Positions 1 to 64,000 of a stretch of 64,000 bases of DNA are shown piece by piece (the stretch's first letter is position 1; the number at the start of each line of letters is the position of its first letter). Location of the stretch: contig NZ_JAFEMB010000002.1 of the NCBI RefSeq assembly GCF_016892705.1, forward strand, positions 186,001 to 250,000, read 5' to 3'. Origin of the DNA: Microvirga pudoricolor (GTDB lineage Bacteria > Pseudomonadota > Alphaproteobacteria > Rhizobiales > Beijerinckiaceae). The notes beneath the pieces were generated by a model, which had not been told where the DNA came from, searched no databases, and was given only the letters and a program-made list of their open reading frames with translations. The position numbers were made by a program, and so were the translations under genes.

Positions 1-641
1 GCGAAATCGACCACGGCCGTCACCACGGTCTCCCAGTCGGCCCGCAGGGGCACGCCCTCCTCGACCAGCATCCCGCCCTGGCCGGGGCCGTCGAAGAGCA
101 GGCAATGGTACCCGCGCCGCGAGGCCGCCACGGCGCTCGCGAAATACATGTCCGCGATGGTGCCGTCATAGCCGTTCGTGAGGATCAGCAGGGGCCGACG
201 GCCCCTCGTATGGCCTTCCGCGGGGATCAGGTAGGCCGGCATGCCGTGGCCCTCGAACGGAATGCGGATCGGCGCGACGGGCGGATCCGACAGCGCCATC
301 GCCTGATCGAAGGTCTCCGTATGGCGGCGAAAGGCCGTGACCACGCGCGGATCGACCGGCGCGCCGTAGATCGGATGGTACGAACTCGCGTAAAAGCAGC
401 TGGCCCTGAGTAACCCTTCGCGAGCGCCCGTTCTCCGGCCGCGAGCGAGATCCGCCTCGGCTTGTGCGGCTAAACGGTCGGCCGCGGCGATCCAGGCGGC
501 GTAGAACGCGTCGTCATCGCCGTCTCCGACCGCCTTGGCGACCGCCAGAACCTCACCGAAATCGGCGCCTCCGTAAGGGATGTAGCCCAAGGGCCAGGTT
601 CCGAACTCATCGTGAAAGTCGTCCTTGAACAATAGGCCCAT
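1..641 (-). CDS. Alpha/beta hydrolase, partial (C-terminus beyond window)
   Basis: The gene reads from an ATG at 641 off the left edge, giving 213 codons of the N-terminal part. A GGAGGATCTC stretch just before the ATG is a good ribosome binding site. The visible part has a helical N-terminal region, then a core strand with ILTNGYDGTIADM (oxyanion-loop region) and LLFDGPGQGG. This arrangement is typical of alpha/beta hydrolases with an N-terminal cap, such as the 2,6-dihydropseudooxynicotine hydrolase and dipeptidyl-peptidase-like group. The nucleophile elbow lies outside the window, so catalytic competence and substrate cannot be judged. Confidence 0.75.
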   Translation of the reverse strand, partial: MGLLFKDDFHDEFGTWPLGYIPYGGADFGEVLAVAKAVGDGDDDAFYAAWIAAADRLAAQAEADLARGRRTGAREGLLRASCFYASSYHPIYGAPVDPRVVTAFRRHTETFDQAMALSDPPVAPIRIPFEGHGMPAYLIPAEGHTRGRRPLLILTNGYDGTIADMYFASAVAASRRGYHCLLFDGPGQGGMLVEEGVPLRADWETVVTAVVDF

Positions 642-703
642 GAGATCCTCCCTCCGGCTCCGCCCCGAGGAATGAAATCATGACGCGAAAGCTTGCCGCA
701 GCG

Positions 704-1027
704 TCAAGCTTGTTGTTCGGACCCGTCCGCCGTCATGAGGGAATCGAGCAGGCCCGGGAACCGCTCGTCGAGATCGGCCTTGCGCAGGCTGATGAGGCGC
801 TTCGTTCCCTCCGGCCGGACCCGAACGAGGCCGGCCTCCCGCAGCTTCGCGAGATGATAGCTCAGCCCCGTCTTGGACCCGAGATGCAGGAACCGGCTGC
901 ACGTCATCGGCTCCCCGGCGCCGCGAGCCAACATGCCGACGATAGCCAGCCGCGTCTCGTCGCCCAGGGCGGCGAGCACCTGGGCCAGGGCCATATCCTC
1001 GGTCTCGGGGTGGAGCGGTTCCGTCAT
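704..1027 (-). CDS. ArsR-family winged-helix transcriptional regulator
   Basis: This 107-residue protein is one winged-helix DNA-binding domain. LAALGDETRLAIVGMLA (about 17-34) is the classic ArsR first helix, and LSYHLAKLREAGLVRV (about 55-70) is the recognition helix followed by the start of the wing. It lacks the paired cysteines of ELCVC-type metal sensors, so it is probably not an arsenic or zinc sensor. It is divergent from an MFS exporter at 1139. The 111-bp gap holds two GTTCAA-N6-TTGAAC palindromes, which suggests that it represses itself and the transporter. The inducing ligand is unknown. Confidence 0.88.
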   Translation of the reverse strand: MTEPLHPETEDMALAQVLAALGDETRLAIVGMLARGAGEPMTCSRFLHLGSKTGLSYHLAKLREAGLVRVRPEGTKRLISLRKADLDERFPGLLDSLMTADGSEQQA

Positions 1028-1056
1028 GGGCCCAACTTAGCCACCGGAGGGGGATA

Positions 1057-1074
1057 GTTCAACAGGCCTTGAAC
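1057..1074. promoter_or_regulatory. Palindromic operator O1 of the ArsR/MFS divergon
   Basis: This is a perfect GTTCAA-N6-TTGAAC inverted repeat, extended one base on each side (A...T). It lies about 30 bp from the arsR start codon and has the same arm sequence and spacing as the site at 1108. Assignment to the adjacent ArsR protein is inferred from position and symmetry. Confidence 0.6.
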
Positions 1075-1080
1075 TTCTTC

Positions 1081-1109
1081 TTGACACGCTCCCCTAAAGC
1101 CTCAATTGT
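1081..1109 (+). promoter_or_regulatory. Candidate promoter of the MFS exporter
   Basis: A consensus -35 TTGACA sits at 1081-1086, with a weak -10 AATTGT at 1104-1109 and a 17-bp spacer. The -35 lies between the two palindromes and the -10 overlaps the second one, so a bound regulator would block polymerase. Confidence 0.45.
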
Positions 1110-1125
1110 TCAACAAATTTTGAAC
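1108..1125. promoter_or_regulatory. Palindromic operator O2 of the ArsR/MFS divergon
   Basis: This is a second perfect GTTCAA-N6-TTGAAC repeat, extended in the sequence to TTGTTCA...TGAACAA. Its centre is 51 bp from that of O1 and it lies 14 bp before the MFS start codon. It overlaps the likely -10 of the MFS promoter. Confidence 0.6.
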
Positions 1126-1138
1126 AAAGGTTCTCCTC

Positions 1139-2320
1139 ATGAACAGCCGCCTTTTCTGGCTCGCCCTCGGCACCTTCGCCATCGGGGTCGAGGGCTTCGT
1201 CGTCGGCTCCCTCCTGCCCCAGATCGCCGCCGACACGCGGGTGAGCCTCGTCCAGTCCGGTTATCTCGTGGTGGCCTTCGCGCTCACCTACGCAGTCGGA
1301 TCGCCGATCTTGGCGGCGGTGACAGGCCCCCATGACAGGCGTCTCATCCTCTCCGGCAGCGCCCTGGTCTTCGCGGCCGGTGCCCTCGCGGCCGGCCTGT
1401 CGTCGGGCTTCGCCATGCTTATGGGCGCGCGCCTCGTCATCGCGGTCGCGGCCGGACTTTACACGGCCACGGCCCAGGCGACCGCGGTGGCCATCTCCCA
1501 TGCCGACCACCGCGCCCGGGCCATCTCCATCATCGTGGGCGGGACGTCCCTCGCCGTTGCCTTCGGGGCGCCGCTGGGCGCCTTTGTGGCCTATCTGGTG
1601 GGCTGGCGCGGCACCTATTTCTGCATCGCGGTCGCGGGGCTTCTCGCCTGTGCGGCGATCTGGTTCATGCTGCCGAAGGGCCTGCGCGGCTTGCGTCTGC
1701 CGCTGAGGACGAGACTGGCGGTCCTCTCGCAGCCGGGCATCCGGCCGGCGCTTCTCACGACGCTTCTCTACATCACCGGGGGCTTCGCGCTCTTCACCTA
1801 TCTGGTTCCCGTGGCGACGGACGTGTTCGGCATCGGGCGGGCCGCCCTCCCCGCGGTGCTCCTGATCTACGGGCTCGGGGCGGCGGTCGGAAACGCTGTC
1901 GGCGGCCAGCTCGCGGATCGATGGGGCGCCCGGCGCACGATCACGGCCGCGATCGGGTCCAACGCGGCGATGCTGGCCCTGTTCTCGCTCATGGGCCACC
2001 TGCCCCAAACCATCGGAGCGCCTCTCTTCGTGGTGGGCTTGGCCTTGTGGGGGATGCTCACGTGGTCGTTTCCGCCCGCCCAGGCCAGCCGCATCCTGAC
2101 GATCGCCCCGGACGCCGCACCGCTCGCCCTCTCGCTCAACGGCTCGGCCCTCTATCTCGGGGTGGCGCTCGGCTCCTTCATCGGCGGCCTGATGATCCAG
2201 CACGGCGCCATCGCGAGCCTCGGATGGGTCGCGGCCCTGTTTCCCCTCTGCGCCTTGGCCGTGGTGATCCTGTCCGGCGGCAGCACCCGTTCCGCCCCGC
2301 TCCCGGCCGAGGCGCGCTGA
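1139..2320 (+). CDS. MFS transporter, DHA1-like exporter
   Basis: This 393-residue protein has twelve predicted hydrophobic segments and no long soluble domain. It is an inner-membrane secondary transporter of the drug:H+ antiporter or AraJ/YdhP-like sugar-efflux type. The loop between TM2 and TM3 (about 59-68, VTGPHDRRL) is a degenerate form of the MFS motif-A region, and GGQLADRWGARR (about 257-268) is the equivalent loop in the second half. The ATG follows a GGTTCTCCTC stretch, so the ribosome site is weak. It is divergent from arsR and probably repressed by it. The substrate is unknown. Confidence 0.85.
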   Translation: MNSRLFWLALGTFAIGVEGFVVGSLLPQIAADTRVSLVQSGYLVVAFALTYAVGSPILAAVTGPHDRRLILSGSALVFAAGALAAGLSSGFAMLMGARLVIAVAAGLYTATAQATAVAISHADHRARAISIIVGGTSLAVAFGAPLGAFVAYLVGWRGTYFCIAVAGLLACAAIWFMLPKGLRGLRLPLRTRLAVLSQPGIRPALLTTLLYITGGFALFTYLVPVATDVFGIGRAALPAVLLIYGLGAAVGNAVGGQLADRWGARRTITAAIGSNAAMLALFSLMGHLPQTIGAPLFVVGLALWGMLTWSFPPAQASRILTIAPDAAPLALSLNGSALYLGVALGSFIGGLMIQHGAIASLGWVAALFPLCALAVVILSGGSTRSAPLPAEAR

Positions 2321-2372
2321 CCCGTCGCCCATCGGGCGGGACTGCGCCATATTGCGTGCCTGGAGGTGAGGC

Positions 2373-2726
2373 ATGCGGCTCGGGATCGTCATCGCCAACG
2401 CGGTTGCCATCGCGTTCTGCGTCGCGGTCTGCGCGCTGATCGTCGCCCTGATCGGACGCTTCGCCTTCATGGGAGCGCTGCTGACCGGCCTCGTGACACT
2501 GGTGATCGCCTATAACGTCGAGATCGAGGACGGCTCGGCCATCGGATCGAGCTGGACCCCGGACCTTTACGCCTCCCAGCAGCCGAAACGGCCGCTCACC
2601 CCCGAAGAGAGTGCAGCCCGCTTGGCCGAGCGGCGGGAGCGCCTCGCGGTGCTCGCCATCGTCAAGCATTGCGGCGCGGCCCTCGTCACGGTCGGGGCGC
2701 TGGGCTTCTACTTTCTCCAGCTCTAG
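2373..2726 (+). CDS. Small hypothetical membrane protein
   Basis: This 117-residue protein has two close N-terminal membrane segments (about 4-26 and 31-47), a charged soluble middle with the helical run PEESAARLAERRERL, and a C-terminal membrane segment (about 97-115). A GGAGGTGAGG sequence directly before the ATG supports the start. I do not recognise the family. It lies 52 bp after the MFS gene on the same strand and may be co-transcribed with it. The product is probably an inner-membrane protein. Confidence 0.6.
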   Translation: MRLGIVIANAVAIAFCVAVCALIVALIGRFAFMGALLTGLVTLVIAYNVEIEDGSAIGSSWTPDLYASQQPKRPLTPEESAARLAERRERLAVLAIVKHCGAALVTVGALGFYFLQL

Positions 2727-2745
2727 GCCGAGGCGGCGTTCGCCC

Positions 2746-3600
2746 TTAACCCAGCTCGAAGGTCGTGATGCCGTAGATCTTCGACAACGGGAGCCGTGGA
2801 TCCCGGCCGCGATACATGCGCGCGGTCTCGAATACGGGCGCGAGGCCATGACGCTCCGCCAGGGCGACGGCGTCGCGGTTCGGCTCCGGCAGATCGAGGA
2901 AGACGGGCCCACCGCCGGCCTCGGCAGCAAGGGCGCGGAACAGGAGATCGGCCTCGCCTGGCCCTTCCGCGAAAAGCGGCCCGATCTTGTGGCCGTTCCG
3001 ACAGGCGCGCACGACCCCATAGCCCTGGATGCTCCCGTTCTCGACGAGGGCGAGGGATCTGCGCGTCCCCGGCGCGAGCCAGCATCCGAGGAAGGCTTCT
3101 CGGGAGCCTGGAAAGAAGGCCCGGTCATAGGCCAGCACCGCATCGGCCCAATCCGGCGTTATGGAGCGTAAGCGGGGGTCGCCTGAGGGCTCGAAGACGG
3201 GCGCTCCGCCGTAACGGATGTTGCGGTGAGCCAAGCGGAATCCCGACCGGGCATAGTTGTCCTGCTGCGCCACGACCCCGTCGAGTCCGATCGTGCAGCC
3301 CTCCAGACAGGCCAGGCCGGCCCGCCACAGGCTCATCCCGTAGCCGCGCCCCCGGAATTCCGGCCGGAGGATATAGAAGCCCAGGAAGCCGAAACCGCCT
3401 GGATAGCGAACGACCGAGATCGAGCCGACCGGCTGGCCTTCGAGACGGGCGATCAGGAAACCATCCGGATCGGCGGCGCGGAAGCAGGCGGCGTCGTCCA
3501 GGCCCGGATTCCACCCTTCGGCCGCCGCCCACTCGACCGCAAGGTCGAGATCGGCGGGCTCCATGACCTTGATCGTCAACCCTTGGGAGGCCGGGCTCAT
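2746..3600 (-). CDS. GNAT-family N-acetyltransferase with C-terminal GNAT-like domain
   Basis: This 284-residue protein begins with a GNAT fold. FYILRPEFRGRGYGMSLWRAGL (about 95-116) carries the acetyl-CoA pyrophosphate loop RGRGYG. The second half (about 150-280) resembles the second acetyltransferase-like domain seen in the YitH/HolE class of double-GNAT proteins, including LFRALAAEAGGGPVFLDLPEPN. The acyl acceptor cannot be told from sequence. It ends convergent to the gene at 2373 and begins 7 bp after the crp-like gene stop, so the two are probably co-transcribed. Confidence 0.82.
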   Translation of the reverse strand: MSPASQGLTIKVMEPADLDLAVEWAAAEGWNPGLDDAACFRAADPDGFLIARLEGQPVGSISVVRYPGGFGFLGFYILRPEFRGRGYGMSLWRAGLACLEGCTIGLDGVVAQQDNYARSGFRLAHRNIRYGGAPVFEPSGDPRLRSITPDWADAVLAYDRAFFPGSREAFLGCWLAPGTRRSLALVENGSIQGYGVVRACRNGHKIGPLFAEGPGEADLLFRALAAEAGGGPVFLDLPEPNRDAVALAERHGLAPVFETARMYRGRDPRLPLSKIYGITTFELG

Positions 3601-3607
3601 CGCGGCC

Positions 3608-4291
3608 TCAGGCCTCTTCGCGCAGGGCCTCGGCGACGCGCTCGCGCAGGACGTCCGGCTGGCGCAGGACCAGGGCGCCGCGGGTGCGCTCGATCAGGCC
3701 CTCATGGGCCATCATGGTGAACTCCCGCGTGACCTGCTCCCGGCGGCAGCCGATGCGGGCGGCCAGGATATGGTGGAAGGGCGGAGGCGTGACCACGCGC
3801 TCGGCGGTGGCGCCCCGTGGCGAGGACAGCCGCAAGAGTTCCGAATAGAGCCGGTGGCGCAGGTCGAGCACCGTCTGCTCCACGAAACGCTCGTTCAGTT
3901 CCCGGATGCGGGAGGCCATCACGCAGAACAGGCGCTCGGCCACGTCGCGGTTGGTGTAGACGATGTCCCGGAAGACGGTGGCGGGCATCACGCAGGCCTC
4001 GCCCCGCGTCAGCGCCGTCACGTTGGCGGAGCGCTTGATGCCGTCCATGGCGGCGAGTTCGCCGAACAGCTCGCCGGACTTCATTTCGTCGAGGATCACC
4101 TCCTTGCCGGCGGCGGTGCGCATCAGCACCCGCACGTCGCCGGACAGGAGGAAGTACACGTCCGTGGAAGGGTCGTCGAAGTCGACGAGGATCTCCTCCG
4201 GGTCGAACCGACGCCAGTTGGAGCGCGCCTCGAAGGACGCGAGATCGATATCCAATCCCTTGAACAGTAGAATGCTGGCGAGCCGCGCCAT
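3608..4291 (-). CDS. Crp/Fnr-family transcriptional regulator
   Basis: This 227-residue protein has an N-terminal cyclic-nucleotide-binding-like beta roll (about 20-120), with SGELFGELAAMDG in the phosphate-binding-cassette position, followed by a dimer helix and a C-terminal helix-turn-helix (about 175-205, LAARIGCRREQVTREFTMMAHEGLI). It has no N-terminal cysteine cluster, so it is not an Fnr-type oxygen sensor. The cassette lacks a clear RTA motif, so cAMP binding is uncertain. It is followed 7 bp later by the GNAT gene. Its targets are unknown. Confidence 0.85.
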   Translation of the reverse strand: MARLASILLFKGLDIDLASFEARSNWRRFDPEEILVDFDDPSTDVYFLLSGDVRVLMRTAAGKEVILDEMKSGELFGELAAMDGIKRSANVTALTRGEACVMPATVFRDIVYTNRDVAERLFCVMASRIRELNERFVEQTVLDLRHRLYSELLRLSSPRGATAERVVTPPPFHHILAARIGCRREQVTREFTMMAHEGLIERTRGALVLRQPDVLRERVAEALREEA

Positions 4292-4398
4292 TTGTTCCCC
4301 CCGGACGCGTTATTGCTGAACGGCGCTATAGCATAAGTCAAGCAGTGGGAAGAAGCCTATCGGACCGTCATTGGAAAAAGACTTTTCCTGCCTCAGCG

Positions 4399-5748
4399 TC
4401 AGGCCTTGATGATCTTGTGGCTCGCGATCCCAGCTTTGGCGCAGGCGTTGCGGGTGTCGATCACGAGCCTGGCATGTTCGACCACCTGGCCGTAATCCAC
4501 CGCGTCATGGTCCGTGGCGATCAGCACGGCATCGTACCCGGCCAAGGCCGAGGCCGTCAGGTCGACCGACCGGCGCCCGGTCAGCGCCCCATGCCTGCGG
4601 GTTGGCGGCAGGGCCGGGACGTGGGGGTCGTGGAAGTCGACGGCCGCTCCCCTCGCCTCGATCAGCTCGATGAGCTTGAGGGACGGGCTTTCGCGCATGT
4701 CGTCCACGTTCTTCTTGTAGGCGACGCCCAGGATCAGGATTTTGGAGCCGCTGAACGCCCGCCCGCCGCGATCCACCGCTTCCGCCAGTCGGTCGACCAC
4801 GTGGTAGGGCATGTGCGTGTTCACCTCGCCGGCCAGTTCGATGAACCGGGTCGCGACGTCGAACTCGCGGGCTTTCCAGGTGAGATAGAAGGGATCGATG
4901 GGAATGCAGTGGCCGCCAAGGCCCGGGCCCGGATAGAAGGGCATGAAGCCGAAGGGCTTGGTCTTGGCGGCGTCGATCACCTCCCAGACGTCGATGCCCA
5001 TGGCGGCGTAGACGACCTTGAGCTCGTTCACGAGGGCGATATTCACGGCCCGGAAGATGTTCTCGGTCAGCTTCACGGCCTCGGCGGTGGCGGTGGACGA
5101 GACCGGCACGGTCTTCACCACGAGCCCTGCATAGAGCGCGTCGGCGAGGGCCAGGGCGTCGGGTCCGTCGCCCCCCACCACCTTGGGGATGGTCGAGGTG
5201 CCGAAATCCGGATTGCCGGGATCCTCGCGCTCCGGCGAGAAGGCCAGGAAGAAATCGCGCCCGCTCTTGAGCCCCGTGGCCTCCAGGATGGGTTTGAGGA
5301 CCTCGTCCGTCGTGCCCGGATAGGTCGTGGATTCCAGGACCACGAGCTGACCCCGCCGCAGCCGGGCCGCGATGTCGCGCGCGGTGCGCTCCACGTAGGA
5401 CAGGTCCGGCTCGCGATGCTTCGTCAGGGGCGTCGGCACGCAGATCAGCAGCGCGTCGGGCTCTCCGAGGCGACTGAAATCGGCGGTGGCCTCGAGCCGT
5501 CCGGTGCGAACCGCCGCCGCCACGGGCTCGGATCCGATGTGCCGGATATAGCTCTCGCCCCGGTTCAGGCTGTCCACATAGGCCGGGTTGATGTCGAAAC
5601 CCAGAACCTGGAAGCCCACCCTCGCGGCGGTGAGGGCCAGAGGCAGGCCCACATAGCCGAGGCCGATGATTCCGATCGTGGCCTGCCGGGACCGGAAGCG
5701 TTCCAGCAAAGCCGCCACGTCAACGGTTTCCGAACTTCTGGCCGACAT
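4399..5748 (-). CDS. wbpA: Nucleotide-sugar dehydrogenase (UDP-N-acetylglucosamine 6-dehydrogenase type)
   Basis: This 449-residue cytoplasmic enzyme oxidises C6 of a UDP-hexose (likely UDP-GlcNAc or a related sugar) to the uronic acid using two NAD+, supplying surface polysaccharide synthesis. The N-terminal Rossmann motif is GLGYVGLPLA (about 25-34). The catalytic cysteine lies in GPGLGGHCIPIDP (about 274-286). LLICVPTPL and SPEREDPG are typical of the WbpA/TviB subgroup rather than the Ugd subgroup. No glycosyltransferase cluster surrounds it. The exact sugar is inferred from subgroup resemblance. Confidence 0.85.
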   Translation of the reverse strand: MSARSSETVDVAALLERFRSRQATIGIIGLGYVGLPLALTAARVGFQVLGFDINPAYVDSLNRGESYIRHIGSEPVAAAVRTGRLEATADFSRLGEPDALLICVPTPLTKHREPDLSYVERTARDIAARLRRGQLVVLESTTYPGTTDEVLKPILEATGLKSGRDFFLAFSPEREDPGNPDFGTSTIPKVVGGDGPDALALADALYAGLVVKTVPVSSTATAEAVKLTENIFRAVNIALVNELKVVYAAMGIDVWEVIDAAKTKPFGFMPFYPGPGLGGHCIPIDPFYLTWKAREFDVATRFIELAGEVNTHMPYHVVDRLAEAVDRGGRAFSGSKILILGVAYKKNVDDMRESPSLKLIELIEARGAAVDFHDPHVPALPPTRRHGALTGRRSVDLTASALAGYDAVLIATDHDAVDYGQVVEHARLVIDTRNACAKAGIASHKIIKA

Positions 5749-5827
5749 GCCCGCACCCCTCTCACGCCGCGCTTTGTCTGGAGGGGATGGCTGGAGCCGT
5801 CAAGCCGGCCGAGCGACCGGGCGGGGA

Positions 5828-6541
5828 TCAGGCGGCGCGGCGCGTGATCCACGCGCCCCAGAACAGGCTGGAGAAGAACCGGAGGGGCGGCTCGAATCCA
5901 GCCTCGGCCAGGAGACCGGCCACGGCTTCCTCGGAATGGGGCGGGTCCGCGCCTTGCAGGATTTTGCCGAGCTTGGCCTCGACCTCGCCGGGCCCGGCGC
6001 CCTTCATCCGCCAGCGCGTGCCCCAGGCCTTCAGCAGAAGCGGCTGGCTCGCATAGGCGTAATGATTCCCGGCCAGGATGAGCGGAGCGCCCGGCTTCAG
6101 CCGCTCGGCCAGGGACCGGAGGATCGCGCGTTTCGCGTCGTCGCCCGGCAGATGGTGCAGAACGCCGATCAGGGTGGCGGCGTCGAACCGGTCGCCGACG
6201 GGCAGGTCGGCGACGGTTCCCAGCACGACCTCGGTCCGGTCCAGGAGGCCCGCCTCGGCGAGACGCGCCGTCGCGAGGTCCATCATGGCCTCGGACGGGT
6301 CTACGGCTGTGAAGCGCCAGGACGGTTCGAGGGGCGCGGCCGTGACAATCTCCCGGGCGCCACCCCCGGCGCCCGCCACCAGTACCCGCGCCTCGGTCCC
6401 GCTGCCGAGGGCTGCCGCCAGCATGCAGGCGGCGAGCTCGTGGCAGGCGTCGTAGCCCGCCAGGGCGATGCGGCTCTGGGTCTCGTATTCGCCGGCCCGC
6501 GCCGGGTCGAACTTCCCGGCGGCCTCGGTCGCTGCCGTCAT
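5828..6541 (-). CDS. Class I SAM-dependent methyltransferase
   Basis: This 237-residue protein has the seven-strand methyltransferase core. Motif I is VLVAGAGGGAREIV, an acidic residue follows in FTAVDPSEAMMDLA, and motif IV is ATLIGVLHHLPGDD. The chosen start (6541) follows an excellent GAGGAGG site; an upstream in-frame ATG at 6571 lacks one. The acceptor is unknown. It is divergent from the ABC-F gene. Confidence 0.8.
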   Translation of the reverse strand: MTAATEAAGKFDPARAGEYETQSRIALAGYDACHELAACMLAAALGSGTEARVLVAGAGGGAREIVTAAPLEPSWRFTAVDPSEAMMDLATARLAEAGLLDRTEVVLGTVADLPVGDRFDAATLIGVLHHLPGDDAKRAILRSLAERLKPGAPLILAGNHYAYASQPLLLKAWGTRWRMKGAGPGEVEAKLGKILQGADPPHSEEAVAGLLAEAGFEPPLRFFSSLFWGAWITRRAA

Positions 6542-6690
6542 CGGAACCTCCTCGCTGAAACGCATCCCCAACCGATAGACCCTTCGCGACGCCCGTGGAA
6601 CCGGTCACGGTCCCACCATGGAGAAGCCCTGCCCTGCGTCGCGCGTATGGAAGCCTTGCCACCGCCCGCGTCCCGCGCCAAAAGGCGCCC

Positions 6691-8568
6691 ATGATCCACG
6701 CGAACGACATCACCTACCGCATCGGCGACCGGCTGATCCTCGACCATGCCTCCTTCAACCTGCCCACCGGCAGCAAGGTCGGGCTCGTGGGACGCAACGG
6801 CGCGGGCAAGACGACCCTGTTCCGGATCATCCTGGGCGAGATCGCCACCGAGAGCGGCAGCATCGCCCTGCCCCGCAACGTGAAGATCGGCGCCGTGGCG
6901 CAAGAAGCGCCGGGCGGGCCGGAGAGCCTGATCGAGGTGGTGCTGGCCGCCGATACGGAGCGCACGCGCCTCATGGCCGAGGCCGACACGGCGGACGGCT
7001 TCCGCCGGGCCGAGATCGAGACGCGGCTTACCGATATCGGCGCCCATTCGGCCCCCGCCCGCGCGGCCGCGATCCTGCACGGCCTGGGCTTCGACGCCGA
7101 GGCGCAAGGGAGGCCCTGCTCCGACTTTTCCGGCGGCTGGCGTATGCGCGTGGCGCTGGCCGCCGTGCTCTTCACCGAGCCCGACCTGCTGCTGCTCGAC
7201 GAGCCCACCAACTACCTCGACCTCGAGGGCACGCTCTGGCTCTACGATTACCTGGCGCGTTATCCCCATACGGTGCTGATCATCAGCCACGACCGCGACC
7301 TGCTCGACACCTGCGTCAACCACATCCTACATCTCGACCGCGCCAAGCTGACGATCTATCGCGGGGGTTACACGTCGTTCGCCAAGCAATATGCCGAGAA
7401 GCGCGAACTGACGGCCAAGATGCGCGTGAAGCAGGAAGCCGAGCGCAAGCACCTTCAGGCCTTCGTGGACCGCTTCAAGGCCAAGGCCTCCAAGGCCCGC
7501 CAAGCGCAGTCCCGCGTGAAGCGGCTGGCGAAGCTGGAGCCCATCGCGGCCATCGTCGAAGACGACGTGCTACCCTTCAACCTGCCAGGGCCGGACCGCA
7601 TGGTCGCGCCGCCCCTGATCACGGTCGAGAGCGCCGCCGTCGGCTACGGGGAGAAGGTCATCCTCGATCGGCTGAACCTGACGCTTTCGCCGGACGACCG
7701 GATCGCCCTGCTCGGCTCCAACGGCAACGGCAAGTCCACCTTCTGCAAGCTCATCGGCGGCAAGCTCGACCCGATGAAGGGCGAGATGAAGCGCCCCACC
7801 AAGATGGACGTGGCCTATTTCGCGCAGCATCAGCTCGACGAGCTGAACCCGAAGGCCACCGCCTTCGACCACGTGCAGGCCCTGATGCCTGACGCCCCCA
7901 TCGCCCGGTCCCGCGCCAAAGCGGCCCAGATCGGTTTTCCCGGCGCGAAGGCCGACACGCCGGTCTCGTCCCTGTCGGGCGGCGAGAAGGCGCGGCTGCT
8001 CATGGGGCTGGCGGCCTTCCACGGCCCGCACCTGCTCATCCTCGACGAGCCCACGAACCACCTCGACATCGACAGCCGCACGGCCCTGATGGAGGCCATC
8101 AACGACTACACGGGCGCGGTGATCCTGGTAAGCCACGACCGCTTCCTCATCGAGGCCTGCGCGGACCGGCTCTGGCTCGTGGGCGGCGGCACGGTGAAGC
8201 CTTTCGACGGCGACATGGACGATTACCGGCAACTCGTCCTGTCGGGCGACCTCGATCCCGGCAAGCGCTCGGACAAGGAGCAGCCCTCGGGGACGTCCAA
8301 GGTGGAGGAACGCCGCGCGGCGGCCGAGAAGCGCGTGGCGCTGGCACCCTTGCGCAAGCGGCTCGACGCGCTGGAGGCCCGCATGACGAAGCTCTCCGAC
8401 GTGATCGCCAAAGTGGATTCGGCGCTGGCCGACGGCAGCGCGTTCCTGAAGGACCCGGCCAAGGCCACGGAGCTGTCGAAGATGCGCGCCGAGGCGGCGG
8501 ATACGCTCGCTTCCGTGGAAGAGGAATGGCTGGCCGTGAGCGGCGAGATCGAGGCGGCTGGGGTGTAG
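6691..8568 (+). CDS. ABC-F family ATP-binding protein (YheS-like)
   Basis: This 625-residue cytoplasmic protein has two ABC ATPase domains and no membrane segments. Domain 1 has GRNGAGKTTL (Walker A), FSGGWRMRVALA (signature) and LLLLDEPTNYLD (Walker B). Domain 2 has GSNGNGKSTF, SSLSGGEKARLL and LILDEPTNHLD. The linker (about 235-300) is rich in charged helix, and the C-terminus is a coiled coil. ABC-F proteins act on ribosomes as translation factors or in resistance. The start MIHANDITYR is preferred over upstream ATGs because it matches the usual family N-terminus. A second ABC-F gene lies at 50379. Confidence 0.9.
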   Translation: MIHANDITYRIGDRLILDHASFNLPTGSKVGLVGRNGAGKTTLFRIILGEIATESGSIALPRNVKIGAVAQEAPGGPESLIEVVLAADTERTRLMAEADTADGFRRAEIETRLTDIGAHSAPARAAAILHGLGFDAEAQGRPCSDFSGGWRMRVALAAVLFTEPDLLLLDEPTNYLDLEGTLWLYDYLARYPHTVLIISHDRDLLDTCVNHILHLDRAKLTIYRGGYTSFAKQYAEKRELTAKMRVKQEAERKHLQAFVDRFKAKASKARQAQSRVKRLAKLEPIAAIVEDDVLPFNLPGPDRMVAPPLITVESAAVGYGEKVILDRLNLTLSPDDRIALLGSNGNGKSTFCKLIGGKLDPMKGEMKRPTKMDVAYFAQHQLDELNPKATAFDHVQALMPDAPIARSRAKAAQIGFPGAKADTPVSSLSGGEKARLLMGLAAFHGPHLLILDEPTNHLDIDSRTALMEAINDYTGAVILVSHDRFLIEACADRLWLVGGGTVKPFDGDMDDYRQLVLSGDLDPGKRSDKEQPSGTSKVEERRAAAEKRVALAPLRKRLDALEARMTKLSDVIAKVDSALADGSAFLKDPAKATELSKMRAEAADTLASVEEEWLAVSGEIEAAGV

Positions 8569-8639
8569 CTAGTCTCCCGTTCAAGTCTCATCGCTCGAAG
8601 CCTCATCCTGAGAGTCTGGCCGATAAAGCGCGACTTGCT

Positions 8640-8748
8640 CTCCTCCCCCTTGTGGGGAGGAGTTGGTGGTGGGGGTGTGAGCGCGAACTTCGATGGGTCT
8701 GGAGCTGACACCCCCACCCTAACCCTCCCCACAAGGGGGAGGGAAACT
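8640..8748. repeat. Long imperfect inverted repeat (G/C tract type)
   Basis: The left arm reads CTCCTCCCCCTTGTGGGGAG and continues into GGTGGTGGGGGTGT. The right arm is its approximate reverse complement, ending ACAAGGGGGAGGG at 8748. RNA from either strand would form a long hairpin. Repeats of this composition are common between genes in Rhizobiales. It occupies part of the 373-bp gene-free stretch 8569-8941. Confidence 0.7.
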
Positions 8749-8800
8749 CGCGCTCCACATTTATGAGCCAACCTCTGTGGAAACTGCGCACCAATTCGTC

Positions 8801-8929
8801 TCGAAGCCTCATCCTGAGAGCCCGCGCAGCGGGCGTCTCGAAGGATTGTCCAGATCGCGCTGGAAACACTCCGCTGGAGCCCTCCTTCGAGACAGGCCTG
8901 ACGGCCTTCCTCAGGATGAGGTTCTGCGA
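8801..8929. repeat. Inverted intergenic repeat with CTCATCCTGAG arms
   Basis: The left arm at 8801-8846 carries CTCATCCTGAG and CTCGAAGGAT. The right arm at 8883-8929 carries TCCTTCGAG and CTCAGGATGAG in inverse order. A third partial copy (CTCGAAGCCTCATCCTGAGAG) lies at 8594-8614. Such elements are dispersed intergenic palindromes in many Rhizobiales. I see no coding sequence in 8569-8941. Confidence 0.7.
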
Positions 8930-8941
8930 GATAGCAGCGCC

Positions 8942-9316
8942 TCAAGGCTTCACGATCCGGTCCAGCCCGTTATCGACGAAGAAGTACAATTCGCGTCCGC
9001 CGGGCTCGGAATAGAGCACCTGCACCTCGCGCCGTCCCTTGCCCTCGCCCACGAGCACATCGGTGGCGGGCTTGCCCTTGAGGCGCACGAGGTCGCATTC
9101 GGAGATGCCCGGCTCAATGGCCGCCGCCGTGCCGGAGGCGGCTCCGGTGCACCGGCCGTCGGGCCCGAGCACCGGGCCGAAATTCGGCGTCGCCGGAGCG
9201 GCGGGCGGGGGTCCGGCCGGTGCCGGGATCGCCGCCACGGGCGCGACGCGGCCGCTGTTGCAGGCGGAGAGGCCCAACCCGGCGAGGATCAGGAGCGGCA
9301 CGAGGCGTGGGAGCAT
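8942..9316 (-). CDS. Hypothetical lipoprotein
   Basis: This 124-residue protein has a signal peptide ending in the lipobox LSAC (cysteine at about 19), then a Pro/Ala-rich linker and a small conserved-looking domain with two cysteines (CTGAASG and ISECDLVRLKG). It ends in a mixed strand segment, REVQVLYSEPGGRELYFFVDNGLDRIV. The start at 9316 gives a proper signal peptide; upstream in-frame codons overlap the S10 peptidase gene. It starts 4 bp after that gene ends, so the two are probably one transcript. The product is probably membrane-anchored and periplasmic. I do not recognise the family. Confidence 0.65.
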   Translation of the reverse strand: MLPRLVPLLILAGLGLSACNSGRVAPVAAIPAPAGPPPAAPATPNFGPVLGPDGRCTGAASGTAAAIEPGISECDLVRLKGKPATDVLVGEGKGRREVQVLYSEPGGRELYFFVDNGLDRIVKP

Positions 9317-9320
9317 GCGG

Positions 9321-10892
9321 TCAATCCTTAGCGGGCGCCGTGTCGCGGGCCCGCAATGCGTCGTCGTAGAGGCGCCGGGCGTCCCGGAGGAAGTCCTGGC
9401 GCGAACCATCGCGCGAATAGAACATGTGACCGCCGCCGTAAACCTGAAGCGAGACGCGCTTCTCGGGCCCGTAATCCGGCAACTGGTTCAGGAGAAGCTG
9501 GTTCGCATAGTAGGGCGTCACCAGATCGGTGAAGCCGTGGACCACGAGAACGCGCATCTTGGCATCGAGCGCCAGGGATTGGCGCAGTTCGTCGAGGTTT
9601 TCCACCGCGTCTCGCCCGCCGCCCCAGCGCCAAGCGCGGTTGACCGCGTTGTTGAGCAGTTCGTAGCGCCCCTCGGCCTTGTAGTTGAGGGTCCGGGTCA
9701 GGTGGTCGAGGATCGCGCTGGTGAGCGGCGCCGTCAGCCCGGTGAGCACCGGATCCTCGAAACGGGCGAAGAACGCCGTCGGGTCGGGGTCGTAGCTCGC
9801 CACGTCGGCGTCATAGGCGCTCACCACCTCCCCGCTCGAACGGCGGATCTCGCGCTGGAACGCCCCACCGCTGACCCGCCCCCCGAGACGCTTCACGAGC
9901 GCGGGATCGAGCCCCGTGAACTCGGCGACGCGGCGGCTGGCGCGCTCGACCGCCGCCGGGTCCTGCAAGCCGCGCAGCAGGTCGGCCATGTACTCGCCCG
10001 ACGCATAGGCCTCGACATCCCGCATGCCGTCGCGGGTGACGGGGCCGCGCATGGCCCGGTTGGCGGCGGCGAGCGAGGGCAGACGGCTCACGTCCATCCA
10101 GGGCGCGGCGGAAGACTGGTCGAGCCAGTCGAAATCGAGGACCGGCGACACGAGAACGAGGCCGGACAGGCCGATGCCCTGGTCGCTCTGGAGCTTCTGG
10201 GCGAGCAACGGTCCCCGGAATCCGCCATAGCTCTCGCCCACGAAGAATTTCGGCGAGAGAAGCCGGTCTTTCTCCTTGAGCCAGCGGGTGACGACCGCCG
10301 CGAGCCCGTCGATGTCGCCGCCGACCGAATAGAACTGGTTGCGGGCCTGCTCGCCGCCGAGGACTCGGCTGTAGCCCGTGCCGGGCGGATCGATGAAGAC
10401 GAGATCCGTGAAGTCGAGCCACGTCTCGGCGTTGGGCACGAGCGCTGGCGGAGCCGAAGGACTGATGCTGGCCGCGCCGACCGGCAGCCGCCAGGGACCG
10501 ATGGCCATGAGGTGGAGATAGGCCGATGAGGCGCCAGGTCCCCCATTGACCGCGAAGGTGACGGGCCGCGTTTTCGCGTCCGTGTCGTCCCGCGTGTAGG
10601 CCACATAGGCGATATCGGCCTGGGGACTGCCCTGGGGGTCGGTCAGGGTCAGGGTTCCGGCCGTGGCCGTGAAGCTCAAGGTCCGGCCTCCGATGTCGAG
10701 GCTATGGCGGGTGACGGAATCGCCGGGCAGGCGGGCGGCGTCGGGCCGGGCGGTCTGGCGTTGCTCGGATTGCTCGGCGCGCTGGCCCTCCTGTCTTTGG
10801 GCTTCGGGTCTCTGCGCCTCCTGCGCCCAGGCGGGCGCCGTCAGCCCCCAGCACAGAGCCGCCACCAACGACAACCGAACGATACCCGACAT
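9321..10892 (-). CDS. S10 family serine carboxypeptidase, secreted
   Basis: This 523-residue protein has an N-terminal signal peptide ending at APAWAQ, followed by a low-complexity Glu/Gln/Arg stretch. The alpha/beta-hydrolase peptidase core shows VNGGPGASSAYLHL (oxyanion hole), GESYGG with the catalytic serine, VHGFTDLVTPY with the catalytic aspartate, and GGGHMFY with the histidine. It would remove C-terminal residues from peptides in the periplasm. The start at 10892 has GGAGG 8 bp upstream; an ATG two codons earlier is too close to that site. A lipoprotein gene follows 4 bp downstream. Confidence 0.88.
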   Translation of the reverse strand: MSGIVRLSLVAALCWGLTAPAWAQEAQRPEAQRQEGQRAEQSEQRQTARPDAARLPGDSVTRHSLDIGGRTLSFTATAGTLTLTDPQGSPQADIAYVAYTRDDTDAKTRPVTFAVNGGPGASSAYLHLMAIGPWRLPVGAASISPSAPPALVPNAETWLDFTDLVFIDPPGTGYSRVLGGEQARNQFYSVGGDIDGLAAVVTRWLKEKDRLLSPKFFVGESYGGFRGPLLAQKLQSDQGIGLSGLVLVSPVLDFDWLDQSSAAPWMDVSRLPSLAAANRAMRGPVTRDGMRDVEAYASGEYMADLLRGLQDPAAVERASRRVAEFTGLDPALVKRLGGRVSGGAFQREIRRSSGEVVSAYDADVASYDPDPTAFFARFEDPVLTGLTAPLTSAILDHLTRTLNYKAEGRYELLNNAVNRAWRWGGGRDAVENLDELRQSLALDAKMRVLVVHGFTDLVTPYYANQLLLNQLPDYGPEKRVSLQVYGGGHMFYSRDGSRQDFLRDARRLYDDALRARDTAPAKD

Positions 10893-10960
10893 CCGCATCT
10901 CCTCCCGCACAGGCTCCAACAGATGGGAGGGGGACGAAGCCGGACCAGAGGCAGCGACCT

Positions 10961-11413
10961 TTAGGCCTTGCGTTGCCAGCGTCCGCGTTCGTCCTGCTGC
11001 CAGTAGGTCGCGTCGTGCCCTTCGGCCTTGACGGCGCGCCACTGGTCCCTCGCACGGGCCAAAGCATGCACATCCGTGCCGTCGAACAGAATCACCATTC
11101 GTTGATAGCCGCCGGCATCGGGCGGAAGGTCCGCGCCCTCGACCAGGAATCGGATCGACGCGCCGTTGGGATTGCCCTCCCCCATGGTGATCAGAACCGG
11201 CTGGTCGGCCGCATGGGCCTCCCGGTCCGTGCCGTGGGGCAGGAAGCTCTCGTCCGCGTAGGTCCAGAGGTTTTCGTCGAGCGCCGTGAGCCGCTCCTCG
11301 GTGGTGACCTGGATCACGGCTTTCCAGCCGCGCTCCAGGGATTTGGAGAGCAAAGCCGGAAGCACGGCTTCGAGCGGCTGGTTCTGGAGATGGTAGAACA
11401 GGACTTCGGCCAT
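10961..11413 (-). CDS. holC: DNA polymerase III subunit chi
   Basis: This 150-residue protein matches HolC, which links the clamp-loader psi subunit to single-stranded-DNA-binding protein. The features seen are the start MAEVLFYHLQNQPLEAVLP, the central LWTYADESFLPHG, QPVLITMG and GYQRMVILFDG. Length and order fit the family. It follows pepA in the same direction, separated by a dispersed repeat, as in many Proteobacteria. Confidence 0.9.
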   Translation of the reverse strand: MAEVLFYHLQNQPLEAVLPALLSKSLERGWKAVIQVTTEERLTALDENLWTYADESFLPHGTDREAHAADQPVLITMGEGNPNGASIRFLVEGADLPPDAGGYQRMVILFDGTDVHALARARDQWRAVKAEGHDATYWQQDERGRWQRKA

Positions 11414-11484
11414 GGGGTGGTTTTAGGGCTGACGCGCAGGAGAGGAAGCGGGACTGCGTGGGAGGCTGCGCTCAGGCGCCTCGA

Positions 11485-11565
11485 CCGTCATCCCCGGACT
11501 TGATCCGGGGACCCACGACGCACGTCGAAAGACGTGGGTGGCCGGGTCAGGCCCGGCCATGACGG
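11485..11565. repeat. Dispersed palindromic repeat (CCGTCATCCCCGG type)
   Basis: The element runs from CCGTCATCCCCGGACTTGAT to GGCCGGGCCATGACGG-like sequence. Inside it, CCCGGACTTGATCCGGGG and GGCCGGGTCAGGCCCGGCC each form hairpins, and CCCACG...CGTGGG pairs across them. This is a familiar Rhizobiales intergenic repeat form. It lies between pepA and holC and may attenuate readthrough. Confidence 0.65.
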
Positions 11566-11583
11566 CGGAGTTTGCTCGAAACT

Positions 11584-13080
11584 TCACCCCTCGTAGTTGT
11601 CCCTCACCAGCCGGTCGAGCAGGCGCACGCCCCAGCCGGACGCCCAGCCTCGGTTGATCTCGCTCTGGGGCGAGCCGAAACCGGTTCCGGCAATGTCGAG
11701 ATGGGCCCAGGGCACGTCGTTCACGAAGCGCTGGAGGAAGGCCGCCGCCGTGCTCGATCCGGCATGGCGGCCCGCCGAATTCTTCATGTCGGCGAATTTC
11801 GAATCGATCATCTTGTCGAAGCCCGGCCCCACGGGCATCCGCCACACCTTCTCGCCCGTCGCCTCGCCCGCCGCGCTCAGGCGTCCGGCGAGTTCGTCGT
11901 CGTTGGAGAACAGGCCCGCGTATTCCTGGCCCAGCGCCACCAGGATCGCGCCCGTCAGGGTGGCGAGATCCACCATGAAGCGCGGCTTGAACCGGTCCTG
12001 CACGTACCAGAGCACGTCGGCGAGCACGAGGCGGCCTTCCGCGTCCGTGTTGATGATCTCGATGGTTTGGCCCGACATGCTCTTCACGATGTCGCCGGGC
12101 CTCTGGGCGTTGCCGTCGGGCATGTTCTCCACGAGTCCGATGGCGCCGACCACGTTGGCCTTGGCCTTGCGGCTCGCCAAGGCCTGCATGAGGCCGACCA
12201 CGCAGGCGGCGCCCGCCATGTCGCCCTTCATGTCCTCCATGCCGCCGCCGGGCTTGATGGAGATGCCGCCGGAATCGAACACGACGCCCTTGCCCACGAA
12301 GGCGACGGGCGCCTGGCCGGCCTTTCCGCCGTTCCAGCGCATGATGACGATGCGGGCCTCCCGGCGGGACCCTTGTGAGACGCCCAGGAGCGCCCCCATG
12401 CCCAGTTTCCGCATGGCGCGCTCGTCGAGGATCTCGACCTCCACGCCAGACTTGCGGAGGGCTTCGGCCCGGACCGCGAACTCCTCCGGTCCCAGCACGT
12501 TCGGCGGCTCGTTCACGAGGTCGCGGGCCATGACGATGCCGGCCGCCATGCCGTCGCGGGCCTTCTGGACCCGCTTGGCAGCAGCCGGATCGGCGACCGC
12601 GAAGGTCAGCCGCGTCGCCCCCTGTCCGTTGCCGTTGCCATCGTCCTTCTTGGTCTTGTAGCGGTCGAAGCTGTACTGGCGCAGGCGCGCCCCCAGGGCG
12701 AGGTCCGCCAGGGCATCGGGGGTGGCCTGGAGGCCCGGCATATCGGCCAGGATCGTCGCCTGGCGTCCCGTAACCTTCCCGGCGATCGCCCCTCCGAGCT
12801 GAACCCAATCGAAGGCCGCGCGATCCTTCTCGCCACCGACGCCGACGACGATGAGCCGGTCCGCGGCCAAGGAGGCCGGGGCCGCCACCGCCATCACGGA
12901 GCGGGCCTTGCCCTTGAACTGCTCCGCCGCGGCCGCGCGGACGATCAGGTCGGCGACCTTGGGGCCGAGCTGCTTGGCGACCGCAGGGACGAGCTTCAGG
13001 TCGTCTCCGACGAATACGACGCAATCCCCACCCCCCAGGGCGCCGGGAGCCTGAAAATCGACCTTGAGGGGTTCGGCCAT
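11584..13080 (-). CDS. pepA: Leucyl aminopeptidase (M17)
   Basis: This 498-residue cytoplasmic metallopeptidase removes N-terminal residues such as leucine from peptides. The family signature [12 protein letters not shown], which binds the two-metal centre, is present, as are [20 protein letters not shown] and the KGDMAGAA segment. The start at 13080 ([10 protein letters not shown]) has AGAGGT 4 bp upstream and gives the usual family length; the 56 extra upstream residues look spurious. It is divergent from lptF. Confidence 0.93.
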
Positions 13081-13278
13081 GGATACCTCTATGTTCTGGC
13101 TGAAGGGCAGCCCGGAACCGGCTGCGACGTTTGGTGACATACACCATCCGGCTCCCGCGATCACGCCATCTCTGCCGCGAAAGCGCCGCACTGAGAGCGT
13201 GTGGAAGGGGGGCCGGCCTTGCCTGCTTTCCTGTAACCGAGTACCCAAGGCGGCGACGCCTTACGGCGAAGGTTTCCC

Positions 13279-14439
13279 ATGTCGCTGCTCGAACGCTATA
13301 TCCTGAAGATCACCTTCAACGCCTTCATGGCCTGCCTCGTGGCGCTGACCGGCGTGATCTGGATCACCCAGGCCCTGCGCGAGCTCGACCTGCTGACCGG
13401 CAAGGGCCAGACCATCATCATGTTCTTCACGGTGACGGGCCTCTCCCTGCCGACCCTCATCACCATCATCGCGCCGGTGGCCCTGTTCATCGCGACGATC
13501 TACGCCCTCAACAAGCTCAACAGCGACTCGGAGCTGATAGTCATGAGCGCGGCCGGGATGCCGCCGGGCCGCATGCTCCGGCCGTTCCTGGCGCTCAGCG
13601 CCGGGGTCTGCCTCGTGGTCGGCTTCATGACGGTCTACATCATGCCCGCGAGCTTCCAGGAGCTGCGCGACCTCGTGACGAAGATCCGGGCAGATTTCGT
13701 GTCGAACATGGTCAAGGAAGGCCAGTTCACCACCCTGGATAACGGGATCACGTTCCATTACCGGGAAAAGTCCGGCGATGCGCTTCTCGGCATCTTCATG
13801 CAGGACCTGAGGGACAAGGACAAGCCTGTCGTCTACCTAGCCGAACGTGGCCAAGCCGTTGATATGGATGGGCAATCCTATCTGGTTCTGGAAAAGGGCA
13901 GCGTCCACCGCAAGGAGCCGAACAGCCGCGACACCTCCATCGTGGCCTTCGAGCGCTATGCGGTCGACCTGTCGGCCTTCAACCAGGATGGGGCGGACGT
14001 GGTCTACAAGCCCCGGGAGCGCAGCACGACCCAGCTCCTGGTGCCGGACACGAACGAGTTCTACTACCAGTTCCAGGCCGGGCGGTTCCGGGCGGAGCTG
14101 CATGACCGGCTCTCCGCGTGGCTCTATCCCCTGGCCATGATGATGATCGCCTTCGCGGCCTTAGGGGACGCCCAGACGACCCGGCAGGGGCGCGGCATGG
14201 CCATCGCGGCGGCGGTGGTGGGCGTGGTGGCCCTGCGCATCGCGGGCTTCGCGGCCTCCAGCGCCGTGGTGCGAACCGAGTGGGCCATCGTCGGGGTCTA
14301 CGGGGCGCCTCTGCTGGCCATCGGCATCGCGCTGGCCCTGAGCCTGCGCGGCTCGTCCATGCGCGCCTTGCGTTCCCGCCTGAGCCGGATGACCCGCGCC
14401 CTCCCGCTCCCCGGCCGCGCCGTGACCCGGAGCGCCTGA
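13279..14439 (+). CDS. lptF: LPS export ABC transporter permease LptF
   Basis: This 386-residue inner-membrane protein is one of two permeases that, with LptB ATPase, extract lipopolysaccharide from the inner membrane. It shows the YjgP/YjgQ layout: start LLERYILKITFNAF, two or three N-terminal membrane helices, a periplasmic beta-jellyroll (about 150-280), and three C-terminal helices. It is followed one base later by lptG and then lptD, which fixes the assignment. Confidence 0.93.
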   Translation: MSLLERYILKITFNAFMACLVALTGVIWITQALRELDLLTGKGQTIIMFFTVTGLSLPTLITIIAPVALFIATIYALNKLNSDSELIVMSAAGMPPGRMLRPFLALSAGVCLVVGFMTVYIMPASFQELRDLVTKIRADFVSNMVKEGQFTTLDNGITFHYREKSGDALLGIFMQDLRDKDKPVVYLAERGQAVDMDGQSYLVLEKGSVHRKEPNSRDTSIVAFERYAVDLSAFNQDGADVVYKPRERSTTQLLVPDTNEFYYQFQAGRFRAELHDRLSAWLYPLAMMMIAFAALGDAQTTRQGRGMAIAAAVVGVVALRIAGFAASSAVVRTEWAIVGVYGAPLLAIGIALALSLRGSSMRALRSRLSRMTRALPLPGRAVTRSA

Positions 14440-14440
14440 C

Positions 14441-15526
14441 ATGCTTCTCGGCGCAACCCTCGGGCGGTATTTCTCCACCCAATTCCTCAAGACGATCTTC
14501 ATCGTCTTCGGCACTGTCTTCGCCCTCGTCTACACCCTCGATTTCGTGGAGCTGATGCGCCGGGCGGGCGACGCCGAGGGGGCCACCGCCGACAAGATGG
14601 CGCTCCTGGCCCTATTCCGTACGCCCTCCGTGGCCGAGCAGGTGATGCCGTTCGCGGTACTCTTCGGCAGCATGGCGGCCCTGCTCCAGCTCAGCCGCAA
14701 GCTCGAGCTGGTGGTGGCGCGGGCGGCGGGCATCTCGGCCTGGCAGTTCCTCCAGCCCGGCCTCCTGGTCGCCCTGGCGCTGGGCGTCATCTCCGTGACG
14801 GTCTACAACCCCGTCTCCGCCCACCTGAAGCAGCGGGCCGCGAACCTGGAGACCAAGATCTTCAACCGGGCGTCTCTCGCCGTGGGCAAGGAGATCTGGA
14901 TCCGGCAGAGAAGCAAGGACGGGCAGGCGATCATCCGGGCCGCCGCCGCGAGCGGCGACACCGCGACGATCACCGGCGTGACGGTGTTCACCTTCAACGA
15001 CAACGGCACGTTCGAGCAGCGAATCGAGGCCCCGGAGGCGACCCTGCAGGAGGGATTCTGGGAGCTGAAGGACGCCCGTGTCCTAACGGAAACGGAACGT
15101 CCACAGACTTATGCCCGCTACGTGATCGCCTCGAATCTCGTGCCCTCCCAGGTCCGGGAGAGCTTCATCGCCCCCGATTCCGTGCCGTTCTGGAACCTCA
15201 GGGACAGCATCTACCGCATGGAAAGGGCCGGGCTGGACGCCACTCGCTATCATCTGCAATACGATATCCTTTTGGCCCGTCCCTTGCTCTTCATCGCCAT
15301 GGTTTTCGTGGCCGCTTCCGTCTCGTTAAGATTCTTTCGATTTGGTGGTGTGGCCGTTATGGTTCTCGGTGGCGTCGCTGCGGGCTTCGTGCTTTATGTG
15401 GCCACTGAACTCATGGGGGAGCTGGGGGCTTCCGGGCTCATAAGCTCGGCAGTTGCGGCCTGGTTCCCTGCTGTAGTAGGCAGTTTGTTAGGTACCCTCG
15501 CTCTACTGTACCAAGAGGACGGCTGA
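14441..15526 (+). CDS. lptG: LPS export ABC transporter permease LptG
   Basis: This 361-residue YjgP/YjgQ-family permease partners LptF. The N-terminal TLGRYFSTQFLKTIF helix, a periplasmic domain (about 110-260) and three C-terminal helices are visible. Its stop overlaps a possible start for lptD (TGATG), so the three genes lie in one operon. Confidence 0.93.
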   Translation: MLLGATLGRYFSTQFLKTIFIVFGTVFALVYTLDFVELMRRAGDAEGATADKMALLALFRTPSVAEQVMPFAVLFGSMAALLQLSRKLELVVARAAGISAWQFLQPGLLVALALGVISVTVYNPVSAHLKQRAANLETKIFNRASLAVGKEIWIRQRSKDGQAIIRAAAASGDTATITGVTVFTFNDNGTFEQRIEAPEATLQEGFWELKDARVLTETERPQTYARYVIASNLVPSQVRESFIAPDSVPFWNLRDSIYRMERAGLDATRYHLQYDILLARPLLFIAMVFVAASVSLRFFRFGGVAVMVLGGVAAGFVLYVATELMGELGASGLISSAVAAWFPAVVGSLLGTLALLYQEDG

Positions 15527-15561
15527 TGGTCCTTTGGGCGAGGTTTGGTCAAGGAGTGCGC

Positions 15562-18114
15562 ATGGCACAAGGCAAGACAACGATCGCATCATCTGCGGTC
15601 GCGATGGCGCTCTTCTGCGCTGTCGGGTCTGTGCCGGCGGGCGCGCAGACGCTCAACGACTCGTTGCGTTCGCAGTCCCAGGCCAAGCCCGGCCAGGAGC
15701 CGGATCGCCTGCTCGTCGACGCCAAGGAAATCATCTACGACAACGACAAGAACACCGTCGCGGCGGCGGGCGATGTCGAGCTGAACTACCAGGGCCGAAC
15801 CCTTCAGGCCGACCGCGTCACCTATGACCGGAACACTGGCCGGGTCTATGCCCAGGGCAATGCCCGCCTGACCGACAAGGACGGCACGGTGGCCACGGGC
15901 GAGCGCTTCGAGCTCACCGACGACTTCAAGAACGGCTTCATCGATTCCCTTCGCGTCACCCAGAGCACGACCGACGATAAAGGCCCCGTGACCACGCGGT
16001 TCTCCGCCCCGCGCGCCGAGCGCGCCGCCGGCGAGACGACCACGTTCGAGCGCGGCACCTACACGGCCTGCGCGGCCTGCGCGGACGATCCGGAGCGTCC
16101 GCCCCTGTGGCAGGTGAAGGCCGCCAAGATCATCCACAACAACAGCGAACAGACGATCTATTACGAAGACGCCACCATGGAATTCTATGGAATTCCCGTG
16201 GCCTATCTGCCGTATTTCTGGACGCCGGACCCGACGGTCAAGCGCAAGACGGGCTTTCTGGCCCCGCGCTACAGCATGTCCGACTCGCTGGGATACGGCT
16301 TCAGCGTTCCGTTCTTCTGGGCGCTGGCGCCGAACTACGACCTGACGGTGACGCCCACCTACTACACCCGCCAAGGCCTCCTGGCACAGGCGGAATGGCG
16401 CCACCGGCTCGCGACCGGATCGTACAACGTGCGCGCGGCCGGCATCTCGCAGCTCGACAACGACGCCTTCCTGGACAGCCCGCTCGGCCCCGGCGACCGG
16501 CGCAACCGCGGCTCCTTGGAGACCTCCGGCCTCTTCCACCTCAACGAGCGCTGGAAATGGGGCTGGGACATCACCCTGGTGTCCGACAAGTGGTTCCTGA
16601 CCAATTACGGGATCAAGAGCGAGTCGCTCAGCGCGATCTACCTGCGTGAATCGATTTCGACCCTCTTCCTCCAGGGGCAGGGCGACCGGTCGTTTTTCGA
16701 CATGCGCGGCTACTACTTCCAGACGCTGGCCACCTACGATTGGCAGAAGCAGCAGCCCATCGTGGCGCCGGTCATCGACTACGACAAGCGCATCAACGGC
16801 CCGGCCGGCATCGGCGGCGAGATCGGCATCAACGTCAACGTGACGAGCCTCACCCGCGAGGCGGCCCAGTTCCAGTCCACCACGAATGCCAACGCGCGTT
16901 CCCTGTTCGGCCTCTACGGCACCTGCGCGGTCTTCTCGCCCGAGAACTGCCTCGTGCGCGGCATTGCGGGCAATGCCACCCGCGCCTCGGCGCAGCTGTC
17001 CTGGCGCCGGGAGTTCATCGATTCCGCCGGACAAGTCTGGACCCCGTTCACCTATCTGCGGGCGGATTCCTTCTGGACCTCGCCGCGCTTCACGGGCTAC
17101 CAGAACGCCGCGCTGGGCAACTTCCTCAGCAGCGACGACGACTACGCCCTCCGGGCCATGCCGGCCGTGGGCCTCGAGTACCGCTTCCCCTTCGTGGCCG
17201 ATCTCGGCTCCAACGGGACCCAGGTGCTGGAGCCCATCGCGCAGATCATCGCCCGGCCCAACGAGACCCGGATCGGCGACCTGCCCAACGAGGACGCCCA
17301 GAGCCTCGTCTTCGACGACACCTCGCTGTTCGACTGGGACAAGTTCTCGGGCTACGACCGGGCCGAGGGCGGCGTTCGCGCGAATGTGGGCCTGCAATAC
17401 ACGGTGAAGTCCGGCGACTTCACGGCCAATGCCCTGTTCGGGCAGTCCTATCAGCTCGCCGGCGCCAATTCCTTCAACAAGCGCGACCTGGTCAATACCG
17501 GCCTGGATTCGGGCCTCGATACGGACCGGTCCGACTATGTCGGGCGCCTGCGCATCGCGCCGAACAACAACTTCATGGTCTGGACCCGCGGCCGGTTCGA
17601 CGAGCAGGACTTCTCGCTCCAGCGGATCGAGGCGGGCGCCACGGCGAACTTCGCCCCGTACCTGCCGGTCTCGGCCTCTCTCACCTATGCCCGCTACGAG
17701 GCGCAGCCGGATCTCGGCTTCCCGCGCCGTCGCGAGGGCCTGCTGTCCTCGGCCCAGTGGAACATCACGCCCAACTGGTACGTGACGGGATCGGTGCTGC
17801 TCGACCTCGACCGCTATCTCGAGGCCCGCGAGACCTTCATCTCTAACTACCTGATCAATCCCGAGACGGCCTACTACGCCCGCAAGAACTCGACCCATGT
17901 AAGCTCAATGTCCTTCGGTCTGGGCTACATGGACGAGTGCACGACCTTCACGGTCCGCTACTCCGTGACCCCCACGGACATCGCCATCAGCTCGGGCGAG
18001 AAGGAGCGCAACCGCACCATCATGTTCACGCTGGAGCTGCGCACGCTCGGCGAGGTGGCCGTGAACCAGAATCTCGGCAACTCCACCGCCAGCGAATCCG
18101 GTGTGGCGAACTAG
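15562..18114 (+). CDS. lptD: LPS-assembly outer-membrane protein LptD
   Basis: This 850-residue protein inserts LPS into the outer leaflet of the outer membrane with LptE. It has a signal peptide ending in AGAQT, an OstA/LptA-like N-terminal domain (about 50-180) and a large beta barrel. Cysteine pairs at ACAACADD and in the barrel (GTCAVF, ENCLVRG, DECTTF) are candidates for its disulfides. I chose the start at 15562 because AAGGAG lies 5 bp upstream and a clean signal peptide follows; an ATG at 15526 overlaps the lptG stop. The stop abuts pdxA directly, where surA is usually found. Confidence 0.93.
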
Positions 18115-19137
18115 GTGGCAGGCGACGGCGGGCGTCCCCTCGTCCTGACCCAAGGCGACCCGGCGGGGATCGGGATCGAGCTGACCCTGCGGGCCTGGCA
18201 GGCCCGCCATGCCGAACGACTTCCAGCCTTCGGTGTGGTGGCGGATCCCGGGCATCTGAGAGAAGTCGCGAGGAGCCTGGGCTGGGACGTGCCGGTCGAG
18301 GCCGCCCGCTGCTCGGACATCGCCGCCATGTTCGACACGGCCCTGCCCGTCCTGCCTCTCGGCCGATCCGTGCGCGCGCAGCCGGGCCAACCGGACCCGG
18401 CCCATGCGGCCGCCACCATCGAGTCGATCCGAAACGCCGTCGATCTCGTGCGGCGAGGCGAGGCGGCGGCCCTCGTGACCAATCCGATCGCGAAGCACGT
18501 TCTGTACGAGGCAGGCTTCGCCCATCCGGGACATACGGAGTTCCTGGCGGCGCTGGCGGGCGAGGGGCAAGGGGAGGCTCCGCACCCCGTGATGATGCTC
18601 TGGAGCGAGGGCCTGGCGGTGGTGCCGGTCACCGTTCACATCCCGTTGGCGCGGGTGCCCGGCGCGCTCACGACGGACCTGATCGTCCGGACCGCCCGGA
18701 TCGTCGCGCGGGAATTGCGCGAGCGCTTCGGCGTCGCGCACCCTCGCCTGGCGCTCGCGGGCCTGAACCCCCATGCGGGCGAGAGCGGGGCGCTCGGTGC
18801 CGAGGACGAGGCGGTCATCCGGCCCGCCGTCGACACGTTGCGGGCGGACGGCCTCGCCGTCCAAGGCCCCCTGCCCGGCGACACCATGTTCCATGCCCGC
18901 GCCCGGGCGGGGTACGACGCGGCGCTCGCCATGTATCACGACCAGGCCCTGATCCCGATCAAGACCATCGCGTTCGACGAGGCCGTGAACGTCACCCTCG
19001 GCCTACCCTTCGTGCGCACCTCTCCGGACCACGGCACCGCCTTCGACATCGCCGGAAACGGTATCGCCCGGCCCGACAGCCTGATCGCGGCCATCCGGCT
19101 GGCGGCCCGGCTGAGCCAGGGTGGCCGCCCGTCATGA
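18115..19137 (+). CDS. pdxA: 4-hydroxythreonine-4-phosphate dehydrogenase
   Basis: This 340-residue NAD-dependent enzyme of pyridoxal phosphate synthesis shows [12 protein letters not shown] at the N-terminus, [20 protein letters not shown], metal-ligand histidines in [10 protein letters not shown] and [11 protein letters not shown], and the final [12 protein letters not shown]. It starts at GTG immediately after the lptD stop codon, with no spacer, so translation is likely coupled. It overlaps rsmA by ATGA. Confidence 0.93.
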
Positions 19138-19997
19138 GCCAGATCGACGATCTTCCGCCCTTGCGCGAGGTGGTGCAGGCCCACGGCCTCATGGCCAAGA
19201 AGTCGCTGGGCCAGAACTTTCTCTTCGACCTCAACCTGACGAGCCGGATCGCCCGCTCGGCCGGGTCGCTGGACGGCGTCACGGTGGTGGAGGTCGGCCC
19301 CGGTCCCGGTGGCCTCACCCGCGCCATCCTGGCCTCCGGAGCCCGCAAGGTCATCGCCATCGAGCGCGACGCACGATGCCTCCCGGCCCTCGCCGAGATC
19401 GCCGCCCGCTATCCGGGCCGGCTCCAGGTGATCGAGGGCGATGCTCTGAATTTCGATCCGCGTCCCCTCATCGGTGACGAGCCAGCCAAGATCATCGCGA
19501 ACCTGCCCTACAATGTCGGCACCACCCTGCTCACGGGCTGGCTGACCCAGGAGGTCTGGCCGCCCTGGTGGCAATCGCTCACGCTCATGTTCCAGCGGGA
19601 GGTCGCGGAGCGGATCGTGGCCGACGAGAGCGATCCGAAGGATTACGGCCGCCTGGGCGTCCTGTGTGGCTGGCGCACGCAGGCCACCATCATGTTCGAC
19701 GTGCCGCCTTCGGCCTTCGTGCCGCCGCCAAAGATCACGTCGAGCATCGTGCACATCGCACCGAGGCCCGATCCCATTCCGTGCCGGGTGGAAGCGCTGG
19801 AGGCGGTGACGCGGGCGGCCTTCGGGCAGCGCCGGAAGATGCTGCGCCAGAGCCTGAAATCCCTGGCGCCGCAGCCCGCCGCCCTGATCCAAGCCGCCGG
19901 CCTTCTCGAAACGGTTCGAGCCGAGGACGTGCCGGTCTCGGGGTTCGTGGCCCTGGCCAACGCCTATGACGCGTCAAAGCGCGCGCCGCGCGATTGA
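19134..19997 (+). CDS. rsmA: 16S rRNA (adenine(1518)-N(6)/adenine(1519)-N(6))-dimethyltransferase
   Basis: This 287-residue enzyme dimethylates two adjacent adenosines near the 3' end of 16S r[15 protein letters not shown] is the family N-terminal signature, [11 protein letters not shown] binds SAM, and [11 protein letters not shown] is the catalytic NLPY motif. The start overlaps the pdxA stop (ATGA), the familiar pdxA-rsmA coupling. It is convergent with gmk. Confidence 0.95.
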
Positions 19998-20024
19998 GCC
20001 GCTGTCTCGCAGCCCTGGTGGGGC

Positions 20025-20675
20025 CTAGTCGAGGGTCTCAGCCAGCAGCCCCTGCACGAACTGCTCCAGGCCCACGAGGCGGTCGCGCTTCAGGCGCTCG
20101 GCCGCCTGGATGGCCTTGAGACTCGCATAGGAACGGCCCAGGTCCTCGTTGACGATGACGTAGTCGTATTCTTCCCAGCGCTCCATCTCGACCCGCGCAT
20201 TGGCGAGCCGCTTGGCAATAACCTCCGGCGCGTCCTCGGCCCGCCGCTCCAGGCGGGCCTTCAGCTCCCTGAAGCTCGGCGGCAGGATGAAAACCGTCAC
20301 CACGTCGTCGGGCAGCTTCTCGCGCACCTGGCGGGTGCCCTGGTAGTCTATGTCGAAGACCATGTCCTGGCCCGACGCCAGCGTCTTCTCGACCGGTTCG
20401 CGAGGCGTCCCGTAGAAGTTTCCGTGCACTTCCGCCCATTCCAGGAGCTCGTCCCGGTCACGCATCGCCAGGAATTTTTTCTCGTCGATGAAATGATAGT
20501 GACGCCCATCGATTTCGGAGGTTCGCTTAGGCCGCGTCGTCACCGAAACAGACAGGACGCCTGCATGATCTTCCACGAGATTGCGCGTCAGCGTCGTCTT
20601 CCCGGCGCCGGAGGGCGACGACAGGATGAGGATCAGGCCGCGCCGACCGACCAGAGCTTTCGAATCCTCGTTCAC
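20025..20675 (-). CDS. gmk: Guanylate kinase
   Basis: This 216-residue cytoplasmic enzyme phosphorylates GMP to [15 protein letters not shown] is the P-loop, VTTRPKR binds GMP, and the lid and [14 protein letters not shown] segments are in order. The start is GTG at 20675, four bases after the yicC stop; a nearby ATG at 20680 is out of frame and stops at once. It is the last gene of the fabD-to-gmk run. Confidence 0.94.
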
Positions 20676-20679
20676 GCCA

Positions 20680-21567
20680 TCACTCCACGTTCTGCACCTG
20701 CTCGCGGAATTGCTCGATAACGGCTTTCAGTTCAAGCCCGATTCTCGACAGGGACACGTCATTGGCCTTCGAGCAGAGGGTGTTGGCCTCGCGTCCGAAT
20801 TCCTGGGCCAGGAAGTCCAGGCGGCGCCCCACGGGGCCGCCCTCGCCCAAGAGGGTCCTGGCGGCCTCCACATGGGCGCGCAGCCGGTCGAGCTCCTCGC
20901 GGATGTCGGCCCGCGCGGCGATCAGCATGGCCTCCTGATGAAGGCGGGCCGGATCGAGCTGGGTCTTGGACTCCAGAACCTGGGCGATCTGAGCATCGAG
21001 CTTGGCCCGGATGGCCTCCGGCTGCCGCGCCGGTGCCGCCTCGGCTTCGTCGACGAGGCGCGACACGGTCGCGAGCTGCTGCTCCAGAACGCCCGTCAGG
21101 GCCTGCCCTTCGCGCAGCCGCGCGGTCTTCAGGGAATCGATCAGCCGGCCGATGCCCGCCTTGAGATCGGCGGCGAGCGCCGCGTCCTGACCGGGCTCGC
21201 CGCCCTCCTCGTCGATCTCCACGACTCCCCGGACGTTCAGGAGACCATCAAGGGAGGCCGGTTGGACATTGGCCGGCAGGTTCAGGCCGGACACGGCCTG
21301 GAGCAGGGAGTCGAGGACTTCCCGATTGACCCGCACCTTCGGGGCGGCTGCGGCGCGGCTGAGCGAAAGGTTGAGCTGCCCCTGTCCCCGGCTGAGCGCC
21401 TTGAGGATCCCGGCGCGGGCGTCCTCGCCCACGGCGTCGAGACTGGAGGGCGTGCGCACGCGAACCTCGAGGCCACGCCCGTTAACGGTCTTCAGCTCCC
21501 AGGCCCATTGGTACGACCCCGTGGTTCCGGCCTCGCGGGCAAAGCCGGTCATACTCGCAATGGACAT
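20680..21567 (-). CDS. YicC family protein (endoribonuclease-type)
   Basis: This 295-residue protein begins with the highly conserved [11 protein letters not shown] and ends with [25 protein letters not shown], both diagnostic of the YicC family. E. coli YicC has been linked to RNA degradation. It lies between mltG and gmk in the same direction, the usual alphaproteobacterial arrangement, and is probably co-transcribed and coupled to gmk. Confidence 0.9.
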
Positions 21568-21639
21568 GGAAAGAGCGCCTCATGGGTTCGGGAAGGGAGG
21601 CGCGACCATAATGGGCGCCCCCTCCGACCACAAGGCGGA

Positions 21640-22998
21640 TCAGGGCTGGCGCAGGGCCGGAACGGTCTTCGGGGTGTTGAGGTCGAAGGTCTTGTTCTTG
21701 AGCGGGTCGCGCTCCGTCCCTTCGCTGGCGTCGAAGCCCCGCGCCCGGCCGGTCCGGCCGCCGGGACGCGCGCCGGCGGGCTGATCCTGGGCGACCGTGG
21801 AGGTTCCGCCGACGCTGCCCATGTCGTCGTCGGGCTCGACCTTGTCGACCTCGTCGGCATTGCCGGCCGCAGCCTTGGCCTTCTCGATCTGTCGCCAGCG
21901 GGCGACGTTACGGTTGTGCTGATCGAGCGTCTCCGCGAAGGCGTGCCCGCCCGAGCCGTCCGCCACGAAATAGATGTCTTTGGTGCGCGACGGGTTGGCC
22001 ACCGCCTCCAGGGCCGCCCGGCCCGGATTGGCGATGGGGGTCGGCGGCAGGCCCTCGATCACGTAGGTGTTGTACGGGGTCGCCTGGGTGATCTCGGCCC
22101 GGGTGATGCCGCGGCCGAGGGTGCCCTTGCCGGCCACGAGCCCGTACACGATGGTCGGGTCCGATTGCAGCTTCATGCGCTTGGTGAGGCGATTCATGAA
22201 CACGCCCGCCACGCGGGTGCGCTCGTCGGCGCGGCCGGTCTCCTTCTCCACGATGGAGGCCAGGATGACCATCTCCTGTGGGGTCTTGACCGGGATCTCG
22301 GTGGAGCGCCGTCCCCAGATCTGCGTGAGCGCCTGCTTCTGGGCCGCCTGCATGGCGTTGACGATCTGCTGGCGGGTCATGCCGCGCTCGAACTTGTAGG
22401 TGTCGGGCAGCAGCGTTCCCTCGCGGGGGGTCTCGAGGATGTCGCCCGCCAGGATCTCGTTGTCGTAAAGCCGCCTGACGATCTGATCGCTGGTCAGGCC
22501 CTCCGGGACCGTGACGGAATGCAGGATCGCCTTGCCTTCGACGAGGGTGTCGATGGCGGCCTCGATGCTGGTGCCGGCCTTGAACTGGAACTCGCCCGCC
22601 TTGAGCTGGCCGCGCTGCCGGTTGAGGAGCGCGTAGGCCTCGAACAGGAAGGGCTGATTGATGACGCCCTCCTGCTTGAGCATGGAGGCGATCTCGTTGG
22701 TGCCGGTGTTGCGCGGAATCACGACGATCTTGTCGGCCTGCAGCGGTCCGGGCGCCGTCACCTCCTTCTCCAGGATGCTGATCCCGAAGATCGCGGCGCC
22801 AGCGATGGCGATGAACAGGGTGAGCAGGCCGCTCATGGTGGCGAGCAATCCGCCTCGCCTCCGGCGGATGCGCGGCGGAGGCGGAGGCGCCGCCATGGGC
22901 TTGATCGCCTCGCTGGGCGACCGGGGCGCCACACGGGGCTGCTGATCGGTTTCCGGGGTCTCGACGGGAAGAAGGAGCTTCTTTTTTCTGCCAAACAT
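21640..22998 (-). CDS. mltG: Endolytic murein transglycosylase MltG
   Basis: This 452-residue protein has one membrane anchor (about 50-72) after a basic cytoplasmic tail and a periplasmic YceG domain. ASIVEKETG contains the proposed catalytic glutamate, and RVAGVFMNRL and YNTYVIEGLPPTPIANPG are family motifs. It cleaves nascent peptidoglycan strands and is thought to terminate glycan synthesis. The C-terminal tail of about 90 residues is charged and Gly/Arg-rich, longer than in E. coli. It follows fabF in the operon. Confidence 0.92.
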   Translation of the reverse strand: MFGRKKKLLLPVETPETDQQPRVAPRSPSEAIKPMAAPPPPPRIRRRRGGLLATMSGLLTLFIAIAGAAIFGISILEKEVTAPGPLQADKIVVIPRNTGTNEIASMLKQEGVINQPFLFEAYALLNRQRGQLKAGEFQFKAGTSIEAAIDTLVEGKAILHSVTVPEGLTSDQIVRRLYDNEILAGDILETPREGTLLPDTYKFERGMTRQQIVNAMQAAQKQALTQIWGRRSTEIPVKTPQEMVILASIVEKETGRADERTRVAGVFMNRLTKRMKLQSDPTIVYGLVAGKGTLGRGITRAEITQATPYNTYVIEGLPPTPIANPGRAALEAVANPSRTKDIYFVADGSGGHAFAETLDQHNRNVARWRQIEKAKAAAGNADEVDKVEPDDDMGSVGGTSTVAQDQPAGARPGGRTGRARGFDASEGTERDPLKNKTFDLNTPKTVPALRQP

Positions 22999-23180
22999 CT
23001 CGGAGCTATCTGTGATGACGACCAGCGGGCCTGCCGCGCCGCCACCCTAACAGGGAATATGGCGAAAAGCCGTAAGAATCAGACCAAAACTTGGGGAGCG
23101 GCGCCCCGTTGCGCGGGTCGGCGGACCCGCGCGGCATCCTGTTTGGATGGAAGAGGCGCGGGCCTGAGCCCTGCGCCGCG

Positions 23181-24443
23181 TCAGGCCGCGCGGCGGAAGA
23201 CCAGCGAGGCGTTGGTGCCGCCGAAGCCGAAGGAGTTCGACAATGCGATGTTGACCTCCCTGCGCTGAGCCTTGTGCGGCACGAGGTCGATGGCCGTTTC
23301 GACGGACGGGTTGTCGAGGTTCAAGGTCGGCGGGATGATGCCGTCGCGCATGGCCAGGATCGAGAAGATCGCCTCGACCGCGCCCGCGGCGCCCAGGAGG
23401 TGACCGATCGCCGACTTGGTCGATGACATGGCGAGTTTGCCGGCCGCGTTGCCGACGATGCGCTCCACAGCCTTCAGCTCCAGCTCGTCGCCGAGGGGCG
23501 TCGATGTGCCGTGGGCATTGATGTAGTCGATCTCGGAGGCCGAGATGCCCGCCCGCTTGATGGCGGCGGACATGCAGCGGTACGCCCCGTCGCCGTCCTC
23601 GGACGGCGAGGTGATGTGGAAGGCGTCCCCCGACAGGCCGTAGCCGACGACCTCGGCATAGATCTTGGCGCCGCGCGCTTTCGCGTGCTCGTATTCCTCG
23701 AGCACCACGACGCCCGCGCCCTCGCCCATGACGAAGCCGTCGCGGTCGCGGTCGTAGGGGCGAGAGCCCCGGGTCGGGTCGTCATTGAACCCGGTGGACA
23801 GCGCCCGGCAGGCGGCAAAGCCCGCAAGCGAGAGTCGATTGATCGGCGATTCCGTGCCGCCCGCCACCATGACCTCGGCGTCGCCCAGCGCGATGAGGCG
23901 CGCGGCGTCGCCGATGGCGTGGGAGCCCGTGGAGCAGGCCGTGACGACCGCGTTGTTGGGGCCCTTGAGGCCGTGCATGATCGACACGTAGCCGCCCGCC
24001 AGGTTGATCAGGCGGCCGGGAATGAAGAAGGGGGAGATCCGGCGCGGGCCGCGCTCGATCAAGGTCGCGGAGGCCTCGTAGATGCCGCCGATGCCGCCGA
24101 TTCCGGAACCGATCAGGACGCCGGAGGCGCATTGATCTTCATAGGTCGTCGGCTTCCAGCCGGCGTCGTCCAGGGCCTGGGTGGCCGCTGCCATCGCGTA
24201 CACGATGAACGGATCGACCTTGCGCTGCTCCTTGGGCTCCATCCACTGGTCGGGATTGAAGGTGCCGTCGGAACCGTCCCCGCGGGGGATCTGGCAGGCG
24301 ATCTGGCAGGCCAGATCGGCGACTTCGAAATCCGTCACGCGGCCTGCGCCGCTCTGGCCCTCGATGAGCCTTGCCCAAGTGGGCTCGACACCGTTGGCCA
24401 GCGGAGTGACCATGCCCAAACCCGTGACGACCACACGCCGCAT
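23181..24443 (-). CDS. fabF: 3-oxoacyl-ACP synthase II (KAS II)
   Basis: This 420-residue condensing enzyme elongates acyl-ACP with malonyl-ACP. The catalytic cysteine is in VVTACSTGSHAIGDA (about 165-179), and the two histidines are in NAHGTSTPLGD and KSAIGHLLGAAG. The start MRRVVVTGLGMVTPL is standard. It lies 64 bp after acpP in the same direction. Confidence 0.95.
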   Translation of the reverse strand: MRRVVVTGLGMVTPLANGVEPTWARLIEGQSGAGRVTDFEVADLACQIACQIPRGDGSDGTFNPDQWMEPKEQRKVDPFIVYAMAAATQALDDAGWKPTTYEDQCASGVLIGSGIGGIGGIYEASATLIERGPRRISPFFIPGRLINLAGGYVSIMHGLKGPNNAVVTACSTGSHAIGDAARLIALGDAEVMVAGGTESPINRLSLAGFAACRALSTGFNDDPTRGSRPYDRDRDGFVMGEGAGVVVLEEYEHAKARGAKIYAEVVGYGLSGDAFHITSPSEDGDGAYRCMSAAIKRAGISASEIDYINAHGTSTPLGDELELKAVERIVGNAAGKLAMSSTKSAIGHLLGAAGAVEAIFSILAMRDGIIPPTLNLDNPSVETAIDLVPHKAQRREVNIALSNSFGFGGTNASLVFRRAA

Positions 24444-24507
24444 TTGTCCTGCCCCTTACGCAATAATGGCGCCGGATGGCAATTGCCGCCCGACGCCATG
24501 CAGCTTC

Positions 24508-24744
24508 TTAGGCCGCGTTCTTCTCAAGGAACTTGATGGCGTCGCCCACCGTCACGATGGTCTCGGCGGCATCGTCGGGGATCTCGACGTTGAACTCTTC
24601 CTCGAACGCCATGACGAGCTCGACGGTGTCAAGGCTGTCGGCGCCCAGGTCGTCGATGAAGTTGGCGTTGTCCGTCACCTTCTCGGCGTCGACGCCAAGG
24701 TGCTCGACAACGATCTTCTTCACGCGATCAGCGATGTCACTCAT
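24508..24744 (-). CDS. acpP: Acyl carrier protein
   Basis: This 78-residue acidic helical protein carries acyl chains on 4'-phosphopantetheine attached to the serine of [11 protein letters not shown] (about 36-46). The start at 24744 ([10 protein letters not shown]) has TGAGGA upstream and gives the standard size; 15 extra codons upstream are not part of the family. A 232-bp leader separates it from fabG, which is long for this operon and probably holds an additional acpP promoter. Confidence 0.95.
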
Positions 24745-24976
24745 CGTATTTTCCTCAGTGGCTACCGCCTCAGGAGTTGGGCGGATCAAGAATTCGTTTC
24801 AAATCAGCAGCACAGCCCTTGGGCTGGAACGGCCGTTCTGCATGGTGCAAAGCCGTATTTTTGTGCGCCGGTCAACCCCTTCAAGCCGACAGGACCATGC
24901 TTAACACAGGCTTATCGGCTCTGGCGAGGGGGCCGAACGGTTCGCGAACAGGTTCCGGACCTGCCCGCAAATCCTT

Positions 24977-25714
24977 CTAGAACATCGCCATTCCGCCATT
25001 GATGTGCAGCGTGTGGCCGGTCACGTAGCCCGCCTCTCCGGACGAGAGATAGACGACCGCGGACGCGATCTCGTCGCCCTGGCCCAGCCGCGCCATGGGG
25101 ATGGTGCCCAGGATGGCGTCCTTCTGCTTGTCGTTGAGAGCATCCGTCATGGGCGACTGGATGAAGCCCGGGGCCACGCAGTTCACCGTGATGTTCCGGC
25201 TCGCCACCTCGGCCGCGAGCGCCTTGGTCATGCCGATGAGGCCCGCCTTCGACGCGGCGTAGTTGCCCTGCCCCGGGTTTCCGGTGGAGCCGACCACCGA
25301 ACCGATATTGACGATGCGGCCATAGCGCCGGCGCATCATGGTCTTCACGGCCGCCCGGGAGAGGCGGAACGAGGCGGTCAGGTTCACGGCGATGACCGAA
25401 TCCCATTCCTCGTCCTTCATCCGCATGAACAGGTTGTCCTTCGTGATCCCGGCATTGTTGACCAGGATGTCGAGGCCTTCCATGGCGCTTTCGGCAGCCG
25501 GCACAAGGGCTTCCACGGAATCCTTGTCGGACAGGTTCGCCTCCACCACGTGGACGCGATCCCCCAGGGACGAGGCGAGCTCGTCGAGGGCGCTGCGGCG
25601 GGTGCCCGAGATCGCCACGGTGGCGCCCTTCGCGTGGAGCGCCCGGGCGATGGCGCCGCCGATGCCGCCCGTGGCTCCGGTGACGAGAGCCTTGCGGCCG
25701 GTCAGATCGAACAT
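24977..25714 (-). CDS. fabG: 3-oxoacyl-ACP reductase
   Basis: This 245-residue short-chain dehydrogenase reduces 3-oxoacyl-ACP with NADPH. The cofactor loop is VTGATGGIGGAIA, NNAG follows, and the catalytic tyrosine and lysine are in YAASKAGL with the serine in NIGSVVGSTG. The C-terminal YVTGHTLHINGGM is typical of FabG. It lies 10 bp after fabD. Confidence 0.94.
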   Translation of the reverse strand: MFDLTGRKALVTGATGGIGGAIARALHAKGATVAISGTRRSALDELASSLGDRVHVVEANLSDKDSVEALVPAAESAMEGLDILVNNAGITKDNLFMRMKDEEWDSVIAVNLTASFRLSRAAVKTMMRRRYGRIVNIGSVVGSTGNPGQGNYAASKAGLIGMTKALAAEVASRNITVNCVAPGFIQSPMTDALNDKQKDAILGTIPMARLGQGDEIASAVVYLSSGEAGYVTGHTLHINGGMAMF

Positions 25715-25724
25715 AGGGCTCTCC

Positions 25725-26672
25725 TTATGGGTTCAGGGATGCTTTGAAGGCCGCCACGTCGTCCGGCGACCCGATGGCGGTAGCCGAAGCGCCCGCCGCG
25801 ATGCGCTTCACGAGGCCGGTCAGAACCTTGCCGGATCCGACCTCGTAAAAGGAGTCCACGCCCTGCCCGGCCATCCAGGCCACGCTCTCGCGCCAGCGGA
25901 CCGTGCCCGTCACCTGGCGGACGAGGCAGTCGCGGATCCGGTCGGGGTCGGTGACGGCGGCGGCCTCCACGTTCGTCACCACGGGCACGACCGGTGCCTT
26001 GACCTCGACGCCCGCCAGGGCCTGCCGCATGGCCTCGGCCGCGGGCGCCATGAGGGCGCAATGGAAGGGCGCGGAGACGGGGAGCATCACGGCGCGCTTG
26101 ACACCGCGCTCCTGGGCGATCGCCACCGCTCGCTCGACGGCGGCCTTGTGTCCTGAGACCACCACCTGGGCGCCCCCATTGTCGTTGGCGGCGTCGCAGA
26201 CTTCGCCCTGGGCGGCCTCTCGGGCGATCTCCAGGGCGGCATCGAATTCGAGACCCAGCAGGGCCGCCATGGCGCCCTGCCCCACGGGCACCGCGCCCTG
26301 CATGGCATTGCCTCGGATGCGCAGCAGGCGCGCCGTGTCCGCCACCGAAATCGCCCCCGCCGCCGCGAGCGCGGAATATTCCCCAAGGGAATGCCCGGCC
26401 ACATAGGCGGCGTCGCGGGCCAGGTTCAGCCCGGCTTCGGCCTCGAGCACGCGCATCGCCGCCACGCTGACCGCCATGAGGGCGGGCTGGGTGTTCGACG
26501 TGAGGGTGAGATCCTCGGCCGGCCCGTCCCACATGAGGGCGGACAGCTTCTGGGACAGGGCCTCGTCGACCTCGTCGAACACGGCCCGGGCCTGGGGGAA
26601 CGCCTCCGCCAGGGCCTTGCCCATCCCAACCGCCTGGCTGCCCTGCCCTGGAAATATGAACGCGCGTGTCAT
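25725..26672 (-). CDS. fabD: Malonyl-CoA:ACP transacylase
   Basis: This 315-residue enzyme loads malonyl groups onto ACP. FIFPGQGSQAVGMG is the N-terminal motif, GHSLGEYSALAA carries the catalytic serine, and the active-site histidine is in SAPFHCALMAP. The start MTRAFIFPG gives the standard length. It is the first gene of the fatty-acid operon and is divergent from the gtrA-like gene. Confidence 0.94.
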   Translation of the reverse strand: MTRAFIFPGQGSQAVGMGKALAEAFPQARAVFDEVDEALSQKLSALMWDGPAEDLTLTSNTQPALMAVSVAAMRVLEAEAGLNLARDAAYVAGHSLGEYSALAAAGAISVADTARLLRIRGNAMQGAVPVGQGAMAALLGLEFDAALEIAREAAQGEVCDAANDNGGAQVVVSGHKAAVERAVAIAQERGVKRAVMLPVSAPFHCALMAPAAEAMRQALAGVEVKAPVVPVVTNVEAAAVTDPDRIRDCLVRQVTGTVRWRESVAWMAGQGVDSFYEVGSGKVLTGLVKRIAAGASATAIGSPDDVAAFKASLNP

Positions 26673-26842
26673 CGAGGTGACGCCCTTCGAAAAAAGTCGC
26701 GCGGGACTCGCATCCGTGGGCCGAGGTGTCAAGGTTCGAAGGCGGATTCAGCCCGCGCGGTCCGAAGGATCCGGCGGGCCGGACGATTGCCGAGATCCGT
26801 TTCCACCCCTACAAGGCGCGGTCGCATCGCCTTGAGACCGAC

Positions 26843-27244
26843 ATGAAACGTTATGCCCCGCTCGCGAAGCAGCTTGTGAAATTCGCCGTCATCGGCGGGT
26901 GCAACACGCTGCTGACCCTGAGCATCATCGTGGGCCTGTCCCACGGCTTCGGCGTGTCGCCCTATGCGGCGAATGCGGTGGGCTACGTATGCGGCCTCGC
27001 TCTGAGCTACGTTCTCAACCGGGCCTGGACGTTCAGGTCCCACTCGGATCACCGCAGGTCCGTGCCCCTGTTCCTGCTGGTCTTCGCCGTGGCCTACTTG
27101 GCCAACCTCGCGACCCTGGCCGGGCTGATGCCGGGTCTTGGAGAGGTGGCGGCCCAGGTCGCGGGCGCCGTGGTCTATACCGCCGTGTTCTTCATCGGCA
27201 GCCGGACCATCGCGTTCCGCGACCGCGCGCCCGCCTCCGGCTGA
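26843..27244 (+). CDS. GtrA-like membrane protein
   Basis: This 133-residue protein has four membrane helices with the GtrA signature: VKFAVIGGCNTLL near the N-terminus and YVCGLALSYVLNRAWTF between helices 2 and 3. GtrA proteins are proposed flippases for polyprenyl-linked sugars. The start at 26843 gives a proper first helix; upstream codons overlap the fabD promoter region. A mannosyltransferase-like gene follows 73 bp downstream. Confidence 0.85.
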   Translation: MKRYAPLAKQLVKFAVIGGCNTLLTLSIIVGLSHGFGVSPYAANAVGYVCGLALSYVLNRAWTFRSHSDHRRSVPLFLLVFAVAYLANLATLAGLMPGLGEVAAQVAGAVVYTAVFFIGSRTIAFRDRAPASG

Positions 27245-27317
27245 GCCGAAACCTTGCCTTCATGGCCAAAGCGTATACTCAGCGTCGCACTGATTTTGTT
27301 GCTCATTCATCAAGCTA

Positions 27318-28463
27318 ATGCCGATTAATGCTTTCCCCATGGATCCCAGCGAGGGCGATCGCAGCCTTCAGTGGCGCTGTCTGGCCCTCGTCGTCGTCGC
27401 CGCGATCCTGTCCCGTCTCCTGCTCGCCTTCATCCCACCCCTGTTCGGGGTGGGAGGCGGTGGCCTCTACTGCCAGTTCGATTGCGGCTGGTACCGGACC
27501 ATCGCGACCGCCGGCTATCACCTGAAACCGGCAGGCCACGACGCCCAGGACGCGGCCAACTGGGCGTTCTTCCCGCTGTTCCCGCTCAGCGTGAAGCTGG
27601 CGCGATGGCTCGTCGCCAAGGCGTCCTACGTGGATGCGGCCGCGGCCATCAACTCCGCGCTCTTCGTGCTGTCGTGCGTCCTGCTCTACAAGATCAACCT
27701 GCGCTACGCATCGCCCCTTCAGGCCGCCCTGGGATCGGTGGCCTTCGCGTTCTTTCCGATCAGCTTCTATTTCTATGCGCCCTATACGGAATCCTGGTTC
27801 CTGTTCCTGTCGGTTCTGGGCCTGTACTTCCTTCAGCGAAAGCAGTTCATCCGGGCCGGGGTGGCGGCCGCCTTCCTGTCCGCGACCCGCAACCAGGGCA
27901 TTTTCTTCGCCGTGGTCATCCTCGCCTATGGCATCGAGGCGTATCTGGCTCTCCGGGGCGAGGATCTCGCCCGTCGGCTGCGCCTGGGCTTGGACGTGCT
28001 TCTCGCGCTGGTTCTGACCCCGGTCGGCATGATCCTGTTCGCGGCCTACCTATATTGGCTGGTGGGGGATGCGTTGGCCTTCGTTCACGTCCAAAGGGCG
28101 TGGGGGCGGGGCTTCGAGAACCCACTATGGGTCATTCTCGGCATCGTGCGCCTGGGCGACCCCTATGGCGTGTACGCGCTCTTCACATTCATCCTGGCGG
28201 GCATCGCCGTCACCTGGCTCGCCTGGATGCGCCGCTACGGCGAGGCGGCCTTCGCGGCGCTCTGCGTCCTGTCGGCGGGCATCTCGGGCTCCTTCTCGTC
28301 GATGCCGCGCTACGTTCTGGCGTCGGTGGGCCTGGCCCTGTTCGTCACCGCCGTCCTGCCCAGGCTTCCCCGGCCCGTTTTCTGGGTATTCCTGGCGGGC
28401 GAGGTCGTTCTCCTCGCCGCCTTCGTGGGCCAATGGTTCAGGGGCGCGACATGGCTGGTGTGA
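27318..28463 (+). CDS. PIG-V-like (GPI mannosyltransferase family) integral membrane glycosyltransferase
   Basis: This 381-residue GT-C-type protein has about eight to ten membrane helices. YCQFDCGWYRTIATAGY (about 54-70) is the first-loop region with the catalytic-type acidic residue next to GWY, and NWAFFPLFPL follows, both characteristic of bacterial PIG-V/GPI mannosyltransferase II homologues. It would use a polyprenyl-phosphate sugar donor on the periplasmic side. Neither possible start (27318 or 27339) has a clear ribosome site. It overlaps the next gene by 13 bp. Confidence 0.8.
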   Translation: MPINAFPMDPSEGDRSLQWRCLALVVVAAILSRLLLAFIPPLFGVGGGGLYCQFDCGWYRTIATAGYHLKPAGHDAQDAANWAFFPLFPLSVKLARWLVAKASYVDAAAAINSALFVLSCVLLYKINLRYASPLQAALGSVAFAFFPISFYFYAPYTESWFLFLSVLGLYFLQRKQFIRAGVAAAFLSATRNQGIFFAVVILAYGIEAYLALRGEDLARRLRLGLDVLLALVLTPVGMILFAAYLYWLVGDALAFVHVQRAWGRGFENPLWVILGIVRLGDPYGVYALFTFILAGIAVTWLAWMRRYGEAAFAALCVLSAGISGSFSSMPRYVLASVGLALFVTAVLPRLPRPVFWVFLAGEVVLLAAFVGQWFRGATWLV

Positions 28464-29080
28464 CGGGCTTCTCTCGCGAACTCCGATCGACCCCGATCCT
28501 GGTCCGGTTGGCGCTGATCGGGCTCGGACTCGTTGTGAACCTCGCCTTCGTGGCCATGGTCCTCAATCCGCGGGTGTCGCCCGAATATCGGGACTATTAC
28601 ATCACGAAGGCCTCCCAGGTCTGGCCGAAGGGCGCGTATCCCGTCCTCCGGACGGGCGATGTCCTGTACGCGAAGGGGGCCCCCGCGCCCCCGACGGTCG
28701 TCGGCACGGGCTGGTCGTCTCCGAACCCGGACGGCCTCTGGTCGGAGCGCCCGTCCGCCCACCTCATGGCGAGGCTCCCGCCCGATACCGGGGGCGCCCG
28801 GCTGGTTCTCACCGGCGCGCCGTTCCTGTGGCCTGGGCGGACCGAACAGGTGGCGGACATTCTCGTCAACGGGCGGCCGGCCGGCTCGCTGCGCCTGACG
28901 AGCCTCGCCGAAGGGGACTACCCGATCGATCTTCCGGCCGAGCGGATCCGGGAGCGGGACGGCTACGTGAACGTCGAACTCCGGTTCCGGGACCTCAGGT
29001 CCCCGAGCAGCCTGGGGATGGCCAACGATTTCAGGCTGCTGGGCGTCCGCATGACGGGCTTGCGCCTCGAGGCCCGATAG
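28451..29080 (+). CDS. Hypothetical single-pass membrane protein, linked to PIG-V gene
   Basis: This 209-residue protein has one membrane helix (about 18-38), then a probable extracytoplasmic beta-rich domain with [27 protein letters not shown]-like and [10 protein letters not shown] segments. The fold suggests a carbohydrate-binding jelly roll, but this is inference. Its ATG lies inside the end of the PIG-V-like gene (13-bp overlap), so the two are translationally coupled and probably work together. I do not recognise the family. Confidence 0.75.
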
Positions 29081-29105
29081 CGGGCCCTTTGCGGTTCCCC
29101 TCCCC

Positions 29106-29132
29106 TTGCCATCCCGCGGCATCCGTTGTAAT
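29106..29132 (+). promoter_or_regulatory. Candidate rpoZ promoter
   Basis: TTGCCA (29106-29111) and TGTAAT (29127-29132) are separated by 15 bp, which is short but acceptable if the -35 is read as CTTGCC. It lies about 45 bp before the rpoZ start. Confidence 0.35.
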
Positions 29133-29177
29133 CAGCCCCCTTCCCGATATTCCATAACCTCGAGAAGGAGCCTCTTC

Positions 29178-29591
29178 ATGGCTCGTGTGACCGTCGAAGA
29201 TTGCATCGACAAGGTCGATAACCGGTTTGAGCTCGTCCTGCTCGCCAGTCATCGCGCCCGCCTGATCTCCTCCGGCTCGCCCCTCACCATCGACCGCGAC
29301 CGCGACAAGAATCCCGTCGTCGCCCTGCGCGAGATCGCGGACGAGACCATCGCTCCCGACGATCTCAAGGAGCAGCTGATCCACTCGATGCAGAAATACG
29401 TCGAGGTGGACGAGCCCGAGGCCGAGACGGTTCCGCTGCTGGGCAACACCGCCGCCGCCGCGACCGCCGCCGCTTCCAGCGACAGCCCGGACGACGTGCA
29501 GTTCGACCGCATGAGCGAGGACGACCTGCTGCGCGGCCTCGAAGGCCTGGTGCCTCCGACCCACAGCGCGGACGACGACGACCGCGAGTAG
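29178..29591 (+). CDS. rpoZ: DNA-directed RNA polymerase omega subunit
   Basis: This 137-residue subunit assists assembly of beta-prime. [21 protein letters not shown] and the following SHRARLI segment are the family core (about 1-70). A long acidic and alanine-rich C-terminal tail follows, with a run of five consecutive Asp/Glu-type residues near the end. The start at 29178 has GAAGGAG upstream. A strong terminator follows at 29614, then rsh; the rpoZ-spoT order is conserved in many Proteobacteria. Confidence 0.94.
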
Positions 29592-29613
29592 GCTTGAACA
29601 CCCAAGCATCTGG

Positions 29614-29640
29614 AGCCCGGTCCCGTGACCGGGCTTTTTT
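29614..29640 (+). terminator. Intrinsic terminator of rpoZ
   Basis: A perfect 9-bp stem AGCCCGGTC/GACCGGGCT with a 4-nt loop is followed directly by TTTTT. It lies 22 bp after the rpoZ stop codon, so rsh needs its own promoter; a -10-like TACAAT at 29686-29691 is a candidate. Confidence 0.88.
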
Positions 29641-29741
29641 ATTTGGCAGCCATGCTCCGGCCGGCCTTGCGGCGGCTTCCCGTTGTACAATATCCTTTTA
29701 ACCTCAGCCTCTTATGAAGCCGCGAAGGAAAAAGCCGCCGC

Positions 29742-31907
29742 ATGATGCGCCAGTATGAACTTGTCGAGCGGGTAAAGCGCTACAACCCCTTGGCCGACGA
29801 GGCGCTTCTCAACAAGGCGTATATCTATGCCATGCGGGCCCACGGCACGCAGAAACGGGCCTCCGGCGACCTTTTCTTCGGCCATCCCCTGGAAGTGGCG
29901 GCGATTCTCACCGACCTGAAGCTCGACGACGCCACCATCGTGGCGGCGGTCCTCCACGATACGGTGGAGGACACGGAAGCGACCCTCGACGAGATCAACA
30001 AGATGTTCGGGTCCCAGATCGGGGCCCTCGTGGACGGCCTGACCAAGATCAAGCGCCTCGACCTCGTCTCCAAGCAGGCCGCCCAAGGCGAGAACTTTCG
30101 CAAGTTGCTGATGGCGATCGCCAACGACGTGCGGGTGCTCCTCGTCAAGCTGGCGGACCGCCTGCACAACATGCGCACCCTCCAGTTCATGACCCCGGAG
30201 AAGCGCAAGCGCATCGCCGAGGAGACGCTGGACATCTATGCGCCCCTGGCCGGCCGCATGGGCATCCAGGAGATGCGGGAGGAGCTGGAAGACCTCTCGT
30301 TCCAGAACCTGGACCCGGAGGCGTACGAAGCCATCAGCCGGCACCTGCGCGACCTGACCGCCCGCAGCGAGAAGCTCGTCGACGTCATCGAGAAGGACCT
30401 GACGGCCAAGCTGGAGGCCAAGGGCATCACGGCCGAGGTCTCGGGGCGGCAAAAGCGGCCCTATTCGATCTGGCGGAAGATGGAGCGCAAGTCGGTGGCC
30501 TTCGAGCAGCTTTCCGACATCTTCGGCTTCCGCGTGATCGTGGACAGCATGGACGATTGCTACCGGGCGCTGGGCGTCGCCCATACGTCCTGGCCCATGG
30601 TCCCGGGACGCTACAAGGATTACATTTCGACCCCGAAACAAAACGATTACCGGTCGATCCACACCACCGTGATCGGGCCCGGCAGCCAGCGCGTGGAGCT
30701 TCAGATCCGCACCCAGTCCATGGACGAGGTAGCGGAGTACGGCATCGCGGCCCACGCGCTGTACAAGGAAGGCGTCAACGACAATTCCCGCCTCGCCACC
30801 GAGAGCCGCGCCTATCAATGGCTGCGCCGCACGGTGGACCTGCTCGCGGAGGGCGACAACCCGGAGGAGTTCCTGGAGCACACCAAGCTCGAACTCTTCC
30901 ATGACCAGGTCTTCTGCTTCACTCCCAAGGGCCGCCTCATCGCCCTGCCCCGCGGCGCGACGCCCATCGACTTCGCCTATGCGGTGCATACCGATGTCGG
31001 CAATACGGCCGTGGGCTGCAAGATCAACGGGCGCATCACCCCCCTGCTCACGGAGCTCCAGAACGGCGACGAGGTCGAGATCGTTCGGTCGGAGGGCCAG
31101 ACGCCCCCGGCGGCCTGGGAATCCCTCGTGGTCACCGGCAAGGCCCGCGCCTCCATCCGGCGGGCGACGCGTACCGCCGTGCGCCGCCAGTACACGGGCC
31201 TCGGCCGCCAGATCCTGGAGCGGGCCTTCGAGCGCGGCAACAAGGCCTTCTCGGACGACAAGCTGAAGGCAGCGCTCCCCCGGCTCGCGCGCGTCTCCAT
31301 CGAGGACGTTCTCGCCGCCGTCGGCCGGGGCGAGATGTTCTCCGGCGACGTGGTGCGGGCGGTCTATCCCGACTTCAAGGACGACCGTCGCGGCGCGGGC
31401 GAGCCCTCCGTGGTGCCCCAGCCCCTCGGCGAGGGCGAGAGCCAGCCGGCGCCGGGCGGCATCCCGATCCGGGGGCTCAACACCGACACGCCCGTGCGGT
31501 TCGCGCCTGAAGGCGGCGCCGTGCCGGGCGACCGCATCGTGGGCATCCTCACTCCCGGAGAGGGCGTCACGATCTACCCCATCCATTCGCCCGCCCTCGC
31601 CGACTTCGACAACGAGCCCGACCGCTGGGTCGACGTGCGTTGGGACGTCGAGGCGGGCGACAACCAACGTTTCCCGGCCCGCATCAAGCTGCAATCCATC
31701 AACGAGCCTGGGTCCCTCGCCCAGATCGCGCAGGTCATCGCCGACCATGACGGCAATATCGATAGCGTCCAGATGAAGCGCCGCACCCAGGACTTCACGG
31801 ACGTGACCATCGACATGACCGTCTGGGACCTCAAGCACCTGAACGCCATCATCGCGGAACTGCGCGCCAAGCGCGTGGTGAGCCGTGTGGATCGGGTGAA
31901 CGGCTGA
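29742..31907 (+). CDS. rsh: Bifunctional (p)ppGpp synthetase/hydrolase (RelA/SpoT homologue)
   Basis: This 721-residue protein makes and degrades the stringent-response alarmone. The HD hydrolase domain (about 25-180) has the intact FGHPLEV and VLHDTVEDT motifs. The synthetase domain (about 235-350) has [26 protein letters not shown] and the substrate-binding [15 protein letters not shown] (about 385-445, [12 protein letters not shown]) and C-terminal ACT domains follow. With both active sites apparently intact, it is probably the main Rsh enzyme, as is usual in alphaproteobacteria. Confidence 0.94.
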
Positions 31908-32028
31908 GCGCGCTCTCGCCGAAGGCCAGGATTCCGTGGAGCGGCGCGCATGCGTGATGTTTTGGGGTCGACGCTGTCGGCCCGCTTACGCTAAGCAACC
32001 CCGACCCTTCCAGCATCAGGCCGTGCCC

Positions 32029-32613
32029 ATGACCTCCGACGAAGCTCTCGACGAATTCCGCTCCGCCGGAGCCCTCCTGGAGGGGCACTTCATCCTCTCG
32101 TCCGGGCTGCACAGCCCCGTCTTCCTTCAGAAGATGTTCGTGTTCATGGATCCGGCCCGCACGGAGCGGGTCTGCCGGGCCCTCGCCGAGCGCATCACGG
32201 AAGCTTACGGGGCGGTCGATTACGTGGTGTCGCCGGCCATCGGCGGCATCGTGCCGGGCTACGAGACGGCCCGGCATCTCGGCTGCAAGGCCATTTTCGT
32301 CGAACGGGATGCCGGCGAGTTCGTCCTGCGGCGCGGCTTCTCGATCCCCGAGAACGCCCGCGTGGTCATGGTGGAGGACATCGTGACGACGGGCCTGTCC
32401 TCGCGGGAATGCCTTGCGGCCATCGGGGCGCATCCGGGCCGGATCCTGGGCGCCGCCTGCCTCATCGACCGCTCCGGCGGCAAGGCCGATCTGGGCGTTC
32501 CGCTCGTGTCCCTCGTCCAGCTCGATATCCCGGCCTATCCGGCGGATCAGCTGCCGCCGGACCTCGCCGCAATGCCTGCCGTAAAGCCGGGAAGCCGCAA
32601 CCTTACAACGTAA
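32029..32613 (+). CDS. pyrE: Orotate phosphoribosyltransferase
   Basis: This 194-residue enzyme of pyrimidine synthesis converts orotate and PRPP to [19 protein letters not shown] is the PRPP-binding motif and [15 protein letters not shown] is the N-terminal substrate region. The start at 32029 ([10 protein letters not shown]) gives the standard length; the upstream GTG reading frame is not family sequence. It lies about 120 bp after rsh. Confidence 0.92.
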
Positions 32614-32665
32614 AATTCCTTTGTAATTTCATGCTCATAAGCAAGAATCTTCAGGTCAAGTATTC

Positions 32666-32694
32666 TTGACACGAACAAATAAGCCAGCTTTACT
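32666..32694 (+). promoter_or_regulatory. Candidate sigma-70-type promoter of the sORF-NYN unit
   Basis: A perfect -35 TTGACA (32666-32671) is followed after 17 bp by TTTACT (32689-32694). An inverted repeat CAAGAAT-N13-ATTCTTG (32642-32668) overlaps the -35 and could be an operator. The surrounding 245 bp are clearly richer in A+T than the flanking genes. Confidence 0.55.
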
Positions 32695-32724
32695 CTCGCG
32701 GTTGAAATTTATTACTCAGGAATA

Positions 32725-32859
32725 ATGGTAACGGGCAGCCTGTTCCCGAACGCCGCAAATACGGATCGCTACTCAATTTCAGTCGCGAAGAGTTTTGATG
32801 TCGTTTTTCATGACAAGCTGCAGGCCTTCTCCTGGCGAGTAGAACGCGAGAGACAGTAA
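32725..32859 (+). CDS. Possible 44-residue small protein or leader peptide, coupled to NYN gene
   Basis: The ATG at 32725 lies about 24 nt after the predicted transcription start, with AGGA three bases upstream. It runs 44 codons and stops at TAA, where the last A begins the ATG of the NYN gene (TAATG). The peptide starts MVTGSLFPNAANTD, has a central SFDVVFHDKLQAFSW and ends in a charged WRVERERQ. No family is recognised. The stop-start overlap suggests translational coupling. It could be a chance ORF, so conservation is the key test. Confidence 0.4.
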   Translation: MVTGSLFPNAANTDRYSISVAKSFDVVFHDKLQAFSWRVERERQ

Positions 32860-33524
32860 TGGCCAACCCACAAAGGATTGCCCTCTTTATCGACGGTGCC
32901 AATCTTTACGCTACGACAAAAACTTTAGGGTTCGATATCGATTACAAGCGGCTGCTCAAAGAATTTCAAAGCCGCGGCACACTCGTCAGGGCCTTTTACT
33001 ACACCGCCCTCGTGGAAGACCAAGAATACTCCTCCATCCGTCCGCTGATCGACTGGCTCGATTACAACGGCTACCGCGTCGTCACCAAGCCCACCAAGGA
33101 ATTCGTCGATTCCACCGGCCGCCGGAAGGTGAAGGGCAACATGGACATCGAGCTGGCGATCGACGCCCTCGAATTGGCCCCCTACATCGATCACATGGTC
33201 CTGTTCTCGGGGGACGGCGACTTCCGCTCCCTGGTCGAGGCCATGCAGCGCCGGGGCGTCCGGGTGTCCGTCGCGTCCACGGTCACCACCCAGCCACCCA
33301 TGGTGGCCGACGAGCTGCGCCGCCAGGCCGACGAGTTCCTGGACCTCTCGCAGCTGGCATCGCGCATCGGGCGCGACCCGGTCGACAGGCCCCAGCGCGC
33401 GCCGTCCGAACTCGGCGACGCCCGCCCGGAGCGCCCGCGCTATCAGCCGCCGGGTCAGGCGGGAGCGGGGCTCGAACGGCGCTACGGCATCCGCCAGGCC
33501 TCCGACGGCGACACGGAAGAGTAG
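32859..33524 (+). CDS. NYN domain protein (LabA/DUF88-like, PIN-type nuclease fold)
   Basis: This 221-residue protein is a NYN domain, the PIN-like RNase fold. The acidic residues expected at the metal site are seen in IALFIDGANLYA (about 7-18), VKGNMDIELAIDAL (about 88-101) and LFSGDGDFRSLVEAM (about 110-124). The C-terminal about 55 residues are basic, Pro/Arg-rich and probably disordered. LabA-type proteins are found in cyanobacterial clock control and as RNases in other bacteria; the target here is unknown. Its ATG overlaps the stop of an upstream 44-codon ORF, and it has only a weak ribosome site of its own. Confidence 0.85.
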   Translation: MANPQRIALFIDGANLYATTKTLGFDIDYKRLLKEFQSRGTLVRAFYYTALVEDQEYSSIRPLIDWLDYNGYRVVTKPTKEFVDSTGRRKVKGNMDIELAIDALELAPYIDHMVLFSGDGDFRSLVEAMQRRGVRVSVASTVTTQPPMVADELRRQADEFLDLSQLASRIGRDPVDRPQRAPSELGDARPERPRYQPPGQAGAGLERRYGIRQASDGDTEE

Positions 33525-33754
33525 GGTATCGGGCGCCCCACGGGGGCATGCGCTCACGCTCCTGTCCGCACGAGGGGGCTCGACAGGTCGAAGGCGGTCT
33601 GCTCCTGATGAAGGGGCCGGGATCCTGATGCCTCGTGCGGCCGCATCGAAGGCGGCCCTGATCACCACCGGGAGGCGAGGAACCGCCCAACCGGTCGTGC
33701 TGTCCTGCCGCATGCCTCGCCATGGACACGGCCCGCAGCGGTGTCGCGGGGCTT

Positions 33755-33779
33755 CCGAAAGGAGCGCCCAAGGCGCTCC
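33755..33779 (-). terminator. Probable terminator of the dapA-smpB transcript
   Basis: A stem GGAGCGC/GCGCTCC with a 5-nt loop lies 7 bp beyond the smpB stop. Read on the minus strand it is followed by TTTCGG, so the U-tract is short. The rest of 33525-33754 contains no gene I can support. Confidence 0.5.
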
Positions 33780-33785
33780 GTTACG

Positions 33786-34256
33786 TCAGCCCTTGTCCCG
33801 CATGATCCGGGCCTTCTCGCGGTTCCAGGTGCGCTCCTTGTCGGCCTCGCGCTTGTCGTGCAGCTTCTTGCCGCGTCCGAGGCCCAGCTCCACCTTGGCC
33901 TTGCCCTTCTCGTTGAAGTAGATCTTGAGCGGGATCACCGTGAAGCCCTCGCGCTGCGTGGCGCCCAGGAGCTTGTTGATCTGCCGCCGGTGCAGCAGCA
34001 GGCGCCGGGGACGCCGGGTCTCGTGGTTGAAGCGGTTCGCCTGCAGGTATTCCGGAATATAGGCGTTGAAGAGAAAGAACTCGTCGCCCGACGGGCCGGC
34101 ATGAGAATCGCCGATATTGGCCTTTCCCTCGCGCAGGGACTTCACCTCCGTGCCGGTCAGCGCGAGGCCGGCCTCGTAGGTGTCCACGATCTCGTAGTTG
34201 AACCGCGCCTTCCGGTTGTCGGCGACGATCTTGGTGGCGGAGGGCGTTCTGGCCAT
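33786..34256 (-). CDS. smpB: SsrA-binding protein
   Basis: This 156-residue protein binds tmRNA and delivers it to stalled ribosomes. [34 protein letters not shown] and the C-terminal basic tail [19 protein letters not shown] match the family throughout. The start at 34256 (MARTPSATK) gives the standard length. It follows dapA by 17 bp and is probably co-transcribed with it. tmRNA itself is not in the window. Confidence 0.95.
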
Positions 34257-34273
34257 GGGCTTCGCGGTGAACC

Positions 34274-35158
34274 TTATGCGTTGGTCAGGCCCGCATGGAC
34301 CATGGCCGAGCGGACAACCTGCCGCGTCCCCTCGGAAACGGGGATCATGGGCAGGCGCACATCCTCCGCCATCAGGCCGAGAACCGAGGCGGCGTACTTG
34401 ACGGGTGACGGGTTGGTCTCGACGAACAGCGCCGCATGGAGCGGCATGAGGCGATCCTGGATCGAGAGAGCCGCGGCATAGTCGCCCCCCTGACAGGCGA
34501 CCTGCATGTCGGAGCACAGCCGGGGCGCGACGTTGGCCGTGACGGAAATGCAGCCATGACCCCCATGGGCGTTGAAGCCGAGCGCCGTGGCGTCCTCGCC
34601 GGACAGCTGGATGAAGTCCGGGCCCATGACCTGCCGCTGGTGGCTGGCCCGGGCCATGTTGGCGGTCGCGTCCTTCACGCCCACGATGTTTTTGAGTTCG
34701 AACAGGCGCGCCATGGTCTCCACCGACATGTCGATCACCGAGCGGCCGGGGATGTTGTAGATGAAGATCGGCAGGCTCGTGGCGTCGTTGATGGCCTTGT
34801 AGTGCTGGTACAGGCCCTCCTGGGTCGGCTTGTTGTAATAGGGCGTGACCACGAGAAGCGCATCCGCCCCCACCTTTTCGGCATGGCGGGCGAAGCCGAT
34901 GGCCTCCGCCGTGCTGTTGGAGCCCGCGCCCGCGATGACGGGGACGCGGCCTTTCGCCTCGTCTACGCAGACCTCGACGACCCGTTCGTGCTCCTTGTGG
35001 CTCAGCGTCGGGCTCTCGCCCGTGGTGCCGACGGGAACGAGGCCGTGGGTGCCGTTCTCGATCTGCCAGTTGATGTGGCCACGCATGGCCTCCTCGTCCA
35101 CGCCATCACCCTTGAACGGCGTCACGAGAGCTGTGATCGAGCCTTTGAACCGGTTCAT
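34274..35158 (-). CDS. dapA: 4-hydroxy-tetrahydrodipicolinate synthase
   Basis: This 294-residue aldolase condenses pyruvate with aspartate semialdehyde in lysine and diaminopimelate synthesis. [11 protein letters not shown] and the [17 protein letters not shown] substrate loop are present, the catalytic tyrosine is in [22 protein letters not shown] follows, and the Schiff-base lysine is in [10 protein letters not shown]. The start at 35158 gives the usual size; 66 codons upstream in frame are non-family sequence. It is divergent from the lytic transglycosylase gene. Confidence 0.95.
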
Positions 35159-35354
35159 ATGCTGGGCGCTCCTGGCGGATGGATCGTCGCTGCGGCCTGA
35201 AGTCATGGGCCTGATTGAGATTGGGACAGACACATAAGGGCTGCGGCGCTTGAGCGCAAACCTCGTCCTGTGGAGTTCTCCTAACCCTTTGGTTAGTATT
35301 TCCTCAAGATCATTGTCTCGCGATCCCGAAGATCGCGACCTCAATGGGGGCATC

Positions 35355-37427
35355 ATGAGTCTGACAGCGTCTACCTTGGCCCGCCTGCTGGCGTCCGCCG
35401 CCGTCGTCCAGGTCTGGTCGCTCGCCGCTCTCGCGAGCGAGCCGCCTCCTGGACCGATGCTCCACGAGGCCCGCGAGACGCTGACGACCTCGGCCCTCGA
35501 GGACCTGGTCCCCCCGCCCCCTCCGGCCCTGACCGATGCGGACTACCTGCCCCTCGTCCTCAAGGCCTACCGGCAGGGCGACCCCATCGAGGCCGATATC
35601 TTCGAGTCCAAGCTGAAGCCTGCGGGACTCGCGGCCGCGGAATGGTTCAACATCCGGTCGGGCCGGTCCCTCACCTACGACCGCATCCGGGCCTTCCAGG
35701 AGACGAATCCGGACTGGCCGGTCTCGACCCTGCTCCGCCGCCGCGCCGAGGAGGCGTTCCTGGCCGCCCGCAAGCCGTCGGCCGAGGTCCGCCGCTTCTT
35801 CGCAGAGAGGGCACCCGTAACCTTGGGCGGGAGGATCGCCCAGGCTTTCGCCCTCCAGGCCGAGGGCCAGGAGGCGGAGGCTGCGGAGAAGATTCGCCAG
35901 GTCTGGCGCGAGGATACGTTCGGGGGCGATGTCGAGGACCGGATCCTGGACCGTTTTCCAGGCCTCATGACTCAGGCGGACCACCGCTACCGGATGGAGC
36001 GCCTCCTCTTCAAGGAGGTCTGGGGCGGGGCCACCCGCTCGGCCGAGCGCGCCGGCAAGCCCTACGACACCCTCGTGAAGGCCCGGCTCGGCATCTATCA
36101 GGGCAAGAAGAAAGCCGAGAAAGCCTTTGCGGCCGTGCCCGCCTCCCTGCGCTCCGACCCGTCCTACCTGTACTCGCGGGCGCTCTATCTGCGCCGCAGC
36201 GGCAAGGTCGAGGACGCCGCCCGGATCATGGCTCAGACGCCCCAGGACCCCGAGCTCCTGGTGGACGGCGATTCCTGGTGGGCCGAGCGGCGCTACGTGA
36301 CCCGCGAATTGCTGGACGACCGGAATTACAAGCTGGCCTACGAGGTCGCGAGCCGTCATGGAGCCGAGTCGCCGGCCCAGGCCATCGAGGCGGAGTTCCA
36401 TGCGGGCTGGATCGCCCTCCGGTTCCTGGACGATTCCAAGGCGGCCGCCGGGCACTTCGCCAATGCGGCCAACAATGCCTCGACGCCCATCTCCATCGCC
36501 CGCGCCGCCTACTGGCAAGGCCGGGCCGCGGATGCGGTCGGGGCCGCCGACGAGGCCAAGGCCCATTACCGGCGAGCCGCCGAACGGCCGACGACCTATT
36601 ATGGCCAGCTGTCCCTGACCCAGCTGGGTCAGAAGCTGTCCCTGCGGGCTCCTGCTCCGCTGACGGAGGACGAGCGCAGGGCCTTCGAGGACACGACGCC
36701 CTACAAAGCCGCCAACCTGCTCCAGCAGATCGGCGAATCCGATCTTGCCCTCAGCCTCTACACCGAGCTGGCGCAGACCATGGACGATCCGGCGCGGCTC
36801 GACATCCTGGCGGCCTCGGCCACGGCGCAGCAGAACGCCCGGGCGGTGCTGGCCATCGGCAAGACGGCGGTGCAGCGGGGCCTGCCCCTGGATGCCCATG
36901 CTTATCCGGTGGCAGGCATCCCGGATTTCGAGCCCGTGGGCGACGAGGTCGAGACCGCCATGGTCTACGCCATCGCCCGCCAGGAGAGCGCGTTCAACCC
37001 GAAGGCGCAGTCCGGCGCGGGGGCGCGAGGGCTCATGCAGCTGATGCCGGCGACCGCCAAGCGTACGGCTCAGCGTTTCGGGGTCCCCTACGATCCGGAT
37101 CGCCTGCTCTCCGACCCGTCCTACAACGCGAAGCTCGGCTCGGCCCATCTCGGGGAGCTGATGGAGGATTGGAAGGGCTCCTACATCCTGGCCTTCGCAT
37201 CCTACAACGCGGGCGGCGGCAACGTGAAAAAATGGATCGACGCCTATGGCGATCCGCGCAAGCCTCAGGTCGACATGGTCGATTGGATCGAGCGGATTCC
37301 GTTCTACGAGACCCGGAATTACGTCCAACGCGTGATGGAGAACCTCACGGTCTACCGGCAACGCCTGGATTCGAAGCCCGATCCGAACGGGACGGAGTAC
37401 CAGGTGTCCGACCCCACCGAGTATTGA
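35355..37427 (+). CDS. Soluble lytic murein transglycosylase (Slt70-like)
   Basis: This 690-residue secreted enzyme has a signal peptide (about 1-27), a long alpha-helical superhelix domain (about 60-500) and a C-terminal SLT catalytic domain. The catalytic glutamate is in [20 protein letters not shown] (about 540-560), followed by [13 protein letters not shown] and [12 protein letters not shown]. It cleaves peptidoglycan to 1,6-anhydro products in the periplasm. The start at 35355 gives the signal peptide; the extra upstream codons do not. It is divergent from dapA. Confidence 0.9.
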
Positions 37428-37440
37428 TCGCCTGAGCCCC

Positions 37441-38364
37441 GTGACGAACGCCATGACGAATACCGTGACGAGCCCCTATCGCGACCTCTTCGTGTCCGCC
37501 GCCGACGGCCTGCGGCTGTATGCGCGGGATTACGGCCCCGTCGCGGGCGATGCGCTGCCGGTGGTCTGCCTGTCGGGCCTCTCCCGGAACTCGAGCGACT
37601 TTCACGCGCTGGCTTTGGCCCTGTCGCAGGATTCCCGTCGACCGCGCCGGGTCCTGGCGCTCGACTACAGGGGCCGCGGGCGCTCCGAATGGTCGCCGGA
37701 TTGGCAGCAATACGACGTAAGGGTCGAACTCAACGACACCTCGCAGGTGCTGATCGCGGCCGGGATCGAGAAGGCCGTCTTCGTCGGCACCTCTCGGGGC
37801 GGCCTGATCATCATGGCCCTTGGAGCCCTGCGGCCGGACGTGCTGGCGGGCGCCGTGCTCAACGATGTCGGACCCGCCATCAGCCCGGAGGGCCTGCGCC
37901 GTATCCGGGGCTATGTGGGAAAACTGCCCCAGCCAGGCACCTTCGCGGAAGCGGCGGAGGTCCTGAGGACCATGTCCGGCGGCCAGTTTCCCAACAAGAC
38001 CGGCGCGGAGTGGGAAGCCCTCGCGCGGGGCACCTGGTCGGAACGGGACGGGCGCCTGGTTCTGTCCTACGACCCCAACCTGATGAGGACCCTCGAGGCC
38101 CTGGACCTCGACGCCCCACTGCCCGACCTCTGGCCGTTTTTCGACACGCTGAAAGCGATCCCCGTGATGGCGATCAGGGGCGCCCGGTCGGATCTCCTGA
38201 CGGCCGAGACCTTCGAGAGCATGCAGGAGGCCCATCCCGGCCTCGCCGCCGTGACGGTTCCGGACCAGGGCCATGCGCCGGAATTCGAGGGCGAACTCGT
38301 CGAACGGGTCAGGGATTTCGTGGCCGGTGTCGAGGCCGGGCTGGCCGAGACCCGGGCCGCGTGA
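37441..38364 (+). CDS. Alpha/beta-fold hydrolase
   Basis: This protein of about 307 residues has the alpha/beta-hydrolase core. VVCLSGLSRNSSDF is the oxyanion region, DYRGRGRS follows, the nucleophile serine is in FVGTSRGGLIIM (about 118-129), a late Asp is in IRGARSDLL, and the histidine is in VPDQGHAPEF. The substrate is unknown. The GTG at 37441 or the ATG at 37453 may be the start; neither has a strong ribosome site. It follows the transglycosylase gene by 13 bp. Confidence 0.82.
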   Translation: MTNAMTNTVTSPYRDLFVSAADGLRLYARDYGPVAGDALPVVCLSGLSRNSSDFHALALALSQDSRRPRRVLALDYRGRGRSEWSPDWQQYDVRVELNDTSQVLIAAGIEKAVFVGTSRGGLIIMALGALRPDVLAGAVLNDVGPAISPEGLRRIRGYVGKLPQPGTFAEAAEVLRTMSGGQFPNKTGAEWEALARGTWSERDGRLVLSYDPNLMRTLEALDLDAPLPDLWPFFDTLKAIPVMAIRGARSDLLTAETFESMQEAHPGLAAVTVPDQGHAPEFEGELVERVRDFVAGVEAGLAETRAA

Positions 38365-38501
38365 GGGCTCATCGCCCGATTGCCCTCGCCTCCTGCCCTC
38401 ACCCCTGCCCCTGGCCTTGCACCTTCGGCCCTTGCGACTCTCCCGATAACGCGAGCGTCCGATGGCTCGCCAAAGCCGCCTCAGCCCCCCGGCCGAGAAT
38501 G

Positions 38502-38531
38502 AAAAAAGCCCCGGTGTTTCCACCGGGGCTT
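38502..38531 (-). terminator. Strong intrinsic terminator of the porin gene
   Basis: A perfect 11-bp stem AAGCCCCGGTG/CACCGGGGCTT with a 4-nt loop lies 25 bp after the porin stop. On the minus strand it runs into TTTTTT. On the plus strand it ends in TTCTTTG, so it may also stop readthrough from the hydrolase gene. Confidence 0.9.
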
Positions 38532-38555
38532 CTTTGAACCGGATCGGAGATCCGA

Positions 38556-39827
38556 TTAGAAGTCGCGCTGAACGCGGACGCGGCCTTCCCAGGCGTGGTC
38601 GGCCGAGTTGATCGGCAGGCCCGTGCCCACGAAGGTGCGCGGGTCGAGCTTCACGTACATGGCCTCGACGCCGATATCCAGGCCGGAGACCGGCTGCCAG
38701 AAGACGTTCGTGCCGACGCGCAGCTCGTTGAAGTCCGCGAGCGGGGTCGCGCCGGAATAGGTGACGCGAGCGTACGAACCGAACACGTTCTGACGGATGC
38801 TCTGGGTCCAGTAGTGACGCAGGCCACCGGCGATCGACCAGCCGCGGCCGGTGCTCAGGTTGCCGTTGGCATTGACGTAGCCGTCGACCAGGGCGCCCGA
38901 GACCGTGCCGGTGCTGAGGCCCAGGCTGCTGCTGGAGCCGCCCGTGATGTAGGCGAGAGCGCCGTTGGCGTAGACCGCGTTGAGCCACAGGGCATCGCCC
39001 GGAGCCAGCATCGGCAGGTTCACGCCCACGTTGGCCTGGACCGCGTAGCCGTACTCGGTATCGACCGTGTCGGAGAACGTGCCGATGGCGTAGGGGTTCG
39101 CGACGCGGATCTGGTGACCGGCGGCGGAGAGCTGAGCCGAGCCCCAAGTGCCCGCATACTTGATGTTGCCGACCACGTCCGGAGCGCGCTGGCCGCCGTA
39201 CACGTCGGGACCGGTGAGACCGGCGCGGAGGAGACCGGCGCGGCGCTCGATGCCGTCTTCCAGCGACAGGGTGGCCGAGAAGCCGTTGCCGAAGGTGAAG
39301 GTGTAGGCGATCAGGTCGACGTCAGGCGAATCCGAGAAGCGCAGGGTGCCCATGTGGCCCGTGGGCAGGTCGCCGTTGTCGAAGAACGTCGTGACGCGAC
39401 CGGCCGTGAGGCCGCCGAACTGAACGAACGCCTGAGCGAGGTTCGACGTGTTCGTGATCGTGCCGTTGGTGCCGGAGCCCGGGAAGCCCAGGCCGCGGTT
39501 CAGCTCGTAGCGCACCACCGAACGGAGCAGGCCGTAAGCGGTGTTGGTGCGGGCGTCGAGCTGGATGCGGCCGCGGGTGAAGAAGCCGACGGCGTCCGAA
39601 GCGCGGGTGCCGGGGGTGTTGTAGCGGTAATCCGCACGAACACGGCCGGAGACGCGCAGGCAGGTATCCGTGCCCGGGATATAGAAGAAGCCGGCGCCGT
39701 AGGTGGAGCAGACCTTCACGTACTCGACCGGCGCCGCCTTCTTGACGGGCAGGTCGGCTGCTTGAGCCCCGGCAACCGCTGCGAAACCGGCAGCAGATCC
39801 GAGGATAAGGCTCTTAACGAGCTTCAT
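38556..39827 (-). CDS. Outer-membrane porin (Omp2b-type)
   Basis: This 423-residue protein has a signal peptide (MKLVKSLILGSAAGFAAVAG, cleaved after AQA). The mature start ADLPVKKAAPVEYVKVCSTY and the cysteine pair in VKVC...TDTCLRVSG are diagnostic of rhizobial and Brucella Omp2-type porins. The rest is alternating beta strands ending in a terminal phenylalanine (RVQRDF). It forms a trimeric diffusion channel. It is monocistronic, with a 500-bp upstream region and a strong terminator, which suggests high and regulated expression. Confidence 0.92.
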   Translation of the reverse strand: MKLVKSLILGSAAGFAAVAGAQAADLPVKKAAPVEYVKVCSTYGAGFFYIPGTDTCLRVSGRVRADYRYNTPGTRASDAVGFFTRGRIQLDARTNTAYGLLRSVVRYELNRGLGFPGSGTNGTITNTSNLAQAFVQFGGLTAGRVTTFFDNGDLPTGHMGTLRFSDSPDVDLIAYTFTFGNGFSATLSLEDGIERRAGLLRAGLTGPDVYGGQRAPDVVGNIKYAGTWGSAQLSAAGHQIRVANPYAIGTFSDTVDTEYGYAVQANVGVNLPMLAPGDALWLNAVYANGALAYITGGSSSSLGLSTGTVSGALVDGYVNANGNLSTGRGWSIAGGLRHYWTQSIRQNVFGSYARVTYSGATPLADFNELRVGTNVFWQPVSGLDIGVEAMYVKLDPRTFVGTGLPINSADHAWEGRVRVQRDF

Positions 39828-40331
39828 TGATGACCTCCAAAGTTTTCGAGACCCTGGGGGGCCGGGCTTTTGTGCCTCGACAGCTTCAATGAAGCTAACG
39901 GACGTCCCATTTCCCCTGGTGCTCAACCGCCCGACTGATTTGTTCTTGGCGGCCGAACAACGACCGGGGTGCCCCCGTCGCGAATGTCACATTATCCAGG
40001 CAAGCCTGGCAGGCAACCGAATGGAGGCGGAAAACGGGCCGATCGAGGGCCTTTCTGGAACGATGTTGCATCAAAGCAACGTTCTGACGATACACTTTGG
40101 TGTGAACGGCCGTTCCATCGAATGGAATTTAACAAGCCGTTAAGATTTCAGGGCTTTTTGGAGGAAAGGCCATGCACCGAGCGAAGCCGATGGGGTGCAG
40201 GCCAGCCGGTTGCCGGCGGTCCACGCGGTCTTCTGCGGTCCCACGCGCCGTGGGACTCGGGTCACGGGAGAACCTCCGGCAGGGAGCGAATCCAGCTGCC
40301 GGAGGCGAGTCGCCTCGCCGGGTTTCGCCGC
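39828..40331. other. Gene-free region upstream of the porin
   Basis: This 504-bp stretch separates the porin start from the end of hppD. It holds a palindrome TTCCAT-CGA-ATGGAA (40113-40127), a TTAA-N7-TTAA site (40129-40143), and an inverted repeat CCTCCGGCAG...CTGCCGGAGG (40273-40305) close to the hppD end that may act as its terminator, though without a T-tract. I see no supported gene. Confidence 0.5.
40129..40143. promoter_or_regulatory. CtrA-like box (TTAA-N7-TTAA)
   Basis: The sequence TTAACAAGCCGTTAA matches the core CtrA consensus TTAA-N7-TTAA of alphaproteobacteria. It is about 300 bp upstream of the porin start. Binding by CtrA is inference; such short motifs also occur by chance, though less often in GC-rich DNA. 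Confidence 0.35.
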
Positions 40332-41447
40332 TCAGGCCTCGGCCGCCTTGAGGACACCGCGCCGGATCTGGTCCTCCTCGATCGATTCGAACAGGGCCTT
40401 GAAGTTGCCCTCGCCGAAGCCGTCGTCACCCTTGCGCTGGATGAACTCGAAGAAGATCGGCCCGATGGCGGTCTTGCCGAAGCGCTGGAGCAGGACCTTC
40501 GTGAAGCCGCCCTCGACCACGCCCTCGCCGTCGATGAGGATGCCGTTGCGCCGCAGCCGCTCCAGGGGCTCGCCGTGCTTGGGCAGGCGCTTGTCGATTC
40601 GGCCGTAGTAGATCTCGTTGGGGGCCGGCATGAATTCGAGGCCCGCCTCGATGAGCTGCTCGATGGACTCGTAGAGGTCCAGGGAACCCAGGGCCACGTG
40701 CTGGATGCCTTCGCCCTTGTACTCCTGGAGGTATTCCTCGATCTGGCCCGTCTCGCCTGCATCCTCGTTGATCGGGATGCGGATCTTGCCGTCGGGGCTG
40801 GTCATGGCCCTCGAATGCAGGCCCGTCATCTTGCCTTCGATGTCGAAGTAGCGAATCTGCCGGAAGTTGAAGAGCTTTTCGTAGAAGCCGGCCCACTCGT
40901 TCAGCCGTCCCCGGTACACGTTGTGGGTCAGATGGTCGATGTAGTGGAGGCCGACGCCCTTCGGCTTCGGGTCCGGCTCGCCGAGCCATTCGAAATCCAC
41001 GTCGTAGATGGAGCCCTTCTGGCCGTAGCGGTCGACCAGATAGATCTGGAGTCCACCGATTCCCTCGATCGCCGGGATGGCCAGCTCGTTGGCGCCGACC
41101 TTGATCTCCACGGGCTTCGCCCCAAGGGAGATGGCACGGTCGAAGGCCTGCTTGGCGTCGACCACCCGGAAAGCCATGGCGGGCGCGGACGGGCCATGGT
41201 CCTTGGCGAAGCGCTCCGCGAAGGATCCCGGCTCCGCGTTGAGGACGAAGTTGATGTCCCCCTGCCGGTAGAGGGTCACGTTCTTGGACCGATGCTTCGC
41301 CACGAGGCTGAAGCCCATGGTCTTGAACAGCCTGTCGAGTTCCTGCGGGTTCGGATGGCAATACTCCACGAACTCGAAACCGTCGGTTCCCATCGGGTTG
41401 TCATCCGAGATTGCCGGGGGCGGGGCGTCGTGCGGGAAAGGTCCCAT
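40332..41447 (-). CDS. hppD: 4-hydroxyphenylpyruvate dioxygenase
   Basis: This 371-residue Fe(II) enzyme converts 4-hydroxyphenylpyruvate to homogentisate in tyrosine breakdown. It has two VOC (glyoxalase-fold) domains. The iron ligands are seen as His in GLHYIDHLTHNVY, His in GIQHVALGSLD and Glu in IFFEFIQRKGDDGFGEGN. The start at 41447 has AGGAGGA 4 bp upstream. It is downstream of marR-maiA in the same direction, with a 61-bp gap. Confidence 0.95.
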   Translation of the reverse strand: MGPFPHDAPPPAISDDNPMGTDGFEFVEYCHPNPQELDRLFKTMGFSLVAKHRSKNVTLYRQGDINFVLNAEPGSFAERFAKDHGPSAPAMAFRVVDAKQAFDRAISLGAKPVEIKVGANELAIPAIEGIGGLQIYLVDRYGQKGSIYDVDFEWLGEPDPKPKGVGLHYIDHLTHNVYRGRLNEWAGFYEKLFNFRQIRYFDIEGKMTGLHSRAMTSPDGKIRIPINEDAGETGQIEEYLQEYKGEGIQHVALGSLDLYESIEQLIEAGLEFMPAPNEIYYGRIDKRLPKHGEPLERLRRNGILIDGEGVVEGGFTKVLLQRFGKTAIGPIFFEFIQRKGDDGFGEGNFKALFESIEEDQIRRGVLKAAEA

Positions 41448-41508
41448 GTCTTCCTCCTGTTTTTCGTCCGCCTCGAAGGAGGGCGGACGCGTCGTCACGG
41501 CCGGTCCG

Positions 41509-42135
41509 TCAGACCGCGTCCGGCTGGCGTTCCGGGGCGGCCTCACGAAAGGCGTCGAGTTCCGCGCAGGCGGCGTCGACCGCCACGATCCGCGGATAGT
41601 CCTCCAACGGCACGTCGAAGCGGCGCGCGTTGTAGACCTGCGGAATGATGTAGAGATCCGCGAGTGTCGGCCGGGACCCGAACGCGAAGGGGCCGGGGCG
41701 GATCATCGTTTCCAGGGCTTCGAAGCCCTGGCGGATCCAATGGGCGTACCAGGCCGACACGCCTGCCTGGTCCTGGCCGAGTCGGCTCTTCAGGTAACCG
41801 AGGACGCTCGTGTTGTTCAGGGGATGGATGTCGCAGCCGATCAAACTCGCGGCGGCGCGAACCCGGGAGCGCTCCAGCGGATCCGACGGGAGCAGCGGGG
41901 GATCCGGATGGACCTCCTCCAGGTATTCGAGAATCGCCGGCGACTGGGTGAGGATGATGTCGTCGACGGAAAGGACCGGCACGCGGCCCTGGGGATTCAC
42001 GGCCTTGTAGGCGACGCCCGTCTGCTCCCCTTTGAGAAGGTTGACCGGGATCGCGTCGTAGGACAGCCCCTTCAGGTGGAGGGCAATCCGGACTCGGTAG
42101 GCCGCCGAGGACCGAAAATAGCCGTAGAGCTTCAT
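41509..42135 (-). CDS. maiA: Maleylacetoacetate isomerase
   Basis: This 208-residue zeta-class glutathione transferase isomerises maleylacetoacetate to fumarylacetoacetate in tyrosine degradation. FRSSAAYRVRIALHLKG (about 7-23) contains the zeta signature SSxxYRVRIAL, followed by VNLLKGEQ and LTQSPAILEYLEE. The start overlaps the marR stop by ATGA, so the two are coupled. A glutathione-dependent isomerase agrees with hppD next door. Confidence 0.93.
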   Translation of the reverse strand: MKLYGYFRSSAAYRVRIALHLKGLSYDAIPVNLLKGEQTGVAYKAVNPQGRVPVLSVDDIILTQSPAILEYLEEVHPDPPLLPSDPLERSRVRAAASLIGCDIHPLNNTSVLGYLKSRLGQDQAGVSAWYAHWIRQGFEALETMIRPGPFAFGSRPTLADLYIIPQVYNARRFDVPLEDYPRIVAVDAACAELDAFREAAPERQPDAV

Positions 42136-42632
42136 GCCTCCTCTCCCGGCTCCGGACCGAGGGAGCGGGCATGGCGGCCGAGCTTGTCCACCAAGCCGAA
42201 GAAGGTCTTCTGTTCCTCGGGCGCCAACACGGACAGGAGACGCTCCTCGAAGGCCAGGGCCTCGGGGGCCAGGGCCACGTAGATCGCCCGTCCTTCCGGC
42301 GTCAGCTCGAGCAGTTCCTCGCGCCGGTCGTCCGCATTGGCCTTGCGCAGGACGAGGCCCCGCTTCTCCAGCACCGCGACAGCGCGGGAGACCGTGGATT
42401 TGTGCATGACGCCGTGATTGGCGATGTCGCGGGCGGTGCGGAACTCGTACTGCCCAAGGGTCACGATGATCCGCCAGCCGGGAATCGTGAGGCCGAAGCG
42501 CTTCTCGTAGATCTGCGAAAGGGCGTTCGCCGTCAGGGCCGCCAGGACGTTGACCCTGTAGGGCAGAAACTCTTCGAGGATCACCAGAGGCTGGGCTTCC
42601 TCCTGCTTTCGCAGTGCCGACCGACGCGCCAT
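42132..42632 (-). CDS. MarR-family transcriptional regulator of the tyrosine-catabolic genes
   Basis: This 166-residue protein has a MarR winged helix: LTIPGWRIIVTLGQYEFRT, the recognition helix region VMHKSTVSRAVAVLEKRGLV and the wing RKANADDRREELLELTPEGR. The start at 42632 has AGGTGGG upstream. It heads a marR-maiA-hppD gene order, and two GTTGC-N4-GCAAC palindromes lie just upstream of it. It probably represses this operon in response to an aromatic intermediate; the ligand is inference. Confidence 0.88.
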   Translation of the reverse strand: MARRSALRKQEEAQPLVILEEFLPYRVNVLAALTANALSQIYEKRFGLTIPGWRIIVTLGQYEFRTARDIANHGVMHKSTVSRAVAVLEKRGLVLRKANADDRREELLELTPEGRAIYVALAPEALAFEERLLSVLAPEEQKTFFGLVDKLGRHARSLGPEPGEEA

Positions 42633-42645
42633 CACCCACCTAACC

Positions 42646-42688
42646 GTTGCCGGTGCAACCAATAGATCACATTCGTTGCAAGAGCAAC
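42646..42688. promoter_or_regulatory. Pair of MarR operators (GTTGC-N4-GCAAC)
   Basis: Two perfect inverted repeats with identical arms lie at 42646-42659 and 42675-42688, their centres 29 bp apart. The first is 13 bp before the marR start codon. Identity of arms and spacing, and the position between the regulator and its divergent neighbour region, support autoregulation. Confidence 0.6.
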
Positions 42689-42821
42689 TAGATCGCCCGG
42701 GGGCTTGGGCAAGACCTGGTGGGAAAGAAGAGAGGGCCGGGCGCGGCCGGACGGACCCGTTCGAGGTCAGTTGGGGCGGGAACGGAGGCCGCGCCGGGTG
42801 GGCGCGGCCTCCGCCGGTCGA

Positions 42822-43925
42822 TCAGGAGCGCCCGCGCGTCCGGATCATGAAGGTGTCGAAGGCGTATTCGTTGAGCTGCCACCAGGGCAGCACGTCCGTC
42901 CGGTAGGCGACGACCGAATCGTAGGCTTTCTTGAAGTCCGCGTTCTTGGCGGAGAGCTCGCCGTAGACCTCGTTGGCGGCCTTGAGGGAGGCTTCCATGA
43001 TGGGCTGCGAGAAGGTGCGCAGCTCGGCCCCGGCGCCGATCATGCGGCGGAGCGCCTGCCCGTTCACGGCATCGTATTTCTCCAGCATCCATCCGTTGGC
43101 GGCGGCGGAGGCCTGCGCCAGGATCGCCTGGTAGGTCTTCGGCAGCTCGTTCCATTTCTGCTGGTTGACCAGGAGGTGGAGCATGGCGCCGCCCTCCCAC
43201 CAGCCCGGCGCATAATAATATTTCGCGACCTTCAGAAAGCCGAGCTTCTCGTCGTCATAGGGGCCCACGAATTCGGCCGCGTCCAGGGTGCCGCGCTCCA
43301 GCGCCGGGTAGACGTCGCCAGGGGCGATCTGCTGCGGCACGACGCCGAGCTTGGTCAGAACCGTCCCGCCCAGGCCGCCGATGCGGAACTTCAGGCCGTT
43401 CAGGTCCGCGACTTCCTTGATCTCCTTGCGGAAGAAGCCGCCCATCTGGGTGCCGGAATTGCCGCAGGCGAATCCCACGCAGTTGTAACGCGCCAGAACC
43501 TCGTTGATGATTTCGCGCCCGCCGCCGAAGGCCCACCAGGAGTTCTGCTGGCGCGCATTGAGGGTGAAGGGCAGGTTTGTGGCGATCGCCAGCGAAGGCT
43601 CCTTGCCGATGTAGTAATAGGTCGGCGTATGGGCGCATTCGACGGCGCCGTTCTGCACGGCGTCCATGGCCTGAAGGCCGCCGACGATCTCGCCTGGGGC
43701 GAAAACCTGGATCTGGAACTTGTTGTCCGTGGCGTCCGCCACGTACTTGGCGAAGGTCTGGGCGGTTCCGAAGATCGTATCGAGGGATTTCGGGAAGCTC
43801 GATGTCAGGCGCCAGCGAATCTCGGGCGCCGATTGGGCGATCGCCGGAGCGGCGACGGTGGTCGCGGCGGCGGCAAGGCCCGCTCCCGTCAGGAAGCTAC
43901 GTCGTTTCATAGTAGGGGTCGTCAT
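42822..43925 (-). CDS. TRAP transporter substrate-binding protein (DctP family)
   Basis: This 367-residue periplasmic protein begins with a Tat signal (MKRRSFLTGAGLAAAATTVA, cleaved after AIAQ). The DctP fold follows with WRLTSSFPKSLDTIFG, the conserved arginine in LNGLKFRIGGLGG, and VYPALERGTLDAAEFVGPYDDEKLG. The last segment resembles the mannitol and keto-acid binding subgroup. The start at 43925 has GGAGG 8 bp upstream. No TRAP membrane genes (dctQ, dctM) are present in the window, so its partners must be encoded elsewhere. It is divergent from the FAH gene. Confidence 0.9.
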   Translation of the reverse strand: MTTPTMKRRSFLTGAGLAAAATTVAAPAIAQSAPEIRWRLTSSFPKSLDTIFGTAQTFAKYVADATDNKFQIQVFAPGEIVGGLQAMDAVQNGAVECAHTPTYYYIGKEPSLAIATNLPFTLNARQQNSWWAFGGGREIINEVLARYNCVGFACGNSGTQMGGFFRKEIKEVADLNGLKFRIGGLGGTVLTKLGVVPQQIAPGDVYPALERGTLDAAEFVGPYDDEKLGFLKVAKYYYAPGWWEGGAMLHLLVNQQKWNELPKTYQAILAQASAAANGWMLEKYDAVNGQALRRMIGAGAELRTFSQPIMEASLKAANEVYGELSAKNADFKKAYDSVVAYRTDVLPWWQLNEYAFDTFMIRTRGRS

Positions 43926-43986
43926 GGGCTTAACCTCCGTCATATTTTGGGTGGTGCGTTCAACGAAACGAAACCGGCTGGTGAGA

Positions 43987-45006
43987 ATGAAACTATCGTC
44001 CCTCAAGCAAGGCCGTGACGGCCGACTCGTCGTCGTCTCCCGCGACCTGACCCGTGCAACAGATGCTTTTTTCATTGTTCCGACATTGCAACAAGCCCTG
44101 GATGATTGGGAAAAGGTCGAACCCCGCCTGCGCGATCTGGCGGAGGAACTCGAGCACGGTTCGGTTCCGACTTTCCGCTTCCACGAGCACGACTGCGCGT
44201 CTCCCCTGCCCCGCGCCTATCAATGGGCCGACGGCTCGGCTTACGTGAACCATGTCGATCTGGTGCGCAAAGCCCGCGGGGCCGAGATGCCTGCCTCCTT
44301 CTGGACCGATCCCCTGATGTATCAGGGCGGCTCCGACTCCTTCCTGGCGCCCCGCGACCCGATCCTGATGGACGACGAGGCGCACGGGATCGATTTCGAG
44401 GGCGAGGTTGCCGTGATCACGGGCGACGTGCCCATGGGAGCCACCCCAGACGAGGCGGCGTCGCAGATCCGGCTCGTTGTGCTGGTCAACGACGTCTCCC
44501 TGCGCAACCTCATTCCGGGCGAGCTCGCCAAGGGCTTCGGCTTCTTCCAGTCCAAGCCCTCCTCCGCCCTCTCGCCCACCGCCGTGACCCCGGACGAACT
44601 CGGGGATGCGTGGGATGGCCGCAAGCTCCACCTCCCCCTGCGCTCGACCCTGAACGGCAAGCCGTTCGGCTGCCCCGACGCGGGCACCGACATGACCTTC
44701 GACTTCGGAACCCTCATCAGCCACGCGGCCAGGACCCGCCCGCTGGCCGCCGGCACCGTCGTGGGCTCCGGCACGGTTTCCAACCGGGACACGGACGGAG
44801 GCCCTGGCCGTCCCATTTCCGAGGGCGGGGTCGGCTATTCGTGCATCGCCGAGCAGCGCACCGTCGAGACCCTCCGAAACGGGTCCGCCACAACCCCGTT
44901 CCTGAGCTTCGGCGATACCGTCCGCATCGAGATGAAGGACAAGGGCGGGCACACGATCTTCGGCGCCATCGAGCAGCAGGTCGTCGCTTACGAGCGCGAG
45001 GTGTAG
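43987..45006 (+). CDS. Fumarylacetoacetate hydrolase family protein
   Basis: This 339-residue protein has a C-terminal FAH fold. The metal ligands are expected in GIDFEGEVAVITGDV (Glu) and VVLVNDVSLRN (Asp), and KGFGFFQSKPSSALSP and GTVVGSGTVSNRD are family motifs. Next to hppD and maiA it is the likely last enzyme of tyrosine breakdown, splitting fumarylacetoacetate to fumarate and acetoacetate, although the long N-terminal region resembles a bacterial subgroup rather than eukaryotic FAH. The ATG at 43987 has only a weak ribosome site. Confidence 0.88.
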   Translation: MKLSSLKQGRDGRLVVVSRDLTRATDAFFIVPTLQQALDDWEKVEPRLRDLAEELEHGSVPTFRFHEHDCASPLPRAYQWADGSAYVNHVDLVRKARGAEMPASFWTDPLMYQGGSDSFLAPRDPILMDDEAHGIDFEGEVAVITGDVPMGATPDEAASQIRLVVLVNDVSLRNLIPGELAKGFGFFQSKPSSALSPTAVTPDELGDAWDGRKLHLPLRSTLNGKPFGCPDAGTDMTFDFGTLISHAARTRPLAAGTVVGSGTVSNRDTDGGPGRPISEGGVGYSCIAEQRTVETLRNGSATTPFLSFGDTVRIEMKDKGGHTIFGAIEQQVVAYEREV

Positions 45007-45052
45007 GGCCTCCCTTCTCCCGCCTTTCGAGCCGCCGAGGCCAAGCGAAACC

Positions 45053-45079
45053 TTGACTCCATGATATTGGACGGATAAT
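45053..45079 (+). promoter_or_regulatory. Promoter of the XRE-cupin gene
   Basis: TTGACT (45053-45058) and GATAAT (45074-45079) are separated by 15 bp. The ATG is only 8 bp after the -10, so the transcript would begin at or within one or two bases of the start codon. Confidence 0.55.
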
Positions 45080-45091
45080 CCAATATCATGG
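45059..45091. promoter_or_regulatory. Perfect 13-bp-arm palindrome over promoter and start codon
   Basis: The arms CCATGATATTGGA and TCCAATATCATGG flank a 7-nt spacer CGGATAA. The -10 lies in the spacer region and the start codon (45088-45090) lies in the right arm. It is the likely operator of the adjacent XRE regulator. Confidence 0.75.
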
Positions 45092-45690
45092 AAAACAGTC
45101 AGGACATCAACGCGCGCATCGCCGGCCGCTTGCGGGGCCTTCGCCTCGAGCAGGGTCTGACCCTGGAAGGACTCGCGGACCGGACGGGTGTCAGCCGCTC
45201 CATGCTGTCCCTCATCGAGCGCGGCGAAAGCAGTCCCACCGCGGCGATCCTCGACCGGCTGGCGTCCGGCCTCGGGATCGCCCTGGCATCCCTGTTCGCG
45301 GACGAGAAACGTCCCGATGCATCGCCCTTGGCGCGTCATGCCGATCAGACGGTCTGGCAGGACCCCGGCAGCGGCTACCTGCGCCGGGCTCTCTCGGCGC
45401 CCGGTTATCCTTCGCCCATCGAGCTTGCGGAAGTCCGTCTGCCCGCAGACGCGCGGGTCGCCTACGAGGCCGCCGCCCATCCACGCGGTCTCGGCCAGCA
45501 GATTTGGCTCATCGAGGGCCGATTGGACCTCACGGGCGACGGCCGAACCTTCAGCCTCGAGGCGGGCGACTGCCTTTCCATGCACTTGGACGCGCCGACG
45601 ATCTTCCACAATCCCGGCCCTCGGGAGGCGCGCTATCTCGTGGCCATCGCCAGGGATCCGCGCCATGCGTCGCCGAGCCACTCATCCTGA
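45088..45690 (+). CDS. XRE-family regulator with C-terminal cupin domain
   Basis: This 200-residue protein has an HTH (about 11-65: LRGLRLEQGLTLEGLADRTG, SRSMLSLIERGESSPT) and a C-terminal cupin sensor domain (about 110-190, LTGDGRTFSLEAGDCLSMHLD and a final HNPGPREARYLV). Such regulators usually control amino-acid, polyamine or detoxification genes. The ATG has no ribosome site and sits 8 bp after the -10, so translation is probably leaderless. A perfect palindrome covers the promoter, pointing to autorepression. A GNAT gene follows 10 bp downstream. Confidence 0.9.
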   Translation: MENSQDINARIAGRLRGLRLEQGLTLEGLADRTGVSRSMLSLIERGESSPTAAILDRLASGLGIALASLFADEKRPDASPLARHADQTVWQDPGSGYLRRALSAPGYPSPIELAEVRLPADARVAYEAAAHPRGLGQQIWLIEGRLDLTGDGRTFSLEAGDCLSMHLDAPTIFHNPGPREARYLVAIARDPRHASPSHSS

Positions 45691-45700
45691 TGAGGCTTCC

Positions 45701-46270
45701 ATGAAAGAGCACACCAAGGCCCGATCCGTCACCGGGAGCACGATTCGCGTTGCGGCCCTCACCTCGCAGGAAGCCATGTCGGCGATCGGTGCCCTCTCGG
45801 CGGTGCTGATGGACTGCGTCGAAGGAGGCGCATCGGTGAGCTTCATGACCCCGCTCACCCGGGAGCGCGCCGAGGCCTTCTGGCGGGGGGTGGCCGATGG
45901 CGTGGAACGTGGCGGCCGCCTTCTGCTCGCGGCCCAGGACGAGGCGGACGGCAGCATCGTCGGCACCGTGCAGGTCGTCTTCGCCGAGCCCGAGAACCAG
46001 CCCCACCGGGCGGACATCGCCAAGATGCTGGTGCACCGTCGGGCGCGACGGCGGGGGGTGGGCGCCATGCTCATGCGCGCCGCCGAACAGGCAGCCGGCG
46101 CAGCGGGCAAGTCCCTGCTCGTGCTCGATACGGTGACGGGAGGCGACGCGGAGCGCCTCTACGCGCGGCTGGGATGGACCAGACTGGGCGTCATCCCGGA
46201 CTACGCCCTCTGGCCCCAGGGTGGTCTGTGCGACACGACCGTCTTTTACAAGCGGGTCGCGCACGATTGA
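45701..46270 (+). CDS. GNAT-family N-acetyltransferase
   Basis: This 189-residue protein has the GNAT fold. VGTVQVVFAEPENQPHRADIAKMLVHRRARRRGVGAML contains the acetyl-CoA loop RRRGVG (about 120-125), and LLVLDTVTGGDAERLYARLGW is motif B. This form resembles small-molecule or antibiotic acetyltransferases of the bacilysin/streptothricin type, but the substrate is unknown. It follows the XRE-cupin gene by 10 bp and is probably its regulated partner. Confidence 0.87.
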   Translation: MKEHTKARSVTGSTIRVAALTSQEAMSAIGALSAVLMDCVEGGASVSFMTPLTRERAEAFWRGVADGVERGGRLLLAAQDEADGSIVGTVQVVFAEPENQPHRADIAKMLVHRRARRRGVGAMLMRAAEQAAGAAGKSLLVLDTVTGGDAERLYARLGWTRLGVIPDYALWPQGGLCDTTVFYKRVAHD

Positions 46271-46475
46271 ACACTTCGTCCGAAGGGAAATATCTAAGGT
46301 TGCATTAACGAAGTTTTCAACAGTGAATCCGATTGCTAATTCGGGAGATAGACTGCAAACTCAAGTCTAACTGGCGGCCACGATCGGTCTAAAATGCCGA
46401 TCTATTAACCTAAAGTTGAGGTGGCGTCCGCTATCTCCGGCTCCTAAGTGGCTTGCGGGAGCGTGGCAGGGATTA

Positions 46476-46616
46476 ATGATGGATGAGCCCGACGAGGAGA
46501 GGAACTCGTTCTACAGTTTCCTGTCCAGCAGCTGGCTCGGCGTCTGGATCAACCGGTTCGCCTTCGCCTGTGGCTTGGTCTTCCTGATCGTCGCCCTCAT
46601 CCAAGCCGGACATTGA
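46476..46616 (+). CDS. Very small hypothetical membrane protein
   Basis: The start MMDEPDEERNSFYSFL gives 46 residues with an acidic N-terminus and one membrane helix (about 27-44, FAFACGLVFLIVALIQ). AGGGA lies upstream of the ATG; a longer reading from 46416 adds 20 residues without support. The 205 bp upstream are A+T-rich and contain TTAA-N7-TTGA (46405-46419), a near CtrA-box. I do not recognise the family. Another single-helix protein of almost equal size follows at 46789. Confidence 0.5.
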   Translation: MMDEPDEERNSFYSFLSSSWLGVWINRFAFACGLVFLIVALIQAGH

Positions 46617-46788
46617 CCGGCCGAGATTCCACGTCGCCCCCCGATTGCCGCGAGTGTGCGCTCGCTCACGCCACCATGGCGGCGATGCCGGTAACGTTGC
46701 GGCAGTTGAAGGTTGGCACTCGAGGCCGGACGGCTTCCCGCCGGTTCCCGGACGAAGCGGCGAACCGATGCGAGAAGGAGAGCGCATC

Positions 46789-46926
46789 ATGGAACAGATC
46801 CAGTCCCGCGACACGCTGGAATCCGCCGAGAAGGACTTGACGTCCTACGAACGCGAACCGGTCTCCGTCTGGGCATTCTTCGGCGTCGGCCTTGCCATCG
46901 GGTTGCTGTTCATCTCGATGATCTGA
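46789..46926 (+). CDS. Very small hypothetical membrane protein
   Basis: AAGGAG 8 bp before the ATG gives a clear start for this 45-residue protein (MEQIQSRDTLESAEKDL). A charged N-terminal half is followed by one C-terminal membrane helix (about 28-45, VWAFFGVGLAIGLLFISM). It is followed by a strong hairpin terminator. No family is recognised. Confidence 0.55.
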   Translation: MEQIQSRDTLESAEKDLTSYEREPVSVWAFFGVGLAIGLLFISMI

Positions 46927-46968
46927 CGAAGCGACCGGCATTCCGGGCCTCGACGGCCCACTAACGAG

Positions 46969-46998
46969 AAAGGGCCGCCCGTCGCCGGGCGGCCCTTT
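46969..46998. terminator. Bidirectional hairpin terminator
   Basis: A perfect 13-bp stem AAAGGGCCGCCCG/CGGGCGGCCCTTT with a TCGC loop lies between the small membrane protein gene and the DUF4142 gene, which converge on it. The T-tracts are short on both sides. Confidence 0.8.
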
Positions 46999-47030
46999 CT
47001 GTCGAGAGGATCCTTCTCGAACGGTTGATA

Positions 47031-47561
47031 TCACATCGCCCTGGGAGCAGCGCCGGTCATCGACTGGACGTGATCCAGGTGCATCTGGAGGGTGGGCAGG
47101 GTCTCCTTCGCGAAGACCACCATCTGGGCGTCGTCACCCGTGTTGGAATAGCTCGTGAACAGGGCCACGGCCTCCTGGTGCGCCGCAAGCTGGGCCTGGA
47201 GATAGGCGGCGTTGAAGTCGGATGCCGTGCGGACGCTGTCGAGCATGGCCTGATGCTTGTCGTTCAGCATCGGACGCGGCGGCGTGATGCCCGAAGCGCG
47301 GGCGGCGGCCATCATCTTGCGGCCGGCCATGTTGTGGTCCCGGATCATCTGCTGCGCGAAGCGGCGCACCTCGGGGTCGCGCGAGCGCTGGAGGGCCAAG
47401 CGGCTCGACTGGATCTCGAAGGTGTTCGATGAGGTCGCCGACGGCACGAACTGGGCCGTCGAGACGACGGCCACGGGCGGCGGGGCGGATGTCATAGGGG
47501 TCATGCAGCCGGCGAGGCCGAGCGCCAGGACACCGGAGACGAGGGCAACTTTCAGGTTCAT
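47031..47561 (-). CDS. DUF4142 lipoprotein (ferritin-like helical)
   Basis: This 176-residue protein has a lipobox LGLAGC (cysteine at about 19) and a helical domain matching DUF4142: FEIQSSRLALQRSRDPEVRRFAQQMIRDHNMAG, followed by AYLQAQLAAHQEAVALFTSYSNTGDD and LPTLQMHLDHVQSM. The family forms ferritin-like four-helix bundles in the periplasm; the function is uncertain. The start at 47561 has GAGGAAATT upstream. Confidence 0.85.
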   Translation of the reverse strand: MNLKVALVSGVLALGLAGCMTPMTSAPPPVAVVSTAQFVPSATSSNTFEIQSSRLALQRSRDPEVRRFAQQMIRDHNMAGRKMMAAARASGITPPRPMLNDKHQAMLDSVRTASDFNAAYLQAQLAAHQEAVALFTSYSNTGDDAQMVVFAKETLPTLQMHLDHVQSMTGAAPRAM

Positions 47562-47658
47562 GGGAATTTCCTCACGCGGTTCGACGTTGGGTGTCGAGCG
47601 GACACTCAAGAACGGAACAAGATCATCTCCGGTTCCTGGGCCCTGTGAGAAAGTTTTT

Positions 47659-48258
47659 CTATTGTCCCGCTACCGAACCGGATTGAGCGCCCCAGCCGGC
47701 GATTTCGCGACGGGACGCGTCGAGAATCTCCTCGGACAACGCCGGATCGTCGACGGCCCGCGACAGGACCATGGCTCCGACCAATCCTGCCAGGGCAGCA
47801 AGAGCCCGCTCCCGCCGCGCCCGCTCCGACCGGCCCGGCATCGCCCTCGCCAGCAGGTCCAGCAAAGGGCGCACTCCAGCCGTGAAAGCCTTGCGAACGG
47901 CCGGCCCCTGCCGGGCGACGTCGGATCCGAGCGCCGGCATGGTGCAGCCGCGCCCAGGGTGGTCGCGGTGGGCTGTCGAGAGGTAGGATTCCACGATGGC
48001 CGCGAGAGGGTCGGCCGACTGGGCTTCGAGCAACCCCTTCCACTTGGCCTGCGAGCCCGCGAGGGCTTGTGCACAGGCTTGCGCCACGAGGTCTTCCTTG
48101 GACGCGAAGTGACCGTAGAACCCGCCATGCGTCAGTCCGGCGCTCTTCATGAGGTCCGACACGCCGATGCCGTCGAAGCCCTTCTCCCGAAAGAGCCGGC
48201 TCGCCGCGTCGACGATACGCTGACGGCTCTCGGCCGCCTTCTCCTTGGATACTCTCAC
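47659..48258 (-). CDS. TetR-family transcriptional regulator
   Basis: This 199-residue protein has an N-terminal TetR HTH (about 10-57, IVDAASRLFREKGFDGIGVSDLMKSAGLTHGGFYGHF) and a helical ligand domain with a conserved cysteine in HPGRGCTMPALGSDVA. That pattern belongs to the AcrR/YxaF-like subgroup. Its promoter carries two 14-bp near-palindromes. It is divergent from an MFS transporter, its probable target. Confidence 0.88.
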   Translation of the reverse strand: MRVSKEKAAESRQRIVDAASRLFREKGFDGIGVSDLMKSAGLTHGGFYGHFASKEDLVAQACAQALAGSQAKWKGLLEAQSADPLAAIVESYLSTAHRDHPGRGCTMPALGSDVARQGPAVRKAFTAGVRPLLDLLARAMPGRSERARRERALAALAGLVGAMVLSRAVDDPALSEEILDASRREIAGWGAQSGSVAGQ

Positions 48259-48294
48259 GGCGCCGCTCCATCCGGGATCTCAGGGGATTGACAG

Positions 48295-48339
48295 ATTATA
48301 TGACGACCATCATGAATAAGCAAACATGACGACCGTCAT
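48295..48339. promoter_or_regulatory. TetR promoter with two operators
   Basis: On the minus strand, TTGCTT (48323-48318) and a perfect TATAAT (48300-48295) are 17 bp apart and direct tetR. ATGACGACCATCAT (48300-48313) fills this spacer, and ATGACGACCGTCAT (48326-48339) lies just upstream. The two are 26 bp apart, start to start, and differ by one base. Both are near-palindromes. Confidence 0.6.
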
Positions 48340-48528
48340 CTAATTTGACGTGCCCTCCCTGGCCGACGGCAAAGGTTGATTGCTGATGCATTCCGCTTCG
48401 ATTGAGTCGCAGCCGCATGGGGCCGCACCCGACACCGGCTGCATCAAGTCGCGCGGGAGCAAGGGCGCGGGCCCTCCCCCGTTCGTCCTCCCCGCTGCGC
48501 CCCTTCGTCCGTCTCGCGAGCTCTCGAC

Positions 48529-49842
48529 ATGAAAACCACTGTTCTCTCCCGCGCCCTCGCGCGCCGCCACATCCATTACGGCTGGGCAGTCGCCGGGATG
48601 ACCTTCCTGACCATGCTGGTGACGGCGGGCGCGGTCGGCGCTCCCGGCGTCTTCATCCTGCCGCTGCAGAAGGAATTCGGCTGGAACACCGCCGACATTT
48701 CCGCCGCCCTGGCGGTCCGGCTCGTGCTCTTCGGCCTCATGGGACCGTTCGCGGCGGCCTTCATGAACCGCTTCGGCGTCCGGCGGGTCGCCGTGACGGC
48801 GCTGGGGCTCGTGGCCTGCGGGCTGTTCGGCTCCCTTTGGATGACGACGATCTGGGAGCTCGTGCTCCTCTGGGGCGTGGTCGTGGGCTTCGGCACGGGC
48901 CTCACCGCCCTGGTGCTGGGCGCCACGGTGGCAACGCGCTGGTTCTCGAAGCGCCGCGGCCTCGTCCTGGGCTTCCTGACCGCGAGCACCGCCACGGGAC
49001 AGCTCGTCTTCCTGCCGCTCCTGGCGCAGCTCACGGAGCTCTACGGCTGGCGCACGCCCCTGGCCCTCATGTTGGGGCTGATTGCGCTTGCCATCGTGAT
49101 GGTCCTGGCGCTGATGCAGGACAGGCCCTCCGATCTCGGCCTGCCGCCCTATGGCGACGCGGCGATCATCCCCGCCCCGGCACAGTCCCAGCGCCTGCGG
49201 GATCTGGTCACCTCTCCGCTGATCGCCCTGCGCGACGCGGCCGCGACCCGAACCTTCTGGATTCTGTTCGGAACGTTCTTCGTCTGCGGTGCCAGCACCA
49301 ACGGCCTGATCCAAACCCACTTCGTAGCCCTGTGCGGCGATTTCGGCCTCGCGGCCGTCGGCGCCGCCGGGATCCTCGCGATGATCGGCCTGTTCGACTT
49401 CATCGGCACCATCGCGTCGGGATGGCTCTCCGACCGTTACGACAACCGCTGGCTCCTGTTCTGGTACTACGGCCTTCGCGGCCTGTCCCTGGTCTACCTG
49501 CCGTTCACGGATTTCACCCTCTACGGCCTGTCCCTGTTCGCGGTCTTCTACGGTCTCGACTGGGTCGCGACCGTGCCGCCCACCGTCAAGCTCACGGTGG
49601 AGCGCTTCGGAAGGGAGCGGGCCAACATGGTCTTCGGTTGGGTTTTCGCCGGACACCAGCTTGGCGCAGCAACGGCGGCCTATGGGGCCGGGTTCTCCCG
49701 CACCGAGTTCGCCACCTACCTGCCCGCCTTCTTCATTGCCGGCACCCTATGCTTTCTCGCGGCGCTCGCCGTGCTCACGCTCGGACGGTCCGGAACGGAG
49801 ACGGTTGCGGCCGCACCCGGTCCGGCGCCCGCGCGGGCCTGA
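48529..49842 (+). CDS. MFS transporter (oxalate/formate antiporter-like)
   Basis: This 437-residue inner-membrane protein has twelve membrane helices and the N-terminal IHYGWAVAGMTFLTML of the OFA/monocarboxylate-type MFS group. The motif-A loop is degenerate (FMNRFGVRRVAV), but GWLSDRYDNRWLLFW in the second half is clear. It is divergent from tetR and probably repressed by it. A hotdog thioesterase gene follows 13 bp downstream. The substrate is unknown. Confidence 0.85.
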   Translation: MKTTVLSRALARRHIHYGWAVAGMTFLTMLVTAGAVGAPGVFILPLQKEFGWNTADISAALAVRLVLFGLMGPFAAAFMNRFGVRRVAVTALGLVACGLFGSLWMTTIWELVLLWGVVVGFGTGLTALVLGATVATRWFSKRRGLVLGFLTASTATGQLVFLPLLAQLTELYGWRTPLALMLGLIALAIVMVLALMQDRPSDLGLPPYGDAAIIPAPAQSQRLRDLVTSPLIALRDAAATRTFWILFGTFFVCGASTNGLIQTHFVALCGDFGLAAVGAAGILAMIGLFDFIGTIASGWLSDRYDNRWLLFWYYGLRGLSLVYLPFTDFTLYGLSLFAVFYGLDWVATVPPTVKLTVERFGRERANMVFGWVFAGHQLGAATAAYGAGFSRTEFATYLPAFFIAGTLCFLAALAVLTLGRSGTETVAAAPGPAPARA

Positions 49843-49855
49843 TGGAGCACCGTCC

Positions 49856-50371
49856 ATGCACGACGAACCCTCTCCAACCCGGCAGCGCATCGTGCACTGG
49901 TCGGACCCGAAGGCGGCGGCGCGGGCGGGCCTTGCCCTGGCGGGCATCGACTATCTGAAGGCCCTGGCGCGAGGCGAGCTGCCGCCGCCGCCCGCGATTG
50001 CGCTGCTCGGCATCACCCTCGATCGGGTCGAGCCTGGCTTCGTCGTCATGGGTCTTCCGGTCGGCGAGCATCTCTACAACCCCATCGGCACGGTTCATGG
50101 CGGCATGATCGCGACCCTGCTCGATTCGGTCATGGGATGCGCGGTCCACTCCCAGGCGCCGTTGGGCGGGGCCTATACCACCCTCGAAATCAAGGTGAAC
50201 TTCCTGCGCGCCCTGACGGTCGGGGTCGGAGCCGTCCGCGGAGAGGGACGCGTCGTCCATTTCGGGCGCCGGCAGGCGGTGGCCGAGGGGAAGGTGGTGG
50301 ATGCGGGCGGCCGCCTCTACGCGACGGCAAGCACCACCTGCCTGGTTTTCGAGCAGCCCGGCCGCGCCTGA
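49856..50371 (+). CDS. PaaI-family hotdog thioesterase
   Basis: This 171-residue protein has the hotdog fold. HLYNPIGTVHGGMIATLLDSVMGCAVHS contains the HGG motif and the catalytic-type aspartate of PaaI-like acyl-CoA thioesterases. TTLEIKVNFLRALTVG follows. The start at 49856 (MHDEPSPTRQ) lies 13 bp after the MFS stop, so the two are likely one operon. The acyl substrate is unknown. Confidence 0.87.
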   Translation: MHDEPSPTRQRIVHWSDPKAAARAGLALAGIDYLKALARGELPPPPAIALLGITLDRVEPGFVVMGLPVGEHLYNPIGTVHGGMIATLLDSVMGCAVHSQAPLGGAYTTLEIKVNFLRALTVGVGAVRGEGRVVHFGRRQAVAEGKVVDAGGRLYATASTTCLVFEQPGRA

Positions 50372-50378
50372 GAATCCT

Positions 50379-52187
50379 TCAGCCGCCGAGCTCTTCCCGC
50401 AGCATCTCGACTTCCAGCCACCGGTCCTCTGCGGCGGCGAGGTCCGATTGAAGCTTGGACAGGGCCGCGCCCGCCTTCTGGAATCCGGCCGGGTCGCGGG
50501 TATACAGGGTCGGGTCGGCCATGATCTCCTGCACCTTGGCGATCTTGGCCTCCATCTCGGCCATCCGCTGTGGCAGGGTCTTGAGATCGTGCTGCTCGTT
50601 GAAGTTGAGCTTGCGCTTGGCCTGGGACGCCTCGGACGGAGGCGGAGCCTTCGCGGCCTTCGGCCTCGCGTCCCGCTCGGCCGCCCGGGCCTGAACGCCC
50701 GCCCCGCGCTGGGCGATCATGTCGCTGTAGCCGCCCGCATACTCGACCCATTTTCCCTCCCCCTCGGAGACGAGGACGGATCCGACCGTGCGGTCGAGGA
50801 AGTCGCGGTCGTGGCTCACCAGCAGGACCGTGCCGGAGTAATCGGTGATCATTTCCTGGAGCAGGTCCAGGGTCTCGAGGTCGAGGTCGTTGGTGGGCTC
50901 GTCGAGAACCAGCAGGTTCGAGGGCTGGGCAAGGGCCCGGGCCAGCATGAGGCGGTTTCGCTCGCCGCCCGAGAGCACGCTCACGGGGGTCCGGGCCTGC
51001 TCGGGCGAGAACAGGAAGTCCTTCATGTACCCGACGACGTGCTTGGTCTGCCCCCCGATGGTCACCGTGTCGCCGCGCCCGCCCGTGAGCGTCTCCGCCA
51101 CCGTGGCGTTGGGATCGAGGCTCGCCCGGCGTTGGTCCAGGGTCACCATCTGGAGGTTGGCCCCGAGTTTCACGGTGCCGGAATCCGGCGCGAGGTTGCC
51201 CGTCAGGAGGTTGATGAGCGTCGTCTTGCCGGCCCCGTTCGGACCGACGATGCCCAGCCGGTCGCCGCGCAGGAGGCGTAAGGACAGGTTCGTCACGATG
51301 GGCCGCCCGTCGAAGGCCTTCGAGACACCATCCGCCTCCACCACGAGGGTACCCGATTGCTCGGCCTCCGCGAGGGTCATCGACACGGTCCCGACAGCCC
51401 TTTTGTGATCCTTGTATTGTTGGCGCATGGTGTGCAGGTTGGCCAGCCGCCGCACGTTGCGCTTGCGCCGAGCCGTCACGCCGTAGCGCAGCCAATCGGC
51501 TTCCATGGCGAGCTTCCGATCGAGCTTGTGGTGCTCCAGCTCCTCCTGCTCCAGCACGCCGTCCCGCCAGGACTCGAAGGCTCCGAAGCCCTGGTTGAGC
51601 CGGCGGGTGATGCCGCGGTCGAGCCAGACCGTCGCCTGGGACAGGCTCTCGAGGAACCGCCGATCGTGGCTGATGAGGATGAGGGCGGAGCGTAAGCCCT
51701 TCAGCTCGCTCTCCAGCCACTCGATGGCGGGCAGGTCGAGATGGTTGGTCGGCTCGTCGAGCATCAGGATGTCCGGCTCGGGCGCCAGCACGTGGGCGAG
51801 CGCCGCGCGCCGCCCCTCCCCGCCCGAAAGCCGCCTGGGATCTTCCTCGCCCGTCAGGCCGAGCTGCTCCAGCAGATACCGCGCCCGATAGGGCTCGTCC
51901 CCGGGTCCAAGGCCTGCCTCCACATAGGCGAGCGTGGTCGGGTAGGCGCTCAGATCCGGCTCCTGGGCCAGGTAGCGGATCGTCGCGCCGGGCTGGACGA
52001 AACGGGTGCCCCGATCGGGCTCGATGAATCCGGCGGCGATCTTCAGGAGCGTCGATTTGCCGGAGCCGTTTCGTCCCACGAGGCAGGCGCGCTCGCCGGG
52101 CGCGATGGACAGTTCGGCGTTTTCGATGAGAGGGGTGCCGCCGAACGTGAGGGCGACATCCTGAAGGGTCAGAAGCGGAGGAGCCAT
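50379..52187 (-). CDS. ABC-F family ATPase (Uup-like)
   Basis: This 602-residue soluble protein has two ABC domains. Domain 1 has GRNGSGKSTL and LSGGEGRRAALA; domain 2 has GPNGAGKTTL and LSGGERNRLMLA, each followed by LDEPTN. The C-terminal coiled coil (about 510-600) is the DNA/ribosome-binding tail of Uup. Uup affects transposon excision and ribosome function in E. coli. It is convergent with the thioesterase gene. Confidence 0.92.
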   Translation of the reverse strand: MAPPLLTLQDVALTFGGTPLIENAELSIAPGERACLVGRNGSGKSTLLKIAAGFIEPDRGTRFVQPGATIRYLAQEPDLSAYPTTLAYVEAGLGPGDEPYRARYLLEQLGLTGEEDPRRLSGGEGRRAALAHVLAPEPDILMLDEPTNHLDLPAIEWLESELKGLRSALILISHDRRFLESLSQATVWLDRGITRRLNQGFGAFESWRDGVLEQEELEHHKLDRKLAMEADWLRYGVTARRKRNVRRLANLHTMRQQYKDHKRAVGTVSMTLAEAEQSGTLVVEADGVSKAFDGRPIVTNLSLRLLRGDRLGIVGPNGAGKTTLINLLTGNLAPDSGTVKLGANLQMVTLDQRRASLDPNATVAETLTGGRGDTVTIGGQTKHVVGYMKDFLFSPEQARTPVSVLSGGERNRLMLARALAQPSNLLVLDEPTNDLDLETLDLLQEMITDYSGTVLLVSHDRDFLDRTVGSVLVSEGEGKWVEYAGGYSDMIAQRGAGVQARAAERDARPKAAKAPPPSEASQAKRKLNFNEQHDLKTLPQRMAEMEAKIAKVQEIMADPTLYTRDPAGFQKAGAALSKLQSDLAAAEDRWLEVEMLREELGG

Positions 52188-52335
52188 GACGTGCTCGTGA
52201 CATCTCCACGCCTGGGGCGCAAGCCCGATCCACCTGTGCAGCGGACCCGGATGGGCCTATCTTTTTACCGCCCTAGTATTCAAGCTTGATGCTCCCAAGC
52301 TTCGCCGTTCGAAGCCCATCGACCCTGGTTCTTGA

Positions 52336-54366
52336 ATGAGTCTGACAAGGCGCCTGCTCCTGGTGGCCCTGATCTCGGTCCTGCCGGCGATCGTGATCTG
52401 GACCTACACCGAGGTCTCGCTGCGACGCGCGCGAGAAGCGGAGATCAACGGTCTCGCCCTGCGCCAGGCCCAGCTCGCGGCCTCCGAGATCGAGCGGATC
52501 TTCGAGGGCGTGCGCAGTCTGCTCGTGGCCGTCGAGGAAGTGCCGTCGGTGCGGGATTTCAACGGGCCCGCCTGCACATCCTATCTCGGCAATCTCCGGG
52601 CGAAGGTGCCTTATCTCGACGCCGTGGTCGTGCTCGACCCGAACGGCCTCGCCCGCTGCCAACACGGCTCGGCCACCTACGACGGATTCGCCGACAAGCC
52701 GTACTTTCGCGATGCCCTGAAGACGGGCGACCTCGTAGTGGGCGACTTCACCCGCGTGCGTCTGAACGCGCCGTCCACGCGGCCGATCCTGCCTCTCGCC
52801 CTCGCGTTCCAGGAAGCCGACGGCAGCCTCGGCGGGGTCGTGGTGGCGGCCCTCGACCTGGATTGGCTCGGCCAGCAACTGAGTGCGCGGGCCGTCCCCC
52901 AGGACGGGTCCCTCACCATCGCCGACCGCAACGGCGTCATCATCGCCCGCCAGCCCCTGTCGGAGCGCTTCATCGGGACCCGCATCCCGGACGGCTACAT
53001 GAGCTACGTGTCGGCTCCCGCGTCCGGGGCCTTCGAGGCCCTGAGCCAGGACGGCGTGAAACGGGTGATTGGCTACGTGCCGGCCACCCTGGCGCGGGGC
53101 GTCTACGTCAGCGCCGGGATCTCGTCCAAGGTCGCCTTCGACGGCATCAACCGGGCGGCGAAGCGGGGTTTCCTGCTCATCGCCGCTGCCCTGCTCCTGG
53201 CTCTCTCGCTGTCGGGCCTCATCGGCCGGGCGTTCGTGACGAAACCCTTCGACACCATGCTGAAGGCCGTGCGCGCCTGGCGCCGGGGCAATTACGACGC
53301 CCGCATCGGCATCCGCCCCGCGGCCGGCGAATTCGGCATGCTGGCGAGCGCCTTCAACGATCTCATGAACGACGTATCCGAGCGCCAGAAGGCGCTCCAG
53401 GCCAGCGAGGAGCGCGCCCGCCTCGCCCTCGACGCGGGCCAGATGGGCACCTGGTGGTTCGATCACGACACCAAGACCAGCGGCTGGTCACCGCAACTGG
53501 CCCAGCTCTTCGGCCAGCCTTCCGACAAGGGCTCCGTGACGGTTGCCGAGTGGCAGAGCTATCTGCATCCCGACGAGGCGGACGCGGCGGTCGCCAAGTT
53601 GCGCGCGTCCGTTTCGCGGGACGGCGAGTACGAGGACGAGTACCGGATCCGGCGGCCGGACGGCGAGGTGCGCTGGGTGAGCGCCCGGGGGCGCACCTTC
53701 TTCAACACCTTCAGGCAACCCGTGACGACCATCGGGGTGATCCAGGACGTGACCGCCCGCAAGCTGTCCCAGGACCAGCAGCAGCTCCTGCTCGACGAGC
53801 TGAACCATCGGGTCAAGAACACGCTCGCGACGGTGCAGTCCATCGCCAGCCAAACGCTGCGATCCTCGAAGGATTCGGCAACCTTCAAGAAGGCCTTCGA
53901 GAGCCGCCTCCTGGCGCTGTCGAAAACGCACGACCTTCTGACCCGCAACTCCTGGCGCGACGCAGACTTGCATGCGATCGCCGAGCAGGAACTCGCGCCC
54001 TATCGGCGGGAGAACGGCGGCCGCGTCTTCCTGCGCGGCCCCCGCGTCAACCTGCCGGCCCGCATGGTCATCAGCTTCGGCCTCATCATCCATGAACTCG
54101 TCACGAACGCCGCCAAATACGGCGCCCTTTCGAACGCGTCCGGCCAGATCGAGCTGCGCTGGGTCATCGAATCGGCGGAGAGCGGCCGCCCGCAGCTTCG
54201 CCTCGTATGGACAGAGACGAACGGGCCGCCCGTGACCGAACCGGCCCATCAGGGGTTCGGATCGCGCCTCATCCGGCGCAGCGTCGAAGGCGAGCTGAAC
54301 GGTGGCTTGACCATGGATTACGAGCCGGCGGGGCTTGTCTGCGAGATCGTCGTTCCCCTCGACTGA
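52336..54366 (+). CDS. HWE-type sensor histidine kinase with Cache, HAMP and PAS domains
   Basis: This 676-residue inner-membrane kinase has a first membrane helix (about 6-24), a periplasmic dCache-like domain (about 30-275), a second helix (about 282-302) and HAMP (about 303-360). A PAS domain (about 370-475, with a PAC-like EYEDEYRIRRPDGEVRWVSA) and the HWE kinase core follow. The phosphorylated histidine is in LDELNHRVKNTLATVQS (about 491), the HWE-class N-box is IHELVTNAAKYGA, and the ATP lid is GFGSRLI. No response regulator gene adjoins it. The ligand is unknown. Confidence 0.92.
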   Translation: MSLTRRLLLVALISVLPAIVIWTYTEVSLRRAREAEINGLALRQAQLAASEIERIFEGVRSLLVAVEEVPSVRDFNGPACTSYLGNLRAKVPYLDAVVVLDPNGLARCQHGSATYDGFADKPYFRDALKTGDLVVGDFTRVRLNAPSTRPILPLALAFQEADGSLGGVVVAALDLDWLGQQLSARAVPQDGSLTIADRNGVIIARQPLSERFIGTRIPDGYMSYVSAPASGAFEALSQDGVKRVIGYVPATLARGVYVSAGISSKVAFDGINRAAKRGFLLIAAALLLALSLSGLIGRAFVTKPFDTMLKAVRAWRRGNYDARIGIRPAAGEFGMLASAFNDLMNDVSERQKALQASEERARLALDAGQMGTWWFDHDTKTSGWSPQLAQLFGQPSDKGSVTVAEWQSYLHPDEADAAVAKLRASVSRDGEYEDEYRIRRPDGEVRWVSARGRTFFNTFRQPVTTIGVIQDVTARKLSQDQQQLLLDELNHRVKNTLATVQSIASQTLRSSKDSATFKKAFESRLLALSKTHDLLTRNSWRDADLHAIAEQELAPYRRENGGRVFLRGPRVNLPARMVISFGLIIHELVTNAAKYGALSNASGQIELRWVIESAESGRPQLRLVWTETNGPPVTEPAHQGFGSRLIRRSVEGELNGGLTMDYEPAGLVCEIVVPLD

Positions 54367-54373
54367 TCGGGTC

Positions 54374-55789
54374 CTACCGAAGCACCCATTTGAGCAGCCT
54401 CTCGACGCGCCGCCCATAAGGCGGACGCGTCAGGGCGCTGCCGTTGAACCGGGACTGGTGGAACACCGCCTTGGCATGGCTGAAGGTTCGAAATCCCGCC
54501 TCGCCGTGATACGCGCCCATGCCGCTGTCCCCGACACCCCCGAAGGGCAGCTCCTCCTGCACGCAATGCAGAAGCGTGTCGTTCACCGTGACGCCCCCGG
54601 AGACCGTGCGCTCGAGGGTCTGGGCGACGGTCTGCCGGTCGTCGCTGAAGAGGTAGAGCGCGAGGGGACCCGGCCGCGCATTGATGTAGGCGTAGGCATC
54701 CTCCAGGCTGCGGTAGGGGACGATGGGCAGGATGGGGCCGAAGATCTCGTCCCGCAGGGCAGCCGCCTCGTCCGGCAATCCGGTGAGGATCACCGGCGCG
54801 AGGGTGCGGCCCCCAGGCCCGGTTTCGGCGTCCAGGCTCCTGACGCGGCCGCCGAGCCGCCGCGCATCCTCGACGATGCCCAGCAGGCGCTCCCGGTGCC
54901 GTTCGCTGATGATCGCGCTGTAGTCGGGATTGCCCTCGAAGGTCGGATACAAGCGCAGGGCCGCGGCCGCGAAGGCGTCGGCGAACGCGGCCTCCTGCGA
55001 GGCGTGGACGAGAACGAAGTCCGGCGCGATGCAAGTCTGGCCGGCATTGAACAGCTTGCCGACGGCGATCCGCTCCGCAGCCTTCGCGAGCGGATAATCC
55101 GGCCCCACGATGGCGGGTGTCTTGCCCCCGAGTTCCAGTGTGACGGGCACAAGGCGCTCCGCCGCCGCCTTCATGACCTCGCGCCCGACCGCCGTCGAGC
55201 CGGTGAAGAACAGGTGGTCGAATTTCAGGCGGGAAAATGCCCTGGCGACCTCCGGCCCGCCCTGCACGACGGCGACCTCGTCGGGCCGGAATAGCTCTCC
55301 CAACAGGGATGCCAGCAGAGAGGAGGTCTCCGGCGTCAGCTCCGACGGCTTGATCATCACCCGGTTCCCCGCCGCGATCGCGCCGACGAGCGGCAGCAGG
55401 GTGAGTTGCACCGGGTAATTCCAGGGGCTGATGATCCCGACGAGGCCGAGCGCCTGGTAATGCACGCGACCCCTGCCCGGCCGGAACATCATGCCGATCG
55501 GGCGGCGCTCCGGCCTCATCCAGGCGCGCAGGTGACGCCGGGCGTGACGGGCTGCCGTCACCACGGGAAACAGTTCCGCCAGCCGGGTCTCATCGGCCGA
55601 GCGGTGGCCGAAATCCCGGCTGATCGCCTCAGCCAGGTCCGTGCCGTGCCGGATGACCATGCGGGCGAGGTCTTCGAGGGCCTCAGCCCGGCGCTCCGCC
55701 GGCAACGGCCCATGGGCCGCGAGGGCGCTGCGCAGGGCATCGAAGGCGGTCGTCAGATGCTCGTCCGGTTCGGAAAACAATGCGTTCAT
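54374..55789 (-). CDS. calB: Coniferyl aldehyde dehydrogenase-type aldehyde dehydrogenase
   Basis: This 471-residue NAD(P)-dependent enzyme shows VTLELGGKTPAIVGPD (catalytic Glu region), FNAGQTCIAPDFVLV (catalytic Cys) and GSTAVGREVMKAAA (nucleotide binding). The GQTCIAPDF form and the C-terminal PPYGRRVERLLKWVLR are typical of the calB group. The substrate may be coniferyl or another aldehyde, so the name is tentative. It lies 74 bp after the PEP-mutase gene, in the same direction. Confidence 0.82.
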   Translation of the reverse strand: MNALFSEPDEHLTTAFDALRSALAAHGPLPAERRAEALEDLARMVIRHGTDLAEAISRDFGHRSADETRLAELFPVVTAARHARRHLRAWMRPERRPIGMMFRPGRGRVHYQALGLVGIISPWNYPVQLTLLPLVGAIAAGNRVMIKPSELTPETSSLLASLLGELFRPDEVAVVQGGPEVARAFSRLKFDHLFFTGSTAVGREVMKAAAERLVPVTLELGGKTPAIVGPDYPLAKAAERIAVGKLFNAGQTCIAPDFVLVHASQEAAFADAFAAAALRLYPTFEGNPDYSAIISERHRERLLGIVEDARRLGGRVRSLDAETGPGGRTLAPVILTGLPDEAAALRDEIFGPILPIVPYRSLEDAYAYINARPGPLALYLFSDDRQTVAQTLERTVSGGVTVNDTLLHCVQEELPFGGVGDSGMGAYHGEAGFRTFSHAKAVFHQSRFNGSALTRPPYGRRVERLLKWVLR

Positions 55790-55863
55790 GCGTCAAGCTG
55801 GTTCGAGGCCGCCACGGGCGGATAACTATGGCGCCGAACCGCGAAGGCGAATCCGCGCCGCCA

Positions 55864-56634
55864 TCATGCCTCGTAGACGGCCCTGGCGGCCTTCTCCAGG
55901 GCCTGCATCGCCAGGCGATAGGGACCCGGCCCGTGGCTGATGCGGGCCACGCCCAGTTCGCCGAGCCGCGCGGCGGGCGGCGTCGCCTGCCCGGCCATGA
56001 TGTTCACGGGAAGCCGCGAACCCTCCACGACGCGACCGATCAGCCTTTCGTCGGCGAGCCCTGGGACGAAGAAGCCGTCCCCGCCCGCGTCGGCGTAGGC
56101 CCGGCCGCGCTCCAAGGCCAGGTCGACCAGGCGGTCGTCGTGCTCGTCGGAAGGAGCCTGGAGGAAGACGTCCGTGCGGGCGTTGAGGAAGGCCGGGATG
56201 CGGAGGGCATCGGCCGCCCTCCTGGCCTCCTTGAGCCGCGCCGCCTGGTCGTCCGGCGCGCGCAGGGACCCGTCCTCCGGGAAACTGTCCTCGAGGTTGC
56301 AGCCGATCGCGCCGGCCTGCAAGGCCCGGGAGACGGTTTCGCCCACGGCCCGGGGATCCGCGCCGTAGCCGCTCTCCAGGTCGACGGTGACGGGAAGATC
56401 GGAGGCTTCGACGATGCGCCTCAGGTTCGCGAGACACAGTTCGAAGGGCATCGCTTCGCCATCCGCGAAGCCGTTGGCGACCGCGACGGACCAACTGCCG
56501 GTCGCCAGGGCCTTCGCGCCGCTGGCCGCCACGATCTTGGCGCTGCCGGCATCCCAGGCATTGAACAGAACGACGGGGTGGCCCGGCACATGCAGGGCCC
56601 GAAAGGCTTCGGCGCGCTGGAGTTGGTTCGTCAT
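55864..56634 (-). CDS. Isocitrate lyase/phosphoenolpyruvate mutase family protein
   Basis: This 256-residue TIM-barrel protein belongs to the ICL/PEPM family. VVLFNAWDAGSAKIVAASG is the N-terminal motif, LPVTVDLESGYG the metal-binding strand, and AIGCNLEDSFPEDG the following loop. The catalytic KxCG motif of isocitrate lyase is not seen, so it is more like a phosphonomutase or oxaloacetate/lyase relative. The start at 56634 lies 7 bp after the ada stop, so it is co-transcribed with ada. Confidence 0.82.
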   Translation of the reverse strand: MTNQLQRAEAFRALHVPGHPVVLFNAWDAGSAKIVAASGAKALATGSWSVAVANGFADGEAMPFELCLANLRRIVEASDLPVTVDLESGYGADPRAVGETVSRALQAGAIGCNLEDSFPEDGSLRAPDDQAARLKEARRAADALRIPAFLNARTDVFLQAPSDEHDDRLVDLALERGRAYADAGGDGFFVPGLADERLIGRVVEGSRLPVNIMAGQATPPAARLGELGVARISHGPGPYRLAMQALEKAARAVYEA

Positions 56635-56641
56635 GGGATCC

Positions 56642-57700
56642 TCACGGTTTGATGGCTGTGGCAGTGGCCCGGCGCTCATGTTCGAGGAGCCATTGCTTGC
56701 GCCAGATCTTGCCGCCGTAACCGGTCATCGACCCGTCCGCGCCGATCACGCGATGACAGGGCACGATAATGGCGACCTGATTGGCCCCATTGGCGCGGGC
56801 GACCGCCCGGACGGCGTCGGGGCGGCCGATGGCTTGGGCGAGATACCCATAGCTGCGGGTTTCACCCGCCGGAATCGCCCGCAGAGCCTCCCAGACGTGG
56901 GACGTGAACGAGCTGCCGCGCTGGACCACGGGCATGTCGAACGCAAGCGACGCGCCCGCGAAATAGCGCTCGACCTGTTCCGTCACCCGGTCGAGCATCG
57001 TGTTCCGCCCGAAGCAGACCGGACCGACGGTCTTGCGCAGGCGGTCGATCTCTCCCGGAAGGGCCGTCCGGTCCGCGAACTCCAGGAGATGCAGGCCGGC
57101 ATCGTCCGCGATGGCCAACATCGCCCCGATGGGGGTGTCGATCCACCGGGCCGTGAGGATCGACCACAGGGCCATGCGGGCCGGCGGATTGCCGATCAAT
57201 CCGGTGATGGCCTCCCGGAAGCCGCTTCCGGATTCGTAACCCGCGTCGAGTTGGGCTTCCATCACCGTTCCACCCTGCCGCAGCGTGCCGACGGCATGAC
57301 CCAGCCGCGTCGAGCGCGCATAGCGGGCGAAGGTCATGCCGTACTCTCTCTGGAACGCCCGGCGCACCGTCGAGGCGTCATATCCGAAGGCCTTCAGGTC
57401 GGCGGCGCTCCAGCGCCGCTCGGGCTCGGCCTCGACCTTGCTCCGCAGGATCTCGACGGCGTCACTCACGGGCCTTTTCGCATCCAACGGTCGGCATCTC
57501 AGGCATGGGCGAAACCCCGCTTTCTCGGCTGCGTCGCGGCTTCCGAAGAACGTCACGTTGGCGCGCTTCGGCTTGCGGGCCGGGCAAGTCAGGCGACAGA
57601 AGATGCCGGTCGTCCGCACGCCCACGAACGCAAAGCCTTCATAGGCCGGATCGCGGGCCAGGAGGGCCGCGAAGAGGGTATCGTCGCTGGGTAGAAACAT
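56642..57700 (-). CDS. ada: Bifunctional Ada regulator/O6-methylguanine-DNA methyltransferase
   Basis: This 352-residue protein has the three Ada parts. The N-terminal Zn domain has cysteines in GIFCRLTCPARKP and CLRCRP, including the methylphosphotriester acceptor. An AraC-type HTH follows (about 90-190), then a C-terminal methyltransferase with the active cysteine in IIVPCHRVIGADG. It repairs alkylated DNA and activates transcription once methylated. A TATAAA at 57711-57706 (minus strand) is only 5 nt before the ATG, so the transcript may be leaderless. It adjoins the iteron region. Confidence 0.93.
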   Translation of the reverse strand: MFLPSDDTLFAALLARDPAYEGFAFVGVRTTGIFCRLTCPARKPKRANVTFFGSRDAAEKAGFRPCLRCRPLDAKRPVSDAVEILRSKVEAEPERRWSAADLKAFGYDASTVRRAFQREYGMTFARYARSTRLGHAVGTLRQGGTVMEAQLDAGYESGSGFREAITGLIGNPPARMALWSILTARWIDTPIGAMLAIADDAGLHLLEFADRTALPGEIDRLRKTVGPVCFGRNTMLDRVTEQVERYFAGASLAFDMPVVQRGSSFTSHVWEALRAIPAGETRSYGYLAQAIGRPDAVRAVARANGANQVAIIVPCHRVIGADGSMTGYGGKIWRKQWLLEHERRATATAIKP

Positions 57701-57920
57701 GCCCCTTTATAACGGGCACCGCGCGCGGGTGTCGCCGAAAAGGAGGCGTCGATTTCGTGAATCCCGTCAGAGAGGGCGTGCCATTCCCCTTCCTCCAAAA
57801 AGAAGATCCCGTTTCGCCTATAGGAAGATTATTTGAATCAATTCAGATTCAGAGAGTCTATGAGTCATCTATATGGGACGGCGAATTCTCCAGCTTTGCC
57901 AGTGCTTTAACCACTATTGT

Positions 57921-58230
57921 CGTATTGAACTCTGCGCGACGATGCATTGAACTCGGCGTGGGTGCGTATCGAACTCGGCGTCGGAATCGGGCCGCTCCGC
58001 ATGGGATTCAGCGCGCCTCCGCATCGGATTCAGCGGGGCCGATCGCGCAAACCTTTGAGTTTTCAGGCCTTGCTGACGGGGCTCTCGCATAGAACTCTGC
58101 GCAGGTCCCCTGAACCGACCCGCATGCCGCGCCCAGCCCCCTCGAAGCGTATCGAACTCTGCGTGGATGTGATTCGAAATCCGGATCCGTATCGGACTCT
58201 GCGCGCCTGCACCCGTATCGAACTCTGCGC
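57921..58230 (+). repeat. Nine direct 17-bp iterons, consensus CGTATCGAACTCTGCGC
   Basis: Copies start at 57921, 57943, 57965, 57998, 58020, 58086, 58148, 58188 and 58214, all in the same orientation. Several are exact or one to three bases off the consensus; the 57998 and 58020 copies are the most divergent (ATTCAGCG). The first five intervals are 22, 22, 33, 22 and 66 bp, all multiples of 11. Weaker copies can be read at 57877, 58170 and 58287. Confidence 0.85.
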
Positions 58231-58279
58231 GACCGAAATTTGCCCGAAACCGACTCATTTCCAAGGACTTGGTTAAAGC

Positions 58280-58288
58280 TTTGGATAA
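58280..58288 (-). promoter_or_regulatory. DnaA-box-like site
   Basis: The minus strand reads TTATCCAAA, one base from the DnaA consensus TTATCCACA. It lies between the last good iteron and the repA start codon. A single near-consensus box is only suggestive. Confidence 0.35.
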
Positions 58289-58383
58289 CTCCGGATTCTG
58301 CGAAAGCCCATGGATCCGACTCGGAATGGGAGTCGTTGCGAGTCAGCGAGCCCGCGTTGCGGCTCAGCTCATCCGAGGACCCT

Positions 58384-59478
58384 ATGAGCATAGACGAGCA
58401 GATCGCAACGATCCGTGACGCCGACCTGCTGGCGGAAATCGAGAAAGCCCGCGGACACTTCATGTTCAAGACGCTCGTGGAGCATATCGCCCACAAGCAG
58501 GCTCTGCGCGACAAGGAACGCGAGGCAGAAACCGGCCTCGCTCACCGCCGGGCCGCCATGAGCCGCGATCAGAGACGCCGGGACGCCGTGCGCGAGGTCA
58601 TCGAGAACGAGCCGAGCGCGCCGGACAACATCCAGCACATCCACAGCGTTCTGGCCCTCTGCGGCCTGCCCTACCGGGAGCCGAAGGGCGAGCGGGAATT
58701 CTTCCGGGAATATGGACGCAACACCCTCAGCATCATGGCCGGACGCCTGAAGGACCCCCGAACGGGCCAGATGGAGATCCAAGGCCTTCCCTACGGCCCC
58801 AAAGCACGCCTGCTGCTCCTTCACCTCTGCACCGAAGCCGTGAGGCAGCGCAGCGCCAAGGTGGAGGTGGCCGACAGCCTGTCGGGCTTCATCAAGCAGA
58901 TGGGCTTCCCGGTCACCGGCGGCGACCGAGGGACCCTCCGGCAGTTCAAGGAGCAGCTCAACCGCCTGGCGGCCTGCACCATGCAGATCGGCCTTTGGGA
59001 CGGCGCCGCCCGGTCGAGCACCATCAACGTGCCGCCCTTCCGTCAGCTCGATATCTGGCTGACCGGCAGTTCGGACCAAGGGCTGCTCTGGTCCAACACC
59101 GTCCAGTTTCACACGGAATTTTATGACAACCTGATCCAGCACGCGCTTCCGGTCGACATCCGGGCCGCCCGCGCCTTCGCGGGATCGGCCCGCAAGCTCG
59201 ATATGCTGTTCTGGATGGGCTACCGGCTGCGAACGGTGCAACGACCCCTGCGCCTGACCTGGGACAACCTCCACAAGCAGTTCGGAGCCGACAACGCCAG
59301 CCTGCGCAGCTTCAAGCAGGCCTTCAAGGGCGATCTGGCCCACATCAAGGAGGTGTTCCCGCGCCTGCGCGTGTCCCTCGACGACAACGGCATGCAACTC
59401 CTGCCGACGGATCCTAGCGAACTCCTGGTGGCGCCAAGACGCGCCAAATCCGAAAAGCCCATGATTTCAGCAGCTTGA
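58384..59478 (+). CDS. repA: RepA-like replication initiator (plasmid-encoded RepA family)
   Basis: This 364-residue protein matches the plasmid RepA (RepA_C type) family found in Rhizobiales plasmids and some chromosomes. It shows LPYGPKARLLLLHLCTEAV (about 135-153), GTLRQFKEQLNRLAACTMQI (about 183-202), FYDNLIQHALPVDIRAARAF (about 247-265) and LRLTWDNLHKQFGA. The N-terminal 80 residues are helical and charged. The start at 58384 has GAGG upstream. It is preceded by nine direct iterons and followed two bases after its stop by an inverted one, which fits iteron binding and autoregulation. No partition genes adjoin it. Confidence 0.82.
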   Translation: MSIDEQIATIRDADLLAEIEKARGHFMFKTLVEHIAHKQALRDKEREAETGLAHRRAAMSRDQRRRDAVREVIENEPSAPDNIQHIHSVLALCGLPYREPKGEREFFREYGRNTLSIMAGRLKDPRTGQMEIQGLPYGPKARLLLLHLCTEAVRQRSAKVEVADSLSGFIKQMGFPVTGGDRGTLRQFKEQLNRLAACTMQIGLWDGAARSSTINVPPFRQLDIWLTGSSDQGLLWSNTVQFHTEFYDNLIQHALPVDIRAARAFAGSARKLDMLFWMGYRLRTVQRPLRLTWDNLHKQFGADNASLRSFKQAFKGDLAHIKEVFPRLRVSLDDNGMQLLPTDPSELLVAPRRAKSEKPMISAA

Positions 59479-59480
59479 TC

Positions 59481-59497
59481 GCGCAGACTTCGATTCG
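59481..59497 (-). repeat. Inverted iteron immediately downstream of repA
   Basis: Read on the minus strand, the 17 bases CGAATCGAAGTCTGCGC match the iteron consensus at 15 positions. The site begins two bases after the repA stop codon, in the opposite orientation to the upstream array. Confidence 0.7.
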
Positions 59498-59510
59498 CCC
59501 GATCATCCTG

Positions 59511-59999
59511 TCATGGCTGGGACGTCATCCCGTCGATGTCGATGGTCCAAACTCTTTCAGTGGCCGGCACCTGGCAGCTCGCCCCAGGGGCGTCCGCCTT
59601 GCAGGTTCCGTTGGGCGCATCCCACCGGGCGCTCATGACGATGAGCTGCCGGTCCTTGCGGAATCCCTGGATCTCCAGGTTCGGGCCGCTGGCCGAGATC
59701 AGGAAATCGGGCTGCCAGTCGAGAAAGTGCGCGAAGAACCGGTCAACGATCTGCATCTGGTCGCCCTTGTCGAGGCCCGCCCCCTTCCAGCGAACCCGGC
59801 ACGCGCGGCCCGCAATCTCCGGCGCCCGCTTCACGGACCCGGCACTGACGGCCGGCTTCACCCCCAGATCGGCCTCGACCAGCCGGGCCAGCGCCTGGCA
59901 CTCGTCCTCGGGCATCGCCCTTACCGTCTCGGCCGCGGCCGCGTTCAGGGACCCGCATACCCCCAGCACTGCCAGGGCGGCCCATAGGCTTCTTCTCAT
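59511..59999 (-). CDS. Hypothetical periplasmic protein
   Basis: This 162-residue protein has a signal peptide (MRRSLWAALAVLGVCGSL, cleaved after AAAA). The mature domain has four cysteines (DECQALARLVEADL, GRACRVRWKG, NGTCKADA and ASCQVP) that may form two disulfides, and a central FFAHFLDWQPDFLISASG. The ATG at 59999 has GGAGG 7 bp upstream; the ATG two codons earlier is too close. I do not recognise the family. It converges on repA. Confidence 0.65.
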   Translation of the reverse strand: MRRSLWAALAVLGVCGSLNAAAAETVRAMPEDECQALARLVEADLGVKPAVSAGSVKRAPEIAGRACRVRWKGAGLDKGDQMQIVDRFFAHFLDWQPDFLISASGPNLEIQGFRKDRQLIVMSARWDAPNGTCKADAPGASCQVPATERVWTIDIDGMTSQP

Positions 60000-60150
60000 C
60001 GTCATGCCTCCCCGGCCGCCTTCGACGCCATGGTCGGACCACAGGCCTTCGCCCCCGTTCTAATCGTCCCGGCCGCGCGAGAACAAGCCCGCGGTTCGCC
60101 GGGCCCCGAGAAGCCACCCCGGTTTTGTTCGGATGAACTTTCGAAGAGGA

Positions 60151-60179
60151 TTGACCAGCCCAGCGCCAGACCCTAAGAA
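60151..60179 (+). promoter_or_regulatory. Promoter of tRNA-Ser
   Basis: TTGACC (60151-60156) and TAAGAA (60174-60179) are 17 bp apart, placing the transcription start a few bases before the tRNA at 60190. Confidence 0.55.
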
Positions 60180-60189
60180 CTCCGGCTAC

Positions 60190-60280
60190 GGAGACGTGGC
60201 CGAGCGGCTGAAGGCACTCGTTTGCTAAATGAGCATACCCCAAAAGGGTATCGAGGGTTCGAATCCCTCCGTCTCCGCCA
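60190..60280 (+). tRNA. tRNA-Ser (anticodon GCT)
   Basis: The 91-base gene has a 7-bp acceptor stem GGAGACG/CGTCTCC with discriminator G and an encoded CCA. It also has a D-arm with GGCCGAGCGGCTGAAGGC, the anticodon loop TTTGCTAAA, a long class II variable arm (CATACCCCAAAAGGGTATCG) and a T-arm GGGTTCGAATCCC. It reads AGC and AGU serine codons. Confidence 0.97.
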
Positions 60281-60774
60281 CCCCACTTTCTGATCCTGTA
60301 GTTTCCTTGCTCAGCAAGGGTTTCAGCGACGATTGGCTGCTTTGACGTTGAACGTTCCCCTGGACGTTTTCAGGGTGTGCCATGGGCAATCTTCCCGCAT
60401 TCTGTCCCCTTGAGCCGACGTCGGACGAAGGCTGCGACATGCTGGTCGGCTATCGCGATGGCTATTTCGGCCTGCCTTCGCCGGGAATCACGGCTGCGAT
60501 CGCGTCCTGCTGAGCGGCTTTGGTGTCCTGCCGGAAGAGGACGAGAGCGCCGGCTCGGCTGATCCGCATGCCTTCACCGGCCTGGGATCCCCTGGCGCTG
60601 CCGTGCGGCCAACACCAATGGTCCAGACCGAAGGACGGGCCGTATCGAGGTAGGCTCGCCGAGCTGGATCCGGAGAATTCCAACCGCGGGTAAAAGCTTG
60701 GCACCGAGACTGGACATTGAATGAGCTGAGCGGAACCATAGAACCGAGGGCACATCCAGTCTTGGGAGGCCCAC
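60281..60774. other. Gene-poor stretch after tRNA-Ser
   Basis: This 494-bp region holds a weak hairpin CCTTGC-TCA-GCAAGG (60305-60319) that may terminate the tRNA transcript, and one possible 43-codon ORF (60382-60513). I found no integrase, direct repeat of the tRNA end, or other mobile-element trace. Confidence 0.5.
60382..60513 (+). CDS. Possible 43-residue small protein or gene remnant
   Basis: The ATG has AGGGTG a few bases upstream and reads MGNLPAFCPLEPTSDEGCDM, then LVGYRDGYFGLPSPG. The codons have the high GC third positions of real local genes. The GYRDGYFGLP stretch recalls the GYxxGxxG core of short Rmf/CrpP-like proteins, but the ORF ends soon after, so it may be a truncated copy. 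Low confidence. Confidence 0.3.
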   Translation: MGNLPAFCPLEPTSDEGCDMLVGYRDGYFGLPSPGITAAIASC

Positions 60775-61143
60775 GTGACCAGGATTATACTGCTTAGCTT
60801 GCTGCCAGCGGTCCTTGCGGGCTGTGCGAACCTTTCGGAAATCGGCGACTACGACAAGTCAGGCGGTCAGCGGGTGGCCGTGAGTTGCCGGACTTATACG
60901 GTCTACGACCGGCCCGGGGCACAGCAGCCGGCATTCATGGTGATGGCGTACGGGGCAAGCGAGCTATCGGCTGTGTTCTGCCGCCCCGATCCCCCAAGCC
61001 GATACCTCGCAGGCTTTGAGAGCGTTCGATACAACGTGGCGGCAAAGAGGTTCCTCGCGGACAAGAAGGCTCCGAACTGCCGAGTGACGAAGGCCACTGA
61101 GCTAAGCCTCATTCATACCGAATTCGAATATCGATGCGGTTAG
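60775..61143 (+). CDS. Hypothetical lipoprotein
   Basis: This 122-residue protein starts at GTG with GGGAGG 5 bp upstream. It has a short signal peptide with lipobox VLAGC (cysteine at about 17). The mature part contains SCRTYTVYDRPGAQQPAFMV and three further cysteines (SCRT, VFCRP and NCRVT, with a final YRCG). The family is not recognised. It probably faces the periplasm. Confidence 0.65.
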   Translation: MTRIILLSLLPAVLAGCANLSEIGDYDKSGGQRVAVSCRTYTVYDRPGAQQPAFMVMAYGASELSAVFCRPDPPSRYLAGFESVRYNVAAKRFLADKKAPNCRVTKATELSLIHTEFEYRCG

Positions 61144-61326
61144 CAAGATCCGCCCTGCTTTGACGGCTTTGCCCACTGCCGCGTCGGAGCCTCTCGGCAG
61201 TTCTCATAGGGACTACGCGTCTTTGTCCTGAACGAACCATCACAAGGATCATCAGCCCTTGTTCAGAATACTGGGCCCATCATCTCCTCATCGTCGGGCT
61301 ATGGGACGACCTCGGAGGATAGGATT

Positions 61327-61716
61327 ATGTCCGTCGCGAAGTGGATCTTAGGTATCGCAGGAGCAAGCCTGCTGTCCGGCTGCGTACAAGCGGCACCCTA
61401 TCCGGGCTATAGTGCGGTCGACGCTGGCCCTGCTTTCGTTCAGCAGTCTCAATTCTACTTCGATGACGGGCCGCCCCCGCCGCCGCCCTACTATGGACCT
61501 CCGCCTCGGGCCTATTATCCTCCGCCGCCTCCACCACCGGTCTACTACGGCCCACCTCGGCGTGCGTACGGACCGCCTCCTGGTGCCTACTATGATGGCC
61601 CGCGCGGTCCTGGCTATGGGCCTCGGCCGGCCTACGCCCCCGGTCGCGGCTACGGGCCTCCGAGGGTCTACACGAAAGACCAGGTCCGCGCTTGGAACAG
61701 GATGAACGGCTTCTGA
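61327..61716 (+). CDS. Pro/Tyr/Gly-rich lipoprotein
   Basis: This 129-residue protein has a GGAGG site and the lipobox LLSGC (cysteine at about 19). After a short linker, most of the mature chain (about 48-115) is built of PPPP, YYGPP and RAYGPPP units, a low-complexity region likely to be extended. The C-terminal end YTKDQVRAWNRMNGF is charged and looks like a small conserved motif. It probably lies in the envelope. The family is not recognised. Confidence 0.65.
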   Translation: MSVAKWILGIAGASLLSGCVQAAPYPGYSAVDAGPAFVQQSQFYFDDGPPPPPPYYGPPPRAYYPPPPPPPVYYGPPRRAYGPPPGAYYDGPRGPGYGPRPAYAPGRGYGPPRVYTKDQVRAWNRMNGF

Positions 61717-61887
61717 TCGGAGTCTCCGCGTCAACCGTGCTCATTTTCGTGTCCGCCTCCCGAAGCGGATCCGCCGGTCGGTCTCAGGAGCATTCGTGCT
61801 GAGAGGCTGAGGATTCCCGTAAGCAATGTCGTCGTGCTGTCCGACCTTGGTAAGGGCGTGTCGACCGTACGATGGCGCAGTGGTTCA

Positions 61888-62187
61888 CTAAGCGCCGGTG
61901 CTGCGATCGAGCGTCCTTTCGAGTTCGGCAACGAGTTCCTTCACCAACTCGCGGTATTCGTCGCTGCGTGCCGCCCCCAACGGAGACGTCGACCGCTCCC
62001 AGTGCAAAACGGCTTCCTGCGCCTCGACCAGATCCTCGCACAGGGACAGGAAGCCATCGTCGGCCGTGGCCAGTTCCGCGATGGCATGTCCCCGATCGGG
62101 GAAGCGGGCAATGGCGGCCTGGACGGCGTGATGCATGGCAGGATCCCGTTGCCGGGGTTCGAAAGGCACAGATGCCTGATCCGGCAT
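61888..62187 (-). CDS. Hypothetical helical protein
   Basis: This 99-residue soluble protein is nearly all helix, with AMHHAVQAAIARFPDRGHAI, LVEAQEAVLHWERS and EYRELVKELVAELERTL. It has no signal peptide. Its start has no strong ribosome site. It may be a small regulatory or adaptor protein; I do not recognise it. The 171 bp between it and the Pro-rich gene hold nothing I can support. Confidence 0.55.
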   Translation of the reverse strand: MPDQASVPFEPRQRDPAMHHAVQAAIARFPDRGHAIAELATADDGFLSLCEDLVEAQEAVLHWERSTSPLGAARSDEYRELVKELVAELERTLDRSTGA

Positions 62188-62482
62188 CGGTCATCGTCAC
62201 CGGGGGCGGTCGGTTCGGGAAGTAATATACTGTAGGCACGCGCGGAGCCGCCTCGCATAGGCAAGGAGCGGGGTGTCATCCTGTCCAGCTAACGGCCACG
62301 AAGCGCGTGGCCTCCGAGGGGCGGATGCCCCTATCCTGCGTGCTGCGCCCGCTGGTTTAGCCGAACCCTGCCACCTCGATGCGCCTTGAGGACCACGGCT
62401 CTGGCGCGAGGCCGGGGGTGTAGGTTACTGTAGGTTACGGCAGAAGGGGTGTCCTGAGGGTCCCGAACCAAGAGGCCGGTCC
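62188..62482. other. Intergenic region before the TolB/TPR gene
   Basis: This 295-bp stretch has two adjacent hairpins, GGCCACG/CGTGGCC (about 62290-62308) and GGGGC/GCCCC (about 62312-62326), and then a 10-bp tandem repeat. No gene is seen. Confidence 0.45.
62419..62438 (+). repeat. Perfect tandem 10-bp repeat TGTAGGTTAC
   Basis: TGTAGGTTAC occurs twice without a gap, 45 bp before the start codon of the next gene. The 10-bp period places the two copies on one DNA face, as for a regulator site, but a chance duplication is possible. Confidence 0.6.
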
Positions 62483-64000
62483 ATGTTCGGTGGAAGCGAA
62501 GGCACGAGCGATGCCTCCGCGCAGGCGCGGTTTCCGCCAGCGACGGAAGACGTGCGTGCCCAGCTTGAGGTCCTCCTCGCCAGCCCTGGCCTCGATTGTT
62601 CCGCGCGAGCCCGCCGGTTCCTGCGCTACGTTGTGGAGGAGACGCTCGCGGGCCGCGCCGAGCGCATCAAGGCCTATGCCATTGGTACGGAGGTGTTCGA
62701 GCGAGGCTCCAACTTCGATGCCCAGGGCGACCCCGTCGTGCGCATCGAGGCCGGACGGTTGCGCCGGGCCCTGGAACGCTATTATCTCTCGGACGGACTG
62801 ACGGACTCGGTAATCATCACCATTCCCAAGGGGGGCTACGTTCCGCACTTCGCCTGGCGCGCACAGCCGGGTGTGGAACCTCACCCTGCCGCAGAGGCGC
62901 TTGAACCTGCCGCCGGGCTACCGTCGCGGAGCTGGACACCGTTGCTTCTCGCGGCTTCTGCCGCACTCGCCTTGCTGGCCGGACTGGTCTTCTGGGCCCC
63001 TTGGCGCAACGGGGTATCGCCCGCATCCCAGGCATCCGCCACAATGCCTCCCGAAAGGCCTACCCTCATCGTGATGCCATTCGCGGCGCTAGGCGGATCT
63101 CCGGACGCCAGCACTTACGCAGATGGCCTGACCGAGGAGGTTCTGAGCCAGTTCGCCCGCTTCAAGGAGATCACGGTCCTCGGCCGGGAGACGTCCCGCA
63201 ATATCCCGCCGGGAGCCGATGCTGCCGGTATCCGTCAAGCCCTGGGGGTGCGGTACGTGCTGGAAGGAAGCGTCAGGACCACGGCGAAACGCCTGCGCAT
63301 CACGGGTCGGCTCGTCGAGGCAGGCACAGGGTCCGTCCTGTGGTCCCAGATCTATGATGAGGACACGAACCTGCGCGACCTCCTGACGATACAGGATGAC
63401 GTCGCGCGCCAGGTCGCCACCGCGGTGGCGCAGCCCTACGGCGTCATCCAGCGCGCCGACCAAGCCCGCTCCCGCCCGCAAGTGCCGGATGATCTGGAGG
63501 CCTATGCCTGCACGCTGAAATTCTACGATTACCGGGTCGCGCTGTCCGAGGAGAGCCATGCCACCATCCGTGCTTGTCTCGAGAGGGCCGTGGCGTTGCA
63601 TTCCGACTATGCCACCGCCTGGGCGATGCTGTCGGTCCTGTATCTCGACGAGGATCGGTTCGGATTCAACGCGAGGTCGGGTTCGATCTCGCCAATCCAA
63701 CGCTCGCTCGAGGCCGCCCGGCGCGCGATCCGCCTCGATCCAGAGAATGTACGGGGCCTTCAGGCTCTGATGATGGCGCTGTTCTTTGCCCGTCAGCCCA
63801 AGGAGGCCTTGGAGGTCGGTGAGAAGGCGGTGGCTCTGAACCCGAACGACACCGAGCTGCTGGGCGAGTTCGGCACACGCCTGGGTCAAGCCGGGGCCTG
63901 GGCGCGCGGCGCCGAGTTGCTCGAGGAGGCGATGGCCCGCAATCCAGGTCATCCTGGCTATTACAGCGGGACACTGGCCGTCTATGCCTACATGCAGCGT
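62483..64000 (+). CDS. TolB/FlgO-domain and TPR membrane protein, partial at right edge
   Basis: The ATG at 62483 opens a frame that reaches the window end (506 codons). The N-terminal domain (about 15-125) has DCSARARRFLRYVVEETLAG, KAYAIGTEVFERG and RIEAGRLRRALERYYL, a module common before TPR proteins annotated as adenylate cyclase in Rhizobiales. A membrane helix (about 150-173) follows, then a TolB/FlgO-like domain (about 193-300, VMPFAALGG...ADGLTEEVLSQF) and TPR helices. No cyclase domain is seen. GAGG lies 9 bp upstream. The function is unknown. Confidence 0.78.
   Translation, partial: MFGGSEGTSDASAQARFPPATEDVRAQLEVLLASPGLDCSARARRFLRYVVEETLAGRAERIKAYAIGTEVFERGSNFDAQGDPVVRIEAGRLRRALERYYLSDGLTDSVIITIPKGGYVPHFAWRAQPGVEPHPAAEALEPAAGLPSRSWTPLLLAASAALALLAGLVFWAPWRNGVSPASQASATMPPERPTLIVMPFAALGGSPDASTYADGLTEEVLSQFARFKEITVLGRETSRNIPPGADAAGIRQALGVRYVLEGSVRTTAKRLRITGRLVEAGTGSVLWSQIYDEDTNLRDLLTIQDDVARQVATAVAQPYGVIQRADQARSRPQVPDDLEAYACTLKFYDYRVALSEESHATIRACLERAVALHSDYATAWAMLSVLYLDEDRFGFNARSGSISPIQRSLEAARRAIRLDPENVRGLQALMMALFFARQPKEALEVGEKAVALNPNDTELLGEFGTRLGQAGAWARGAELLEEAMARNPGHPGYYSGTLAVYAYMQR

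Follow-up and report, generated by a model that had tools for sequence, protein, structure and literature searches.

The locus occupies positions 57701-59497 of the window, by which we mean the whole 64-kb stretch of DNA analysed (G000:C9:186001-250000), part of a contig of 573,571 bp in a draft genome of 4.77 Mb. Between an Ada gene and a tRNA-Ser gene we observed a module composed, in order, of an AT-rich block, nine iterons, a DnaA-box-like site and repA. The features are as follows.

56642-57700: Ada gene
57801-57890: AT-rich segment (60% AT), candidate DNA unwinding element
57821-57876, + strand: conserved block TAGGAAGATTAT...GATTCAGAGAGTC...TATATGG, from column conservation in 66 regions
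57907-57913: TTAACCA, left arm of an inverted pair on either side of the array (as seen in the window)
57922-57938, + strand: iteron 1, 26.4 bits
57944-57960, + strand: iteron 2, 23.0 bits, spacing 22
57966-57982, + strand: iteron 3, 23.4 bits, spacing 22
57999-58015, + strand: iteron 4, 20.1 bits, spacing 33
58021-58037, + strand: iteron 5, 19.6 bits, spacing 22
58087-58103, + strand: iteron 6, 23.7 bits, spacing 66
58149-58165, + strand: iteron 7, 28.9 bits
58189-58205, + strand: iteron 8, 26.8 bits
58215-58231, + strand: iteron 9, 27.7 bits
58270-58276: TGGTTAA, right arm of the same inverted pair (as seen in the window)
58280-58288, - strand: DnaA-box-like site TTATCCAAA, one mismatch against TTATCCACA
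58384-59478, + strand: repA, RepA_C-family replication initiator of 364 aa (Pfam PF04796, E 3e-19)
59480-59496, - strand: inverse iteron just past the repA stop, 19.3 bits
60190-60280: tRNA-Ser

The original prediction, made from the letters of this DNA, had described an AT-rich segment, at least nine direct 17-bp iterons, a DnaA-box-like site and a RepA-family gene at 57701-59497, in the arrangement of an iteron origin. All of these elements were confirmed, and the anatomy is upheld, with an array, an AT-rich block and a PF04796 initiator present, as in an iteron-type theta replicon. Among 90-mers sampled over the whole window, 0.2% reach the AT content of 57801-57890. The conserved block within it was defined after gap-free alignment of the 66 regions on iteron 1, and we read in it an imperfect inverted repeat that may resemble half-iterons. 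In 60 of 66 regions, TATATG in the AT-rich block has its first base 52-53 nt ahead of iteron 1; the distance from block to iterons is near-fixed, whereas the last iteron and the ATG are anywhere between 152 and 588 nt apart (66 regions).

Related modules were observed in the window's genus, Microvirga, and in Methylobacterium, a name used here in the GTDB sense for the genus of G008, as identified by named RepA relatives. The DnaA-box-like site was scored against TTATCCACA, which we take to be the DnaA-box consensus. A one-mismatch site is found 93-106 nt before the ATG in 17 of 17 Microvirga loci (some from the same species), and in Methylobacterium loci the site has a differing position or is absent; with at most one mismatch and at any position, it was observed in 53 of 95 regions. 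The inverse iteron at 59480-59496, a feature absent from the original prediction, forms the right edge of the module in Microvirga, where one scoring at least 8 bits (9.2-20.7 bits) follows repA in 9 of 10 genomes and is found in the tenth (L133) by a looser pattern only. That looser pattern gave 15 matches in 92 loci, all of them in Microvirga, and none in the Methylobacterium loci. A further inverse iteron 206-226 nt before iteron 1 was observed in 8 of the 10 Microvirga genomes and is not in the window.

RepA scored 70 bits against PF04796 (cut-off 26), and its gene is single-copy in the window's genome. The closest named relatives are from Microvirga (85-87% identity) and Methylobacterium (66-78%). 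A sequence search for a solved relative found no significant one, and the structure model was poor (pLDDT 61.6); the best 12 Foldseek matches to this model include RepE54, TrfA and a Rep WH1 domain, all at E >0.1. No partition gene, such as would accompany the origin of a secondary chromosome or fused chromid, was found among the module ORFs. In the window, neither a recombinase nor a transposase, as expected of a mobile cassette or integrative element, was found in the module, repA is its sole ORF with a Pfam match, and the five other ORFs of at least 80 aa that overlap it had no Pfam match.

The iteron array and its conservation

The array is far beyond chance expectation. Its nine + strand sites scored 19.6-28.9 bits with a 17-nt matrix, and with the cut-off set at 15 bits the whole 64 kb contain nine sites on the + strand, all within the array, and two on the - strand, at 59480 and 53959. 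Because the matrix had been trained on the window locus and related loci, a matrix-free check was added. We counted 44 repeated 9-mer pairs in 57701-58383, compared with a mean of 1.7 and a maximum of 10 in 1000 Markov shuffles, and only four of 634 window pieces of 683 nt reached 44 pairs, all four overlapping the array. The repeat families at the array were also found de novo, independently of the matrix.

A matrix built from 95 upstream regions identified 609 gene-strand sites in those training regions and 16 on the opposite strand; applied to the repA coding sequences it gave 3 sites, and to the regions shuffled once each, 2. As the 95 regions are the training set, a held-out set carries more weight: the 22,22 spacing was observed in 55 of 56 held-out primary copies (some of the same species as training loci, so not fully independent), and the remaining one (G354) is truncated where its contig stops. 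Spacings were compared over those 66 of 69 distinct regions that have four or more iterons. The first two were 22 in all 66 regions, the third was 33 in 63 (32 in three) and the fourth 22 in 64 (89 in two), values that approximate whole helical turns.

Conservation of the iterons in relatives had been proposed as a test that could refute an active origin; it was run and gave no refutation, the iterons and the initiator being kept across two genera. The array was present in 105 of the 108 Methylobacterium genomes examined and in all 10 Microvirga carriers. Among 52 Methylobacterium loci scored earlier, 49 pass directly and G305 passes with a displaced array, which lies 1.7 kb upstream of repA, beyond an IS3-like transposase gene (HTH_Tnp_1, rve) at 4586-5814 of L181 (G305:C1:1527001-1537000). 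Loci with a zero array score at contig edges (L014, L038, L039, L122) were left out, as were L062, which carries an iteron-free second type of repA, and L067, a distant relative. L115 first scored zero, and its array was then found beyond the IS3-like insertion. Six of 111 genomes are not counted as carrying the array: in G239 the second type alone was found, in G383 and G354 the locus meets a contig edge, and G301, G350 and G384 have partial copies or the second type.

Outside the repA arrays, a genome-wide pattern search of 14 genomes gave 37 iteron matches, and the reversed pattern gave 6. Markov models of order 1 to 5, fitted to sequence from G008 and G000, predict some 2-5 matches per 4.8 Mb, so the 37 represent no excess; a distant RepA site was rejected because these matches are no more numerous than the models expect. 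Twenty-eight of the 37 have the ending TCGGCG, which most array sites do not share, and four that were inspected (G389:C4, G406:C4, G000:C11, G389:C2) all read as coding sequence. Two homologous contigs of about 40 kb, L173 (G389:C4 near 23503) and L175 (G406:C4 near 34726), have one near-perfect iteron in common, which falls within presumed coding sequence and is probably a chance event. In the window itself, a lone 18.9-bit match at 53959-53975 (- strand) lies within an HWE histidine kinase gene; at 52336-55789 this HWE-family kinase gene (dCache, PAS) adjoins an aldehyde dehydrogenase gene.

Distribution, descent and gene neighbourhood

A draw of 298 genomes from the GTDB family gave 30 RepA matches, 28 of them strong and confined to two genera and two weak (30-36% identity). 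A homolog was observed at E 1e-30 or better in 111 of 111 Methylobacterium genomes, a count that takes in partial copies at contig edges and G239, matched through the second type alone. Ten of 48 Microvirga genomes carry a homolog, while 38 are without repA, and the module is therefore dispensable in that genus.

RepA and DnaA identities were closely correlated (rho 0.89; 190 pairs from 20 genomes), with rho values of 0.74 within Microvirga, 0.56 within Methylobacterium and 0.43 between the genera, and with between-genus mean identities of 70.0% for RepA and 73.0% for DnaA. Both trees recover the two-genus split and several of the same pairs, and their disagreements within both genera are weakly supported. 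Ten of the 38 repA-less Microvirga genomes were added to the DnaA tree. Non-carriers paired with carriers at good support for G405 with G221 (0.997) and G230 with G257 (0.989), and at weak support for G394 with G284 (0.705) and G393 with G388 (0.239). This placement of repA-less genomes beside carriers points to repeated loss, with repeated gain a possible alternative, as the origin of the patchy distribution in Microvirga, on what is, with one gene, a thin species tree.

Ten of 12 hand-picked repA pairs had dN/dS values of 0.023-0.092, with 0.26-0.29 in the other two (G108/G188 and G008/G083), a pattern of purifying selection. The suggestion that the module is a domesticated plasmid remnant is a poor fit to these low ratios (0.02-0.09 in 10 of the 12) and to the near-invariant spacing of the array.

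The gene settings differ between loci. In Microvirga the module is the only shared DNA in most locus pairs, across several gene settings, and flanks are shared by L035 with G406 and among L006, L007 and G389. L002 and L005 have a flank stretch in common with the latter group, located elsewhere or reoriented, which suggests rearrangement around a resident locus. The ada/tRNA-Ser setting proposed for relatives was not found: neither Ada nor the gene that follows repA in the window was observed at 67 other loci (many with 1.5 kb of flank), and tRNA-Ser was absent from the 26 loci scanned for tRNAs. Seven of the 67 gave weak matches (35-51%) to the window's HWE kinase or ABC-F genes, which lie farther out. 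Integration at tRNA genes was also considered and rejected, as these lie near the module in just 3 of the 26 loci, two of them from one species.

A small same-strand gene follows repA in 73 of 96 loci (species repeats included), none of them from Microvirga. Two scanned members matched HARE-HTH at 37.5 and 23.0 bits (cut-off 25.9); examples with the C-terminal match are L012:7692-8231 and L019:7260-7964, and the N-terminal part of the product looks coiled-coil as we read it. One clade contains a second chromosomal repA type, which in G188 (L176, G188:C1:682001-698000) and G232 (L177, G232:C1:265001-281000) comes after a ParA-type gene (AAA_31, CbiA) and a RepB gene (PF07506). Judged by gene content this is a repABC order with a predicted RepA_C initiator in third place. 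No iteron array was found in four further regions with this type, and G239 shows this type only (L062).

Searches of PLSDB returned 907 plasmid records matching RepA, all below 60% identity, the best among the top 60 of the 907 being 49.3%. Small RepA_C (PF04796) plasmids of Xanthobacter, Bradyrhizobium, Mesorhizobium and Rhizobium encode the same full-length initiator family, the Xanthobacter RepA having 49% identity to that of the window, but they differ in that the window's module is chromosomal. Four 7-kb loci from such plasmids contained no array of this iteron, with a single match in three, and had a ParA-type gene (three of four) or an AAA ATPase gene (the fourth) near repA, whereas the window module has none. 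Capture of an iteron replicon, its long vertical retention and a RepA-iteron complex predicted to be working are well supported by the sequence evidence.

Chromosomal position and possible role

In 20 stretches sampled from G008, GC skew did not change sign clearly, so octamers and parS-like and dif-like patterns were used instead. The gammaproteobacterial form of dif had no match in 8 genomes, and a replacement dif-like site was read from G008. This site was sought in 48 Methylobacterium genomes, a non-random set picked for few contigs; G232 had no match, 12 had dif and repA on separate contigs, and 35 had both on the same contig. In 30 of these 35, which are related and hence not independent trials, repA lies 3-331 kb from the dif-like site, and in 29 of the 30 it points toward dif, with G332 pointing away. 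The exceptions to this placement are G188, G305, G319, G336 and G337, and G319 is near (364 kb) only if a weaker dif-like site is taken. G349 is near only via a one-mismatch site on its repA contig, with a better match on another contig, and in G332 a different contig carries a site that matches just as well. Three Microvirga genomes have repA 113, 392 and 562 kb from dif and pointing away from it. The window's genome has dif on a different contig from repA; there, octamer counts of 8 forward and 27 reverse on C9:166001-270000 suggest that its repA also points away from dif.

The octamers examined were of the GGGNAGGG type, which presumably orient FtsK in these bacteria. In sampled stretches of G008 the ratio was 56:22 along the arm from parS to dif and 12:42 along the opposite arm. 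The bias in G008 is reversed at dif, from 70:16 ahead of it to 7:23 beyond it, and not at repA, with 21:6 on the oriC side of repA and 70:16 between repA and dif. G275 likewise showed no flip at repA (37:7 on the oriC side, 46:13 between repA and dif), and small samples from G318 and G348 showed a flip at dif only. As there is no reversal at repA in G008 and G275, the module is not a routine early bidirectional origin in those genomes. The polarity argues against frequent bidirectional firing, not against firing that would be late, rare or conditional. The second active origin considered in the original prediction is narrowed: routine bidirectional firing is opposed by the octamers of two Methylobacterium genomes, and late or conditional firing is the part that may stand.

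We favour, tentatively and with a probability of about 0.48, an ancient captured iteron replicon that is held under selection as a normally silent or late back-up origin, for which integrative suppression by an integrated plasmid is the comparison. An iteron plasmid-type replicon would have been captured by the chromosome of the ancestor that Methylobacterium and Microvirga share and would then have been inherited as a chromosomal locus. RepA would bind the phased iterons, set its own level and still be able to open the AT-rich block. In Methylobacterium, with the locus usually near dif, forks from oriC would normally copy the module passively; iteron titration or pairing may keep it quiet, and its firing would be confined to a late stage or to cycles in which replication of the terminus is overdue. 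A back-up origin is favoured because the opening block and the iterons keep a near-exact register whatever the distance to repA.

The most credible alternative, which we nevertheless consider doubtful, is that the RepA-iteron complex is functional without initiating and has another role at the terminus, such as pairing of sisters by handcuffing, domain organisation or timing. The conserved architecture without an octamer reversal is consistent with such a role, as are the position near dif (30 of 35) and orientation toward it (29 of 30) and the small gene after repA in 73 of 96 loci, with its HARE-HTH matches above and below the cut-off. However, an AT-rich block kept at a near-fixed distance from the iterons resembles opening machinery, and most Microvirga genomes are without the module.

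It is unlikely that the modules stem from repeated insertion of a selfish cassette or plasmid family, which would make their ubiquity a result of transfer rather than function. Sharing of the module alone by most Microvirga pairs in several gene settings, inverse iterons at the module edges and the patchy distribution in that genus would all agree with repeated insertion, but RepA matches DnaA in rate and, for the most part, in tree topology, all 111 Methylobacterium genomes have a homolog, and some Microvirga loci share flanks. Plasmid matches all below 60% identity and, in the window, five further module ORFs of at least 80 aa lacking a Pfam match also speak against a mobile cassette.

We consider it quite unlikely that the iterons solely autoregulate repA, with RepA a conserved transcription factor. 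Repression of their own genes is common among iteron-type initiators, which favours this explanation. This reading, already raised in the original prediction, is weakened by a distance from array to ATG that ranges over 152-588 nt while the array spacing barely changes, by the IS3-like insertion that separates array from repA in G305, and by the lack of an evident regulon, off-array matches showing no excess in 14 genomes; regulation of repA alone could still account for the iterons. A main chromosomal origin replacing oriC is highly improbable and was ruled out on dif, parS and octamer evidence: although passages of PMC2680597 describe an M. extorquens chromosome with no GC skew and an origin assigned to dnaA by convention, repA lies at least 2.3 Mb from parS-like sites and 127-297 kb from dif in the near-closed, single-copy genomes G008, G275 and G201, and in G008 the octamer polarity puts the origin close to parS and the terminus at dif. 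A fork trap was set aside, the iterons having a single orientation at a single site on one side of dif.

Two comparisons with known systems involve repABC genes: the second origin of Agrobacterium fusion chromosomes is of the repABC type, and the repABC initiator of M. extorquens DM4 differs from the RepA_C initiator. Among the best matches listed for open PMC titles, we found no report of this chromosomal RepA/iteron locus, and term searches of PMC13342612 and PMC7858055 found neither genus mentioned. Parts of PMC6284228 describe Vibrio cholerae NSCV1 and NSCV2, in which a plasmid-type ori2 and oriC occupy one chromosome, with ori2 active in NSCV1 and silenced in NSCV2; these are single-strain fusions, whereas the Methylobacterium module is genus-wide and apparently ancient. 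In Agrobacterium, dicentric chromosomes that arose when a circular chromosome fused with a linear one have, according to PMC12153318, two active origins and two essential partition systems; they resemble the present proposal in having two origins per chromosome, but were found in single isolates. In M. extorquens DM4 an integrated repABC region lies within the dcm region of the chromosome, as mentioned in PMC2680597, which likewise places plasmid replication genes in a Methylobacterium chromosome, but as a repABC operon in that strain's dcm region. The two-origin chromosomes in these open papers are, in the portions concerned, single-strain fusions (PMC6284228, PMC12153318).

The novelty of the locus rests on its genus-wide fixation and not on a new mechanism. 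A complete plasmid-style origin with its initiator gene has become fixed in the chromosome of a whole genus of plant and soil bacteria, and these chromosomes may possibly have a conserved second origin. Bacterial chromosomes are generally assumed to be single-origin. That the genus has, besides DnaA and oriC, a RepA/iteron origin near the terminus selected for late or on-demand firing, and with it a conserved two-origin chromosome, is possible, though we lean against it. If true, a plasmid-type origin could be domesticated over the long term, with near-exact phasing in 105 of 108 genomes examined, and why few bacteria keep a second origin would become testable in the tractable Methylorubrum extorquens, which we take to belong to the GTDB genus Methylobacterium.
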